In this document: positions 1-64,000 of the stretch, in pieces
Position numbering within the stretch: position 1 is the first letter of the stretch
How the letters are laid out: every line of letters begins with the position of its first letter
Assembly: GCA_026393115.1 (NCBI GenBank)
Contig: JAPLAU010000022.1
Location: 62,001 to 126,000 of the forward strand
DNA: 64,000 bases
Source: Actinomycetota bacterium
GTDB lineage: Bacteria > Actinomycetota > Actinomycetes > S36-B12 > CAIYMF01
Reading direction: 5' to 3'
Notes under the pieces: model-generated
Told to the model about the DNA's origin: nothing
Databases searched by the model: none
The model's input: the letters and a program-made list of their open reading frames with translations, nothing else
Program-made: the position numbers and the translations under genes

Positions 1-1075
1 CTTGCAGCAAGTCGCTCTGCTCGGTCTTGGTGGGCAGGCCGGTCGACGGTCCGCCGCGCTGCACGTCGACGATGATCAACGGCAGTTCCAGCGATACGGC
101 AAGACCGATCGCCTCAGACTTCAGTGCCAGACCGGGGCCCGACGTCGTGGTGACGGCCAAGGCGCCGCCGTAGGCAGCCCCAATGGCAGCGCTGACCCCG
201 GCGATTTCATCCTCGGCCTGGAACGTGGTGACTCCGAACCTCTTGTGTTTGCTCAGTTCGTGCAGGATGTCGGAGGCCGGGGTGATCGGATACGAGCCGA
301 GATACACAGGCAACTGTGCGCACTGTCCCGCGGCAATGAGGCCGTAGGCAAGCGCCAAGTTGCCGCTGATGTTGCGGTAGGTACCGGGGGGCTGAGCAGC
401 CGGACGCACCTCGTACTGCACTGAGAATTCCTCGGTGGTTTCGCCGTACGACCAACCCGCTTCAAAAGCGGCAATGTTGGCACGCAGAATTTCGGGCTTC
501 TTGCCGAACTTGCCGGTGAGCCACTCGATGGTGCCGTCGGAAGGGCGGTGGTACAGCCACGACAGCAAACCCAACGCGAACATGTTCTTGGCGCGCTCGG
601 CCTCCTTCTTGCCCAGGTCGAAGTCCTTGAGTGCTTCGACCGTCAGCGAGGTGAGCGCGATGGGATGCACCTTGTACGAATCGAGCGAGCCGTCGTCGAG
701 CGGGCTGGCGTGGTAGCCGACCTTCTCGAGATTGCGCTTGGTGAACTCGTCGGTGTTGGCAATGATGTCGCCGCCGCGACGCACGTCCTTGAGGTTCGCC
801 TTCAGGGCCGCGGGGTTCATCGCCACCAACACGTGGGCTGAGTCGCCGGGCGTCATGATGTCGTGGTCGGCGAAGTGCAACTGGAAGGCGCTGACCCCGG
901 CCAAGGTTCCGGCTGGTGCGCGAATCTCAGCAGGGAAATCAGGCAGGGTCGACAGGTCGTTACCGAAGGCCGCCGTGGTTGAGGTGAATCGGTCGCCGGT
1001 CAATTGCATGCCGTCGCCGGAGTCGCCAGCGAATCGGATGATGACCTGATCGAGTTGGACGAGCTCCTTGGACAC
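1..1075 (-). CDS. korA: 2-oxoacid:ferredoxin oxidoreductase, alpha subunit (KorA type), C-terminus cut by window edge
   Basis: The large subunit of a thiamine-diphosphate 2-oxoacid:ferredoxin oxidoreductase, most likely the 2-oxoglutarate enzyme that makes succinyl-CoA and reduced ferredoxin in the TCA cycle. About 358 codons are visible. The N-terminus carries the fused gamma domain with RFAGDSGDGMQLTGDRF. The following alpha domain has YPITPASDILHELS, then TTTSGPGLALKSEA and VQRGGPSTGLPTKTEQ, which are strong KorA/PorA signatures. The GTG start is chosen because GGAAGGA lies about 8 nt upstream and the gamma domain begins at once. The beta subunit (KorB) would be expected downstream, outside the window. 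The gene is divergent from the NuoB/C/I-like operon, which could supply or receive its electrons. The 2-oxoglutarate substrate is inferred from the actinobacterial family. Confidence 0.93.
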   Translation of the reverse strand, partial: MSKELVQLDQVIIRFAGDSGDGMQLTGDRFTSTTAAFGNDLSTLPDFPAEIRAPAGTLAGVSAFQLHFADHDIMTPGDSAHVLVAMNPAALKANLKDVRRGGDIIANTDEFTKRNLEKVGYHASPLDDGSLDSYKVHPIALTSLTVEALKDFDLGKKEAERAKNMFALGLLSWLYHRPSDGTIEWLTGKFGKKPEILRANIAAFEAGWSYGETTEEFSVQYEVRPAAQPPGTYRNISGNLALAYGLIAAGQCAQLPVYLGSYPITPASDILHELSKHKRFGVTTFQAEDEIAGVSAAIGAAYGGALAVTTTSGPGLALKSEAIGLAVSLELPLIIVDVQRGGPSTGLPTKTEQSDLLQ

Positions 1076-1241
1076 TTCTGTGGTCCTTCCGCCGACGGTG
1101 ACGGAAGTTGAGTCTACGCCCGGAACCCGTACAGACGACGGCCGGAGCCGCGCGTCGTGGCATCAGTCACAGCGGGTCCATTTGCACTCCATTCGGGCCC
1201 TGCGTGGCGTAGGGACTCGGCGCAGACGGCAGGATGGGCAA

Positions 1242-1646
1242 ATGACGCTTCGGGTGTGGTCAGGCGGGGGTCGACGGTACGCCGTCGACGAGATGGCGCT
1301 GGCCTGCTGCGCCGTCGAACTGGCGGTCGACCTGCCCGACTTCGATGAAACTGATCTCGACATTGACGCCCACGTGCTGGTGGTCGCCGGCACGGTGTCG
1401 CGCGCAGCCCTTCCGACCGTGCTGGCCCGCTACGAGGCTCTACCCGAGCCGCGCTATGTGATCGCCTTCGGCGCGTGCGCGACGAGCGGTGGTCCGTACT
1501 GGGATTCCTATGCGGTGATTCCAGGAATCGGTGAGAGCCTGCCGGTTGATGTGTTCGTTCCTGGCTGCCCACCGCGGCCGCATCTGCTCACTACCGCGTT
1601 GGAATCGCTGGTGGGAGATCGTGACGTGGTCGGGAGCGACTCATGA
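1242..1646 (+). CDS. Short NuoB-like iron-sulfur protein
   Basis: A 134-residue relative of complex I subunit NuoB and hydrogenase small subunits. All four ligands of the N2-type [4Fe-4S] cluster are present: Cys22-Cys23 (LACCAVEL), Cys79 (FGACATSGGPY) and Cys109 (VPGCPPRP). VLVVAGTVS and LPEPRYVIAFGAC also match NuoB well. The stretch between the CC pair and VLVVAG is only about 20 residues. True NuoB has roughly twice that, including the RYD..R.G/SPRQ segment that helps form the quinone site. The ATG start has AGGA just upstream and leads straight into the conserved part; a longer upstream reading is low in similarity. Its stop overlaps the next start (ATGA). A soluble electron-transfer role is an inference. 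Confidence 0.85.
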   Translation: MTLRVWSGGGRRYAVDEMALACCAVELAVDLPDFDETDLDIDAHVLVVAGTVSRAALPTVLARYEALPEPRYVIAFGACATSGGPYWDSYAVIPGIGESLPVDVFVPGCPPRPHLLTTALESLVGDRDVVGSDS

Positions 1647-2104
1647 ACGTCAGTGCTGACGAGTGGCGTACCGCGGCTGCCGCGGTACGGGCGAACGGCA
1701 GTGCGTGGTTCGCCATGCTGACCGCCGTCGACGATCCCGATGCCGGTGTCGTCGAGGTAGTGCTCATCGTTGGTGAGCCGGGGGCGCAGCAGCAGTTGCG
1801 ATGCGCGGTTGATCGATCGGCTCCCGTACTCGCCTCGGTTGCTGATCTCTGGCCAGGTGCAGCGTTCGCCGAGCGAGAAGTACACGAAATGTTCGGCGTC
1901 GACTTTGCTGGCAACTGCGACATGAGGCCGCTGCTGCTTCCGACCGATGTCGAAACGCCACCGTTGCGACGCGATGCGGGGCTGAGTCGGCGTGCCGCGA
2001 CGGAATGGCCTGGCGCTGTTGAACCAGGTGACGCGGCGAAGGCGCGTCGTCGTCCGGTTGTCTCACTGGGCGCCGATTCCGAGAAGTGGGCGGTCGAACT
2101 ATGA
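1643..2104 (+). CDS. Short NuoC-like (30-kDa complex I subunit family) protein
   Basis: A 153-residue protein with the complex I 30-kDa subunit signature at residues 76-100: AEREVHEMFGVDFAGNCDMR followed by PLLLP (compare ERE..D..G..F.GH.DLR in NuoC). The N-terminal alpha/beta part is compact and the C-terminal tail is basic. In complex I, NuoC carries no cofactor and docks against NuoD and NuoI. No NuoD-like gene lies in this operon, which ends with a NuoI-like ferredoxin and a DUF1697 protein. The start overlaps the NuoB-like stop and the stop overlaps the NuoI-like start by 4 nt each, so the three proteins are probably made in fixed ratio. Family assignment is good; function is not known. 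Confidence 0.82.
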   Translation: MNVSADEWRTAAAAVRANGSAWFAMLTAVDDPDAGVVEVVLIVGEPGAQQQLRCAVDRSAPVLASVADLWPGAAFAEREVHEMFGVDFAGNCDMRPLLLPTDVETPPLRRDAGLSRRAATEWPGAVEPGDAAKARRRPVVSLGADSEKWAVEL

Positions 2105-2412
2105 CCGCACGACACGGCAGCATCAACCTCATCGCCGACAAGTGCACCTCGTGCATGTTGTGCGTGCGCGAGTGTCCGGTGTGGTGTATTTCGCTGGCGG
2201 CCCATGCAGAAACGGAGGCCCCCGCGGCACCGGGGGGACGCGCACGCACGGTCAATGTGCTTGACGACTTCAGCATCGATTACGGCCTGTGCATGTTCTG
2301 CGGAATCTGTATCGACGTGTGCCCCTTCGACGCGTTGGAGTGGAACGTGGCTGACGACCTTGTGGAAGTCACGCGCGCCGCGACGGTGCATGACCGAGAG
2401 CGACTGGCCTGA
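2101..2412 (+). CDS. NuoI-like 2[4Fe-4S] ferredoxin protein
   Basis: A 103-residue protein with two complete [4Fe-4S] motifs: Cys15-x2-Cys18-x2-Cys21-x3-Cys25-Pro and Cys64-x2-Cys67-x2-Cys70-x3-Cys74-Pro. The ending CPFDALEWN resembles NuoI, the peripheral complex I subunit that relays electrons to NuoB. It lacks the longer N-terminal helix of many NuoI proteins. The ATG overlaps the NuoC-like stop (ATGA), and its own stop overlaps the DUF1697 start (TGATG). Together with the NuoB- and NuoC-like proteins it would give a chain of three clusters (two here, one in NuoB) next to a ferredoxin-dependent oxoacid oxidoreductase. A bacterial ferredoxin-type subunit is certain; partner choice is inferred. 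Confidence 0.85.
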   Translation: MTARHGSINLIADKCTSCMLCVRECPVWCISLAAHAETEAPAAPGGRARTVNVLDDFSIDYGLCMFCGICIDVCPFDALEWNVADDLVEVTRAATVHDRERLA

Positions 2413-2942
2413 TGACGCGGGTAGTGGTGCTTTTGCGGGGTGTCAATGTGGGCAAGGCCAAGCGCATTTCGTCGGCCGAACTGCGTGCGGTGGTTGAGGC
2501 GTGTGGACTCACCGATGTGAGCACTCTGTTGAATTCCGGCAATGCCGTGGGAACTTCGTCCTTGAAGCCCGCGTCACTCGCGACTGCGGTGTCGACGGAC
2601 ATTGAGCGCCGGTGCGGTTTCACGTGCGATGTCGTGGTGCGTACTGAAGCGGAAGTGAATCGCGCTCTCGAACGTGATCTCCTGCGCGATGTCGCGACCG
2701 ACCCCAGCCGGCATCTGTTGGTGTTCCTCGGTGCTAAGCCGACATCAGCGGCCGTCACAGCACTGGAGGCCATCGACGTGGCGCCCGAGGTGTTCGCGTT
2801 CGACGGCGCCGACCTGCACGCGTGGATGCCGGCAGGCGTTTCCGAAAGTCGACTTCAGAAAGCTCTGACCAAAGGCGTGCTGGCAGTGACGTGGACCGGA
2901 CGAAATTGGTCGACGCTGCAGCGCATCGTCGACGCGATGTGA
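2412..2942 (+). CDS. DUF1697 family protein
   Basis: A 176-residue protein that opens with VVVLLRGVNVGKAKRISSAE, the typical DUF1697 start (LLRGINVGG...M.LR), followed by TLLNSGNAV. The C-terminal half has the LTKGVLAVTWTGRNWSTL ending also typical of the family. The family has no established biochemical role that I know of. The gene is translationally linked to the ferredoxin gene by a 1-nt overlap, so it is co-transcribed with the redox operon, but nothing in it suggests redox chemistry. Its 3' end faces yajQ with one base between the stops. Confidence 0.9.
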   Translation: MTRVVVLLRGVNVGKAKRISSAELRAVVEACGLTDVSTLLNSGNAVGTSSLKPASLATAVSTDIERRCGFTCDVVVRTEAEVNRALERDLLRDVATDPSRHLLVFLGAKPTSAAVTALEAIDVAPEVFAFDGADLHAWMPAGVSESRLQKALTKGVLAVTWTGRNWSTLQRIVDAM

Positions 2943-2943
2943 C

Positions 2944-3435
2944 CTACCGGTAGTTGACGTACTGCGTGGCGAAGTCGAGGTCGGCCTCGCGTACCAATGC
3001 CTGCACCGTCTGCAACTCATCACGACTCTTGCTGCTGACGCGCAGTTCATCGCCCTGCACCTGAGTCTTGACGCCCTTGGGGCCTTCATCGCGAATGAGC
3101 TTGGCCAACTTCTTGGCCTGCTCCTGCGAGATACCCGCCTGCAGCGCGATCGCGATCTTGTAGTCCTTGCCCGAGATGCGCGGGTCGTCGGGCTTCATCG
3201 TCTTGAGCGAGAGTTGGCGCTTGACCCACTTGTCTCTGAGCACCTCGAGGGCGGCCTTGGCGCGCTCTTCGGTCGAGGAGGTGATCTCCATCGCCTCGTC
3301 ACCCTTCCACTCAATGGTGGTGCCGGTGTTCTTGAAGTCGAACCGCGTGGCCAATTCCTTGGCCGCCTGGTTGAGGGCGTTGTCGGCCTCTTGGTGGTCG
3401 AGCTTGTTCACGATGTCAAAGCTGCTATCTGCCAT
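2944..3435 (-). CDS. yajQ: YajQ family nucleotide-binding protein (DUF520)
   Basis: A 163-residue protein of full family length. The start [20 protein letters not shown], the FDFKNT segment, [20 protein letters not shown] and the terminal FATQYVNYR are all diagnostic of YajQ. Some family members bind cyclic di-GMP or nucleotides, with two RNA-binding-like folds. Whether this one does is unknown. It stands alone on the minus strand, convergent with the DUF1697 gene and divergent from the HAD hydrolase. Confidence 0.96.
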
Positions 3436-3551
3436 ACCCGCACCCTACCCAACCTCCCCCTTTCTGCATGGGGGGACATTGAGCACGCATAGACGCAGTT
3501 TTCGGTGCCCATGGATGTCACCTCTGGACAACTTCGGCCATGATGGGCGCC

Positions 3552-4178
3552 ATGTCACGTGCCCTACTTTTCGACCTTGACCGCACTCTCGTCGACATTC
3601 AGTCGTTCACTGACTACGGCTCGGCTCGTCGCGACGCCGAAGTCATCATCGGAACGCAGAGCGAAATTTCTGTTCCGGCCACCGACTGGTCGGCCGATAC
3701 GCAGGCAGCGATGGGGCTTCTTGTCGCCTGCTCGGGCAACCCACTGTGGCAGCGAGTCAGTGACGCGATCGAACACTACGAACGCGAGGCAATCCCGTCG
3801 TCAGCACCGATGCCGGGTCTGGCCGAGGCGTGGGCCGCATGTCTCGAGGTTCCGCGCGCGGTGGTCACCCTCGTTCCGGAGTCGGTGGCGCGCGCCGCGC
3901 TTCATTGGCATGGAATCGACACGGCCGACCTCATCGTCATGGGGCGGCGTGCCGATCAGCGGCCGAAGCCTGCAGCGGATGGGCTGATCGCTGCCTGCAC
4001 GGCGCTCGGAGTCGACCCGCGCCACGCGGTGATGATCGGCGATTCGAGTTGGGACCTCGGCGCGGCCGAAGCCGCCGGAACGAGCTTCGTCGGCGTACCC
4101 ACTCGTCCTGAGAACCTGCCACCGGGAACGCGCACGGCCGACAATCTCGTGGCCGCCGTGGTCGCTGCCCTCGCCTAA
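3552..4178 (+). CDS. HAD-superfamily hydrolase
   Basis: A phosphatase-like protein of about 208 residues. Motif I is FDLDRTLVD near the start (the first Asp is the nucleophile), motif III is the Lys in RPKPAADG, and motif IV is MIGDSSWDLGAA. The alpha-helical cap lies between motif I and the middle of the protein, as in phosphoglycolate phosphatase-like members. The substrate cannot be told from sequence. The start is uncertain: an ATG 12 nt upstream, at 3540, is in frame. I prefer the inner ATG because it places motif I at the usual distance from the N-terminus. Neither has a strong ribosome binding site. The gene is followed by tRNA-Tyr. Confidence 0.88.
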   Translation: MSRALLFDLDRTLVDIQSFTDYGSARRDAEVIIGTQSEISVPATDWSADTQAAMGLLVACSGNPLWQRVSDAIEHYEREAIPSSAPMPGLAEAWAACLEVPRAVVTLVPESVARAALHWHGIDTADLIVMGRRADQRPKPAADGLIAACTALGVDPRHAVMIGDSSWDLGAAEAAGTSFVGVPTRPENLPPGTRTADNLVAAVVAALA

Positions 4179-4223
4179 GCCGCGTCACTTCACTGCGTGT
4201 ATCGTTTTCACGCACGACAACCC

Positions 4224-4305
4224 GGCGGGTTGCCCGAGCGGCCAATGGGAGCGGACTGTAAATCCGCCGGCTTTGCCTTCGAAGGTTCGAATCCTTCACC
4301 CGCCA
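4224..4305 (+). tRNA. tRNA-Tyr (GTA)
   Basis: An 82-nt cloverleaf with a 7-bp acceptor stem (GGCGGGT with ACCCGCC), a discriminator A, the anticodon loop CTGTAAA reading GTA, a long variable arm and the T loop TTCGAAT. Class II variable arm plus GTA anticodon identify tyrosine. CCA is not fully encoded. Confidence 0.97.
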
Positions 4306-4311
4306 CACGAG

Positions 4312-4339
4312 CAGGGGACTCTCTTCGGAGGGTCCCCTG
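4312..4339 (+). terminator. Hairpin downstream of tRNA-Tyr
   Basis: An inverted repeat CAGGGGAC ... GTCCCCTG separated by 12 nt, seven bases after the tRNA. There is no T-run, as is common for terminators in high-GC actinobacteria. Confidence 0.7.
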
Positions 4340-4498
4340 TCTGCGTTGGGATCGGTCCGTGTGCTCGGGCGGCACGGAACTCGCCGGGTGCCTTTTGCCG
4401 GACCTTCTGACGACTTAAGACCTGTCGCTCGGTGTAGTTCGGTTCTTATTCTGAGTAGTAGGAAAATCAACATCTACCTAGTGTCCCGAGGTCAGAAC

Positions 4499-7246
4499 AT
4501 GTCCGTGAAGCCTGCGCGTGAGTTGACAATTTCTGCACTCTCGGCAGCCGCCCTGATTGCCACGGCCTTGGTGGCCGCCCCTGCGGCGCATGCATCGGCC
4601 AACTGCGCGGTGACCCAGGGGGTCGATTTCACGACGCAGTCCGAACTTCAGGCGATCCTTGATGCCGGCGGAGCTGGCTCGTGCTTCTCGACTGTCACCG
4701 GCGATCTGCTGACGGTGCACTTCACCACGGGAATGACTTTGTCGGGCACAGGTCTTGAGTCGACGCTTCCCGCTGACCTCAGTTTCACCGGTCTGGGAGC
4801 AGCCACGACGATTCTTGACGGCGGATATGACGGAAACAGCGGATCGGGTACGTCGGTAATTCGTAGCATCGATCCGTCCTTCGTCGCGGACTCCAACATG
4901 CTGCTGCTCTCCGACCTCACGGTGCGCAACTCGGTCGCCACCGATCGTGCACCGGTGTCGGGCTACGGCAATGTCACCATCACGAATGTCGTGACCATGA
5001 ACAACTCCGGCACTGCCGACGCTGGCGCGGTGTACGCGCATCGCGACCTGACAATCGCAGGGTCGTCGTTCAGCGAAAATCACGCCACCACGTCCGGCGG
5101 TGCTGTGTCTAGCTACGGTGACGTGACGATCACCAATTCCACATTCACGGGAAATACCACCGGAGTCGACGCGAGCGGTGGCGCCCTTTACCAGTGGAAG
5201 ACCGGCGGGTCTCTCACTGTGACCAACTCAACCTTTGCCAATAACACTGCCAGTTCTGGCGGTGGTGCGATCATCGGCAATCTGTCCGGCGGAAGTGTGA
5301 CGATCACGAACTCGAAGTTCGAGAACAACTCGTCAGTGAGATCCGGTGGGGCCGCCTATTTCAATACGACGAACGGCTCGGTGCAGGTCACTGGATCGGC
5401 TTTTCAGGGCAACTCGGTAACTGGCAGTTCGCAGAGTGGAGGCGGGCTCTACGTGTCTGCCGATACCCCGGGGCTGGGAACGACTACCGTGACCGACTCA
5501 ACCTTCTCAGGCAACACAGCGACCCAATACGGGGGTGCGATTTACCAGAACTACGCGCACCTCACGCTGACGAACAGCACGGTGTCAGGTAACTACGCGA
5601 CGTCTCTGGCTGGGGGTATCGAGGTCTTCCGAGGCGCCCTTACGCTGAATTTCACCACCATCGCGGACAACTCCGCGCTAAGCCGCGGAAACATCTACAC
5701 GGCGGGACGAAGTGGTATCTACGGCGATGTGGATGGCATCGGCTCGATCATTGCGAGCTCGACCGCTGGCTCATGTTCGGTCTATGGCCTGAACACCAGC
5801 GCCTTCATGGTCACCAATGACGACAGTTGCTACCCGGGCGACGCCTCCGAGGACTCCTCGGTGTTGACCGACACCGCCGGCCTTGATCTCGGAGTGCTTG
5901 CCGATAACGACAGCGCCGCCACGCCCATCACCCAAACTCACATGCCCGGGCTGGGTAACGACTCCACCTCCGGAAGCCAGGCCATCGGCTGGGTCTCAAC
6001 CTTCGACGGTGCAGCCAAGGCGGCCCTCGATTGCACGAGCTCGCTCTGTTACGACCAGCGTGGAATTGAGCGCACCGGATCGTGGTTCTGGGCGGGCGCC
6101 GTTCAGGGCGCCACCACGCCAGCTCCGGTGGTCACCGGAACCAACGCAGCGGTGCTGCCTGTGGGCTCCGATCCCACGTTTGACGTGTACGGACGCAATC
6201 TGGGCGGCGTGATCGGCCTTACCTTCAACGGAATTGAGTGTTGGAATGCCGACCCCGCCACCACGAAGGTTTACCCATCGAACGTCGGCACGATCTCAAT
6301 CGCGGCTTGCCCGGTCGGAATGCTTACGCTTGGCCTCTACCCACTGATTCTCACCACTGCCGGCGGAATCGCGTCGACGTACTGGGTGCCAGTGAGCGAT
6401 GCGCCACTCGCACCCGCGTTCACCGCCGCTAGCCCGACGACGGGGCACATCAACTCGGTGTACAGCTACACCTTCACTGCCTCCGGATCGCCCGCCCCGC
6501 GGTTCACTCTCGAGAGCGGATCCCTGCCTCCTGGGCTCACACTTTCAGCGGCCGGCGTGCTCTCTGGAACTCCCACCGTCGTCGGCGACTACCCCGTGGT
6601 GATCCGGGCAGCGAATGGTGTTTCCCCTGATGCGCTGACTTCGCAGGTGACGATTCTTGTCCGGAACGCTGCCCCGACGGTGTCGTCCGTGTCACCCGCC
6701 ACTGGAACGGCCGCTGGCGGCACACTCATCACCATTACTGGCACCGGATTCCGCGCGGGAGTGACCGTGTCGGTGGGAGGTGCGCAGTGCACTGGCGTCT
6801 TACTCGTCGGCCCGACTCAGATCACCTGCCGTACGCCGGTGCATGCGGCCGGTGCCGTTTCGGTCGCGGTGACGAACACTGACTCGCAGTCAGGGTCACG
6901 TGCCCAGGCCTTTACTTACGCGGCCCCGGTGAGCGCATGTCCGCTGACGGTGACGGGCCTTGCGACTGCGACGCGCATTGCTCGGGCCGGAACCACGGTG
7001 CTCGTCACGCGTGCCGTGACGGTGGTGGGCTGTCGCATCGTGATTGCCACGGCGGCGGGGGCAGGTGTCAGTCAGCTCGGTGACCGAGTGGTCGCGAAGT
7101 TCACTGTCAACCGCGCGTCGGGTCGTGTCGCAGTGACGACGCGTGGAATTCCGCGCCTTCCAGTCAAGGTGCGAATCACGGCAGTTCCCACCACGACCGC
7201 TCATTCGCTTTCAACGGTGTGGTCACGCACTTGGCGCGCTCGCTAA
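4499..7246 (+). CDS. Large secreted beta-helix / Ig-like repeat protein
   Basis: A predicted exported protein of 915 residues. Residues 1-34 form a signal peptide: Lys/Arg near the start, a hydrophobic core (ALSAAALIATALVAAP) and a cleavage site after AHASA. Residues of about 85-440 hold many imperfect copies of a motif like TITNSTFTGN...SGGA, the pattern of right-handed parallel beta-helix adhesins and polysaccharide-active proteins. A putative-Ig domain follows near 640-720 (LPPGLTLS...GVLSGTPT), then an IPT/TIG domain near 725-810 (SPATGTAAGGTLITITGTGF) and a C-terminal beta-rich domain. No LPXTG, LysM or membrane anchor is visible, so it is either released or held noncovalently. The ATG start is chosen for the signal peptide and the upstream CGAGG. 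The local sequence just before the gene is more AT-rich than its surroundings. The ligand is unknown. Confidence 0.85.
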   Translation: MSVKPARELTISALSAAALIATALVAAPAAHASANCAVTQGVDFTTQSELQAILDAGGAGSCFSTVTGDLLTVHFTTGMTLSGTGLESTLPADLSFTGLGAATTILDGGYDGNSGSGTSVIRSIDPSFVADSNMLLLSDLTVRNSVATDRAPVSGYGNVTITNVVTMNNSGTADAGAVYAHRDLTIAGSSFSENHATTSGGAVSSYGDVTITNSTFTGNTTGVDASGGALYQWKTGGSLTVTNSTFANNTASSGGGAIIGNLSGGSVTITNSKFENNSSVRSGGAAYFNTTNGSVQVTGSAFQGNSVTGSSQSGGGLYVSADTPGLGTTTVTDSTFSGNTATQYGGAIYQNYAHLTLTNSTVSGNYATSLAGGIEVFRGALTLNFTTIADNSALSRGNIYTAGRSGIYGDVDGIGSIIASSTAGSCSVYGLNTSAFMVTNDDSCYPGDASEDSSVLTDTAGLDLGVLADNDSAATPITQTHMPGLGNDSTSGSQAIGWVSTFDGAAKAALDCTSSLCYDQRGIERTGSWFWAGAVQGATTPAPVVTGTNAAVLPVGSDPTFDVYGRNLGGVIGLTFNGIECWNADPATTKVYPSNVGTISIAACPVGMLTLGLYPLILTTAGGIASTYWVPVSDAPLAPAFTAASPTTGHINSVYSYTFTASGSPAPRFTLESGSLPPGLTLSAAGVLSGTPTVVGDYPVVIRAANGVSPDALTSQVTILVRNAAPTVSSVSPATGTAAGGTLITITGTGFRAGVTVSVGGAQCTGVLLVGPTQITCRTPVHAAGAVSVAVTNTDSQSGSRAQAFTYAAPVSACPLTVTGLATATRIARAGTTVLVTRAVTVVGCRIVIATAAGAGVSQLGDRVVAKFTVNRASGRVAVTTRGIPRLPVKVRITAVPTTTAHSLSTVWSRTWRAR

Positions 7247-7285
7247 GTGCGCGCCGGCTGAAATGTTCTTCAGCAACCCGCGCGA

Positions 7286-8581
7286 TTACGCCCGGGCGAC
7301 GCTGTTCAGATGCTCTGTGCGCGCCGCCAACTTCTCAGCCGACTCCGCTACCCACAGCCGATGCGCGTCACCACTCGGATCGACGGGACGCCCTGCCGCT
7401 TCACGCTGATGCTGCAAATCTTGGTCGTAAGAATCAAGGCAACCTGCATCGAAATAAGCCGGTTTCTTGCTGTACTTCCCCTGCCCGGCAGCACTGATCG
7501 TGCACGTCGCCCTACCTTCGTCGAGAACCATCGGTGCCAGAGAGTCGGTCTCGACGATGATCTCCGACACCTGCTGCTCGAACCAGTACGCCGGCTCCCG
7601 ATTTCCTGGGGCCTCGCTTGTGCGCCTGATCTCGACCGCAACTACTTCAGGAAAGTCGCGACGCGCATCGTGAGGTGAGAGCACTCGCGCTGGCCCGCGT
7701 AGCGTGACATTGCGCAGAAAGTCGTGATCGTCGTGAACCACCATGACGCCGTGGGGGTTGGTCCACAGTTTCGCTGCGTGCCCATGAATGAAGTTGCCGG
7801 GATGATACGGAATGAGAAGAACATCGTGGTCGTCTCGGGCCACCACGTACGCGCCGCTTCCGATGTCGCCGTTGCGCGGTGAACCGCCTGGAAGGCCACT
7901 GGCTGACACGGTGACTTGCAGCAACTCACACTGTGAATCGATCAGATTGATCAGCGGGTCCATGGGTGTCCATCCGGGCGACACGGGTAGAACATCACCC
8001 TCACGTGGGGGGCGCTTAACGAACAGGTTCTGCGAACACTGCGTGAAGATTTCCTCAGTACCGCCGACCAGGAAGACGAGGTCACAGCTCTCACGGTGCG
8101 CCGCTTCCACCATGGCCGCAAGGGCGTCGCCCCCAAGGCCGTGTTCGATCGCGAGCGTGGCTGCGTCGCGGCCAACAACGCCGAACAGGGTGATGTGAAG
8201 TCCCATCGCATCAGGGTCGGTGGGGTGCAGCGCAAGCACCGAAAGCTTGCCAGTCGTGAGCGCGGCAGCCATGACTTCCAGTGTGCTTGCCGCGTTCGAT
8301 CGTTCGAATGCGATCGCGCCGGGCCGCAATGATTCAACGGGTTGTCCCTCCATCGCGATTCGAAGCGACTCGGGAATGTCACCTTGTTCGGTGACCCACT
8401 TCCAGAACGATGCGCAATCGCCCGCTGTTAGTGATTGCGGTAGTGCCAGCACTACGGCGACCGACTGGTGATCGAGTACAAGAATCGGCGGTGCTGCGGG
8501 AAGGCCTTCGACCATTGCCGCGCGCGCTTCGCGCAGTGAGTCGCTGTCGCGCGGGGGGTGCCCGAACCGATCAGCGCGCAT
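7286..8581 (-). CDS. Unrecognised protein, C-terminal reading frame of a probably frameshifted gene
   Basis: An open frame of 431 codons that I do not recognise. The middle is alpha/beta-like (LDLVF-type strands and HPTDPDAMG). Residues of about 235-310 (LLIPYHPGNFIHGHAAKLWTN and HDFLRNVTLRGPARV) loosely resemble a split-barrel flavin/PPOX-type fold; this is weak. The C-terminus has AHRLWVAES, similar to the SAHRLWVVSE at the end of the neighbouring SDR, perhaps by chance. The nominal ATG has no ribosome binding site and lies inside the frame of the next entry, with 130 nt of overlap. The better reading is that translation starts at 8874 and one base is missing in the six-G run at 8553-8558. 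The joined product would be about 529 residues. Confidence 0.6.
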   Translation of the reverse strand: MRADRFGHPPRDSDSLREARAAMVEGLPAAPPILVLDHQSVAVVLALPQSLTAGDCASFWKWVTEQGDIPESLRIAMEGQPVESLRPGAIAFERSNAASTLEVMAAALTTGKLSVLALHPTDPDAMGLHITLFGVVGRDAATLAIEHGLGGDALAAMVEAAHRESCDLVFLVGGTEEIFTQCSQNLFVKRPPREGDVLPVSPGWTPMDPLINLIDSQCELLQVTVSASGLPGGSPRNGDIGSGAYVVARDDHDVLLIPYHPGNFIHGHAAKLWTNPHGVMVVHDDHDFLRNVTLRGPARVLSPHDARRDFPEVVAVEIRRTSEAPGNREPAYWFEQQVSEIIVETDSLAPMVLDEGRATCTISAAGQGKYSKKPAYFDAGCLDSYDQDLQHQREAAGRPVDPSGDAHRLWVAESAEKLAARTEHLNSVARA

Positions 8582-8874
8582 GTTGCAGTGGCAGCGAACG
8601 CACCCATCGTGGCGTTGAGGTACTGGCGGTATTGCTTGGCGTAGAAGTCGGTGGCTCCCTTGGCAATCACATCCACGCGCTTGCCGTCGCCTGAGTCATT
8701 CCACACGCCGACCAGATGTTGCAAGGCGTGCTCGGTGGCCGGCCCTGGAACTCCGGGGCGGCGCAGTAGTTGTTCGGCTGCCTGCTCTCGTTCGCCAGGT
8801 GGTAGGGCGGCGACCGACATCACGAGTTCAGTGCGCGTCACGTCGCCATCGGCTGAAGCCTCGGTGTGTCCCAT
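8452..8874 (-). CDS. N-terminal reading frame of the same probably frameshifted gene
   Basis: The ATG start has a good ribosome binding site (GAGGGAGA, 5 nt spacing). About the first 105 residues look like real coding sequence, with a helical region rich in Glu/Arg, a FYAKQYRQYLN segment and a small hydrophobic stretch (MGAFAATATCALIG). After the C6 run (GTPR) the frame becomes Arg/Ser-rich, as expected for out-of-frame high-GC sequence, while the other frame continues sensibly with PRDSDSLREARAAMVEG. I therefore read these as two parts of one gene. No family is recognised. The alternatives are a sequencing error in the homopolymer, a true inactivating deletion, or programmed frameshifting. 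Confidence 0.55.
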   Translation of the reverse strand: MGHTEASADGDVTRTELVMSVAALPPGEREQAAEQLLRRPGVPGPATEHALQHLVGVWNDSGDGKRVDVIAKGATDFYAKQYRQYLNATMGAFAATATCALIGSGTPRATATHCAKRARQWSKAFPQHRRFLYSITSRSP

Positions 8875-8922
8875 CAGATGTCTCCCTCAGGCGGCTGCAG
8901 CACCCCCGCGAAGGTTAGCGCC

Positions 8923-9852
8923 TCAATCGAGGTACGACACCCCGGTGAGTCGCTCGGAAACGACCCACAGTCGATGTGCCGACTCGACGTCGCGCGCCGC
9001 CTTGTTCGGGGACACAACGCGCGGATGCCCCTTGAGTTCCATGAATCCGTCGGGCCCGATGTAGACACCGCCGGGAACTCCGGGGGCAGTGGCTGCGTAC
9101 AACTGCGGGAGCGCGCCCATCTCTGCCGATTGCGACATCATGCCGCCGAACGTGTGCGTCGCCTTTTCGCGCATTCCTGAAGTACCGGAGGCGGGACCGT
9201 TGGCCACCAAGCTGGTGCGCGAGGTGCCGGGGTGCGCTGCGATTGACAACAACGCGAGACCGGCCGCGTCGGCCCGGCGCTGAAGTTCGGAGGCAAACAG
9301 CAGGTTGGCCAACTTGCTCTGACCGTAGGCACGCCAGCTGCCGTACTTCTTGGCACCGTGGAGGTCTTCAAACGACATGCGGCCGAACTTGTGGGCGTTC
9401 GAACTCACGGTCACGACCCGTGCACCCGCACGGGAGGTGAGGGCGGGCAGGAGCAGGCCCGTAAGCGCGAAGTGGCCGAGGTGGTTGGTGGCCAACTGCC
9501 GTTCGAAGCCATCGACGGTGAGTTCGCGCGGAACGGCCATGACGCCAGCGTTATTCACCAGCAGATCGAGGCCGCCGGAGTGGCTGCCAAGCCACCCCTC
9601 GGCGAAGGTACGCACTGAGTCCTGAGTCGCCAGATCGAGAATTCCAAGCTCGATATCAGCGCCAGAAACCTGCTCGCGCACCATGGCGAGGGCCGCTTCT
9701 CCCTTGCCGGAGTCGCGGCAGGCGAGGGTCACGGAGGCTCCGTGGCGGGCCAATTCCAATGCCGTCACCAGCCCAAGCCCGGAATTGGCTCCGGTCACGA
9801 TGGCGGTGCGACCGTCGAGGGGCGGAATATCGGCAGCGGTCCAGTGGCTCAT
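8923..9852 (-). CDS. Short-chain dehydrogenase/reductase (retinol dehydrogenase-like)
   Basis: A 309-residue SDR. The cofactor-binding TGANSGLG lies near residue 20 and is followed by LACRDSGKGE, which has the Arg typical of NADP preference. NNAG lies near residue 100 and VVTVSSNAH holds the catalytic Ser. The catalytic YGQSK gives YxxxK. The extended C-terminus (HRLWVVSERLTGV) matches the retinol-dehydrogenase/WW-oxidoreductase-like group, which is common in actinobacteria and of mixed substrate. It is transcribed in the same direction as the frameshifted gene downstream, 48 bases away, and may share its transcript. Confidence 0.92.
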   Translation of the reverse strand: MSHWTAADIPPLDGRTAIVTGANSGLGLVTALELARHGASVTLACRDSGKGEAALAMVREQVSGADIELGILDLATQDSVRTFAEGWLGSHSGGLDLLVNNAGVMAVPRELTVDGFERQLATNHLGHFALTGLLLPALTSRAGARVVTVSSNAHKFGRMSFEDLHGAKKYGSWRAYGQSKLANLLFASELQRRADAAGLALLSIAAHPGTSRTSLVANGPASGTSGMREKATHTFGGMMSQSAEMGALPQLYAATAPGVPGGVYIGPDGFMELKGHPRVVSPNKAARDVESAHRLWVVSERLTGVSYLD

Positions 9853-9932
9853 CGGGCAACCCTCTCACTGTGAAGATGACCACGCGATGTGGGGGCTTGG
9901 CCACCTGTCGGCTATCCTCAAGGGCGCACCAC

Positions 9933-10005
9933 GCCCCAATAGCTCAGTCGGTAGAGCGTCTCCATGGTAAGGAGAAGGTCTACGGTTCGATTCCGTATTG
10001 GGGCT
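9933..10005 (+). tRNA. tRNA-Thr (GGT)
   Basis: A 73-nt cloverleaf: acceptor GCCCCAA with TTGGGGC, D arm GCTC...GAGC, anticodon stem TCTCC/GGAGA with loop ATGGTAA (anticodon GGT), T loop TTCGATT and discriminator T. Confidence 0.97.
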
Positions 10006-10022
10006 CGAGCAGGTCGTCGGCT

Positions 10023-10056
10023 CAAGTTCTCTCCATTAGACTGTGGAGAGAACTTG
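10023..10056 (+). promoter_or_regulatory. 12-bp inverted repeat with a TAGACT hexamer in its loop
   Basis: Perfect arms CAAGTTCTCTCC and GGAGAGAACTTG flank ATTAGACTGT, between tRNA-Thr and tRNA-Met. It may be a terminator or processing hairpin for tRNA-Thr. The loop also contains TAGACT, a good -10 hexamer for tRNA-Met/rpmG, but no clear -35 is seen. The role is therefore open. Confidence 0.6.
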
Positions 10057-10086
10057 GCCGGAGGCCGCGTTCCGTTGCACCACTAA

Positions 10087-10160
10087 GGCGGAGTAGCTCA
10101 GCCTGGTAGAGCAAGCGGCTCATAATCGCTGTGTCGCCGGTTCAAGTCCGGCCTCCGCTA
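10087..10160 (+). tRNA. tRNA-Met (CAT)
   Basis: A 74-nt cloverleaf: acceptor GGCGGAG with CTCCGCT (one G-U pair), anticodon loop CTCATAA, T stem GCCGG/CCGGC and discriminator A. The anticodon stem lacks the three G:C pairs of initiator tRNA, so it is an elongator type. A lysidine-modified tRNA-Ile cannot be excluded from sequence alone. Confidence 0.95.
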
Positions 10161-10269
10161 CACCCAAGCGCGCGGTCACCAACCGCGCGGTTCGTTCCGC
10201 AAGGCAGTGGGAAGGTCCCACTGCCGCCACCTCGGGCCTCGTGCCCGGGGCCGACCCGAAGGAAGCATC

Positions 10270-10437
10270 GTGGCCAAGGCGTCCGACGTCCGCCCCAAGA
10301 TCACGCTCGCATGCGCCGATTGCAAGCACCGCAACTACATCACCAAGAAGAACCGGCGCAACGACCCTGACCGCATCGAGCTCAACAAGTTCTGCCCCAA
10401 CTGCAACAAGCACACTTCACACAAGGAAACCCGCTAA
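10270..10437 (+). CDS. rpmG: 50S ribosomal protein L33
   Basis: A 55-residue L33 of full length. It keeps both zinc-binding pairs, CADC and CPNC, so it is the zinc-dependent (C+) form. That form can be replaced by a zinc-free paralogue under zinc limitation in some actinobacteria. The GTG start has AAGGAAG 5 nt upstream. The tRNA-Thr/tRNA-Met/rpmG/hadA/hadB order is common in Actinomycetota. Confidence 0.97.
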
Positions 10438-10490
10438 CCGCTGCCGACGGGTTTCCACTCCGCCGGGGCTTCGACGCACGAGGAGATCGC

Positions 10491-11303
10491 ATGGGACGCC
10501 TAGATGACCGGGTTGCGATTGTTACTGGCAGCGGAAGGGGCATCGGCCGCGCCACTGCATTGCGTCTCGCACGCGATGGTGCTGCGGTCGTGGTTAATGA
10601 CCTCGACAACGGTCCTGCGGAAGAAACCGTGGGGCTGATAGTCGCTGAAGGTGGTCAGGCTGCGCTCTGCGTGGCCAACACGGTCGACCTCGACGACGCC
10701 AAGCGCGTCGTGCAGACGGCGATCGACTCCTTTGGCAAGCTCGACATTGTCATCAATAACGCCGGAACTACGCGCGACAAAATGTTCCACGGTCTCGATG
10801 ACGAACTCTTCGACTTCGTGCTTGACGCCAACTTGCGCACCGGATACCACACCACGCTCGCGGCGATGCCGTACATGCGCGAGGTCGCCAAGAAGGAAAT
10901 GGCCGAGAACGGCGGACGCCCGCTGTATCACCGCAAGATCGTGTTCACGTCATCGGTTGCGGCGCTGATGGGAAATCCCGGCCAGTTCAACTACACCGCT
11001 GCCAAGGGCGCCATCATCGCCATCACCAAAACGCTCGCCCGCGAGCTCGGACCGTTTGGTATCAACGTCAATGCCGTTGCTCCGGGCTTCGTTGAGACCC
11101 GCCTCACGCAGGCCAAGAGCGATGGCGACACCTACGGAATTCCCGAGCAGATGCGGCAGATGAGTTTGATGCTGATTGCGCTGGGCCGTCTCGGTGAGCC
11201 CGAAGACATTGCGAACGTGCACGCATTCCTGGCGTCGTCGGATTCGGACTTCATCTCGGGTGTGACGATTCCCGTGACCGGCGGTCAATTGGGAGGCATG
11301 TAG
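10491..11303 (+). CDS. Short-chain dehydrogenase/reductase (FabG-like 3-oxoacyl reductase family)
   Basis: A 270-residue SDR with the Rossmann TGSGRGIGRATA near residue 14, NDLDN after beta-2, NNAGTTRD, a VFTSSVAAL serine and the catalytic YTAAK. The ending SGVTIPVTGGQLGGM is typical. It sits immediately ahead of two MaoC-type dehydratase genes, 2 bases before the first. A role as 3-hydroxyacyl dehydrogenase/3-oxoacyl reductase in the same acyl-chain pathway is therefore likely; the exact substrate is inferred. An insertion near residues 128-145 (YMREVAKKEMAENGGRP) lengthens the region before the catalytic Ser compared with FabG. Confidence 0.92.
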   Translation: MGRLDDRVAIVTGSGRGIGRATALRLARDGAAVVVNDLDNGPAEETVGLIVAEGGQAALCVANTVDLDDAKRVVQTAIDSFGKLDIVINNAGTTRDKMFHGLDDELFDFVLDANLRTGYHTTLAAMPYMREVAKKEMAENGGRPLYHRKIVFTSSVAALMGNPGQFNYTAAKGAIIAITKTLARELGPFGINVNAVAPGFVETRLTQAKSDGDTYGIPEQMRQMSLMLIALGRLGEPEDIANVHAFLASSDSDFISGVTIPVTGGQLGGM

Positions 11304-11305
11304 TC

Positions 11306-11761
11306 ATGGCGCTCAATCCTGAATTTGTGGGGCGTACCTACGCGGCGTCGGCGCCGTATTTGGTCGGTCGAGAGAAGATTCGCGAATTCGCGAATTCGAT
11401 CGGCGATCGCAATCCTGCCTTCCACGATGTCGAGGCGGCACGCGCTCTGGGCTATTCCGATGTCATTGCGCCCCCGACGTTTCCCGTCGTCATTTCGATG
11501 ACGGCGCTGGCGACTGCGATGTTCGATCCCGAACTCGGACTCGACTACTCGCGGGTTGTGCACGGCGAGCAGCGCTTCAACTACTCGCGTCCGGTGGTCG
11601 CGGGTGACTCCCTGGTGTGCGTACCGACCATCGATGGCATTCGATCGGCGGCCGGCAACGACCTCATCACAGTGCGCGGCGAGATCAGCACCGAAGCCGG
11701 CGAACATGTGGTCACCACGTACGCGACGATCGTGTCGCGCGGAACTGCGGAGGAGAACTGA
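11306..11761 (+). CDS. hadA: MaoC-like dehydratase subunit A (HadA family, N-terminal hot-dog)
   Basis: A 151-residue hot-dog fold protein of the HadA/FAS1-like dehydratase family. It has GRTYAASAPYLVGREKIREF, then GDRNPAFHDVEAARALGYSD and APPTFPVVISM. In the mycobacterial HadAB enzyme this subunit binds the substrate chain while HadB supplies the catalytic residues. The order SDR-hadA-hadB-murB supports the call. The acyl substrate in this organism is unknown, and there is no sign of mycolate synthesis in the window. Confidence 0.88.
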   Translation: MALNPEFVGRTYAASAPYLVGREKIREFANSIGDRNPAFHDVEAARALGYSDVIAPPTFPVVISMTALATAMFDPELGLDYSRVVHGEQRFNYSRPVVAGDSLVCVPTIDGIRSAAGNDLITVRGEISTEAGEHVVTTYATIVSRGTAEEN

Positions 11762-11762
11762 C

Positions 11763-12191
11763 ATGGCTGCCTCTGTGCGATATGACGATGTCGAGGTTGG
11801 AACCCAACTTCCGTCCAAGAGTTTTCCGTTGCAGCGTGTGAACTTGGTGATGTACGCCGGGGCCTCAGGCGACTTCAACATCATTCACTGGAACGAGCGC
11901 ATCGCTACCGCTGTGGGGCTTCCCAACGTCATTGCGCACGGCATGCTGACCATGGCGTCGGCTGGCCGCGTGGTCACCGATTGGCTCGGCGACCCTGGCG
12001 CGCTCGTCGACTACGGAGTTCGTATGACGCGGCCGGTCGTTGTTCCTGACGACGATCGTGGCGCGGTGGTTGAAGTGTCGGGCGTGGTCGGCGCGAAGCT
12101 CGACGATGGCCTCGTGCGCATCGATCTCACCGCCACCAGCGAAGGACAAACGGTTCTGGGTAAGGCCCAGGCAGTCGTTCGCCTCGCCTGA
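11763..12191 (+). CDS. hadB: MaoC-like dehydratase subunit B (HadB family)
   Basis: A 142-residue MaoC-type hydratase. The hydratase signature SGDFNIIHWNE carries the catalytic Asp and His, followed by GLPNVIAHGMLTMA. It starts one base after the hadA stop, which points to a heterodimer with it. It would catalyse (3R)-hydroxyacyl thioester dehydration. It is 11 bases from murB, so the acyl and cell-wall genes share a transcript. Confidence 0.9.
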   Translation: MAASVRYDDVEVGTQLPSKSFPLQRVNLVMYAGASGDFNIIHWNERIATAVGLPNVIAHGMLTMASAGRVVTDWLGDPGALVDYGVRMTRPVVVPDDDRGAVVEVSGVVGAKLDDGLVRIDLTATSEGQTVLGKAQAVVRLA

Positions 12192-12202
12192 GTTCAACGC
12201 TG

Positions 12203-13231
12203 ATGCCGGTGCTGCGCGACGAGCCCCTTGCTCGTCACACCTCCTTTCGATTGGGCGGTGCTGCGCGGTCGTTCATTGAATGCACGACCGATGCCGAACT
12301 CATTGAAGCGGTCGCCGCGGCCGATGACGATGCGTTGATTCTTGGTGGCGGTAGCAATGTGCTGGTGGCAGATGGCGTGATCGATCGTCCTGTCATTGCT
12401 GTGCGTACGAGTGGTGTCACTGTTGCCGTTGACGCGTGTGCGGGTGCGTGGGTCACTGTCGCTGCGGGCGAGACATGGGATGCGTTGGTCGAGCGTGCAG
12501 TCGGCGAGGGCTGGCGCGGAATTGAGGCGCTGTCAGGGATTCCGGGCCTTGTCGGGGCGACTCCCATTCAAAATGTTGGTGCCTATGGTCAGGAAGTTGC
12601 TGGCACCGTGGCGCGCGTGCGTGCCTTCGATCGGCAGGCGAAGTCGGTCGTCACGATTGCCGGACCCGACTGCGGATTCGACTACCGATGGTCGATGTTC
12701 AAGGCCGAACCCGGGCGTTACGTCGTGCTCGATGTGGCCTTCCAGTTCAAACTCGGCGACCGTTCCGAACCCGTGCGCTACGCCGAGTTGGCGCGAACGC
12801 TCGGTGTTGCCGAGGGTGAACGCGCCGCACTTTCCGACGTGCGTTCTGCGGTGCTCGAGCTGCGCGGCAGCAAGGGCATGGTGCTGGACGACGCCGATCA
12901 CGACTCGTGGAGTGCCGGCTCGTTCTTCCTCAATCCGGTGGTCGAAAACGGTTTCCCCTTGCCCGACGGTGCGGTGACTTTTCCACAGACTGACGGCCGC
13001 ATGAAAGTCAGTGCGGCCTGGCTCATCGGCGCCGCGGGATTCGAGCGCGGCTTCGCGCTGGAAGGATCTGCCGCGGGTATTTCCACGAAACACGCGCTGG
13101 CGCTGACCAATCGCGGAGGGGCTTCGGCCGCGGACGTTCTTGCCCTCGCTCGCGTCGTGCGCGGTGGCGTGCGGGAACGATTCGGAATCACCCTCGAACC
13201 TGAACCCCTACTCATCGGCTGCGCGCTGTGA
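12203..13231 (+). CDS. murB: UDP-N-acetylenolpyruvoylglucosamine reductase
   Basis: A 342-residue MurB, which makes UDP-N-acetylmuramate by NADPH-dependent reduction in the cytoplasm. The N-terminus has LARHTSFRLGGAA. The FAD-binding domain has LILGGGSNVLVAD and ALSGIPGLVGATPIQNVGAY. The catalytic Ser lies in SAGSFFLNPVV (proton donor), and the end carries KHALALTNRGGASA. The length and the extra 220-260 region (AVLELRGSKGMVLDD) match the actinobacterial type I form. Its 3' end faces the aminotransferase gene 21 bases away. Confidence 0.97.
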   Translation: MPVLRDEPLARHTSFRLGGAARSFIECTTDAELIEAVAAADDDALILGGGSNVLVADGVIDRPVIAVRTSGVTVAVDACAGAWVTVAAGETWDALVERAVGEGWRGIEALSGIPGLVGATPIQNVGAYGQEVAGTVARVRAFDRQAKSVVTIAGPDCGFDYRWSMFKAEPGRYVVLDVAFQFKLGDRSEPVRYAELARTLGVAEGERAALSDVRSAVLELRGSKGMVLDDADHDSWSAGSFFLNPVVENGFPLPDGAVTFPQTDGRMKVSAAWLIGAAGFERGFALEGSAAGISTKHALALTNRGGASAADVLALARVVRGGVRERFGITLEPEPLLIGCAL

Positions 13232-13252
13232 CCCCTCATGTCACAGAAGGAG

Positions 13253-14470
13253 TTACTCGGCGAGGAGGCTGGCCATCCGTCCGACGCCCTCGACGAGGTC
13301 GTCATCGCCCAATGCGTACGACAGTCGCAAGTATCCGGGCGTGCCAAATGCTTCGCCCGGAACCACGGCCACCTCAGCCTCGTCGAGGATGAGCGCGGCA
13401 AGTTCGGCGCTCGTCGTCGCAGTGACCCCGCGAATCGTGCGACCGAGCACTCCCTTGACCGACGGATAGCAGTAGAAAGCACCCTCGGGCTCGGGGCAGG
13501 TCACCCCGTCGATGCCGTTGAGCATCGTCGTCATGGTGAGGCGACGGCGATCGAACGCCGTGCGCATCATCTCGACGGCCGACAGATCGCCGCTGACGGC
13601 AGCAAGCGCGGCCACCTGCGACACGTTGGCCACGTTCGACGTCGAGTGCGACTGCAAGTTGGTGGCAGCCTTGACGATGTCGGCGGGCCCGATGAGCCAT
13701 CCCACCCGCCAGCCCGTCATCGCGTACGTCTTGGCCACACCGTTGACGACGATGCAGCGGTCAGCCAGTGCAGGCACAAGCGTTGGCATGGAAGCGAATT
13801 GCGCCGAACCGTAGATGAGGTGCTCGTAGATTTCGTCGGTCACAACCCACAACCCGCGCTCAACAGCCCACTGTCCGATGGCCTCGACCTCGGCGGGGGA
13901 GTAGACCGCACCCGTGGGGTTCGACGGCGACACGAACACCAACGTGGTGGTGCGCGGCGTCAGCGCGGCCTCGAGCTGCTCAATCGAAGCTCGGTAGCCG
14001 GACCCCTCATCGGTCATGACCTCGACTGGAACTCCGCCGGCGAGGCGAATCGACTCGGGGTACGTCGTCCAGTAGGGGGCGGGCAGGAGCACCTCGTCGC
14101 CAGGGTTGAGTAGCGCCGCGAAGGCGTTGTACAGCGCCTGCTTGCCACCGTTGGTGATCAGCACCTGGGCAGGGGAAACGTCGAATCCTGAGTCGCGCAG
14201 CGTCTTAGCGGCCACGGCTTCCTTGAGCACCGGAAGGCCACCGGCTGGCGTGTAGCGGTGCCAGCGAGGGTCGCGGCATGCCGCCACTGCGGCCTCGACG
14301 ATGTAGTCGGGAGTGGGAAAGTCAGGTTCCCCCGCTCCGAAACCGATGACGGGTCGTCCGGCGGCCTGCAAGGCCTTGGCCTTGGCATCAACGGCGAGGG
14401 TGGCCGATTCGGCGATCGCGCCTACCCGGAGGGAGACTCGTCCAGTGCGGGATGGGGTGCTCGAAGTCAT
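13253..14470 (-). CDS. aspC: Class-I pyridoxal-phosphate aminotransferase (aspartate aminotransferase family)
   Basis: A 405-residue fold-type I aminotransferase. It has [41 protein letters not shown] and [18 protein letters not shown]. The PLP lysine lies in [18 protein letters not shown], and the C-terminus ends in [14 protein letters not shown]. It is most like bacterial subgroup Ib aspartate aminotransferases. The ATG is chosen because GGGAGG lies 7 nt upstream; a longer frame reading upstream has no family similarity. In many actinobacteria this gene is next to tRNA-Trp/secE, as here. Confidence 0.93.
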
Positions 14471-14518
14471 GCTGTGATCCTCCCAGATCGCCTGAGAATG
14501 GCTCGTCGTGGGAGGCGG

Positions 14519-14549
14519 TTGGACCCAGACACCCCACACGGAATACACT
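14519..14549 (+). promoter_or_regulatory. Probable promoter for tRNA-Trp-secE-nusG
   Basis: TTGGAC and TACACT separated by 19 bases (or TGGACC with 18), placed 69 nt before tRNA-Trp. The same arrangement recurs before rpoB and infA. Confidence 0.5.
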
Positions 14550-14617
14550 CGTCGGGCGGTGGCTACCCACCCGTGCGTGAGCCTGCCCGCAGGCTGTTTT
14601 CTCGTGCAGCCGCCTCA

Positions 14618-14690
14618 AGGGTCGTAGCTCAATTGGTAGAGCACCGGTCTCCAAAACCGGCGGTTGGGGGTTCAATTCCCTCCGGCCCTG
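14618..14690 (+). tRNA. tRNA-Trp (CCA)
   Basis: A 73-nt cloverleaf: acceptor AGGGTCG with CGGCCCT (one G-U), D arm GCTC...GAGC, anticodon stem CCGGT/ACCGG with loop CTCCAAA (anticodon CCA), T loop TTCAATT and discriminator G. Location just upstream of secE is classic for actinobacteria. Confidence 0.97.
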
Positions 14691-14725
14691 CGTTGCCGGT
14701 CTGGCAAGTTCGGGCCGGAGCCACT

Positions 14726-14743
14726 CCAGTGGCCCGCCACTGG
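14726..14743 (+). terminator. Short palindromic hairpin after tRNA-Trp
   Basis: CCAGTGGC and GCCACTGG around CC, 35 nt after the tRNA. There is no T-run, so it may be a processing or weak termination site rather than a stop, because secE follows closely. Confidence 0.45.
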
Positions 14744-14835
14744 TTAGCACGACCAGTACGACCAGCACGATGCTCCACCAGTACGACCAGCACCACCAGC
14801 AGGCACCGAACATCGACGAGAACGGAAGCGACAAC

Positions 14836-15072
14836 GTGGCGAAGAACGACACTGCGGGGACGGCCAAGAGCCGACCTGGCATGTTCACGCGCCTCGGCAC
14901 GTTCTACCGCCAGGTGATTGCCGAACTGCGCAAGGTCATTTGGCCCACGCGCAAGGAATTGATCACCTACACCTGGGTGGTCATCGTGTTCGTCACCGCC
15001 GTCTCGCTGTTCGTTGCGGCCCTTGACTACGTTTTCGGTAAGACCGTGCTCGCCGTCTTCGGTGGCGGCTAA
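14836..15072 (+). CDS. secE: Preprotein translocase subunit SecE
   Basis: A 78-residue SecE of the single-membrane-span bacterial type. The amphipathic [20 protein letters not shown] precedes one transmembrane helix ([24 protein letters not shown]). It clamps SecY in the SecYEG channel. The GTG start has GGAAG upstream and gives the normal cytosolic tail. It is followed by nusG in the standard secE-nusG-rplK order. The region upstream contains two copies of AGTACGACCAGCAC. Confidence 0.96.
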
Positions 15073-15122
15073 CACTTCGTTCATTCCACCTTCCCCACCT
15101 CTTACCTCTGGAGCGACCCGCA

Positions 15123-16133
15123 GTGACTGAGCAAGACAACACCGCGAACTCAGCTGTGGCCGACGCTTGGGCTGCCGCGCTCGCCCGTGCCGACACTGAC
15201 GAGGGCGCTGCGCCGGCCGACGAGGTCGATGAGGCCGTTGCCGAGGCGATCGTTGCTGAGGTCATTGCCGAAGAGGCCGTCGAAGAAGCGATTGTGGCTG
15301 AACTCGTCGCTGAAGAGGCCGTCGAAGAAGCTCTCATTGCCGATGCGGTTGCCGAACTCATCGTCGAGACCTCCGACGATGACGAACTCATCGTCGAGGC
15401 CATCCTCGAGGCCGATATCGCAACTGAAATTGCCGAAGAGGCCATTGCGGAAGCCGAAATTGCCGCCGAGATCGCCGACGAGGCAGTTCTCGACGCAGTG
15501 GTTGCCGACGCCATTGCCGAGCAATTGCTCGAAGAGGAACTCGACCCTGAGGAAGAGTTCCGCCGCATGCTGTCCGAAGCCCTCGGCGACTGGTACGTCA
15601 TTCACTCTTACGCAGGTTTTGAAAACCGGGTGCGCACCAACCTCGAGAGCCGCATCACCACGATGAACATGGAAGACGAAATCTTCCAAGTTGAGGTGCC
15701 AATCGAAGAGGTCATCGAGTTCAAGAACGGCGTCAAGAAGCAGGTCAAGCGCAACAAGTTCCCTGGCTACGTCCTCGTGCGCATGGAACTGACCGACGAG
15801 TCGTGGGGCGTCGTGCGTCACACCCCGGGAGTCACGGGATTCGTTGGCCACGCTCACCAACCCAGCCCGCTGTCCTTCGACGAGGTCTACTCGATCCTCG
15901 CGCCGAAGTCGGAAAAGAAGGGTGCCCCCGGTACCCCAGGCGGCGAAGTCATTTCGCGCATCGTCGATTTCGAGGTCGGCGAACCCGTCACGATCATCGA
16001 AGGCGCCTTCGCCACGATGCAGGCCACGATCTCTGAGATCACGCCTGAGTCGCAGAAGGTCATTGTCATGGTCGAACTGTTCGGTCGCGAAACTCCGGTC
16101 GAACTCACATTCGCCCAGATCGAAAAGGGCTGA
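15123..16133 (+). CDS. nusG: Transcription elongation/antitermination factor NusG with long acidic N-terminal extension
   Basis: A 336-residue NusG, versus about 180 for the conserved core. The core starts near residue 155 with [20 protein letters not shown] (NGN domain, RNA polymerase binding). It continues with [13 protein letters not shown] and ends in the KOW domain ([18 protein letters not shown]). Residues of about 30-145 consist almost only of Ala, Glu, Val, Ile, Leu and Asp with no Lys or Arg, in loose repeats such as AEEAVEEA. Shorter acidic extensions are known in actinobacterial NusG; this one is long and unusually rich in Ile/Val. The GTG start is directly after GGAGCG and leads the only long frame. 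The role of the extension is unknown. Confidence 0.96.
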
Positions 16134-16191
16134 ACCCCACCAGTCTCCCGGCCCCACCGGGCGAGCATCACCAACAACAAGGAACGAGCAC

Positions 16192-16629
16192 ATGCCTCCG
16201 AAGAAGAAGAAGAAGATCACTGGTCTGATCAAGTTGCAGATCCAGGCGGGCGCGGCCAACCCGGCCCCTCCTGTCGGTCCTGCTCTCGGTCAGCACGGCG
16301 TGAACATCATGGAGTTCTGCAAGGCCTATAACGAGGCCACGGAAAGCCAGCGAGGTCAGGTCATTCCGGTCGAAATCACGGTCTACGAAGACCGTTCCTT
16401 CGACTTCAAGCTCAAGACCCCGCCGGCCTCGCGCCTCATTCTCAAGGCCGCTGGCCTCGAGAAGGGCTCGTCGATTCCGCAGAAGACCAAGGTCGGATCG
16501 CTCACGCGCGAGCAGGTTCGCGAAATTGCCACCACCAAGTTGCCCGACCTCAACGCCAACGACATTGATGCGGCGATGAAGATCATTGAGGGCACCGCAC
16601 GTCAGATGGGCGTCACGATCTCTGGCTGA
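16192..16629 (+). CDS. rplK: 50S ribosomal protein L11
   Basis: A 145-residue L11 that binds the GTPase-associated centre of 23S rRNA. It has [20 protein letters not shown], the proline-rich N-terminal domain, and an RNA-binding C-terminal domain ([20 protein letters not shown]). The lysine-rich start [10 protein letters not shown] is longer than usual. The nusG-rplK-rplA order is standard. Confidence 0.98.
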
Positions 16630-16728
16630 TCGAACGCCTGCACCACGTGGGAGGGCCGCTGCGGCCCGTCAACCACACCACTCGATGGCTCGTCGCTTCG
16701 GCGGGCCCTGACCTAAAGGATCGATGAG

Positions 16729-17442
16729 ATGAAGCGCAGCAAGAACTGGAACGAAGCGGAGAAGGTCATCGGCGGCGACGATATTCACACCCCGCTGCAG
16801 GCCGTCACTCTCGCCAAGGAGACGTCGAAGACTAAGTTCGACGCCACCATCGATGTGTCGATGCGACTGGGCGTTGACCCTCGCAAGAGCGACCAGATGG
16901 TGCGCGGCACCGTCAATCTCCCGCACGGCACCGGAAAGACGGCCCGAGTGCTGGTCTTTGCCGGTGGAGAAAAGGCCGAAGAGGCCCGCGCAGCAGGTGC
17001 CGACATCGTGGGTTCGGATGAACTCATCGACAAGGTTGCTGGCGGCTGGACCGACTTCGACGCCGTCGTCTCAACCCCCGACCTCATGGGCAAGGTGGGT
17101 CGACTGGGCAAGGTGCTCGGCCCCCGTGGCTTGATGCCCAACCCCAAGACCGGAACGGTGACGATGGATGTCGCCAAGGCCGTGGAAGACATCAAGGGCG
17201 GAAAGATCGAATTCCGCGTCGACAAGCACTCCAACCTTCAGTTCGTTATTGGCAAGGCATCGTTCACCCCGCAGCAACTGGTCGAGAACTACGCGGCCAC
17301 GCTCGAGGAAGTCATGCGACTCAAGCCGAGCTCGTCCAAGGGCCGGTACCTCAAGCGCATCGTGGTCTCCTCGACCATGGGACCTGGCATCGATGTCGAC
17401 ACGTTGCGCACGCGCAACGTCACCGCCGACGACGAAAACTAG
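16729..17442 (+). CDS. rplA: 50S ribosomal protein L1
   Basis: A 237-residue L1 of the ribosomal stalk, full length. [18 protein letters not shown] and the signature [16 protein letters not shown] are intact. In many bacteria L1 represses its own rplK-rplA mRNA; a possible binding site was not searched for. A 13-bp hairpin follows the stop by 8 bases. Confidence 0.98.
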
Positions 17443-17450
17443 TCCTGAAC

Positions 17451-17488
17451 GACAGTGCCCCGGTTGCCTCTGGCGCCGGGGCACTGTC
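17451..17488 (+). terminator. Terminator hairpin after rplA
   Basis: Perfect 13-bp arms GACAGTGCCCCGG and CCGGGGCACTGTC with a 12-nt loop directly after the rplA stop. No T-run follows. It separates rplK-rplA from rplJ-rplL. Confidence 0.8.
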
Positions 17489-17586
17489 GCGTCCGGGTCC
17501 GGCTCGTGGGCATCTCTTGACCAGAGAACCCCGAGACGGTGATCGATTGACCAAAGAAGTCCTAGACGCCCTGAGGATGGGGCGAT

Positions 17587-17616
17587 TTGCCGTTCCGGAC
17601 CCCGACCCCGTAGTCT
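17587..17616 (+). promoter_or_regulatory. Probable rplJ-rplL promoter
   Basis: TTGCCG and TAGTCT separated by 18 bases. The -10 hexamer equals that of the rplM promoter, and transcription would begin just before the L10 leader. Two TTGACCA(A/G)AGAA boxes lie upstream at 17517 and 17547, 30 nt apart. Confidence 0.6.
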
Positions 17617-17622
17617 GCTCAG

Positions 17623-17746
17623 AAGCCAAAGACCGCCGGTCGTCAACTTTCACGAGTTGACCGAAGGTTCCACGTGAACGCCAGCGTAGGTGTCGCCTCA
17701 TTCGAGCCATGCTCGTCTGCCCCGCGCCTCCTGCGTGGGGCTTTTT
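17623..17746 (+). promoter_or_regulatory. L10 ribosomal protein leader (autoregulatory mRNA leader)
   Basis: The untranslated leader upstream of rplJ resembles, from memory, the actinobacterial L10 leader: AGACCGCCGGTCGTC, then a stem (TCAACT...AGTTGA), GACCGAAGG, then GCCAGCGTAGGTGTCGCC. It ends in a hairpin CCCCGCG/CGTGGGG followed by CTTTTT at 17720-17746, the only clear T-run attenuator seen near these genes. In other bacteria the L10(L12)4 complex binds such leaders and lowers rplJ-rplL expression. rplJ starts 37 nt after the T-run. Confidence 0.75.
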
Positions 17747-17783
17747 CGTTGAACGGCCGGCTCCCGCAACGAAAGGGAGTTCC

Positions 17784-18452
17784 ATGGCACGCCAGGACAA
17801 GGCGACCGCTGTCGACATGCTGACCGAGGAGTTCCGCGGTTCAAACGCCGCGTTGCTCACCGAGTACCGCGGTCTCACCGTCGCTCAGCTCAAGCAGTTG
17901 CGCCGTTCGCTCGGAGACCGAGCGAACTACATCGTCGTCAAGAACACGCTCACCAAGATCGCCGCCGAGCGTGCTGGCGTCGAGGGCCTCAACGAGTTGC
18001 TCGCAGGCCCGAGCGCTATTGCATTCGTCAAGGGTGACCCGGTCGACGCTGCCAAGGGGTTGCGCGATTTCGCCAAGGAGCACCCGCTCCTGGTCATCAA
18101 GGGCGGCTACATGGACGGAGTGATCCTCACCGCTGCCGAGATCGGCAAGATCGCCGATCTCGAGAGCCGCGAGGTTCTGTTGTCCAGGCTTGCGGGCGCC
18201 ATGAAGGCGTCGCTTACGCAGGCTGCGGGTCTGTTCCAGGCTCCGCTTGCTCAGACTGCTCGACTGCTCGGAGCCCTCGAGGCCAAGCTTGGTGCCGAAG
18301 CCCCCGTGGCCGAAGAAGCCCCCGTGGCCGAAGAAGCCCCCGTGGCCGAAGCCGAGTCAACGGAAACTGAGTCAGAGACCGAAGCCGTGGCCCCCGTGGC
18401 CGAGGCCAGCACCGACGAGCCGGCGTCCGACGCGCCAGCTTCGGACGAGTAA
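17784..18452 (+). CDS. rplJ: 50S ribosomal protein L10 with acidic C-terminal tail
   Basis: A 222-residue L10, the stalk base protein that anchors L7/L12 dimers. The conserved part ([49 protein letters not shown]) ends near residue 170. The last 50 residues are an acidic tail with three exact EAPVAE repeats and Thr/Ser/Glu-rich sequence, not part of the usual fold. The ATG start with GAAAGGGAG upstream is clear. A paired leader lies upstream and rplL follows. Confidence 0.97.
18297..18350 (+). repeat. Three exact 18-bp tandem repeats inside rplJ
   Basis: The unit GAAGCCCCCGTGGCCGAA occurs three times head to tail and encodes EAPVAE each time. Perfect identity, including third codon positions, suggests recent slippage expansion in the acidic tail. 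Confidence 0.97.
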
Positions 18453-18512
18453 GAAACCCATCACAGACCCCCGGGCCCGCACGGACCCGGTCGCAAAGAA
18501 AGGGACGCCCCC

Positions 18513-18902
18513 ATGGCGAAGCTCAGCACCAGCGAACTGCTCGACGCATTCAAGGAGATGACCCTCCTGGAGCTTTCGGAGTTCGTGAAGCAGTTCGAGG
18601 AGACCTTTGAGGTCACCGCTGCCGCTCCCGTTGCCGTGGCAGCTGCTGCGGCCCCGGCCGCTGGAGGTGGCGGCGAGGCCGCTGCCGAACAGGACGAATT
18701 CGACGTGATTCTTGAGGAAGCCGGCGACAAGAAGATTCAGGTCATCAAGGAGGTGCGCACCATCACCAACCTCGGTCTCAAGGAGGCCAAGGACTTGGTC
18801 GAGAGCGCTCCCCAGCCTGTCCTCGAGAAGGCGACCAAGGATGCCGCAGAGAAGGCGAAGGATGCCCTCGAGGCAGCCGGCGCCAAGGTTTCGATCAAGT
18901 AG
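18513..18902 (+). CDS. rplL: 50S ribosomal protein L7/L12
   Basis: A 129-residue L7/L12, the multicopy stalk protein that recruits translation GTPases. It has an N-terminal dimerisation helix ([20 protein letters not shown]), an Ala/Gly-rich hinge near 35-55, and the C-terminal domain ([20 protein letters not shown] and [11 protein letters not shown]). It is cotranscribed with rplJ and followed by a strong hairpin. Confidence 0.98.
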
Positions 18903-18914
18903 TTCTGCTTCACA

Positions 18915-18948
18915 GTTCGGGGGTTGGCTTCAGCGCTGACCCCCGAAC
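18915..18948 (+). terminator. Terminator hairpin after rplL
   Basis: GTTCGGGGGT and ACCCCCGAAC (10 bp) with a 14-nt loop, 12 bases after the rplL stop. A second small stem, GTGGATC-TGTT-GATCCAC, follows at 18950-18967. The remaining gap up to the rpoB promoter holds no open frame I can support. Confidence 0.75.
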
Positions 18949-19142
18949 GGTGGATCTGTTGATCCACAGACTTGCCGTGGGTGCTTGACTCCAAGCCCTA
19001 CACGAGTCACCATCGTTGTGCGCACTACATCCCGGGGCTGGTTTCCAGCCGCCGTGGGTGACGAGGAGCTCCCGCCCTTGTCGAGCTAGGTTGCTGTCCC
19101 TGGTTCTGGCGGGAAGGCTCGATGTTGCCTGCCGCACCCGGG

Positions 19143-19173
19143 TTGGACAGCGGCGTGCCAATTCTGGTACGCT
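19143..19173 (+). promoter_or_regulatory. Probable rpoB promoter
   Basis: TTGGAC with TACGCT 19 bases on (or TGGACA with 18). The -10 is preceded by TGG, as in extended -10 elements. It lies about 90 nt before the rpoB start, so rpoB-rpoC can be expressed apart from rplJ-rplL. Confidence 0.55.
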
Positions 19174-19263
19174 GCTGCTTTGCGCTGCCCCCATTGATGT
19201 CGCGGTTCCGCCGCGGCTCGATCGGTATGCGCTTCATACGGCTCGCCGCCCGGAAGGATCGCC

Positions 19264-22200
19264 TTGGCTGCCTCGCGCTCGTCTGCCCGTCCCGCAGTTC
19301 CCACCCGAGTCTCGTTCGCGAAGATCCGTGAACCTCTCGAAGTACCTAACCTCCTGGCCCTACAGACCGAGTCGTTTGACTGGTTGATGGGCAATGCCGC
19401 GTGGCAGAAGCGGGTCGAGGAAGCCGTGAAGGGTGGGGTCGACGTTCCCCGGTCCTCCGGCCTCGAGGAAATCTTCGACGAGATCAGCCCGATCGAGGAC
19501 TTCAGCCAGACGATGTCGCTGTCGTTCCGCGATCACCGCTTTGAGCCGCCGAAGTACACGGTCGAGCAGTGCCGGGATAAGGACTTCACCTATTCGCAGC
19601 CGCTGTTCGTGACGGCCGAGTTCATGAACAACGAGACTGGCGAAATCAAGAGTCAGACCGTGTTCATGGGCGACTTCCCGATCATGACCAACAAGGGCAC
19701 GTTCATCATCAACGGAACCGAGCGCGTCGTCGTCTCGCAGTTGGTGCGTTCGCCGGGTGTCTACTTCGACCGCAGCCTCGACAAGGTCAGCGACAAGGAC
19801 GTCTTCGTCGGCAAGATCATCCCGAGCCGTGGTGCCTGGCTTGAGTTTGAGGTCGACAAGAAGGACATGGTCGCCGTGCGAGTCGACCGTAAGCGCAAGC
19901 AGCCCGTGACGGTGCTGTTGAAGGCACTCGGCATGACCAACGAGGAGATTCTCACTCGTTTCGGTCATTACGAGTCAATGGTGGCGACCCTCGAAAAGGA
20001 CCCCACCGTCACTCAGGAAGACGCCTTACTCGACATCTACCGCAAGCTGCGACCGGGCGAACCGCCCACGGTTGAAGCTGCGCGTACGTTGCTCGACAAC
20101 TTCTACTTCAATCACAAGCGCTACGACCTTGCCAAGGTCGGCCGCTACAAGGTGAACAAGAAGCTGGGTACCGATCGTCCGCTCACCGACACCACCCTCA
20201 CGCTCGAAGACATCACCGCAACGATCGAGTACCTCGTGCGTATGCACGCCGAGATGCCCGAAATTGACACCCCCCGCGGAGTTCTTCCCGTGCAGACCGA
20301 CGACATCGACCACTTCGGCAACCGCCGTTTGCGTTCGGTCGGCGAGCTGATTCAAAACCAGATTCGTACCGGCTTGTCGCGTATGGAGCGGGTGGTGCGC
20401 GAGCGCATGACCACTCAGGACGTCGAGGCAATCACCCCGCAGACCCTTATCAACATCCGCCCCGTCGTGGCGGCGATGAAGGAGTTCTTCGGAACCAGCC
20501 AGTTGTCGCAGTTCATGGACCAGACCAACCCGTTGGCCGGTTTGACGCACAAGCGCCGCTTGTCAGCGCTTGGCCCCGGTGGTCTGTCACGCGAGCGCGC
20601 CGGCTTCGAGGTGCGCGATGTGCACCCGTCGCACTACGGCCGAATGTGCCCGATTGAAACACCGGAAGGCCCGAACATTGGTCTGATCGGATCGCTGTCG
20701 ACCTTCGCCCGCATCAACGCATTCGGCTTCGTTGAGACGCCGTACCGCAAGGTTGTTGGCGACAAGGTCAGCGACCAGATCGATTACCTCACCGCTGACG
20801 AGGAAGACCTGCACGTGATCGCGCAGGCCAACGCTCCTCTTGATAACGATGACCGTTTCGTCGAGGAGCGCGTGCTCGTGCGCACCAAGGGCGGAGAGGT
20901 TGACTACGTCAAGGGTGCCGACGTTGACTACATGGACGTGTCTCCGCGCCAGATGGTGTCTGTTGCCACAGCGATGATTCCGTTCCTCGAACACGACGAC
21001 GCCAACCGCGCGCTCATGGGTTCGAACATGCAGCGTCAGTCAGTGCCGTTGATTCGCTCGGAGGCTCCGCTGGTAGGAACCGGCATGGAGTTCAACGCAG
21101 CCGTCGATGCTGGCGACGTCATTGTCGCCGACAACGCCGGCGTGGTCACCGAAGTTTCGGCTGACTCCATCAGCGTGATGAACGATGACGCCACCAACAG
21201 CACCTACCGGTTGCAGAAGTTCCGTCGCAGTAACCAGGGCACCTCGTTCAATCAGCGCCCCATCGTCACTGAGGGCCAGCGCATTGAAGCCCGTCAGGTT
21301 ATCGCCGACGGTCCCTGCACCGACAACGGTGAAATGGCACTCGGTCGTAACCTGCTCGTGGCATTCATGCCATGGGAGGGTCACAACTATGAAGACGCGA
21401 TCATCCTGAGCCAGCGTCTGGTGCAAGACGACGTCCTCTCCTCGATTCACATCGAAGAGCACGAAGTCGATGCACGCGACACCAAGCTAGGCCCCGAGGA
21501 AATCACTCGCGATATTCCGAACGTGGGTGATGAGGTTCTCGCTGATCTTGATGAGCGAGGCATCATCCGCATCGGTGCCGAGGTTGTTCCCGGCGACATC
21601 TTGGTCGGCAAGGTCACGCCCAAGGGCGAAACCGAACTGACTCCGGAAGAGCGCTTGCTGCGCGCCATCTTCGGTGAGAAGTCGCGCGAAGTGCGCGACA
21701 CCTCGCTCAAGGTGCCGCACGGTGAAAGCGGCGTCATCATCGGCGTTCGGGTCTTCGACCGCGACACCGACGACGAACTGCCTCCCGGCGTCAACCGTCT
21801 GGTGCGTGTGTACGTCGCACAGAAGCGCAAGATCACCGAGGGCGACAAGCTCGCCGGTCGCCACGGAAACAAGGGTGTTATCTCCAAGATCCTCCCGATC
21901 GAGGACATGCCCTTCCTGGAAGATGGCACGCCGGTCGACATCGTGCTCAACCCGCTGGGTGTTCCTAGCCGCATGAACATCGGCCAGGTTCTCGAAACCC
22001 ACCTGGGCTGGGTGGCGAAGTCCGGTTGGAAGGTTGAAGGCGAACCCGAATGGGCAGCCCGCCTCAACCCTGGAGCGCGCGAAGTGGCTCCAGGCACCAA
22101 CTTGGCGACCCCGGTGTTCGACGGTGCGCGTGAGGAAGAAATCACCGGACTGCTCGGCTCAACCCTTCCGACAGCATCGGGTTCACCCAACCCGGTGGCC

Positions 22201-22722
22201 TCCAGCGGCAAGGCGCGACTGTTCGATGGTCGCTCCGGTGAGCCGTTCCCCGCGGCGGTGGCAGTCGGTTACATCTACATCCTCAAGTTGCTCCACTTGG
22301 TCGACGACAAGATCCACGCTCGTTCGACCGGCCCCTACTCGATGATCACGCAGCAGCCCCTGGGCGGTAAGGCCCAGTTCGGCGGCCAGCGATTCGGTGA
22401 GATGGAGGTGTGGGCACTCGAGGCGTACGGTGCCGCGTACGCACTGCAGGAATTGCTCACTATTAAGTCCGATGACGTGCTCGGCCGCGTGAAGGTCTAC
22501 GAGGCCATCGTCAAGGGCGAGAACATTCCTGAGCCTGGCATCCCCGAGTCGTTCAAGGTGCTCGTCAAGGAGATGCAGTCGCTGTGCCTGAACGTTGAGG
22601 TGCTGTCGAGTGAGGGCCTGGCTATTGAGATGAAGGACTCCGACGACGAAGTGTTCCGCGCCGCGGAGGAATTGGGAATCGACCTGTCACGGCGTGAGCC
22701 CAGCAGCGTCGAAGAGGTCTAA
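19264..22722 (+). CDS. rpoB: DNA-directed RNA polymerase subunit beta
   Basis: A 1152-residue beta subunit of the core RNA polymerase. The rare TTG start is chosen because GGAAGGA is 5 nt upstream and the product begins AASRSSARP...[19 protein letters not shown], exactly as in other actinobacteria. The rifampicin-binding region (about residues 405-440) reads [12 protein letters not shown]...[10 protein letters not shown], with the Asp, His and Ser hot spots all wild type. [16 protein letters not shown] and [15 protein letters not shown] of the catalytic site are intact, as is the C-terminal [19 protein letters not shown]. rpoC follows after 62 bases. Confidence 0.99.
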
Positions 22723-22784
22723 CCGGCGACAGCCGGTTAGACGGACGCGAATCCATAAACCCGAATCGACAAGAAGGAACCCAG

Positions 22785-26657
<3,873 letters not shown>

Positions 26658-26672
26658 TCGCACCACGGTTTT

Positions 26673-26708
26673 AAGGAAGGGGAGTCGGGAAACCGGCTCC
26701 CCTTCCTT
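26673..26708 (+). terminator. Strong terminator hairpin after rpoC
   Basis: AAGGAAGGGGAGTCGG and CCGGCTCCCCTTCCTT (16 bp, one G-T pair) close a GAAA tetraloop, 16 bases after the stop. No T-run. It is also immediately beyond the 3' end of the minus-strand pseudogene and could serve both. Confidence 0.85.
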
Positions 26709-26719
26709 CGCTGTCACCC

Positions 26720-27033
26720 TCAGTCAACTGGTGGGCGCTCGAGGGCTCGCTCGATCTTCCACTGGGCCAACAGTTCCGCGCGTGTGCCGGTGGGGTGTGA
26801 CTGCCACCAGCCGCGCACGAAACGGTTCCACACGAACTGATCGCCAATGGGTGCGGAGACGGGGGCAGTGCTCGCATGTCGAGCTGCCCGAGGCTACAAA
26901 GCTCAATTGGCACAGGGCTTGATCCTGTTTGCCGAACACCTAACCGACGAGCAATCGTCACGAGTTCGGCTTTCGTCCAGAACCAACGAGCTAACTCGTC
27001 GCCCGATATGACGGCGTCTACCAGTGGCCTCAT
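26720..27033 (-). pseudogene. Decayed gene resembling SAP/DUF6434-type proteins
   Basis: Three short conserved-looking pieces lie in order on the minus strand in three frames. The first 37 codons (26923-27033) read MRPLVDAVISGDELARWFWT then KAELVTIARRLGVRQTG, which resembles the SAP-like start of DUF6434 proteins as I remember them. A GKQDQALCQL piece follows in a second frame. The last 44 codons (26722-26854) give QFVWNRFVRGWWQSHPTGTR then AELLAQWKIER in the third frame, like the family C-terminus, ending at a TGA. That frame has TGA and TAG stops further upstream. The centre is shorter than expected. At least two frameshifts plus a deletion mean it is broken. The family name is from memory and unchecked. 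Confidence 0.62.
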
Positions 27034-27206
27034 CCGGGGAGTATGTCGGGATTCCGCGGGGCTATCGTGGTGAGATGCGCCACGTTCCGCTGCGTTGATG
27101 TGGGTGGATTGCCCAGTGGACGTCGTGAAACAGCGCAAAACGGACAGTATTAGGATGTCGGCACCACTTGCTTCGGGCACGGCGAGCCCCCAAGGGGACC
27201 CCCGTT

Positions 27207-27235
27207 TTGACTCTCCGCGAGCCCCCGGGTACCGT
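27207..27235 (+). promoter_or_regulatory. Promoter for rpsL-rpsG-fusA-tuf
   Basis: TTGACT and TACCGT with a 17-base spacer. The -35 sits in CCCGTTTTGAC, also found at the rplM promoter. The start codon is about 230 nt downstream, giving a long leader. Confidence 0.7.
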
Positions 27236-27283
27236 AGTGACCTGTGCCTGACCCCTCAGGTACGTCTTTGAGTGCGCCACTTC

Positions 27284-27388
27284 CCGAGGTGCGCACCTCG
27301 GCGCCTGACGGCGCCCGAGAATCTCTACGACATCAACGTCGTGCGTGTACGTCTGCCGCCCGACACACCCGACCGCGTGGGTCGGGAG
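27284..27388 (+). promoter_or_regulatory. Structured leader of rpsL
   Basis: The untranslated region holds an 18-nt perfect palindrome (CCGAGGTGCGCACCTCGG, 27284-27301), a near hairpin CTCGGCGCC/GGCGCCCGAG around it, and CCCGACC-GCGT-GGTCGGG further on. This is consistent with regulation of the str operon, for example by S7 or S12, but no known leader class was recognised. Confidence 0.45.
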
Positions 27389-27474
27389 TTTGACCGCAGA
27401 ACGACCGCAGAAAGACCGTAAGCCCAGTTCCACCAGCGGCCCCCACCCGGGAGCACTCGACGAAAGAGGCAGCG

Positions 27475-27849
27475 TTGCCCACGATCCAGCAGTTGGTCCG
27501 CAAGGGCCGTCAGGACAAGGTGGCGAAGAACACCACGCCCGCGCTTAAGGGAAGCCCTCAGCGCCGCGGGGTGTGCACTCGCGTGTACACGACTACGCCT
27601 AAGAAGCCCAACTCGGCGCTTCGCAAGGTGGCGCGTGTGCGGCTCACGTCGCAGATCGAGGTCACTGCCTACATCCCGGGTGTCGGCCACAACCTGCAGG
27701 AGCACTCAATCGTGCTCGTGCGTGGTGGTCGTGTGAAGGACCTTCCCGGTGTGCGTTACAAGATCATCCGCGGTGCGCTTGACACCCAGGGCGTTAAGGG
27801 TCGCAAGCAGGCACGCAGCCGTTACGGCGCGAAGAAGGAGAAGGGCTAA
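27475..27849 (+). CDS. rpsL: 30S ribosomal protein S12
   Basis: A 124-residue S12 of the decoding centre. [19 protein letters not shown] and [14 protein letters not shown] carry unaltered lysines at the streptomycin-resistance positions (E. coli 43 and 88). The TTG start is used, with AAAGAGG 5 nt upstream, as in many actinobacteria. The stop overlaps the rpsG start by one base. Confidence 0.98.
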
Positions 27850-28319
27850 TGCCTCGCAAGGGACCCGCTCCGAAGCGGCCGATTGTCAGCGACCCGGTCT
27901 ACAGCTCAACGCTAGTGACTCAGTTGGTGAACAAGGTGCTGCTCGACGGCAAGAAGTCCACGGCCGAAACCATCGTCTACGGCGCTCTCGAAGGCTGCCG
28001 CGAGAAGACCGGTGCCGACCCCGTCGTCACGCTCAAGCGTGCGCTCGACAACGTCAAGCCCACCCTTGAGGTGCGCTCACGTCGTGTCGGTGGCGCCACG
28101 TACCAGGTGCCTGTTGAGGTGCGCGCTGGCCGCAGCACCACTCTTGCCCTTCGCTGGCTCATTCAGTATTCACGCGGACGTCGCGAGAAGACGATGACCG
28201 AGCGCCTCATGAACGAAATCCTCGACGCGTCCAACGGCCTTGGTGCCGCAGTGAAGAAGCGCGAAGACACGCACAAGATGGCCGAGTCCAACAAGGCCTT
28301 CGCGCACTACCGCTGGTAA
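27849..28319 (+). CDS. rpsG: 30S ribosomal protein S7
   Basis: A 156-residue S7, which nucleates assembly of the 30S head and is the translational repressor of the str operon in E. coli. [18 protein letters not shown], [20 protein letters not shown] [16 protein letters not shown] and the C-terminal NKAFAHYRW are intact. It is coupled to rpsL through TAATG. Confidence 0.98.
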
Positions 28320-28358
28320 TCCATTCACCCACGTTCCGCCAAGCTTCAGGAGAAACTC

Positions 28359-30470
<2,112 letters not shown>

Positions 30471-30580
30471 CACCACGACTCCGGTGTCCCACACGGACGT
30501 GGTGACCGGGAAAAACCGAAAAGAACAACACACGGCCCGTCGAGTGACGGTCGGAAGACCCAGATCCAGGAGGACCCGAA

Positions 30581-31777
30581 GTGGCTAAGGCGAAGTTCGA
30601 GCGCACCAAGCCGCACGTCAACATCGGCACCATCGGTCACATTGACCATGGCAAGACCACGCTGACGGCGGCCATCACGAAGGTGCTTCACGACAAGTAC
30701 CCGGACGTCAACCCCTTCACGCCTTTCGACCAGATCGATAAGGCACCGGAGGAGCGTCAGCGCGGTATCACGATTTCGATCGCGCACGTCGAGTACCAGA
30801 CCGAGGTGCGGCACTACGCGCACGTCGACTGCCCTGGTCACGCCGACTACATCAAGAACATGATCACCGGTGCTGCTCAGATGGACGGTGCGATCCTCGT
30901 GGTCGCCGCCACTGACGGCCCGATGCCTCAGACCAAGGAGCACGTGCTTCTGGCCCGCCAGGTGGGTGTGCCCTCGATCGTTGTTGCACTCAACAAGTGC
31001 GACATGGTTGACGACGAGGAAATCCTTGAGCTCGTCGAGCTTGAGGTGCGCGAGCTCCTGTCGACCTACGAGTTCCCCGGCGACGACATCCCTGTGGTGC
31101 GCGTTGCTGCCTTCCCGGCGCTGAACGGCGACGCGAAGTGGGGCGAGACTGTTCTCGAGCTGATGGCCGCGGTTGACGCGTACATCCCGACGCCCGAGCG
31201 CGACGTTGACAAGCCCTTCCTGATGCCCGTCGAGGATGTGTTCACGATCACCGGTCGCGGAACCGTCGTCACCGGTCGTATCGAGCGCGGCATCGTCAAG
31301 GTCAACGAGGAAATCGAAATCGTGGGCATCCGCCCCGGCCCGGCCGCGAAGACCACGGTCACCGGTGTCGAGATGTTCCGCAAGTTGCTTGACGAGGGCC
31401 AGGCCGGTGAGAACGTCGGTCTGCTCCTGCGCGGTACCAAGCGTGAAGACGTCGAGCGCGGTCAGGTCATCTGCAAGCCCGGTTCAGTGACGCCTCACAC
31501 CGAGTTCGACGCTCAGGTCTACATCCTGAGCAAGGACGAGGGTGGCCGCCACACGCCGTTCTTCCAGAACTACCGCCCGCAGTTCTACTTCCGCACCACC
31601 GACGTCACCGGCGTTGTCGAATTGCCTGAGGGCAAGGAGATGGTCATGCCGGGAGACGACACCCAGATGAAGGTCGCACTGATCCAGCCCATCGCCATGG
31701 AAGAGGGACTTCGGTTCGCTATCCGTGAGGGTGGCCGCACCGTAGGTGCGGGCCGGGTCATCAAGATCCTCCTGTGA
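30581..31777 (+). CDS. tuf: Elongation factor Tu
   Basis: A 398-residue EF-Tu that delivers aminoacyl-tRNA. GHIDHGKT (19-26), RGITIS, DCPGH (83-87) and NKCD (138-141) are intact. Domains II and III are complete and end in [15 protein letters not shown]. The GTG start follows AGGAGGACC. The kirromycin-related residues were not checked one by one. It is the last gene of the str operon, 84 bases before rpsJ. Confidence 0.99.
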
Positions 31778-31861
31778 TCGACGGGTGGGGGCGGTTCGCC
31801 GCCCCCACCCACACCACCGATAACCAGCAGCCGCAGCAACCCAAGGAATCGAGCGACGCAG

Positions 31862-32170
31862 ATGGCGGGACAGAAGATCCGCATCAGGCTCAAGGCCTAC
31901 GACCACGAGGTCATCGACACATCGGCACGCAAAATCGTCGATACGGTGCTTCGAACTGGTGCGAAGGTCGCAGGCCCGGTGCCGCTGCCGACGGAGAAGA
32001 ATGTGTACTGCGTAATCCGGTCGCCGCATAAGTACAAGGATTCGCGCGAGCACTTCGAGATGCGCACGCACAAGCGGCTCATCGACATTATCGACCCCAC
32101 GCCCAAGACGGTTGACTCGCTGATGCGACTCGACCTTCCGGCCGGTGTCGACATCGAGATCAAGCTGTAG
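31862..32170 (+). CDS. rpsJ: 30S ribosomal protein S10
   Basis: A 102-residue S10, also the partner of NusB in antitermination. [39 protein letters not shown] and the final [11 protein letters not shown] are complete. It opens the S10 operon. There is no clear promoter in the 84-base gap after tuf, so read-through is likely. Confidence 0.98.
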
Positions 32171-32185
32171 ACGAGGACAACGATC

Positions 32186-32833
32186 ATGGCGAGCAACATG
32201 AAGGGCATCCTCGGGCGCAAGCTCGGAATGACCCAGGTCTGGGCAGACGACAACCGTGTCGTCCCCGTGACCGTTATTGAGGCTGGACCCTGTGTGGTCA
32301 CGGCAGTACGAACCCCTGAGGTCGACGGCTACAGTGCCGTTCAACTGGGCTTCGGTGCTATCGACCCCCGCAAGGTCACCAAGCCCATGCGCGGTCAGTT
32401 CGAGAAGGCCGGGGTCACTCCCCGCCGTCACATCCTTGAGATCCGCACCGACAATGCATCTGAATACACGGTGGGTCAAGAGGTAGGTGCTGATGTCTTC
32501 GAGGCGGGTTCGTCCATCGACGTCACTGCGACCACCAAGGGCAAGGGCTACGCCGGTGTCATGAAGCGTCACGGCTTCCACGGCGTGAGCTCGTCACACG
32601 GTTCTCACAAGAACCACCGCAAGCCTGGTTCGATCGGCGGGTGCTCCACCCCCGGTCGCGTGTTCAAGGGCATGCGGATGGCCGGCCGGATGGGTGGCGT
32701 TCGTCAGACGACTCAGAACCTCACCATTCAGGCCGTCGACGCCGAGCGCGGTCTCATCCTCGTCAAGGGTGCCGTTCCCGGCCCCACCGGCGGACTTGTG
32801 CTCGTGCGCAACGCCGTGAAAGGGAAGTCATGA
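32186..32833 (+). CDS. rplC: 50S ribosomal protein L3
   Basis: A 215-residue L3, an early-assembly protein near the peptidyl transferase centre. [14 protein letters not shown] and the [20 protein letters not shown] loop are intact. The stop overlaps the rplD start by 4 nt. Confidence 0.98.
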
Positions 32834-33525
32834 CTGCCATTGACGTTCTCTCGCCGACCGGCACCAAGAGTGGCTCCGTTGAGCTACCTGCGGAGTTGTT
32901 CGACGTGCAGATCAACGTGCCGTTGATCCACCAGGTTGTCGTCGCGCAGCTGGCCGCTGCGCGTCAGGGCACCCACGACACCAAGTCGCGCGGAGAAGTG
33001 CGCGGTGGTGGTCGTAAGCCTTACAAGCAGAAGGGCACCGGTCGCGCCCGCCAGGGATCGACTCGCGCACCTCAGTTCACCGGTGGTGGCGTGGTGCACG
33101 GCCCGACGCCGCGCAACTACGAACAGCGCACCCCCAAGAAGATGAAGGTTGCCGCCCTGCGCGGAGCCCTCAGCGACCGCGCGCGTGGCGGCCGGGTGCA
33201 CGTTCTGAGTTCGATTGTTGAGGGTGACACTCCCTCTACTAAGGCCGCTCTCGCAATCCTGGCCACGGTAGCGAGCAGCCGCAATGTGCTGGTCGTTGTG
33301 ACGCGCGAAGATCAGGCCTCGTGGTTGAGCCTTCGTAACCTGAGCAATGTCCACGTGCTCGCCCCCGACCAGCTCAACACGTACGACGTGCTGATCTCGG
33401 ACGACGTCGTGTTCACCAGTGCTTCGCTCGACGCCTTCATCGCCGGTCCTGCCAAGGGCAAGGCAGTCAAGGCTGTTGCCACTGAGTCTGAGGCCGCAGC
33501 AACCACCGAGGAGGTCTCGTCATGA
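32830..33525 (+). CDS. rplD: 50S ribosomal protein L4
   Basis: A 231-residue L4 lining the exit tunnel. The tunnel loop ([20 protein letters not shown] then GRARQGS) is intact, and the C-terminal fold ends near residue 212. A short Ala/Glu tail follows ([15 protein letters not shown]). The ATG is set by the ATGA overlap with rplC; longer upstream readings are out of family. In E. coli L4 autoregulates the S10 operon. Confidence 0.97.
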
Positions 33526-33821
33526 GAATCGTCGATCCCCGCGACATCCTGCTCGCACCGGTCGTCTCTGAAAAGAGCTACGCACTTCTAGACGAGAACA
33601 AGTACACGTTCTTGGTGCGCAAGGATGCGAACAAGACCCAGATTAAGCAGGCGGTCGAAGATGTGTTCGGCGTGCGAGTGCTGAACGTCAACACCCTCAA
33701 CCGTCAAGGCAAGCGCATCCGCACCCGCCAGGGTTTCGGTAAGCGCAACGACACCAAGCGCGCCATCGTCAGCATCGCCTCCGGCGAGCGCATCGACATC
33801 TTCGGCGGACCTGTCAGCTAA
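33522..33821 (+). CDS. rplW: 50S ribosomal protein L23
   Basis: A 99-residue L23 at the exit-tunnel mouth, the docking site for trigger factor and [23 protein letters not shown] and [13 protein letters not shown] are typical. It overlaps rplD by 4 nt. Confidence 0.98.
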
Positions 33822-33865
33822 CGCTGGCAGAGACGACACACGAGACGAGAGACCAGGACACCACC

Positions 33866-34702
33866 ATGGGAATCCGCAAGTACAAGCCGACAACACCGGG
33901 CCGTCGCGGCTCGAGCGTTGCCGACTTCGTCGAGATCACCCGCGACGAGCCTGAGAAGTCACTCGTGCGCCCGTTGCCGAAGAAGGGTGGCCGTAACAAC
34001 TCCGGTCATATCACCGCCCGTCACCAAGGTGGTGGCCACAAGCGTGCCTACCGCATCATCGACTTCAAGCGTGCTGATAAGGATGGCGTGCCGGCCAAGG
34101 TCGCTCACATTGAGTACGACCCCAACCGCACCGCTCGCATCGCGCTGCTGCACTACGCCGATGGCGAGAAGCGCTACATCATTGCGCCGAACAAGCTCAA
34201 GCAGGGCGACCGGATTGAGACCGGCCCGTCGGCTGACATCAAGCCCGGTAACAACCTGCCGCTGCGTAATATCCCCGTCGGTAGCGTTATCCACGCGGTT
34301 GAACTGCGTCCGGGTGGTGGCGCCAAGATGGCCCGCTCCGCCGGTGCCAGCATTCAGCTTGTCGCCAAGGATGGCCCCTACGCGCAGCTTCGGCTGCCCT
34401 CCGGTGAAATCCGCAACGTTGATCTGCGCTGCCGCGCCACCATCGGTGAGGTCGGCAACGCCGAGCAGTCCAACATCAACTGGGGTAAGGCTGGCCGTAA
34501 CCGCTGGAAGGGCAAGCGCCCGACGGTTCGCGGTGTGGCCATGAACCCGGTCGACCACCCGCATGGTGGTGGTGAAGGTAAGACTTCCGGAGGGCGCCAC
34601 CCGGTGAACCCGAATGGTAAGCCCGAAGGTCGTACTCGTAAGCACAACAAGCCGAGTGACAAGTTCATCGTCCGCCGCCGCAAGACCGGCAAGAAGCGAT
34701 AG
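33866..34702 (+). CDS. rplB: 50S ribosomal protein L2
   Basis: A 278-residue L2, needed for subunit joining and peptidyl transferase activity. [34 protein letters not shown] and the signature [17 protein letters not shown] are all present, including the conserved His. Ends in the basic RRRKTGKKR. Confidence 0.99.
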
Positions 34703-34711
34703 AGGATCACG

Positions 34712-34993
34712 ATGCCGCGCAGTCTGAAGAAGGGCCCGTTCGTCGACGACCACCTGCTCAAGAAGGTGGAGTCGCAGAACGACAAGGGCACACGTAACGT
34801 GATCAAAACCTGGTCGCGCCGCTCAATGATCGTTCCGGCCATGCTCGGGCACACCATTGCCGTGCACGACGGACGCAAGCACATTCCCGTCTTCGTGTCC
34901 GAAAACATGGTTGGCCACAAGCTCGGCGAATTCGCTCCCACGCGCACCTTCAAGGGGCACATCAAGGACGACCGCAAGGCTAAGCGCCGCTAG
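34712..34993 (+). CDS. rpsS: 30S ribosomal protein S19
   Basis: A 93-residue S19 of the 30S head. [37 protein letters not shown] and [10 protein letters not shown] are conserved. It is 9 bases from rplB. Confidence 0.98.
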
Positions 34994-35101
34994 CACCACC
35001 GGGTGACGGGGTGCCCACGCAGGCGCCCGGCCCACCAACGGACATCTCGTGCACACGAGTTGACTGAGCACGATTTGACGACCGACCGAACGGAGAAAAC
35101 G

Positions 35102-35548
35102 ATGGAGGCCAGGGCCCAGGCACGCTACGTGCGTGTCACGCCCATGAAGGCCCGACGCGTGGTCGACCTCATTCGAGGTTTGCCCGCGGCCGAGGCCCAG
35201 GCGGTGTTGGCGTTCGCGCCTCAGGCTGCGAGCGAGCCGGTCGGCAAGGTGCTCGACAGTGCTGTGGCGAACGCAACCAATAACCACAACCTCGATGCGG
35301 CCACCTTGGTGGTCTCCGAGGCGTACGTTGACGAAGGCCCCACGATGAAGCGGTTCCGGCCGCGCGCCCAAGGTCGTGCAGCTCGCATCCGCAAGCGCAC
35401 CAGCCACATCACGATCGTGGTTGAGTCCCGCACCCCGGTTGCTCGCCCGACCGCCGCAAAGACGGCGAAGAAGGCCACCCCGAAGCCGGCGAAGGCGCCC
35501 GCTGAAACGAGCAAGGCCGCTAGCGCCGACGCAGGAGAGAAGGACTGA
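35102..35548 (+). CDS. rplV: 50S ribosomal protein L22
   Basis: A 148-residue L22. The core ([50 protein letters not shown] with the tunnel loop) ends near residue 112. The last 35 residues form a Lys/Ala/Pro-rich tail ([19 protein letters not shown]), a common actinobacterial extension. The internal ATG was chosen because upstream codons lack similarity and AACGGAG precedes it. Confidence 0.97.
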
Positions 35549-35549
35549 C

Positions 35550-36371
35550 ATGGGTCAAAAGATCAATCCGCACGGCTTCCGCCTCGGTATCACCACTGAC
35601 TACTCGTCACGTTGGTTTGCTGACTCGACCAAGCCCGGACAGCGCTACCGCGACTACATTGAAGAGGACGTCAAGATTCGTCGACTCCTCACCGATGGCA
35701 TGGAACGCGCCGGTATTGCCAAGGTCGAGATCGAGCGCACCCGTGACCGAGTTCGCATCGACATCCACACCGCACGCCCCGGCATCGTCATCGGTCGCCG
35801 TGGCCAGGAGGCCGAGAAGTTGCGCGGCACTCTTGAGGAACTCACTGGCAAGCAGGTGCAGCTCAACATCCTCGAGGTCAAGAACCCCGAGATGAACGCG
35901 CAGTTGGTTGCGCAGGGTGTTGCCGAGCAGTTGAGCAGCCGCGTGTCGTTCCGACGCGCAATGCGCAAGTCGATGCAGGGAACGCTCAAGGCTGGTGCCA
36001 AGGGAATCCGAGTGCAGGTCTCCGGTCGCCTCGGTGGTGCCGAAATGAGCCGCACCGAGTTCTACCGTGAAGGCCGCGTTCCGCTGCACACACTGCGCGC
36101 CGACATCGACTACGGCTTCTTCGAGGCCAAGACCACTTTCGGTCGCATCGGTGTCAAGGTGTGGATCTACAAGGGCGATGCACTGGCAACCCGCGCTGAG
36201 CGTGAAGCCGCTGCGGCTGCCGCACGCTTGGGTCAGCGCCGTGAGCGTCCGCCGGCACGTCCTGGTGGCGCACGTCGTCGCGAAGAGGCGCCCGCGGTTG
36301 AGGCTGTTGTCGAAGCACCGGTTGAGGCTGTTGTCGAGACCCCTGCCGCAGTTGAGACTCAGGAGGGCTGA
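35550..36371 (+). CDS. rpsC: 30S ribosomal protein S3
   Basis: A 273-residue S3 of the mRNA entry site. [20 protein letters not shown], the KH domain ([18 protein letters not shown]) and [20 protein letters not shown] are conserved. After about residue 215 there is an Ala/Arg-rich then acidic tail with [14 protein letters not shown], again an extension. It starts 1 base after rplV. Confidence 0.98.
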
Positions 36372-36374
36372 TCC

Positions 36375-36794
36375 ATGCTGATTCCTCGTCGGGTTAAGCA
36401 CCGCAAGCAGCACCACCCGGGACGTACGGGCGCTGCCACCGGTGGTACCCGTGTGACCTTCGGAGAGTGGGGACTGCAGGCTCTTGAGCCCGCGTATGTC
36501 ACCAACCGTCAGATTGAGTCCGCTCGTATTGCCATCACGCGGCACATTCGCCGTGGCGGCAAGGTGTGGATCACGATCTACCCCGACCGTCCGCTCACCA
36601 AGAAGCCTGCTGAAACCCGCATGGGTTCCGGTAAGGGTTCACCCGAGTGGTGGGTGGCGAACGTCAAGCCCGGTCGCGTGATGTTCGAATTGAGCTACCC
36701 CAATGAGAAGACTGCGCAGGAGGCACTTAAGCGTGCTGCGCACAAGCTCCCGATGAAGTGCCGGATCATCCGGCGCGAGGTTGGTGAGAACTGA
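36375..36794 (+). CDS. rplP: 50S ribosomal protein L16
   Basis: A 139-residue L16 near the A site. [38 protein letters not shown] and [19 protein letters not shown] are intact. Its stop overlaps the rpmC start by one base. Confidence 0.99.
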
Positions 36795-37024
36795 TGGCTG
36801 CCGGAACTGACGCGGGTGAACTGCGCAACCTGAGTGACGACGAACTGGTCACCAAGCTCAAGGAATGCAAGGAGGAGCTGTTCAACCTCCGATTCCAGGG
36901 CGCAACAGGCCAGCTCGAGAACCACGGCCGGTTGCGTGCGGTTCGCAAAGACATCGCGCGCATTTACACGATCATGCGTGAGCGTGAGCTGGGCATCACC
37001 GCGTACGCGGGCGGTGCCGCATGA
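36794..37024 (+). CDS. rpmC: 50S ribosomal protein L29
   Basis: A 76-residue L29. [20 protein letters not shown] and [20 protein letters not shown] with the terminal helix [12 protein letters not shown] are typical. It overlaps rpsQ by 4 nt. Confidence 0.97.
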
Positions 37025-37308
37025 CCGAAGAGACGAAGGACGCAATGACTGACACACAACGTGGCGAGCGCAAGGTCCGCGAGGGCTATGTCGTAAGCGA
37101 CAAGATGGACAAGACGGTGGTTGTGGCGGTTGAAGACCGTTTCAAGCACCCGCTCTACGGCAAGGTCGTGCGACGCACGAGCAAGCTCAAGGCGCATGAC
37201 GAGTCCAACGTCTGCGGTGTGGGTGACCGTGTCCTGCTGATGGAGACCAAGCCACTGTCGGCCACCAAGCGGTGGCGTGTGGTTGAAGTCCTTGAGAAGG
37301 CTAAGTAA
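37021..37308 (+). CDS. rpsQ: 30S ribosomal protein S17
   Basis: A 95-residue S17. [39 protein letters not shown] and [19 protein letters not shown] mark the complete OB fold. The ATGA overlap with rpmC supports this start; a second ATG 8 codons in is possible. Confidence 0.97.
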
Positions 37309-37323
37309 GGGTAGGGGAGTGAC

Positions 37324-37692
37324 GTGATCCAGCAAGAGTCGCGACTGCGAGTTGCCGACAACACCGGTGCCAAGGAGATCTTGTGCATCCGCGTGCTCGG
37401 CGGTTCAGGACGTCGCTACGCAGGCATTGGCGACGTGATCGTCGCCACGGTGAAAGATGCCATCCCCGGTGGCAACGTCAAGAAGGGTGAGGTCGTGAAG
37501 GCGGTCATCGTGCGCACTGTGAAGTCGCGCCGACGCCCCGACGGCTCCTACATCCGCTTTGACGAAAACGCCGCCGTCATCCTCAAGGGCGAGAACGAGC
37601 CCCGCGGAACCCGCATCTTCGGCCCAGTGGGTCGCGAGCTGCGCGACAAGAAGTTCATGAAGATCATTTCGCTCGCCCCGGAGGTGCTGTAG
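37324..37692 (+). CDS. rplN: 50S ribosomal protein L14
   Basis: A 122-residue L14 at the subunit interface. [38 protein letters not shown] and [20 protein letters not shown] are intact. GTG start, with AGGGGAG upstream. Confidence 0.98.
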
Positions 37693-37694
37693 TT

Positions 37695-38060
37695 ATGGCG
37701 TCGTCAATGGGAGTGCGTAAGGGCGACACCGTTCAGGTGATCACCGGCAAGGACAAGGGCGCCAAGGGCAAAGTCATCAAGGTGCTGCCTGAGTCGAGCC
37801 GGGTACTTGTTGAAGGTGTCAACCGGATCAAGAAGCACGTCAAGGTGTCGCAGACCGACCGCGGTGCCAAGGCTGGCGGCATCATCACTCAGGAAGCGCC
37901 GATCCACGTGTCCAACGTGATGGTGATTGACCCTGACGACGGTCGCCCCACCCGCATCGGAAGCCGCAAGGAAAAGGTTGAAAAGCGCCGTCCCGACGGG
38001 ACGACGTACGAGGTCGAGCGAAGTGTGCGCATTTCCAAGCGCACGGGTAAGGACGTCTGA
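37695..38060 (+). CDS. rplX: 50S ribosomal protein L24
   Basis: A 121-residue L24, an assembly initiator. The KOW motif ([19 protein letters not shown]) and [10 protein letters not shown] are present. The basic C-terminal extension is moderately long. One-base overlap with rplE. Confidence 0.97.
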
Positions 38061-38620
38061 TGGCAACCGTCACTGAGGTTCCCCGCCTCAAGACCCGTTA
38101 CAAGGCAGAGATTGTGCCGGCGCTGCGTGAGGAGTTCGAATTCGCGAACGTCATGCAGGTGCCTGGTGTGGTCAAGGTCGTGGTCAACATGGGTGTCGGC
38201 GAGGCCGCCCGCGATTCGAAGTTGATCGAAGGCGCCATTCGCGACCTCGCGACCATCACTGGTCAGAAGCCGCAGGTCACCAAGGCCCGCAAGTCCATCG
38301 CGCAGTTCAAGTTGCGTGAGGGTATGCCGATCGGTGCGCACGTCACGCTGCGAGGCGACCGCATGTGGGAGTTCCTCGACCGACTGGTGTCGATCGCTCT
38401 ACCCCGCATCCGTGACTTCCGCGGCCTTTCGCCCAAGCAGTTCGACGGCAGCGGCAACTACACCTTCGGTCTCAACGAACAGTCAATGTTCCATGAGATC
38501 GACCAGGACAGCATCGACCGGGTGCGCGGCATGGACATCACCATCGTCACCACCGCCCCGAACGACGACCAGGGACGCGCGCTGCTTCGGCTGCTCGGCT
38601 TCCCGTTCAAGGAGATCTGA
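38060..38620 (+). CDS. rplE: 50S ribosomal protein L5
   Basis: A 186-residue L5 that binds 5S r[56 protein letters not shown] and the P-site loop sequence [10 protein letters not shown] are typical. Confidence 0.98.
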
Positions 38621-38623
38621 CAG

Positions 38624-38809
38624 ATGGCGAAGAAGGCCCTGGTCAACAAGGCGAACAAGACGCCGAAGTTTAAGGTGCGCGGTTACACCCGCTGCACCCG
38701 CTGCGGTCGGCCGCATTCGGTCTACAAGAAGTTCGGCCTCTGCCGCATCTGCCTTCGCGAGATGGCACACCGCGGCGAGCTTCCCGGTATCACCAAGAGC
38801 AGCTGGTAG
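38624..38809 (+). CDS. rpsN: 30S ribosomal protein S14, zinc-binding type
   Basis: A 61-residue S14 type Z. Two cysteine pairs (CTRCGRPH and CRICLR) hold zinc. Ends in [10 protein letters not shown]. Short form as usual in the spc operon of actinobacteria. Confidence 0.98.
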
Positions 38810-38875
38810 TTCCAATACGTCGCAGGTCCACCGGAGTGTCCGGTAGATACCACGGCGGGAGAGAGATCCACGACC

Positions 38876-39274
38876 ATGACGATGACTGACCCGATTGCCG
38901 ACATGCTGACGCGTGTGCGTAATGCCAATTCGGCCTATCACGACCAGGTCACGATGCCCCACTCGAAGATCAAGGTTGGAATTGCCGAGATCCTCAAGGA
39001 GCAGGGATACATCGCGGGCTGGAGCGTTCAGGACGCGACCGTTGGAAGTTCATTGGTAATCGACCTCAAGTACGGGCCGAACCGTGAGCGCTCCATTGCG
39101 GGTGTGCGCCGCGTGAGCAAGCCTGGTCTACGTGTCTACGCGAAGAGCACGTCTCTTCCGCGTGTGCTCGGTGGCCTTGGTATCGCGATCATTTCTACCT
39201 CCACCGGACTACTGACCGACCGTCAGTGCGCAAAGAAAGGCGTGGGTGGGGAAGTCCTCGCCTACGTCTGGTGA
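38876..39274 (+). CDS. rpsH: 30S ribosomal protein S8
   Basis: A 132-residue S8, the 16S central-domain binder and spc operon repressor in E. coli. [36 protein letters not shown] and the C-terminal GGEVLAYVW are conserved. A 66-base gap precedes it, the largest within the spc cluster until secY. Confidence 0.98.
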
Positions 39275-39287
39275 GGGAGTAAACGAC

Positions 39288-39827
39288 ATGTCACGTATCG
39301 GACGACTTCCTATCACTGTGCCTTCTGGCGTCGATGTGTCAATCGACGGCCAGACGGTGACGGTCAAGGGTCCCAAGGGCACGCTGTCTCACGTGGTGGC
39401 TGAGCCCATCGTCGTGGCCAAACAGGACGACGGCACCCTTGAAGTGACCCGCCCCAACGATGAGCGCGCTAGTCGCTCACTGCACGGCCTGTCGCGCACC
39501 TTGGTGGCCAACATGGTCATCGGAGTAACCGACGGCTACAAGAAGACCCTGGAAATCTCCGGTACTGGTTACCGCGTGGTTGCCAAGGGTCAAGACCTCG
39601 AGTTCGCCCTCGGATACAGCCACCCGGTCGAGATCGTTCCTCCGGATGGCATCACCTTCAGCGTTGAGACGCCCACCCGATTCCATGTCGAGGGCATTGA
39701 CAAGCAGAAGGTGGGCGAAGTCGCCGCTAACCTGCGCAAGCTGCGTAAGCCTGACCCGTACAAGGGTAAGGGCGTGCGCTACGAGGGCGAAGTTATTCGC
39801 CGCAAGGCCGGAAAGGCGGGCAAGTAG
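39288..39827 (+). CDS. rplF: 50S ribosomal protein L6
   Basis: A 179-residue L6. [36 protein letters not shown] and the ending [19 protein letters not shown] then AGKAGK are complete. The internal ATG is chosen because GGGAG is upstream and L6 starts there in the family. Confidence 0.98.
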
Positions 39828-39829
39828 CC

Positions 39830-40210
39830 ATGTCTGTCACAAAGTTTGGCAAGTTCGAGTCCAAGACCACGGTCGCGCGCAAGCGTCGTCACGTGCGTGT
39901 GCGCAAGAAGGTGTCGGGCACGCCCGCACGCCCTCGCCTTGTGGTCACCCGCTCGGCGCGGCACCTCGTCGCGCAGGTGGTCGACGATACGGAAGGCCGC
40001 ACGCTGGCCTCGGCATCGACCATGGAGGCAGACGTACGTGCCTTCGATGGCGACAAGTCGGCCCGTTCGCGCAAGGTGGGCGAATTGGTGGCTGACCGTG
40101 CCAAGAAGGCTGGCATCGAGGCCGTGGTCTTCGACCGCGGCGGCAACAAGTACCACGGTCGCATTGCGGCACTCGCGGAGGGCGCCCGCGAGGGCGGCCT
40201 CGCGTTCTGA
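39830..40210 (+). CDS. rplR: 50S ribosomal protein L18
   Basis: A 126-residue L18 that binds 5S r[32 protein letters not shown], and [20 protein letters not shown] are typical. It is 2 bases after rplF. Confidence 0.98.
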
Positions 40211-40238
40211 CGGTCGACGAGAGACGAGGTAACAGCAG

Positions 40239-40874
40239 ATGGCTACAGCCCAACGCGGTGGTGGCACCGGTGGTGGCACAGGTGGCGGCACAGGTGGTGG
40301 CTCCGGAGGCGGAGAACGCCGGGGTCGTCGCGAAGACAGGCAGTCGAATGTCGAGAAGTCGTCATTCATCGAGCGTGTCGTCACCATCAACCGAGTGTCC
40401 AAGGTCGTCAAGGGAGGTCGACGCTTCAGCTTCACCGCACTTGTGGTGGTGGGTGACGGCGACGGCAGCGTCGGCGTCGGCTACGGCAAGGCCAAGGAGG
40501 TGCCCGCGGCCATCGCCAAGGGTGTCGAAGAGGCCAAGAAGAACTTCTTTAAGGTGCCCCGTATTCAGGCCACGATCCCTCACCCGGTCACCGGAGAGGC
40601 AGCGGCCGGTGTGGTGCTCCTGCGTCCGGCGTCGCCCGGTACCGGTGTTATCGCCGGTGGTCCAGTGCGCGCCGTGCTTGAGTGCGCCGGTATTCACGAT
40701 GTGCTGTCCAAGTCGCTCGGTTCTGACAACGCGATCAACGTGGTGCACGCCACGGTGGCAGCGTTGAAGATGCTCGAGCGTCCCGAGGAAGTTGCGGCTC
40801 GCCGTGGACTCCCCCTCGAAGATGTTGCGCCCGCAGCACTGCTGCGTGCGCGAGCGGCTGGGATGGGCGCATGA
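40239..40874 (+). CDS. rpsE: 30S ribosomal protein S5 with Gly-rich N-terminus
   Basis: A 211-residue S5 that controls fidelity. The conserved part begins at [40 protein letters not shown] and [14 protein letters not shown] follow. The first 30 residues are a [19 protein letters not shown] tract, coded by near-identical 12-bp units, then an Arg-rich stretch. Such Gly-rich starts are uncommon to me but the ORF is intact and has a fair binding site. Confidence 0.97.
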
Positions 40875-41062
40875 GCGGGCAACTGAAGGTCACCCAACGT
40901 CGTTCAACGATCGGTGGCTCGAGCCAGCAACGCAATTCGATGCGTTCGCTCGGACTCAAGCGCATCGGTGATGTTGTTATCAAGGACGACCGTCCCGAGT
41001 TTCGCGGGATGGTCAACAAGGTCAAGCATTTGGTGACCGTCGAGGAGGTCGACTCAGCATGA
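40871..41062 (+). CDS. rpmD: 50S ribosomal protein L30
   Basis: A 63-residue L30. [20 protein letters not shown] and [10 protein letters not shown] are typical. It overlaps rpsE and rplO by 4 nt each. Confidence 0.97.
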
Positions 41063-41499
41063 CGCTCAAGCTTCATCACTTGCGCCCCGCACCGGGAGCC
41101 AAGACTGCCAAGACTCGCAAGGGTCGTGGTGAAGCGTCGAAGGGTAAGACCTCCGGTCGCGGAACCAAGGGTACGAAGGCGCGTTACCAGGTGCCGGCGA
41201 ACTTCGAGGGCGGCCAGATGCCGATGCACATGCGTCTGCCCAAGCTCAAGGGGTTTACGAACCCGAACCGGGTCGAGTTCCAGGTCGTCAACGTTGCTGC
41301 GATCGAACGGCTCTTCCCTCAGGGCGGTGCCGTGACGGTGGCCGACTTGGTCGAGAAGGGCGCAGTGCGTGGTGGCCAGCCGGTCAAGGTTCTAGGCCAG
41401 GGTGACATCGCCATCGCTGTGCAGGTCAGCGCACAGGCGTTCTCGGACTCGGCACGTACGAAGATCACCGCCGCGGGCGGTTCGGTCACCGAGGTCTGA
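41059..41499 (+). CDS. rplO: 50S ribosomal protein L15
   Basis: A 146-residue L15. [40 protein letters not shown] and [18 protein letters not shown] are conserved. It is the last ribosomal gene before secY, 73 bases away. Confidence 0.98.
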
Positions 41500-41572
41500 T
41501 CCAGAGCCCACGGGCTCGGGTTAGAGTGGGGAGTCGGCTCACCGAGTCGAACGGCCCGGATAGGAGGATTGG

Positions 41573-42868
41573 GTGCAGCTCAGCGCTTTCGCATCAGCGT
41601 TCCGAACACCTGATCTTCGCAAGAAGATCCTGTTCACGATGGGTGTCCTTGCGGTCTTCCGTTTGGGTTCGACTGTTCCGACGCCAGGCGTTGACTATGG
41701 CGCGGTGCGCCGGTGTATCGCCGGTGCGTCCGATAATCCCCTGCTGGGGTTGGTCAACCTCTTCAGCGGTGGGGCATTGCTTCAACTGTCGGTGTTCGCC
41801 CTCGGCATCATGCCGTACATCACCGCCAGCATCATCCTGCAATTGCTCACCGTGGTTATTCCGCGGCTTGAAGCACTCAAGCAGGAGGGGCAGTCGGGTC
41901 AAGCGACCATCACCCAGTACACGCGGTACCTCACCATCGGTCTTGCCGTGCTGCAGTCGACGGCGATCATCGCGTTGGCTCGGTCGGGTAACTTGCTCCC
42001 GGGTTGTAACGAGAAGCTGATCCCGAACCAGTCGGTCTGGATCGTGCTGTCGATGGTTATCTGTCTGACTGCTGGTACTGCCGTGGTCATGTGGATGGGC
42101 GAGCTCATCACCGATCGCGGTGTCGGTAACGGAATGTCGCTGCTGATCTTCACCTCGATCATCGCGACCTTCCCCGGCCAACTTGCTCTGGTCTGGAGCG
42201 ACAAGGGACCGTTCACTTTCGGTCTGACTTTGCTGGTCGGCTTCTTCATCATCATGGGCGTGGTCTTCGTCGAGCAGGCACAGCGCCGCATTCCTGTGCA
42301 GTACGCCAAGCGTATGGTGGGCCGACGCATGTACGGCGGTTCGTCGACGTACATTCCGCTCAAGGTCAACATGGCCGGTGTTATTCCGGTCATCTTTGCC
42401 TCGTCGCTGCTCTACATCCCGTACCTGATCGTCACGCTGTCGGGTAGTTCGGCCGAGTGGGCGCAGTGGATCTTGCGCAACTTCCAAAACGGAACCGAGT
42501 GGCCCTATCTGATTGTGTACTTCCTGCTGATTGTGTTCTTCACGTACTTCTACGTGGCCATCACCTTCAACCCGACTGAGGTGGCCGACAACATGAAGAA
42601 GTACGGCGGCTTCATTCCAGGAATCCGTGCTGGCCGGCCTACGGCGGAGTACCTCGACTACGTCTTGACGCGACTGACTCTGCCGGGTGCGCTGTACCTC
42701 GCGATGATCGCGATCATCCCGTCGATCGCCTTCGTCTTCCTCGACGTGCAGAAGCGCTTCCTGTTTGGCGGAACCAGCCTGCTGATCATGGTGGGTGTCG
42801 GACTCGACACGGTCAAGCAGATCGAATCGCAACTGCAGCAGCGCAACTACGAGGGATTCCTGCGCTAA
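41573..42868 (+). CDS. secY: Preprotein translocase subunit SecY
   Basis: A 431-residue channel protein with the expected ten membrane spans (for example [19 protein letters not shown] ahead of the plug, [19 protein letters not shown] and [20 protein letters not shown]). The GTG start follows a textbook AGGAGG with 5-nt spacing. Partner of SecE at the start of the window's transcription block. The gap after rplO contains a GAGCCC-AC-GGGCTC palindrome, too tight to act as a good terminator. Confidence 0.98.
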
Positions 42869-42902
42869 ACGCAGGCCATGCAACGAGAGGGAGCATGCTC
42901 AG

Positions 42903-43466
42903 ATGAGAATCGTGCTGATGGGCCCACCCGGTGCCGGCAAGGGCACGCAGGCGGCCGTGGTAGCAGAGCGTCTGGGCATCCCGCACATTTCCACGGGCGA
43001 AATCTTCCGAGCTAATGTCGGTGCGGGTACTCCTCTCGGGGTTGAAGCCAAGCGCTACATGGATGCAGGCGAGTACGTCCCCGATTCGGTGACCAATGCG
43101 ATGGTGCGCGATCGTCTGGCCGAGCCCGACGCCGCCACCGGTTTCTTGCTTGACGGCTACCCGCGCACCGTCGACCAAGTCGGCGAACTTGACGCGATGC
43201 TTGCTCTCGCCGGGGTCGCTCTTGACACGGTCGTCGAGCTCATCGCCGATGTCGACGAGGTGGTCGCACGGCTTCTCGAGCGGGCAAGTCAGCAAGGCCG
43301 CGCCGATGACACCGAAGAGGTCATTCGCCGCCGTCTTGAGGTGTATGGCGAGCAGACAGCACCCCTCACCGCCGCCTACGCCGAGGTGGGTCTGCTCGTG
43401 CAGGTCGATGGCATGGGAACAGTCGATGAAGTCACCGCGCGCCTGCTTGATGCGCTCGGGGCTTAG
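42903..43466 (+). CDS. adk: Adenylate kinase
   Basis: A 187-residue short-LID adenylate kinase, ATP + AMP to 2 ADP. The P-loop is GPPGAGKGT (7-15), followed by [11 protein letters not shown] and [13 protein letters not shown]. The LID lacks zinc cysteines, as in actinobacterial enzymes. The internal ATG is chosen from the P-loop distance. In the secY-adk-map order. Confidence 0.98.
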
Positions 43467-43477
43467 CGCGGGTTCAC

Positions 43478-44302
43478 ATGTTCCGACGCAAGGGACGCAT
43501 TGAAATCAAAACGCCAGCGCAATTCGCACTGATGCGCGAGGCGGGCTTGGTGGTCGCTCGCACGCTGGAGTTGCTGCGTGCCGAAACCCGGCCGGGAATC
43601 ACCACTCTCGATCTCGATGAAGTGGCGCGAGAGAGTCTGACCTCAGAAGGTGCCACATCGTCTTTCCTTGGCTACCACGGATTTCCTGCGGTGGTGTGCT
43701 TGTCGGTCAATGACGAGGTGGTGCACGGAATCCCAAGTGATCGGCGGCTGCGCGATGGCGACATCCTGTCGATCGATTTCGGCGCCATCGTCGAGGGTTG
43801 GCATGGCGACGCGGCACTCACTGTTGCCGTCGGAGAGATCGACGCCGCTGACGCCCTTCTCAGCGAGGTCACCGAGCAGAGTTTGTGGGCCGGAATTGCG
43901 GCCACTCGCGCGGGTGCTCGACTGAGCGATATCGGCCACGCAGTGGAAACGTCGGTTCTGTCCCGGGGCGAGTACGGCATTATCGAGGAGTACGTGGGGC
44001 ACGGTATTGGCTCGGCGATGCATATGGACCCCAGTGTGGCGAACTATGGTGAGCCCGGCCATGGCCCTGTGCTTGAGGTGGGGATGGCACTTGCGATTGA
44101 GCCGATGGTGGTTCGCGGCCTGCGCCACGTGCACACCCTCGACGACGGCTGGACGGTCGTCACCGACGACGGTTCACGCGCTTGCCACTGGGAGCACACG
44201 GTGGCAATTACCGCGGAGGGGCCATGGGTGTTGACGGCACTCGACGGCGGGTCGGCGCGGCTTGGGAAACCCGGGCTGGGTACGTCCGATTTGACCGATT
44301 AG
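43478..44302 (+). CDS. map: Methionine aminopeptidase, type I
   Basis: A 274-residue enzyme that removes the initiator Met. Metal ligands are visible as the two Asp of DILSIDFGAIVEGWHGDAAL, His in EYVGHGIGSAMH, Glu in ALAIEPM and Glu in ACHWEHTVAIT. It lacks an N-terminal zinc finger. The infA promoter region lies downstream. Confidence 0.97.
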   Translation: MFRRKGRIEIKTPAQFALMREAGLVVARTLELLRAETRPGITTLDLDEVARESLTSEGATSSFLGYHGFPAVVCLSVNDEVVHGIPSDRRLRDGDILSIDFGAIVEGWHGDAALTVAVGEIDAADALLSEVTEQSLWAGIAATRAGARLSDIGHAVETSVLSRGEYGIIEEYVGHGIGSAMHMDPSVANYGEPGHGPVLEVGMALAIEPMVVRGLRHVHTLDDGWTVVTDDGSRACHWEHTVAITAEGPWVLTALDGGSARLGKPGLGTSDLTD

Positions 44303-44311
44303 CCCCCCGGA

Positions 44312-44342
44312 TTGGCACTTCGGGGCTCTGACTGCGTAGACT
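44312..44342 (+). promoter_or_regulatory. Probable promoter for infA-rpmJ-rpsM-...-truA
   Basis: TTGGCA and TAGACT separated by 19 bases (or TGGCAC with 18), 10 bases after map. The start codon of infA is about 120 nt downstream. Confidence 0.6.
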
Positions 44343-44471
44343 GGGCCGTCGGCTCGCTGCGAGCTTCGTTCCTTCTTGTCTCGACACGGATTGTTCCGAT
44401 CGAAATACGCGTGGGTTCAGGTCAGCAGTGGTCACCACGCTAGATATTTGATGAGGAGTTGCACGCACTTC

Positions 44472-44693
44472 ATGGCTAAGAAAGACGGCGCCATCGAGCT
44501 CGAGGGCACCATCACCGAGTCCCTTCCGAACGCAATGTTTCGGGTTGAACTCGACAATGGCCACAAAGTGCTCGCCCACATCAGCGGCAAGATGCGGATG
44601 CACTACATTCGAATCCTGCCGGACGACCGTGTTGTCGTAGAGCTTTCGCCCTACGACCTATCGCGCGGACGCATTGTCTATCGGTACAAGTAA
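44472..44693 (+). CDS. infA: Translation initiation factor IF-1
   Basis: A 73-residue OB-fold factor. [40 protein letters not shown] and [14 protein letters not shown] are conserved. The GAGGAG site is 13 nt from the ATG, longer than ideal; the start is fixed by homology. Confidence 0.98.
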
Positions 44694-44789
44694 GCGCGCT
44701 ACCTGCCCCACCTGCCCAACCTGCCCTACATGCACTGCCCACCGCTGTCGTGCCACCAGGCACGGATGCCCGCACGAGAGAGACTTGGG

Positions 44790-44903
44790 ATGAAGGTCCA
44801 GCCCAGCGTCAAGAAGATCTGCGACAAGTGCAAGGTCATCCGTCGCCACGGTCGCGTCATGGTTATTTGCGAGAACCCGCGCCACAAGCAACGGCAGGGC
44901 TAG
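44790..44903 (+). CDS. rpmJ: 50S ribosomal protein L36
   Basis: A 37-residue L36 of the zinc-binding (C+) type: [20 protein letters not shown] then [17 protein letters not shown]. The ligands are Cys11, Cys14, Cys27 and His32. It is located as usual between infA and rpsM. Confidence 0.98.
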
Positions 44904-44971
44904 TCGTTCGAACGGCACGATCAGCACCGCCTACAACTTCAATTACTTCCCTTACCAGATGGCACCCGACC

Positions 44972-44992
44972 CCTGATCGCACTCAGATCAGG
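44972..44992 (+). promoter_or_regulatory. Hairpin in the rpmJ-rpsM gap
   Basis: CCTGATC and GATCAGG around a 7-nt loop. GACACC and GGTGTC further on may form a larger stem that brings the C-rich part near rpsM. An attenuator or S4 autoregulation site is possible; no known class recognised. Confidence 0.4.
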
Positions 44993-45088
44993 ACGACACC
45001 CCCGGCAGCAGGCTGGGGACCCGGCAGCACCACCGCCGGGAACGGTGTCCTCACAGATCCTGCTATTTCCACGAAAGTGAAGTGACAC

Positions 45089-45469
45089 GTGGCACGTCTA
45101 GTCGGCGTCGACCTACCCCGCGATAAGCGGCTTGAGGTTGCGCTCACCTATATCTACGGCATTGGCCGTACCCGGTCCCGCGAAATGCTCGCCGCTACCG
45201 GCATCAGTCCCGATCTGCGCACCAAGGAACTCACCGAAGATCAGGTGGTTGCCCTGCGCGACTACATCGATGTGAACTTCCGCGTTGAGGGTGACCTCCG
45301 ACGCGAGGTTTCCGCTGACATCCGACGCAAGGTCGAGATCGGCTGTTACCAAGGCATTCGCCACCGCCGCGGTCTTCCCGTGCGCGGTCAGCGCACGCAC
45401 ACCAACGCGCGCACGCGTAAGGGTCCCAAGAAGACCGTCGCCGGAAAGAAGAAGGCAGGCAAGAAGTAA
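45089..45469 (+). CDS. rpsM: 30S ribosomal protein S13
   Basis: A 126-residue S13. [37 protein letters not shown] and [19 protein letters not shown] are conserved. GTG start, after GAAAGTGAAGTGACAC. One-base overlap with rpsK. Confidence 0.98.
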
Positions 45470-45873
45470 TGCCCCCCAAGAGCAAGCAGGCTGGCGCGAA
45501 GAAGGTCCGGCGCAAGGAGCGCAAGAACATCGCTCACGGACACGCGCACATCAAGAGCACGTTCAACAACACGATCATCTCGATCACTGACCCCACGGGT
45601 GCGGTGATTGCCTGGGCCTCTGCCGGCCAGGTCGGCTTCAAGGGTTCGCGTAAGTCGACGCCGTTCGCGGCCCAGCTTGCTGCCGAATCCGCTGCTCGCC
45701 GGGCGATGGAGCACGGCATGAAGAAGGTCGACGTTTTCGTCAAGGGTCCGGGCTCAGGCCGTGAGACCGCCATCCGATCGCTACAGGCCACCGGCCTTGA
45801 GGTCGGTTCGATCCAGGACGTCACCCCCGTGCCGTTCAACGGATGCCGCCCCCCCAAGCGCCGTCGCGTCTGA
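45469..45873 (+). CDS. rpsK: 30S ribosomal protein S11
   Basis: A 134-residue S11 of the platform. [40 protein letters not shown] and [16 protein letters not shown] are typical. Confidence 0.98.
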
Positions 45874-45905
45874 CTCGCCGACCTACCACAGGAGACTGAA
45901 CTCAC

Positions 45906-46532
45906 ATGGCTCGTTACACCGGAGCGGACTGCAAGCGCTGCCGCCGGGAGAAAGTGAAGCTCTACCTCAAGGGCTCCAAGTGCGACTCCCCGAAGTGCCC
46001 GTTTGACGCTCGTCCTTACCCTCCCGGCCAGCACGGTCGCGCGCGGACTAAGGAGAGCGAATACCTGCTGCAGAAGCGCGAGAAGCAGAAGTGCGCGCGC
46101 ATCTATGGCGTTCTCGAGAAGCAGTTCCGTGGCTACTACGAGGAAGCCAACCGCAAGCAGGGTAAGACGGGTGAAAACCTACTGCGCATCTTGGAGACGA
46201 GACTCGACAACGTCGTCTACCGTGCCGGTTTCGCCAAGTCTCGTGACATGGCGCGCCAGTTCGTGCGCCACGGCCACATCATCGTGAACGGTAAGAAGGT
46301 CGACATTCCTTCCTTCCGGGTCAGCGAAAACGACATCGTTGAGGTGCGGCCTGCGAGTCGCGAAATGACGCCGTTCATCGTTGCGCGCGCAGAGGCGGGT
46401 GAGCGTCCGGTTCCGACATGGCTGGAAGTTATCCCCAACCGCATGCGCGTCCTTGTGCACGCACTCCCGTCACGGGCGCTGATTGACACGGCCGTGCAAG
46501 AACAGTTGATCGTCGAGCTTTACTCGAAGTGA
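45906..46532 (+). CDS. rpsD: 30S ribosomal protein S4, zinc type
   Basis: A 208-residue S4, 16S rRNA assembly initiator. The N-terminal zinc site is present ([20 protein letters not shown] then PKCPF), then [20 protein letters not shown] and the S4 domain [17 protein letters not shown]. Confidence 0.98.
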
Positions 46533-46614
46533 ACCCCGTTCGCGCCGGCCGCTGTGGCCGTCGCGAACACCGTCTCAGGCGTCATATGGCGGACGCTACG
46601 AAAGGACACCAACA

Positions 46615-47631
46615 GTGCTCATCGCACAGCGGCCCACTCTCACCGAAGAGCCCATTTCCGACAACCGTTCGCGGTTCGTCCTCGAGCCCCTCGAGCCAGG
46701 TTTTGGGTACACCCTCGGAAACTCGATTCGTCGCACCCTGCTTTCGTCGATTCCGGGTGCTGCGGTTACCAGCATCCGCATCGACGGCGTGCTGCACGAG
46801 TTCACGACCATCCCCGGCGTTGTCGAGGACGTCACCGAACTCATCCTCAACATCAAGAACCTTGTGGTGTCATCTGAGAACGATGACCCGGTCGTGATGT
46901 ACCTGCGCAAGCAGGGACCCGGCGAGGTCACCGCGGCTGACATCGCCCCGCCCGCGGGCGTGGAGGTTCACAACCCGGAGTTGCACATCGCCAACCTGAA
47001 CTCCAAGGGCAAGCTCGAGATCGAGCTTGTGGTTGAGCGTGGCCGTGGCTACGTGTCGGCAGTTCAGAACAAGCAGCCCGACCAGCCGATCGGTCACATT
47101 CCGGTCGACTCGATCTACTCGCCCGTGCTCAAGGTCACGTACAAGGTTGAGGCCACGCGCGTTGAACAGCGCACCGACTTCGACCGCCTCGTGATTGATG
47201 TTGAAACCAAGTCGAGCATCCGTCCGCGTGACGCTGTTGCCTCGGCTGGTAAGACCCTCGTTGAGTTGTTCGGTCTGGCCCGCGAGCTCAACGTCGAGGC
47301 TGAGGGTATCGACATCGGCCCGTCGCCGATTGACGCCTTTGCCGCTGAGCAGCTGTCAATGCCCATCGAGCAGCTCGACCTGTCGGTCCGCTCGTACAAC
47401 TGCCTCAAGCGCGAGGGCATCCACACCGTGGGTGAACTCCTCGGTCGTTCCGAGGCTGACCTGCTCGACATCCGCAACTTCGGCGCCAAGTCAATCGACG
47501 AGGTCAAGGTGAAGCTGGTGTCGCTCGGACTGGCCCTCAAGGACAGCCCGCCTGGATTCGACCCCTCGCAGGTCGTGTCCTTCTACGACGACGATGACGA
47601 CGCCGCCTTCGCCGAGGACGAGCAGTACTGA
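46615..47631 (+). CDS. rpoA: DNA-directed RNA polymerase subunit alpha
   Basis: A 338-residue alpha subunit. The N-terminal dimerisation part has [20 protein letters not shown]. The C-terminal domain near 250-315 ([20 protein letters not shown] and [16 protein letters not shown]) includes the UP-element and activator contacts. Ends with an acidic [14 protein letters not shown] tail. GTG start. Confidence 0.99.
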
Positions 47632-47683
47632 AAAACCCGCCTCGGCTTCCTAGCCGCTGGCACCACGCGATCAAGGAGTAGCA

Positions 47684-48313
47684 ATGCCCACGCCCACAAA
47701 GGGTCCGCGTCTGGGAGGTGGTCCCGCGCACGAGCGGCTGATCCTGGCCAACTTGGCCACAGCACTGTTCGAGCACGGGAAGATCACCACCACCGAGGCC
47801 AAGGCCAAGCGACTGCGTCCACTGGCCGAGCGACTCATCACGTTCGCCAAGCGCGGCGACCTGCATGCACGCCGCCGCGTCCTGACCGTCGTTCGCGACA
47901 AGGGGGTGGTGCACACGCTGTTCGAGGAAATCGGACCGCGTTTCGCCACTCGTCAGGGCGGCTACACCCGCATCGTCAAGATCGGTCCTCGCAAGGGCGA
48001 CAACGCGCCCATGGCGATCATCGAGCTAGTCGAGCCGCTCTCGGAGCAGGCCGTTGCCGAGGCTGAGGGCGCCCTCAAGCGCGCTGCCAAGGAGCGAGCC
48101 AAGGCGCAGGAAGCCCAAGAGACGGCTGCCGCCGCTGCTGCTGCTGCCGTTGCAACGACGGAAGAGGTTGCTGACGAAGCCGACGCCGACGTCGTCGAGC
48201 AGGCTGAGGCCGAGGGCGCTGACGTGGCCGAAGCCGTCGAGGCCGAGACCGCCGAGGCTCAGGAGGCGGCCGACGAGGTCGTCGAGGAAGCTGCCGAGGG
48301 CAAGGACGCCTGA
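47684..48313 (+). CDS. rplQ: 50S ribosomal protein L17 with long Ala/Glu tail
   Basis: A 209-residue L17. The core ([58 protein letters not shown]) ends near 122. The remaining 85 residues are an Ala/Glu/Asp/Val-rich acidic tail ([20 protein letters not shown]), of the same composition type as the NusG extension. The bacterial core is under 130 residues. Confidence 0.97.
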
Positions 48314-48326
48314 GACGGAGACATTC

Positions 48327-49202
48327 ATGACTGAGCCCCTCGACGCATTCGTGTCTGAGGGGCTCAGTGCTGTGAGGTTGCGGTTACTCGTGGCCTATGA
48401 CGGAACTGACTTCTGCGGGTGGGCTCGCCAGCCCGGACTTCGCTCTGTTCAAGGAATGCTCGAAGAAGCAATTGTCACCGCGCTGCGTCTGGATTCGATT
48501 CGGGCCGTGTGTGCGGGCCGCACTGACGCGGGAGTTCACGCCCGGGGTCAAGTGGTACACGTCGATATTCCAGTGAGTAGTTGGGACGTGGTGGCGCCGG
48601 TTGCGCTGCGCCGACTCAATGGGCTGCTCGCTGCTGATGTTCGCGTGCTGTCGGTCGAGCCCGCCGCACCTGGGTTTGATGCCCGCTGGTCGGCGTTGCG
48701 ACGCCACTATCGGTACCAGGTGAGCGATGGAGTCGGAGATCCTCTGCGGCGTACGACGTGTGCGCATCACGTTGACCCTCTCGACGTTGACCGGATGAAT
48801 GTGGCGTCACAGTGGTTGTTGGGTGAGCATGACTTCGCCTCGTTCTGTCGTGAACGAGAAGGCACGTCATCAGTTCGCACACTTCAGCGCTTCGACTGGG
48901 TTCGCGACGACGATGGTGTGGTGACGGCACACGTCACTGCCGACGCGTTCTGTCATTCGATGGTGCGCTCCCTGGTAGGGGCACTACTTCCCGTGGGTGA
49001 TGGGCGTCGCGCGATCGACTGGCCAGCCCAACTGCTGGCTGCGCGAATGCGTGATGCTGCCGTCACCGTTGCTCCGGCTCGCGGCTTGGTATTGCAGGCG
49101 GTCGACTATCCCGATGACGCGTTGCTGGCCGATCAGGCGCGAGTGGCCCGACGGTGGCGCGGCGCACCTCAGGACAACCCGATCACTCAGGGCAGCGCAT
49201 GA
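48327..49202 (+). CDS. truA: tRNA pseudouridine(38-40) synthase
   Basis: A 291-residue TruA. The catalytic Asp67 lies in CAGRTDAGVHARGQVVH. RRLNGLLAADVRVL, FDARWSALRRHYRYQVSD and DAFCHSMVRSLVGALLPVGD are typical. The ATG follows GGAG and is 13 bases after rplQ. It overlaps the ABC-F gene by 4 nt. Confidence 0.97.
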   Translation: MTEPLDAFVSEGLSAVRLRLLVAYDGTDFCGWARQPGLRSVQGMLEEAIVTALRLDSIRAVCAGRTDAGVHARGQVVHVDIPVSSWDVVAPVALRRLNGLLAADVRVLSVEPAAPGFDARWSALRRHYRYQVSDGVGDPLRRTTCAHHVDPLDVDRMNVASQWLLGEHDFASFCREREGTSSVRTLQRFDWVRDDDGVVTAHVTADAFCHSMVRSLVGALLPVGDGRRAIDWPAQLLAARMRDAAVTVAPARGLVLQAVDYPDDALLADQARVARRWRGAPQDNPITQGSA

Positions 49203-50896
49203 GTCACGTCGACGTTGCCCACGTCACCTACACGCTTCCTGATGGTCGAGTACTTCTCGACGACGTGAGTCTGCGTGTGGGCGATGGTGCGGTGGCAGCC
49301 TTTGTCGGTGCCAATGGTGCGGGTAAGACGACACTGATGCGACTGATCTCCGGTGAGCTCACTCCCGATGCGGGGGCGATCACGTTCAGCGGAAGCCTCG
49401 GCGTGATGTCACAGTTCATCGGTAAGGATGCGCAGGCAGGGGGAGTGGGTGGCACGGTTCACGACCTGCTGATTTCGGTGTCACCGCCTGCATTGCGTGC
49501 CGCGGCACAGGCGCACGATGCTGCTGAATTGGCGATGATGGACGCCGACGACGAGGCGACCCAAATGCGTTATGCCCAAACGATTTCAGACTGGACAGAT
49601 GTGGGCGGGTATGACGCTGAGGTGCTGTGGGATGTCGTGTGCACCTCGGCGTTGGGACTTCCCTATGACCGCGTGCGTTACCGCGATGTTGCCACGCTGA
49701 GTGGCGGCGAGCAGAAGCGATTAGTGCTCGAACTACTACTGCGCGGGCCTGACGAGATTTTGCTGTTGGACGAGCCCGATAACTACCTCGATGTTCCGGG
49801 CAAGCGATGGTTAGAAGAGCAGTTGCGCGCGACTTCCAAGACGGTGCTGCTTGTTTCGCATGATCGCGAGCTGTTGGCGCAGAGTTCGACTGTCATCGTT
49901 ACGGTTGAACTCGGGGCCGCGGGCAATTCCGTGTGGACTTTCGGTGGAGGCTTCGCCGCCTACCATCAGGCCCGCAATGAACGTTTCGAGCGCTTCGAGG
50001 AATTGCGTCGTCGTTGGGATGAAGACCACGCCAAACTCAAAGCCCTGGTGTTGATGTACAGGACGAAGGCGGCCTACAACGACGGGCTTGCCTCGCGGTA
50101 TCAAGCGGCCGTCACTCGCCTGCGCAAGTTCGAAGAGGCGGGTCCGCCTCAGGAAATTCCACGCGAGCAATCGGTCACGATGCGACTGCGGGGAGGGCGC
50201 ACCGGCCGACGAGTTGTGGTGTGTGAAGAACTTGCGATGACGGGTTTGTGCGAGCCGTTCGACCTTGAGGTGTGGTTTGGTGAGCGAGTCGCACTGTTGG
50301 GCGCCAACGGTTCGGGCAAGAGCCACTTCCTGCGGCTACTGGCGTTGGGCGGCACTGATCCCGAAGTGGAACATCGCCCGGTGGACGATGTGCCGATTAC
50401 TCCGGTAGCGCATACCGGAATTGCTCGGCTTGGCGCGCGGGTGCGGCCGGGATGGTTTGCGCAGACGCATGCGCACCCTGAGCTTGCAGGGCGCACCCTG
50501 CTCGACATCTTGCATCGCGGGGACGACCACCGTGACGGTATGGGTCGCGAGCAGGCCAGTCGCGCCCTTGACCGGTACGAACTCGCGGCGGCTGCCGAGC
50601 AGTCCTTCGATCTGCTGTCAGGCGGCCAGCAGGCTCGCTTCCAGATTCTGCTGCTCGAGCTTTCCGGAGCGACGTTGCTTCTGCTTGATGAGCCGACCGA
50701 CAACCTCGATTTGCACTCGGCCGACGCCTTGCAAACTGCGCTGGAGGCGTTTGAGGGCACGGTGGTTGCGGTGACGCATGATCGTTGGTTCGCGGGAGGC
50801 TTCGACCGCTTTTTCGTACTGGGTGCCGACGGGCGGGTGCGCGAGACCGACGGCCCCGTCTGGGATGAGGCCCGACTTGCACCGCGGGAGCGGTGA
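49199..50896 (+). CDS. ABC-F family ATPase (ribosome-associated type)
   Basis: A 565-residue protein with two ABC domains and no membrane spans. NBD1 has GANGAGKTT, LSGGEQKRL and LLLDEPDNYLD. NBD2 has GANGSGKSHFLRLL, LSGGQQARF and LLLDEPTDNLD. A basic helical linker lies between about 255 and 320 (RFEELRRRWDEDHAKLKALV). ABC-F proteins act at the ribosomal E site; some protect against antibiotics, others aid translation. Which applies here is open. It is coupled to truA and interrupts the usual truA-rplM order together with the DUF559 gene. Confidence 0.93.
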   Translation: MSHVDVAHVTYTLPDGRVLLDDVSLRVGDGAVAAFVGANGAGKTTLMRLISGELTPDAGAITFSGSLGVMSQFIGKDAQAGGVGGTVHDLLISVSPPALRAAAQAHDAAELAMMDADDEATQMRYAQTISDWTDVGGYDAEVLWDVVCTSALGLPYDRVRYRDVATLSGGEQKRLVLELLLRGPDEILLLDEPDNYLDVPGKRWLEEQLRATSKTVLLVSHDRELLAQSSTVIVTVELGAAGNSVWTFGGGFAAYHQARNERFERFEELRRRWDEDHAKLKALVLMYRTKAAYNDGLASRYQAAVTRLRKFEEAGPPQEIPREQSVTMRLRGGRTGRRVVVCEELAMTGLCEPFDLEVWFGERVALLGANGSGKSHFLRLLALGGTDPEVEHRPVDDVPITPVAHTGIARLGARVRPGWFAQTHAHPELAGRTLLDILHRGDDHRDGMGREQASRALDRYELAAAAEQSFDLLSGGQQARFQILLLELSGATLLLLDEPTDNLDLHSADALQTALEAFEGTVVAVTHDRWFAGGFDRFFVLGADGRVRETDGPVWDEARLAPRER

Positions 50897-50923
50897 GCTT
50901 CCGCCCAGCTGGCACTTCGGCAT

Positions 50924-50982
50924 CGAGACCCCGCTCCAGCGTCACTTCCGCACCCCTGAAGTAGCACTGGAGTGGGGTCTCG
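50924..50982. repeat. 59-bp palindromic element, copy 1
   Basis: An imperfect inverted repeat with 25-nt arms and a 9-nt loop. The outer parts (CGAGACCCC and GGGGTCTCG; CTCCAG and CTGGAG) pair fully. It lies between the converging ends of the ABC-F and DUF559 genes, so it may act as a two-way terminator. Copy 2, same length and orientation, is about 1.1 kb away. Confidence 0.93.
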
Positions 50983-51019
50983 GCGTGCTGGGTTGACGCT
51001 GAGGAGAGATTGGGCGCGT

Positions 51020-52033
51020 TCACGCTGCCGCATGTAGGGCGCGCAGAATGCGTAGACGTACCTTCCACGGCTCGTTCATCAGTTCGTCCCAGGTCCAGCG
51101 CACCACGATGTAGCCGAGGTCGCGCAGTCGCTGCTCGCGTCGTCGCTCGGCCAGCAGTACGCCGTGCTTCTCGTACTTGCCCGCTCCGTCAGCCTCGCCA
51201 ATCACGCGAGCGTCGCGCCACAGGAAGTCGACGCGGCCCACGAAACCCTCCTCATCGTGGATCGTCACTTGCAGCTCCGGAAGCGGAATGCCCCAGTCGA
51301 CGAACTCGGCGTACGACACCGACTCGAGGGGCGATTCGCGCAGTGGGCTCAGCAAGGGAAGGGCTCGGGCGACTCGGCGGCACCCTCGGAAATTGGCGGC
51401 TTGCGTGGCGGCTGACGCTATCTGCTCGCGGCTGCACAGACGATCGCGTAGTACCGCATCTCCAACGGCGAGGGCATGGGCAAGCGGGCGTGTGCGAGCG
51501 AGATCGAACCAGGTACGTGCTGGCGTGGTGACTCGTACTCGTTCGTCGTTCACGAGGGCTGGGCCGTCTCGGGGCGGCAGCGCCATCGACTCGCCCTCTC
51601 CTAACGCAAGGCCGTGCAGTCGCGCGCCCCTGCGAATGCCGGTCCAGCCACCGGCGGGCGCGACCAGTTCGACGCTCCGTGGTGCAAACAGTAGGGGCAG
51701 GCCATGAACCAGTGCCGCCGATTCCAGTGCCACCACGGTGCCTGGTAGCGCGCTTGCAGCGGATGCCGCCAGTGCGGCGTGACGCACCTCGCGCCTCTTC
51801 CATTCGTCGTCGATAGTCGCGAGTGCCGCGGCGCGCACATAGCGCCCGCGCCCGATCGTTTCCCAGAGCCCGGTTGCGACTCGATAGCGCACCTGCGCCC
51901 GACTCAATTCGGCCTGCAACGCCTCGTCGAGCGATACGGCCACGCCAAGGCCGGGCGGGTCGATCAGGCGGCGCGGCATGAGGTGCAGCATGGCCGAATC
52001 TGGCGATGTGCCGCCTCGGTCATCCACAGCCAT
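51020..52033 (-). CDS. DUF559 domain protein with AbiEi-like N-terminal region
   Basis: A 337-residue protein. Residues of about 25-215 resemble the AbiEi antitoxin-like family of actinobacteria: RVATGLWETIGRGRYVRAA, a strand-helix region with ALESAALVHGLPLL, and VTTPARTWFDLAR. The last 110 residues form a DUF559/Vsr-like nuclease-fold domain: YAEFVDWGIPLPELQV, GRVDFLWRDARVIGEADGAG with acidic residues of a PD-(D/E)XK-type site, and RREQRLRDLGYIVVRWTWDE. The start shown is 4 bp from palindromic copy 2, so the ribosome binding site would be inside the hairpin; in-frame ATGs at 51991 and 51979 are alternatives. No toxin partner is adjacent. Function unknown; often many paralogues occur per genome. 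Confidence 0.8.
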   Translation of the reverse strand: MAVDDRGGTSPDSAMLHLMPRRLIDPPGLGVAVSLDEALQAELSRAQVRYRVATGLWETIGRGRYVRAAALATIDDEWKRREVRHAALAASAASALPGTVVALESAALVHGLPLLFAPRSVELVAPAGGWTGIRRGARLHGLALGEGESMALPPRDGPALVNDERVRVTTPARTWFDLARTRPLAHALAVGDAVLRDRLCSREQIASAATQAANFRGCRRVARALPLLSPLRESPLESVSYAEFVDWGIPLPELQVTIHDEEGFVGRVDFLWRDARVIGEADGAGKYEKHGVLLAERRREQRLRDLGYIVVRWTWDELMNEPWKVRLRILRALHAAA

Positions 52034-52036
52034 CGT

Positions 52037-52095
52037 CGAGACCCCGCTCCAGCGTCACTTCAGTGCTCGTGAAATCGCTCTGGAGTGGGGTCTCG
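52037..52095. repeat. 59-bp palindromic element, copy 2
   Basis: Same length and orientation as copy 1. The left 25-nt arm is identical and the outer 16 nt of the right arm are identical; the 9-nt loop and inner right arm differ. It begins 3 bp before the annotated DUF559 start codon. Confidence 0.93.
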
Positions 52096-52104
52096 GCGAA
52101 TTGT

Positions 52105-52185
52105 GGGCGCGGTGGGTTCGGTGGGTTCGGTGGGCGCGTTGGGTTCGGTGGGTGTGACGAGGATGGGGTAGGGCGGGGGCGGGGG
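52105..52185 (+). repeat. G-rich tract with GGG every 9 nt, then a compact G4 motif
   Basis: Six GGG runs begin at 52105, 52114, 52123, 52132, 52141 and 52150, within GGTGGGTTC-like units. A tighter motif follows at 52165-52185 (GGGG-TA-GGG-C-GGGGG-C-GGGGG). Both could form G-quadruplexes. The gap between the DUF559 gene and the rplM promoter contains no open frame that I can support. Confidence 0.85.
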
Positions 52186-52255
52186 TGGCTTGCACGGAAA
52201 GAGCGACCCCGATGGGGAAAGGGTGCGGGTGGATGAGGGGGAAAGTGGACCCGTT

Positions 52256-52285
52256 TTGACCCTCTAGCGGGCGCACGGGTAGTCT
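52256..52285 (+). promoter_or_regulatory. Promoter for rplM-rpsI
   Basis: TTGACC and TAGTCT with an 18-base spacer, set in CCCGTTTTGAC as for rpsL. The start codon is about 120 nt downstream. Confidence 0.65.
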
Positions 52286-52408
52286 TGGCAGTCGTTGTGC
52301 GTTGCGCGGTGACGTGAGATCGGGTTCCCCCTGATTTACTCACCCAAACGCCATCGCCCCGACCGACCCCCGGTCGAGGGCATCCACGAGGATCGAGGCC
52401 GAACCACC

Positions 52409-52852
52409 GTGCGCACGTACCAGCCCAAGGCCGCCGACGTTCAGCGTCAGTGGCACATCATTGACGCCAACGACGTGATCCTCGGTCGCTTGGCCAGCCA
52501 GGTCGCCATTCTCCTACGCGGCAAGCACAAGCCGACCTTCGCACCGCATGTTGACACCGGCGACTTCGTCGTGGTCATCAATGCCGAGAAGGTGGCCCTC
52601 ACGGGTGCCAAGCTCACCGACAAGATGGACTACCGCCACTCTGGATACCCGGGTGGCCTGTCGGCCACCAGCTATGTCGAGTTGCTTGAATCCAACCCCC
52701 GACGCGCTGTCGAGAAGGCCGTGAAGGGCATGCTCCCGCACAACAAGCTTGGCCGGGCGCAGATCAAGAAGCTCAAGGTCTACGCCGGTCCCCACCATCC
52801 TCACGGTGCTCAGCAGCCCGTGCCCTTCGAGATCACCCAGGTTGCCCAGTGA
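52409..52852 (+). CDS. rplM: 50S ribosomal protein L13
   Basis: A 147-residue L13, early assembly protein. [57 protein letters not shown] and [11 protein letters not shown] are conserved. GTG start. Overlaps rpsI by 4 nt. Confidence 0.98.
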
Positions 52853-53358
52853 GTGAAGTGACGTACGACGAGGTCGAAGCCCTAGCCGACGAGGTTGAGG
52901 CCGACGAGACCCCCACCGAGTTCAGCACCGAGACGGTCGCGGCTCCCGCGGTTCCGCGCGACATCGCCATCGTCGCTGCCGGTGCCACCGGTCGCCGCAA
53001 GGAGGCTATTGCGCGCGTGCGACTCGTGCCTGGCACTGGCCAATGGACCCTCAACGGTCGCACACTCGATGACTACTTCCCGAACAAGGTTCACCAGCAG
53101 ATGGTCAACGAGCCCTTCAAGATCTCTGACCTTGAAGGCCGCTTCGATGTCATCGCCCGCATTCACGGGGGTGGCCCGACCGGCCAGGCCGGTGCCCTTC
53201 GACTCGGTATCGCTCGGTGCCTCAACGCGATCGATGAGGCCGAACTTCGCCCCGCGCTCAAGAAGGCCGGCTTCCTCACTCGTGATCCTCGGATCAAGGA
53301 GCGTAAGAAGTACGGACTCAAGAAGGCCCGCAAGGCGCCCCAGTACAGCAAGCGCTGA
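52849..53358 (+). CDS. rpsI: 30S ribosomal protein S9
   Basis: A 169-residue S9 whose C-terminal tail contacts P-site t[21 protein letters not shown], ending in the conserved Lys-Arg. The first 40 residues are an acidic extension ([18 protein letters not shown]), common in actinobacteria. GTG start, overlapping rplM. Confidence 0.98.
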
Positions 53359-53362
53359 CCTC

Positions 53363-54718
53363 GTGGGCCGGCTCTTCGGCACCGACGGGGTTCGGGGGTT
53401 GGCAAACCGCGATCTTACGGCGGAACTTGCGCTCGACCTCGCGGTTGCCGCTGCCCATGTCTTGGGCGAGAGCGGTGAATTGCGCACCCACGACGGCGGT
53501 CGACCGCGGGCCATTGTGGGTCGCGACCCGCGTGCGTCGGGAGAGTTCCTTGAGGCCGCGGTAGTAGCGGGCCTCGCGAGTGCCGGCGTCGATGTTATTC
53601 GGGTCGGGGTACTCCCCACGCCCGCCATCTCGTGGTTGACCGATATGCACGACGCGGACCTCGGCGTGATGCTGTCGGCGTCGCACAATCCGATGCCCGA
53701 CAACGGCATCAAGTTCTTTGCGCGGGGTGGCCATAAGTTGGCCGACGAAATCGAAGATCGCATTGAGGCCCGGCTCGATGAACCGTGGGACCGCCCGGTG
53801 GGTGCTGCAGTAGGACGCATCACCGATCGCAACGATGCGGCAGCCGAATACGCCGCGCACCTTGTTTCGACCTTGCCCAATCGGCTCGATGGTCTCTTGG
53901 TAGTCGTTGACGGCGCCAATGGTGCGGCGAGTTACGTCGGCCCGCTGGCGTACCGCCTTGCTGGCGCCGAAGTCATTGAGATCCACTGCTCACCAGACGG
54001 CCTGAACATCAACGAGAATTGCGGTTCCACGCACCTAGGTGATTTGCAGCGCGCGGTGATTGAGCATGGGGCACACGCTGGTTTCGGCCACGATGGCGAC
54101 GCTGATCGCTGCCTCGCCGTCGATGCTGCAGGTCAGATTGTCGACGGAGACCAACTTCTGGCTTTGCTCGCCCTCGCCCTGCGCGATCGCGGCGAGTTGG
54201 CAAACGACACCGTGGTGGCAACCGTCATGGCCAACCTTGGATTCCGGCATGCGATGTCGCAAGCAGGTATTGCGGTGGTCGAGACAGCGGTGGGTGACCG
54301 CTACGTACTGGAAGAAATGCGCCGCGATGGGCACATCCTGGGCGGGGAGCAAAGCGGTCACATCGTGATGGGACGGCACGCGAACACCGGCGACGGAGTG
54401 CTGACCGCCCTGCACACGTTGGCGCGCATGGCTGAAGTCAATGCGACGTTGGCCGAGGTGGCCGGTGTGATGACACGCCTGCCGCAGGTGTTGATCAATG
54501 TTCCCGGCGTCGACAAGTCCCGCGTCGAGAGTGATCCGGTGGTGCAGGGCGCGGTGCTGGAAGCGGCAACTGCGTTGGGTTCCAGCGGACGGGTGCTGTT
54601 GCGGCCCAGCGGTACCGAGCCCGTTGTGCGGGTGATGGTCGAAGCGGTCGATGCTGCGCAGGCCGAACAGGTGGCGCAGGACTTGGCGCAGACTGTGGCA
54701 ACTGCCCTCGCTCTTTGA
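53363..54718 (+). CDS. glmM: Phosphoglucosamine mutase
   Basis: A 451-residue GlmM that converts glucosamine-6-phosphate to glucosamine-1-phosphate for UDP-GlcNAc. [16 protein letters not shown] opens the protein. The catalytic phosphoserine is Ser107 in [17 protein letters not shown], the metal loop is [13 protein letters not shown], and the phosphate loop is [12 protein letters not shown]. The GTG start 4 bases after rpsI fits the family N-terminus; the binding site is weak, so translation may be coupled. Confidence 0.97.
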
Positions 54719-54723
54719 CCGGT

Positions 54724-55710
54724 TCAGTCTCTGAGCGAATCGTCCTCAAGAACGCGAACCGTGCTGCCTCCAAGCAGAGCCTTGATGTGCTGGTTATTGC
54801 GCGATGTCAACTTGTGCTGAATCAGCAAGGTCAGACCCGCGGCGATCTGAATGGTCAGGATGTTGACGAGCAATTGGGCCAGTGATCCTCTCGCCTCGCC
54901 ACTGAGCCCGTAGTAGAAGGCCACCGCAACATTGGCCGCGGCCGGGACAGTGGTGACGGAAATAAACACCCCGACGAGGGCTCCGGACTTGGCTGTGGTC
55001 AATGAAATCATTCCGACAACGCCGGCGATCGCCGCGACGATCACCGACGTCCAGCCCACCTCATAGATGAAGGCGGTCTGGGGACGCGGCGCCAAGACCT
55101 CTTCACGCGAGATCACGTGGGTCGCGGCTAGGGCAGCCACCATGACGAAGGTTGCCACGATGCCGACAAGGAACCCCAACATCAGCGTGGCAAATGCCGC
55201 TCTCGCAACTCCCCATCGACGGCTGGCGATGCCGACCGCCGTCGCGGCGGTTGGTCCGAAGTCCGGCCCAACCACCATGGCCGCCACGATCAGAATGGGT
55301 GAGTCCGACATCACTCCAATTCCGGCAATCATGGTGGCGGCGATCATGAGGATGAGGTAGGTGCCACTCAGGGATGCATCTTCGGAGGTACGGCGGCTGA
55401 CCTCATCCCAGATCACCGTGTCGACGGGCGAACCCGGAACGTTTCCTTCAGCAGCAAGTGCCGCGCGAGACAACACGAGCCGCGGCTCGACGACGGTGAG
55501 GGTTCCGGCCGAGTCGACACCGACCTCGCGCAGCTCACTGATGATCATGTCAGCGGCCTCGCGCAACACGGTTGCGGTGATGACGTCTCCCTGCGGAATG
55601 ACACTCGACCCGGCGGTGAGCGACAGTGTGACGACGCCAGGGTGCCCGTCGAGTACCGAGGTTGTGGCCGCGGTGAGATGCGTCGGGACGACGATTCGAA
55701 GTTCGAGCAC
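54724..55710 (-). CDS. DUF389 family integral membrane protein
   Basis: About 328 residues. The N-terminal soluble part begins LELRIVVPTHLTAATTSVL and has the GDVITATVLREAADMIISEL segment; at least five hydrophobic spans follow (TYLILMIAATMIAGIGVMSD, ILIVAAMVVGPDFGPTAATA, FATLMLGFLVGIVATFVMVA, TSVIVAAIAGVVGMISLTTA and VGVFISVTTVPAAANVAVAF). This layout is the DUF389 pattern; function unknown. A GTG 36 nt upstream, at 55746, is the longer alternative start. Its stop faces glmM 5 bases away, and it is divergent from glmS. Confidence 0.88.
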   Translation of the reverse strand: MLELRIVVPTHLTAATTSVLDGHPGVVTLSLTAGSSVIPQGDVITATVLREAADMIISELREVGVDSAGTLTVVEPRLVLSRAALAAEGNVPGSPVDTVIWDEVSRRTSEDASLSGTYLILMIAATMIAGIGVMSDSPILIVAAMVVGPDFGPTAATAVGIASRRWGVARAAFATLMLGFLVGIVATFVMVAALAATHVISREEVLAPRPQTAFIYEVGWTSVIVAAIAGVVGMISLTTAKSGALVGVFISVTTVPAAANVAVAFYYGLSGEARGSLAQLLVNILTIQIAAGLTLLIQHKLTSRNNQHIKALLGGSTVRVLEDDSLRD

Positions 55711-55774
55711 GGAACTATGGTGCCGTATCCGGTCGGTGACGAGCACATGAAGGTGCGGGCACTACCCTTGACCC

Positions 55775-57625
55775 ATGTGCGGAATCGTGGGTTACGTCGG
55801 TGAGAAGCAAGCACTGACCGTTGTGGTCGAGGGTCTTCGCAGGCTTGAGTACCGGGGCTACGACTCCGCGGGTGTCGCGGTGGTGTGTGGTGATCGGCTC
55901 GAGACGCGAAAGAAGGCGGGCAAGCTCGCCAATCTCGAGGTGTTGCTCGGCTCAGACCCTCTCCCAGCGTCGACGACGGGCATCGGGCACACCCGTTGGG
56001 CAACGCACGGAGCACCGAATGACGTCAACGCGCATCCGCACGTGAGTGAGGATGGACGCATCGCGGTCATTCACAACGGCATCATCGAAAACTTTGCCGA
56101 ATTGCGTGCTGAATTGGCTGCTGACGGGGTGTTGCTGACCTCGGAAACCGACACCGAGGTGGTGGCGCACCTGCTGGCCGCGCAAAGCCCCCTCGTCGGT
56201 GGCGACCTCGCTGAAGCCATGCGTCAGGTATGTCGCAGGCTCGAAGGTGCTTTCACACTGGTGGCCATTGACAGTGAGCAACCCAATCTCGTCGTCGGCG
56301 CCCGTCGCAACTCCCCACTGGTCGTCGGACGAGGCGAGGGCGAAAACTTCCTGGCTTCGGACGTTTCGGCGTTCATCGCCTACACGCGCGAAGCGATCGA
56401 ACTCGGCCAAGATCAGGTTGTCGCGCTGACTCCTGAATCGATTGTCGTCACCACATTCGACGGTGAGCCCGCGGAGATCAGCGAATTCACGGTCACGTGG
56501 GATGCATCGGCTGCAGAAAAGGGCGGCTACGACACGTTCATGCTCAAGGAAATTGCCGAACAGCCGCGAGCCGTCGCCGACACCCTGCGGGGTCGAATCG
56601 GTCGCGAAGGTTTGCTGCAGCTCGATGAGATGCGTTTGGGCGACGTAGAACTGAGAGAGATCGACAAGATCATCATCATTGCGTGTGGAACCGCGTACCA
56701 CGCTGGTCTGATCGCCAAGTATGCGATTGAGCACTGGACTCGTATTCCGTGTGAGGTCGAGTTGGCGAGCGAGTTCAGGTACCGCGACCCGATCCTTGAC
56801 CGACAGACACTCGTTGTCGCCATTTCACAAAGTGTCGAGACCATGGACACTCTGATGGCGATGCGTCACGCGCGCGAGCAGGGTTCGCGCGTTCTTGCCA
56901 TCTGCAACACCCAAGGCTCGACCATTCCGCGCGAAAGTGACGCGGTGCTCTACACACACGCGGGGCCAGAAGTTGCTGTCGCCTCGACCAAGGCGTTCTT
57001 GACGCAGGTTGTCGCGTGTTACCTCGTCGCGTTGTATCTCGCACAGGTGCGAGGCAACAAGTTCGGCGACGAGATCGTCGCGATCTTGCGTCAACTGTCG
57101 GATATGCCGCAGAAGATCGATCTGATGCTTGACACCGTTGAGCCAGTACGCGAACTGGCGCGTGCATTCGTACATGCCCGTTCGGTCTTGTTCATCGGTC
57201 GTCACGTCGGCTACCCCGTCGCTCTCGAGGGTGCGCTGAAACTCAAGGAACTCGCGTATATGCACGCTGAGGGATTCGCGGCCGGTGAACTCAAGCACGG
57301 ACCCATCGCACTGCTCGAAGAAGGACTGCCGGTGATCGTGGTGGTTCCATCACCACGTGGTCGCAGTGTCATTCACGAAAAGATCGTGTCGAACATTCAA
57401 GAAGTACGAGCCCGCGGAGCGCTCACCATCGTGATCGCTGAAGAAGGCGACGAGTCAGTGACGCCGTACGCCGATCACATCATTCGGGTTCCTGAGTGTC
57501 CGACCTTGATGCAGCCGCTGTTGGCAACGGTGCCGCTGCAGGTCTTCGCATGTGAGATGGCCACGGCCAAGGGTCATGACGTTGACCAACCACGCAATCT
57601 CGCCAAGTCCGTCACTGTCGAGTAA
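55775..57625 (+). CDS. glmS: Glutamine-fructose-6-phosphate aminotransferase (isomerising)
   Basis: A 616-residue enzyme that makes glucosamine-6-phosphate. Cys2 is the glutaminase nucleophile (MCGIVGYVG), followed by LEYRGYDSAGVAV, GHTRWATHG and HNGIIENF. The two SIS domains carry CGTAYHAGLIAK and SQSVETMDTL. The final LPRNLAKSVTVE-like PRNLAKSVTVE is complete. No glmS ribozyme is visible in the short upstream region. Confidence 0.98.
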   Translation: MCGIVGYVGEKQALTVVVEGLRRLEYRGYDSAGVAVVCGDRLETRKKAGKLANLEVLLGSDPLPASTTGIGHTRWATHGAPNDVNAHPHVSEDGRIAVIHNGIIENFAELRAELAADGVLLTSETDTEVVAHLLAAQSPLVGGDLAEAMRQVCRRLEGAFTLVAIDSEQPNLVVGARRNSPLVVGRGEGENFLASDVSAFIAYTREAIELGQDQVVALTPESIVVTTFDGEPAEISEFTVTWDASAAEKGGYDTFMLKEIAEQPRAVADTLRGRIGREGLLQLDEMRLGDVELREIDKIIIIACGTAYHAGLIAKYAIEHWTRIPCEVELASEFRYRDPILDRQTLVVAISQSVETMDTLMAMRHAREQGSRVLAICNTQGSTIPRESDAVLYTHAGPEVAVASTKAFLTQVVACYLVALYLAQVRGNKFGDEIVAILRQLSDMPQKIDLMLDTVEPVRELARAFVHARSVLFIGRHVGYPVALEGALKLKELAYMHAEGFAAGELKHGPIALLEEGLPVIVVVPSPRGRSVIHEKIVSNIQEVRARGALTIVIAEEGDESVTPYADHIIRVPECPTLMQPLLATVPLQVFACEMATAKGHDVDQPRNLAKSVTVE

Positions 57626-57628
57626 CGC

Positions 57629-58003
57629 ATGATCGTCGGTATTGGCGTCGACGTGGTTGATTTGCCACGCTTTGAGCGTTCACTGGTGCGCGCACCTAGA
57701 TTGCGAGATCGCCTGTTCACGCGTGGTGAGAGTGAACGGGCTGACGGAACGCCACGTTCTCCGGCCTCGCTAGCGGTTCGGTTCGCGGCGAAGGAGGCAG
57801 TCGCAAAAGCGCTCGGAGCCCCTGCCGGGTTGGAGTGGCATGACTGCGAAATTGAGACGCTCGATGATGGGCGTCCGGTACTTCACGTGCGTGGTTCGGT
57901 GTTGGAAGCAGCGCGCACTCACGGCATCACCCGGTGGCACGTGTCGATGAGTCATGACGGGTCCGTGGGTATCGCCACGGTCATTGCGGAGTCGGACTCA
58001 TGA
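57629..58003 (+). CDS. acpS: Holo-[acyl-carrier-protein] synthase
   Basis: A 124-residue phosphopantetheinyl transferase that activates acyl carrier protein from CoA. The metal Asp is in [14 protein letters not shown], and the conserved Glu in [29 protein letters not shown] completes the signature. It is coupled to the nnr gene by a 4-nt overlap. Confidence 0.96.
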
Positions 58004-59508
58004 GGCTGGCATTTGGGGTCGATCAGATTCGGGCAGCCGAATCGCAGTTGTTGGCACGCGATGGTGACGAGACCGTGATGCGCCGTGCCGCCACGGGTCT
58101 GGCAGTGACGTGCGGGCGTTTGCTGGTGTCGTTACGGGGACGAGTGACCGGGTCGCGCGTCGTGCTGTTGGTGGGTTCGGGAAACAACGGCGGTGACGCC
58201 CTGTGGGCGGGGGCCCGGTTGGCCGAGCGAGGTGCGCAGGTCACCGCCATTCAATTGGGTTCGGTGCTCCACGAAGGAGGTGCACGTGCTCTGCGTGTGG
58301 CCGGGGGGCGCGTGGTTGCGGTGAGCGATGGCGAGTCGCTGATCGAGTCAGCAGACCTTGTCATTGACGGCATCGTCGGAATCGGGGGTCGGGGCGCGTT
58401 ACGTTCGGATGCTGCTGCCCTCGCGCGCACCTGTCTGCGCAGTGGTGCTGTCGTCGTGGCTGTCGACCTTCCGAGCGGAGTTGATGCTGATACAGGTGCA
58501 GTCGCTGAGCCTGACGCGGTCATTCGCGCTGATGTGACGGTGACATTCGGTGCTCTGAAGCCGGGTTTGCTCGTGATGCCGGCGGCCGAACTCGCCGGAG
58601 TCGTCGAACTCGTCGACATCGGGCTCGGCCCGTTTCTGACTGCGCATCTGGCGGTGGCAACCACCTTGCAGGCGAACGACATTGCGCTTGCGCTGCCGAC
58701 GCCCACTCACGATGACCACAAGTACTCGCGTGGGGTGGTCGTGGTCGATGCAGGTTCGACGCCATATCCGGGCGCCGGTGTTCTTGCCACGGGTGCGGCC
58801 CGGGTGGGGGGCGCAGGCTTGGTGCAATACGGAGGAGCATCGTCGGACCTTGTCGCTGCGCGCTACCCCGACGTGGTGGTCGCAGACATTGCCGGGCAAC
58901 GAGCAACCGCCCACATTGTCGGACCGGGTCTCGCGGGAGAGGCACCGTCGCCCGAGGTACTTGGCGTGAGCGAGCCGGTGCTGCTTGATGCCACGGCTCT
59001 TCGCTGGCTAGCCGACTCGGTTGTCTGGCAGCAGGCTCTTGCTGCCCGCGTTGAGCGCGGTGCTGTCACGGTGTTAACACCTCATGAAGGTGAGTTTCGT
59101 GCGCTCGGCGGATCGGGCGAGCAGGTAGACCGCGTGGGAGCGGCCAAGGCCGCCGCTGCACGCTGGGGCGCCGTGGTGTTGTTGAAAGGTGCGACCACCG
59201 TGGTCGCCGAGCCCGGTGGCCAGGTGTGGATCAATCCCATGGCACCGCCGGCGTTGGCGACTGCGGGTAGTGGCGATGTCTTGTCCGGACTTGCGGGGTC
59301 GTGGTTGGCGGCCGCGCACGCTCGAGCGCTGGCTGACGGCCATGGATTGACGGCAATCGCAGCCGGTGAAGCAGTCGCGGGAGCGGCGTGGGTGCACGCT
59401 CTTGCCGCCAGAGTGGCCCAAGGCGATCCCGTTGCCCCGATTGCAGCCCTTGATGTTCTTGAGGCGCTTCCTCGCGCGTTGGCGGTCGTGCGCGGAGTCG
59501 ATCAATGA
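58000..59508 (+). CDS. nnr: Bifunctional NAD(P)H-hydrate repair enzyme (epimerase/dehydratase)
   Basis: A 502-residue protein with two domains. The N-terminal YjeF/NnrE-like epimerase has [20 protein letters not shown] and [15 protein letters not shown]. The C-terminal ribokinase-like dehydratase (NnrD) has [44 protein letters not shown] and [18 protein letters not shown]. Repairs damaged NADHX/NADPHX. Overlaps acpS and alr by 4 nt. Confidence 0.96.
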
Positions 59509-60653
59509 CGGCGCCGCAGGGGGTGGCCGCGTGGGCCGAGGTTGATCTGGCCGCAATTAGGTCAAACACTGCAACTCTGCGCAATGCCTCCGGTGTCGAT
59601 GTGATGGCGGTGGTGAAGGCCGATGCGTACGGACACGGGTTGATAGAGAGTGCGCGCGCCGCGCGTGAAGGCGGCGCAACCTGGCTTGGCACCGCGTTTG
59701 TCAACGAGGCACTTGCCCTTCGGGCCGCCGGTGACGAGGGCTTGCTTCTCGCGTGGTTGCATCCGCAGGGCGCCGATCTTTCAGGTGCGATGTCAGCGAA
59801 TATCGACGTGTCGGTGTCGAGCGTGCAGTTACTGGGTCAGGTCATCGACGCGGCCCGAGCAGTCGGTCGTGTGGCTCGCGTTCACTTGAAAGCCGACAGT
59901 GGCCTGTCGCGAGGGGGAGCGTCGAGTTCAGAGTGGGACGAACTCGTCGCGCTCGCAGTTCGGGCTCAACGTTCCGGCGCTATCGAGATTGTCGCCTTGT
60001 GGTCTCACGTCGCGTTCGGTGACGAACCGTTTCATCCGGCGGTTGATGCGCAGGCTGGCGCTTTCGATCGTGCCTGTTCGGCGGCAGCGTCGGCGGGTGT
60101 CGGCGACGTCCTTCGACATTTTTCGAGTTCCGGACCAGCCCTGAGACGGCCCGATCTTGCCTTCGACATCGTTCGCCCGGGACTGGCCGTGTACGGGCTC
60201 TCACCGGGCGCCGCTGTGGGTGAAGCGAGCGAACTTGGCTTACGTCCTGCCATGACACTTCGATCAACCGTTGCGCAAGTTAAATCGGTTGAGGCCGGAG
60301 TGGGCGTTTCCTACTCCTACCGATACACGACTGCGCAGGCGACGCGCTTGGCACTCATTCCGATCGGGTACGCCGACGGAATTCCGCGGGCGGCAACGAA
60401 CCAAGGCCCCCTCCTGGTGGGTGGGCAGCGAACGCAGATAGCCGGAACCGTGTGTATGGATCAAGTGGTGGTTGATCTTGGTCCGCAGTCGTCGGTCAGC
60501 GTGGGTGACGAGGTCGTGGTGTTCGGCGACGGAATCGATGGCGCGCCCACTGCCGCCGACTGGGCTCACGCCAGCGGAACGATCGTCTACGAAATCATCA
60601 CGCGTATCGGTCCTCGAGTTGCTCGCGTCTACGTAGATGACGCTCAGAGATGA
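59505..60653 (+). CDS. alr: Alanine racemase
   Basis: A 382-residue PLP enzyme producing D-alanine for peptidoglycan. PLP lysine Lys38 lies in VMAVVKADAYGHG. The second catalytic base Tyr falls in GVGVSYSYRYTTAQ, where the family usually has SYG; this is a variation but the Tyr remains. GTVCMDQVVVDLG follows. ATGA overlaps on both sides. Confidence 0.96.
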   Translation: MTAPQGVAAWAEVDLAAIRSNTATLRNASGVDVMAVVKADAYGHGLIESARAAREGGATWLGTAFVNEALALRAAGDEGLLLAWLHPQGADLSGAMSANIDVSVSSVQLLGQVIDAARAVGRVARVHLKADSGLSRGGASSSEWDELVALAVRAQRSGAIEIVALWSHVAFGDEPFHPAVDAQAGAFDRACSAAASAGVGDVLRHFSSSGPALRRPDLAFDIVRPGLAVYGLSPGAAVGEASELGLRPAMTLRSTVAQVKSVEAGVGVSYSYRYTTAQATRLALIPIGYADGIPRAATNQGPLLVGGQRTQIAGTVCMDQVVVDLGPQSSVSVGDEVVVFGDGIDGAPTAADWAHASGTIVYEIITRIGPRVARVYVDDAQR

Positions 60654-61717
60654 CGCGTTCGCCGTGGCTCGCTGTGGGACTCGGTGCCGCACTTGCTGCG
60701 GGTGCCGCTCTCGGCGTTGCCGCCGAGCGGGTAGTCGTTGGTCGCTCACTACGTACTGATCCCGAGGGTGATGAACCATTCGGAACGTTGCGTTCACCGT
60801 CGGTACAGGTGCGGGCCGCCGACGGTGCGATCCTGCATGTTGAGGTTGACGAACCGCTCATCTCAGTCGACGATCTCACGATTATCTTCTGTCACGGCTA
60901 CTGCCTGGACCTCGATTGCTGGCATTACCAACGACGTGATCTGCGTTCGCTGGGGCGGCTGGTTTTCTGGGATCAACGCGGACACGGTCGCTCAACGCGA
61001 GGTCCGGTGCGGTACGGCGCCGACACCATCGAGCGCTTGGGCCTCGACCTTGAACTCGTGCTCGATGCGGTAGCTCCTGACGGACCGGTTGTCGTGGTGG
61101 GGCATTCCATGGGTGGCATGACAGTCATGGCGCTCGCCGGGCAACGGCCCGACCTCTTCGGTACGCGAGTGCGAGGAGTGGCGCTGCTCGGAACAAGTGC
61201 GAGTGGCTTGGGTGAAGTGATGCTGGGCCTGCCCGCACCGGCCGCTCGCATCGCGCATCGACTCGCACCGGTAGCGGCCGCAGTTCTCGCCCGAACGGAT
61301 TCGGCGCAATCGCTCGCACGCGATCGCGCTAACGACCTCGGATTGCTCCTGACGCGCACGTACTCATTTGGCTCGTCGGTGTCGCCCGCGATCAACGCGT
61401 TTACTGCCGAGATGTTGGCGAGCACTCCGCTGGAGGTGATGGCCGACATCCTTCCGTCCTTCGAGCAGCATGATGCGGTGGCATCGCTCGCTGCCTTTCA
61501 TGGTGTTGAAGGATTGGTGATGGTCGGAACGAACGACCTACTCACGCCCGCATCGCATAGCCGCGAAATCGTGCGCCATGTTCCCGGAGTCGAGTTCGTC
61601 GAACTTCCTGATACCGGTCACATGCTCATGCTGGAGCGCTACCCCGAAGTGAATGCGCACCTGCGGGCGTTGGTCGCACGTGTGCGGGCGTCAGTCGCGG
61701 GAGTCGCAGCATCGTGA
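60650..61717 (+). CDS. Alpha/beta-fold hydrolase with N-terminal membrane segment
   Basis: A 355-residue hydrolase. Residues of about 5-28 (WLAVGLGAALAAGAALGVAA) form a signal anchor. IIFCHGYCLDLDCWHYQ precedes the nucleophile elbow GHSMGG; Asp in VGTNDLLTPASHS and His in LPDTGHMLMLE complete the triad. Substrate unknown; the gene is a standard neighbour between alr and tsaE in actinobacteria. Confidence 0.92.
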   Translation: MTRSPWLAVGLGAALAAGAALGVAAERVVVGRSLRTDPEGDEPFGTLRSPSVQVRAADGAILHVEVDEPLISVDDLTIIFCHGYCLDLDCWHYQRRDLRSLGRLVFWDQRGHGRSTRGPVRYGADTIERLGLDLELVLDAVAPDGPVVVVGHSMGGMTVMALAGQRPDLFGTRVRGVALLGTSASGLGEVMLGLPAPAARIAHRLAPVAAAVLARTDSAQSLARDRANDLGLLLTRTYSFGSSVSPAINAFTAEMLASTPLEVMADILPSFEQHDAVASLAAFHGVEGLVMVGTNDLLTPASHSREIVRHVPGVEFVELPDTGHMLMLERYPEVNAHLRALVARVRASVAGVAAS

Positions 61718-62205
61718 ACGATCAACTTCCTGCAGACTTCGTCGTCGAAGATGCGCAGTCGATGCGTGCGTTAGGTGCGATGGTTGCGACGTGGGTTGCC
61801 GCAGGAGATGTCGTGGTCTTGTCGGGGCCGTTGGGCGCGGGCAAGACAACGTGGGTACAGGGATTCGCTGAGGGGCTTGGTGTGCGAGGCCCCATTACAA
61901 GTCCTACATTCGTGATTGCACGTTCGCACCCGTCGGTCGTTGATGGTCCGGCGCTGGTACACGTTGATGCTTATCGACTCAACGCTGCAATCGAATTCGA
62001 AGACCTCGGCCTCGACGCCGATCTTGATCGATCGGTCGTTGTCGTTGAATGGGGAGATGACGTTGCCGAAGCGCTCAGTGACGATCGTTTAGTAGTGCGC
62101 ATCGAGCGCTGTGAAGTATCTGAAGTCGCGGCAGCGGATGGCGCCGACGGCCCTCGGAGCGTCAGGGTGGTCGGATATGGAACGAGGTGGGTTGAGTCGT
62201 TGTAG
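61714..62205 (+). CDS. tsaE: tRNA t6A biosynthesis ATPase TsaE
   Basis: A 163-residue P-loop protein: SGPLGAGKTT (37-46), ITSPTFVIAR and HVDAYRLN. It works with TsaB and TsaD to add threonylcarbamoyl to A37 of ANN-decoding tRNAs. GTG start overlapping the hydrolase stop. Confidence 0.97.
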   Translation: MNDQLPADFVVEDAQSMRALGAMVATWVAAGDVVVLSGPLGAGKTTWVQGFAEGLGVRGPITSPTFVIARSHPSVVDGPALVHVDAYRLNAAIEFEDLGLDADLDRSVVVVEWGDDVAEALSDDRLVVRIERCEVSEVAAADGADGPRSVRVVGYGTRWVESL

Positions 62206-62251
62206 TGGTAACGTCGCGGTCGTCCGTACTCCGAGTCGCTGAGGTGTGTGC

Positions 62252-62746
62252 ATGTCTGGGCCCCTTTCCGAAAGCCCCGTGAACGAAAACGCGTCGGGCG
62301 CTCGTGCCTCCCGCCGCCGGGGCACCCTCGCCGCTGTCGCAGCGATCGGGGCTGTGGTGCTGGTAGCGGTGGTGGTGGGTGGTGCGATCAGTACCCGTGC
62401 AGATCGGGCCGGAAAGTTTGGCTCACCGGTGAATTCGTCAACGTCGGCTTCTCCCACCACGTCGTCGGTGAGTGCGACACAGGCTGCGTCGAACACCGCG
62501 ATCACGTCAATCACTGTCGCGCAAAGTGCAACGGGTGTTCAGGTGTCGTGGCCCGCTACCGCGGGCTTGAGTTACACGGTCACAGCAATGCCGAGCATGG
62601 GGGTTCGCACAACGCACCTCGTCACACCGACGACTTCCGGTACAGCGACCGACACCTTGGCCGAGTTGGCCGCCGGAACGTCCTACATATTCAACGTGTG
62701 CGACTCGACCGGACCGTGCACGCCTACTGTCACGTTCACTCCGTAG
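62252..62746 (+). CDS. Membrane-anchored or secreted protein with a fibronectin III-like domain
   Basis: A 164-residue protein not recognised as a whole. It has one hydrophobic span (TLAAVAAIGAVVLVAVVVGG) after an Arg-rich cytosolic start, a Ser/Thr-rich linker (SSTSASPTTSSVSATQAAS), and a fibronectin III-like domain (VQVSWPATAGLSYTVTAMP and LAELAAGTSYIFNVC). The ATG has GAGG upstream. It is inserted between tsaE and tsaB and is followed by a C-rich tract. Confidence 0.75.
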   Translation: MSGPLSESPVNENASGARASRRRGTLAAVAAIGAVVLVAVVVGGAISTRADRAGKFGSPVNSSTSASPTTSSVSATQAASNTAITSITVAQSATGVQVSWPATAGLSYTVTAMPSMGVRTTHLVTPTTSGTATDTLAELAAGTSYIFNVCDSTGPCTPTVTFTP

Positions 62747-62747
62747 C

Positions 62748-62784
62748 CTCCCAACCCCTAGCCCCCAACCCCCCCCAACCCCCT
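62748..62784 (-). repeat. C-rich tract (minus-strand G-quadruplex motif)
   Basis: CCC-AA-CCCC-TAG-CCCCC-AA-CCCCCCCC-AA-CCCCC on the plus strand. Read on the minus strand it gives five G runs of 3-8 joined by loops of 2-3 nt, between the anchored protein gene and tsaB. Confidence 0.85.
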
Positions 62785-62821
62785 CACCGTCTGACCGGCA
62801 GGTCTGTGCTTGCATGAGGCC

Positions 62822-63466
62822 ATGATCCGACTCGCGCTCGACACGTCCTCGGCGGCGGTCGCTGTTGCGGTGGTCGATGACACTCGAGTGCTGGCAACCG
62901 AGATCGTGAACGCTGAGCAGCGTCAGGGTGAGACACTCGCGCCGTTGGTGCAGCGGGTGCTCGCGCGTGCGGGCAATGTGAAACCCGACGAGGTCGTGGT
63001 GGGCGTTGGCCCTGGGCCATTCACGGGTCTACGTGTGGGGCTCGTGACGGCGGAGGTTCTTGCTCGGGTGTGGCACGTTCCGCTAGTCGGGGTCTGCTCA
63101 CTCGATGCCATCGCACTCGCTCATGCAGGGGGTGCGGTCGCGGTGGCGACCGATGCTCGACGGCGCGAGGTGTACTGGGCGACGTACGACGCCGACGGCA
63201 TGCGAGTAGGTGGCCCAGCCGTGGGTGCACCCGACGTGGTGGCGGTGGAGTTGACCGGTCGCGTGGTGGTTGGCGTAGGAGCCTCGCGCTACCGAGCTCA
63301 ATTCGAATCTGCCGGTTGCGATGTGCGTGAGGCGCAAGCACTCGATGCCGCGTACCTTGCCATCCTTCTCGCGGGGCATCCTGAACTCGGGCTCGCGCCC
63401 CGGCCGCTGTACTTGCGTGCACCGGATGCCGTAGAGCCACGTGCGCGTGTGAAGGCGCAGCCATGA
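62822..63466 (+). CDS. tsaB: tRNA t6A biosynthesis protein TsaB
   Basis: A 214-residue TsaD-like protein that stimulates Tsa[16 protein letters not shown] opens the actin-like fold, and [20 protein letters not shown] is diagnostic. The ATG is chosen because GAGG is directly upstream; a TTG 12 nt earlier is possible. Overlaps rimI by 4 nt. Confidence 0.96.
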
Positions 63467-63957
63467 CGGCATTACCGGGCGTCAGCATTGAGCCGTTGCG
63501 TTGGTGGCAACTTCGCGAATGTGTTGCGATTGAGCGAGTCGTTTTTCCCAGTACAGCCTGGAGTGAGGAATCATTCTGGGGCGAACTCGCTCGCTCGCCG
63601 GAGAGTCGCTACTACGTCACTGCTGTGCGTGAAGCAGACACACCGACTTCCGAGTCGGTAGTGATTGGCTACGCGGGGCTCGCCGCACTTCCTCCCGAAG
63701 CGGACGTTCAAACGATCGCGGTCGAGGAATCGGCACGTGGAATCGGACTGGGTCGGGCCCTCTTGGATGCACTGATCGACGAAGCCGTCCGCCGACACTG
63801 CACCACGGTGATGCTTGAAGTAGCCGATGACAACGATCGGGCGATTGAGTTGTACGAACGCCGAGGATTTGAGTCGATCTCGGTGCGGCGCGACTACTAC
63901 GGCCCTTCCCGCGATGCGCGCATCATGCGTTTGCGAGTGGGGGTGACCTCAACGTGA
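63463..63957 (+). CDS. rimI: Ribosomal protein S18-alanine N-acetyltransferase
   Basis: A 164-residue [23 protein letters not shown], then the acetyl-CoA pyrophosphate loop [20 protein letters not shown] and [20 protein letters not shown]. In E. coli it acetylates S18. It is commonly between tsaB and tsaD. Confidence 0.95.
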
Positions 63958-64000
63958 GAGACGAACCGCTTGTTCTTGGAATCGAGACATCGTGCGACGA
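63954..64000 (+). CDS. tsaD: tRNA t6A threonylcarbamoyl transferase TsaD, N-terminus only
   Basis: The first 15 codons are visible: [15 protein letters not shown], the conserved TsaD/Kae1 start. GTG overlaps the rimI stop (GTGA). The rest lies outside the window. Confidence 0.9.
   Translation, partial: MRDEPLVLGIETSCD

Follow-up and report, generated by a model that had tools for sequence, protein, structure and literature searches.

The locus analysed here raises the question of why a single DUF559 gene should be bracketed by two similar palindromes, and of how the encoded protein may be related to them. We addressed it in a stretch of 64,000 nt (hereafter the window) from a 3.5-Mb draft genome, G000, which we compared in particular with G001, the sister species and its sole same-genus relative. 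Extracted loci are denoted by L-numbers, while T27, T37 and T39 designate DUF559-linked palindrome families. The features of the locus are reported in Table 1.

Table 1. Arrangement of the bracketed DUF559 gene and its surroundings (positions within the window).
Feature	Position	Strand	Remarks
ABC-F gene	49154..50896	+	Flanks the unit; directly upstream of rplM in most family relatives
Left 59-bp palindrome	50924..50982	+	Arms of 25 nt, loop of 9 nt; the ABC-F and DUF559 genes converge on it
DUF559 gene, 337 aa	51020..52033	-	AbiEi-like N-terminal DNA-binding region and C-terminal Vsr/EDxHD-type nuclease domain
Right 59-bp palindrome	52037..52095	+	Same orientation as the left one; adjoins the 5' end of the DUF559 ORF
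CGAATTGTGGGCGCGGTGGGT tail, ~9-bp repeats	52091..52153	+	Similar tail also at the solo copy G000:C23:69578 (read from the sequences)
rplM	52409..52852	+	Flanking gene

The size, arms, loop and common orientation that a preliminary description had attributed to the two elements agree with those in the table, and so does the identity of their left arms (CGAGACCCCGCTCCAGCGTCACTTC) and of the outer part of their right arms, which extends over 16 nt. Compared over 63 bp, the two are 87% identical. When folded as single-stranded DNA, the two palindromes reach -18 to -20 kcal/mol (z about -5 to -6), and none of 200 shuffles was as stable. As the first ATG of the 51020-52033 ORF lies right against the palindrome, translation may in fact begin at an internal Met. 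The same description placed the gene between truA and rplM; this holds on the rplM side and fails on the other, where an ABC-F gene follows truA, so that the unit lies between ABC-F and rplM. The comparison with empty sites that had been proposed was informative, since family relatives carry ABC-F and rplM without a DUF559 gene: the two are separated by about 175-350 bp in 8 of the 15 family genomes having rplM, and by about 760 bp in a ninth, G016. Because of this close spacing in 8 of 15 genomes, the comparison suggests that the window unit was probably acquired within this genus. The relatives' ABC-F/rplM sites were found to contain no palindrome remnant, so that simple homing into a pre-existing palindrome gains no support there.

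The search for the element in the genome and its relatives, also proposed beforehand, led to the identification of extra copies in both species, with four copies in G000 (two beyond the bracketing pair) and five in G001. No further copy was present within the window, and no convincing one in 164 other genomes of the order, where the three BLAST matches retrieved (L054-L056) fall in coding sequence and appear to be due to chance. Likewise, viral contigs yielded no exact match to the left arm, and Rfam returned sub-threshold chance matches only. In G001 the bracketed DUF559 gene is retained at the same place, split across two contigs, and a copy adjoining trpB is common to the two genomes. In addition, the gene surrounded by two window-type palindromes at G001:C139 (L020 6396-7780) encodes a DmpA-like peptidase instead of a DUF559 protein; no counterpart of the flanks of this locus was found in G000.

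To extend the analysis beyond the window, the left flank of each DUF559 gene was compared with its right flank, and a bracket was scored when the two shared a repeat at E<1e-5. Genes were drawn from the family, a bacterial genome collection and the class Actinomycetes, with near-duplicates removed (n=99); this comparison was more sensitive than a hairpin-only scan, which missed many brackets. Brackets were detected around 58 of the 99 genes versus 2 of 177 shifted control windows of the same size (Fisher p 5.6e-30), so that the earlier question of whether DUF559 genes are flanked more often than by chance can be answered affirmatively; the remaining 41 genes had no bracket in this test. The bracketing repeats have a median length of 68 bp, lie in the same orientation in 39 pairs and inverted in 19, and are palindromic in 34 of the 58 cases by a criterion of 60% self-complementarity. 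A DUF559 match is present in 136 of the 198 class genomes. Repeats of different genes matched in 12 of 14 pairs of proteins at least 70% identical and in 4 of 1256 pairs below 30% identity, a confinement of matches mainly to similar proteins that is expected for orthologues as well as for co-divergence.

The palindromes taken from bracketed genes were then searched in whole genomes, and the distinct places among the matches listed were counted by eye. Each DUF559 gene has its own palindrome, mostly of about 45-90 bp, and dispersal of these sequences is seen in many families. Specifically, among the matches listed there are about 43 places in G007, 36 in G258, 18 in G002, 13 in G003 and 8 in G265, a complete genome in one contig, while in G000 about 16 places are occupied by T37 and about 14 by T39; among those listed for one of the searches, all palindrome copies are in the genome with the cognate DUF559 gene. 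The L051 palindrome had no copy beyond its pair. Palindromes are found alone as well, and pairs may enclose other genes, such as those for the DmpA-like peptidase and a polysaccharide deacetylase. The likeness to REP elements with their RAYT transposases, with a nuclease in place of the RAYT, had been drawn from the window; it is now supported beyond it by the bracketing and by the dispersal of cognate palindromes, and neither a lack of further copies nor a lack of linkage to DUF559 genes was observed. Two further T37 arrangements were noted. The window itself holds a solo palindrome of this different DUF559-linked family (ATCTCTTGACCAGAGAA...) at 17509-17562 (G000:C25:79509-79562, L222), and in G001:C5 (L247) extra copies near the L037 gene, two of them just 70 bp apart, form a small array.

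Concerning the protein, the window gene product matches DUF559 (E 2.6e-6, residues 268-333), with an AbiEi_4 match below the Pfam cut-off and a PADLOC AbiEi match for its N-terminal part. An AlphaFold2 model of the DUF559 protein (pLDDT 90, pTM 0.85) retrieved in Foldseek searches the AbiEi antitoxin 6y8q, Rv2827c, the catalytic domain of I-Bth0305I (3r3p; E 0.009, probability 1.0, TM 0.72 to the target) and, more weakly, Vsr (1vsr; probability 0.90), AbiEi alone passing E 0.001. Across an alignment of 31 sequences, E237, D269, E280, G283 and R299 do not vary, and D282 hardly does. Taken with the model, these residues assign the predicted nuclease domain to the EDxHD/Vsr-like type. dN/dS values of 0.10-0.21 in five orthologue comparisons, and of about 0.2 for the window gene versus the sister species, show that the coding sequences have evolved under purifying selection on the protein.

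Both units and solo palindromes have been gained or lost between species. For most solos of G000 an orthologue is present in G001; the solo site at G000:C9:41109 is clearly empty there, and the solo at G000:C23 is missing with an untidy boundary. No clean target-site duplication was found at the sites compared. G000 was rejected as an empty site for the L051 unit (G001:C224), as L183 (G000:C1:11500-18000) has an actinorhodopsin-like gene between the same neighbours, and the L037 site in G000 was likewise discarded, because its palindrome contains an IS-like sequence and a contig ends there. One unit (L027/L028) is 97-100% identical between two species and has flanks of 80-92% identity, with an identity tract that extends past the two palindromes by about 25 bp on one side and about 15 bp on the other; such a tract is consistent with homing-type copying of the gene. 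The earlier suggestion of a mobile unit gains from this palindrome-bounded tract and from the variable occupancy, which support whole-unit mobility and fall short of demonstrating it.

T39 copies vary little in their outer arms, and their inner 23 nt differ from one genome to the other. The mean similarity to copies of the same genome exceeded that to the orthologue in 9 of 9 orthologous G000/G001 pairs (Wilcoxon p 0.004; the G000 side of L215, taken alone, is tied), a count that omits two pairs 100% identical between the species (L226/L259 and L237/L271, with contig flanks 93-98% identical), which were set aside after being seen and bring T39 to 9 of 11 if counted. The opposite was obtained for T37, with 0 of 10 pairs. 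Therefore, in this comparison of two families from one species pair, aligned copies reveal in-place rewriting of the palindrome in one family, T39. At the L215 locus (G000:C28:76500-81000) two T39 palindromes bracket the polysaccharide deacetylase gene, with about 224 bp duplicated, and G001:C107 (L248) has one palindrome. At the end of G000:C22 (L184/L155) an IS-like sequence is apparently inserted in a T37 palindrome, and the adjoining 794 bp are 99.9% identical across two species.

All together, we consider it probable that the window unit is a member of a widespread actinobacterial system in which a gene for an AbiEi/Vsr-EDxHD nuclease is paired with a cognate palindrome that the nuclease recognises, cuts and homogenises. 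According to this model the protein, perhaps as a dimer, would recognise the palindrome as a duplex or as an extruded hairpin and would cut or nick it, and repair from another copy would homogenise the palindrome family. Occasionally, the whole palindrome-gene-palindrome unit might be copied between genomes, and a palindrome might arise at a new site, so that the pair would behave as a partly domesticated selfish pair, with the layout of REP/RAYT and the chemistry of a homing endonuclease. The palindromes are about as long as the target of nearly 60 bp on which I-Bth0305I dimerises (review, PMC3943268). A nuclease cutting dozens of chromosomal sites would be toxic, and the activity must then be restrained, nicking or structure-specific. 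The small size of the window family, at four or five copies per genome, the absence of solo copies for L051, the brackets on unrelated genes, the 41 DUF559 genes without a bracket and the limited number of repeats scored as palindromic (34 of 58) are points against the model.

As a first alternative, the palindromes could be REP-like non-autonomous elements, moved by single-strand hairpin transposition through a RAYT-like DUF559 protein or an unlinked HUH transposase, with the DUF559 gene as a passenger or accessory. Their hairpins, intergenic placement, dispersal and presence or absence as solos are REP-like traits, and the same layout of a gene beside repeats is described in the REP literature (PMC8266576), but we regard this explanation as unlikely in view of the PD-(D/E)XK/Vsr-like fold and of the lack of HUH similarity in family and fold searches with the protein. 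Moreover, each DUF559 gene has its own palindrome, a pairing that an unlinked enzyme would not explain.

The placement of the solos bears on a second alternative, in which the palindromes would be bidirectional terminators or insulators around a gene in need of isolation, and the solos terminators between convergent genes. A heuristic ORF call on 31 solos of G000 placed 27 of them in intergenic DNA and 13 between convergent genes. The convergent setting, which is also that of the left window palindrome, accounts for about half of the solos classified, and these are often found 1-60 bp from a stop codon. However, no terminator-like site was found at the left window palindrome by a search allowing loops of 3-8 only, the right window palindrome stands at a 5' end between divergent genes, and brackets hardly ever occur around shifted control windows. 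Plain terminators would also not be expected to have family-specific sequences or to be rewritten in place, and we hold this explanation to be quite improbable.

We rate just as low the possibility that an AbiEi-like protein, either an antitoxin-type regulator or an anti-phage nuclease acting in defence, uses the palindromes as operators or as protected self-sites, their dispersal being incidental. The AbiEi-like N-terminus and a weak C-terminal similarity to large anti-phage nucleases would fit such a role, but the nuclease residues are conserved, the neighbours of the window gene are ABC-F and rplM with no AbiEii toxin gene beside it, and the downstream copy and dozens of solos would be left unexplained. 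Plain terminators, a plain AbiE system and a plain insertion sequence were also considered and rated low.

The preferred reading, a nuclease paired with its own palindrome, can be compared with known systems. Like the REPtrons formed by REP/REPIN sequences and RAYT (TnpA-REP) genes, it combines short, dispersed intergenic palindromes with a gene of low copy number that has palindromes on one or both sides and a sequence class of its own, and no relative on plasmids or phages was found for the one protein tested, L036 (PMC8266576, PMC8049555). Unlike in REPtrons, the place of the HUH Y1 transposase is taken by a Vsr/EDxHD-like nuclease that has an AbiEi-like domain, the palindromes are mostly of about 45-90 bp, the copy numbers are lower and one unit has a species-to-species identity tract; a GTAG-type tetranucleotide was not seen by eye in copies of the window, T39, T37 and T27 families. 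As searches with the protein revealed no HUH transposase, we propose a REPtron-like system, with a homing/Vsr-type nuclease instead of the HUH transposase, rather than a REPtron.

The EDxHD homing endonuclease I-Bth0305I provides the closest solved nuclease domain, but the genes studied here were not seen in an intron or intein, and they differ from its type in their AbiEi-like N-terminus and in being bracketed by repeated palindromes that also occur alone genome-wide. Vsr and Vsr-like DUF559 proteins, such as Caulobacter VsrA, belong to the same nuclease superfamily and share the DUF559 domain; Vsr and VsrA are mismatch-repair proteins linked to cytosine methylation, and the main text of the VsrA paper does not contain the term 'palindrom' (PMC12907096). 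AbiEi antitoxins share the N-terminal fold and family matches (6y8q) and lack the added nuclease domain; their toxin partner was not seen in the window. Finally, the unit differs from an insertion sequence or transposon in having no recognised transposase, by ORFs and family search, and no clean target-site duplication.

Our searches of the open-access literature returned no publication that connects DUF559 with palindromes or presents such a system, and reports elsewhere are possible. Since the enzyme is also unrelated to HUH proteins, the system seems to be an as yet unreported parallel to REP repeats and their RAYT transposases, with an enzyme of the homing type at its core. So far, REP repeats have been associated with a single class of enzyme, the HUH RAYTs, and the repeats' mode of spread is open (PMC8266576, PMC8049555); a second, unrelated enzyme class with a REP-like layout, common in actinobacteria, would represent an independent case of palindromes colonising genomes. 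More tentatively, and with a confidence just short of even, we suggest that the dispersed palindromes of a family are recognised, spread and homogenised by their own homing-type (Vsr/EDxHD) nuclease through its AbiEi-like and catalytic parts, as a gene drive on repeats in which enzyme and palindrome co-diverge, and that this constitutes an unrecognised class of repeat system. The proposal gives DUF559, a large family with no known function, a role that can be tested, and the system could be a source of nucleases with long sites and matched targets. A separate arrangement was noted in G007:C33 (L291 12425-12883), where a small Vsr-like ORF lies beside a CGCTTTGGATGG-type palindrome pair enclosing an unrelated ORF.
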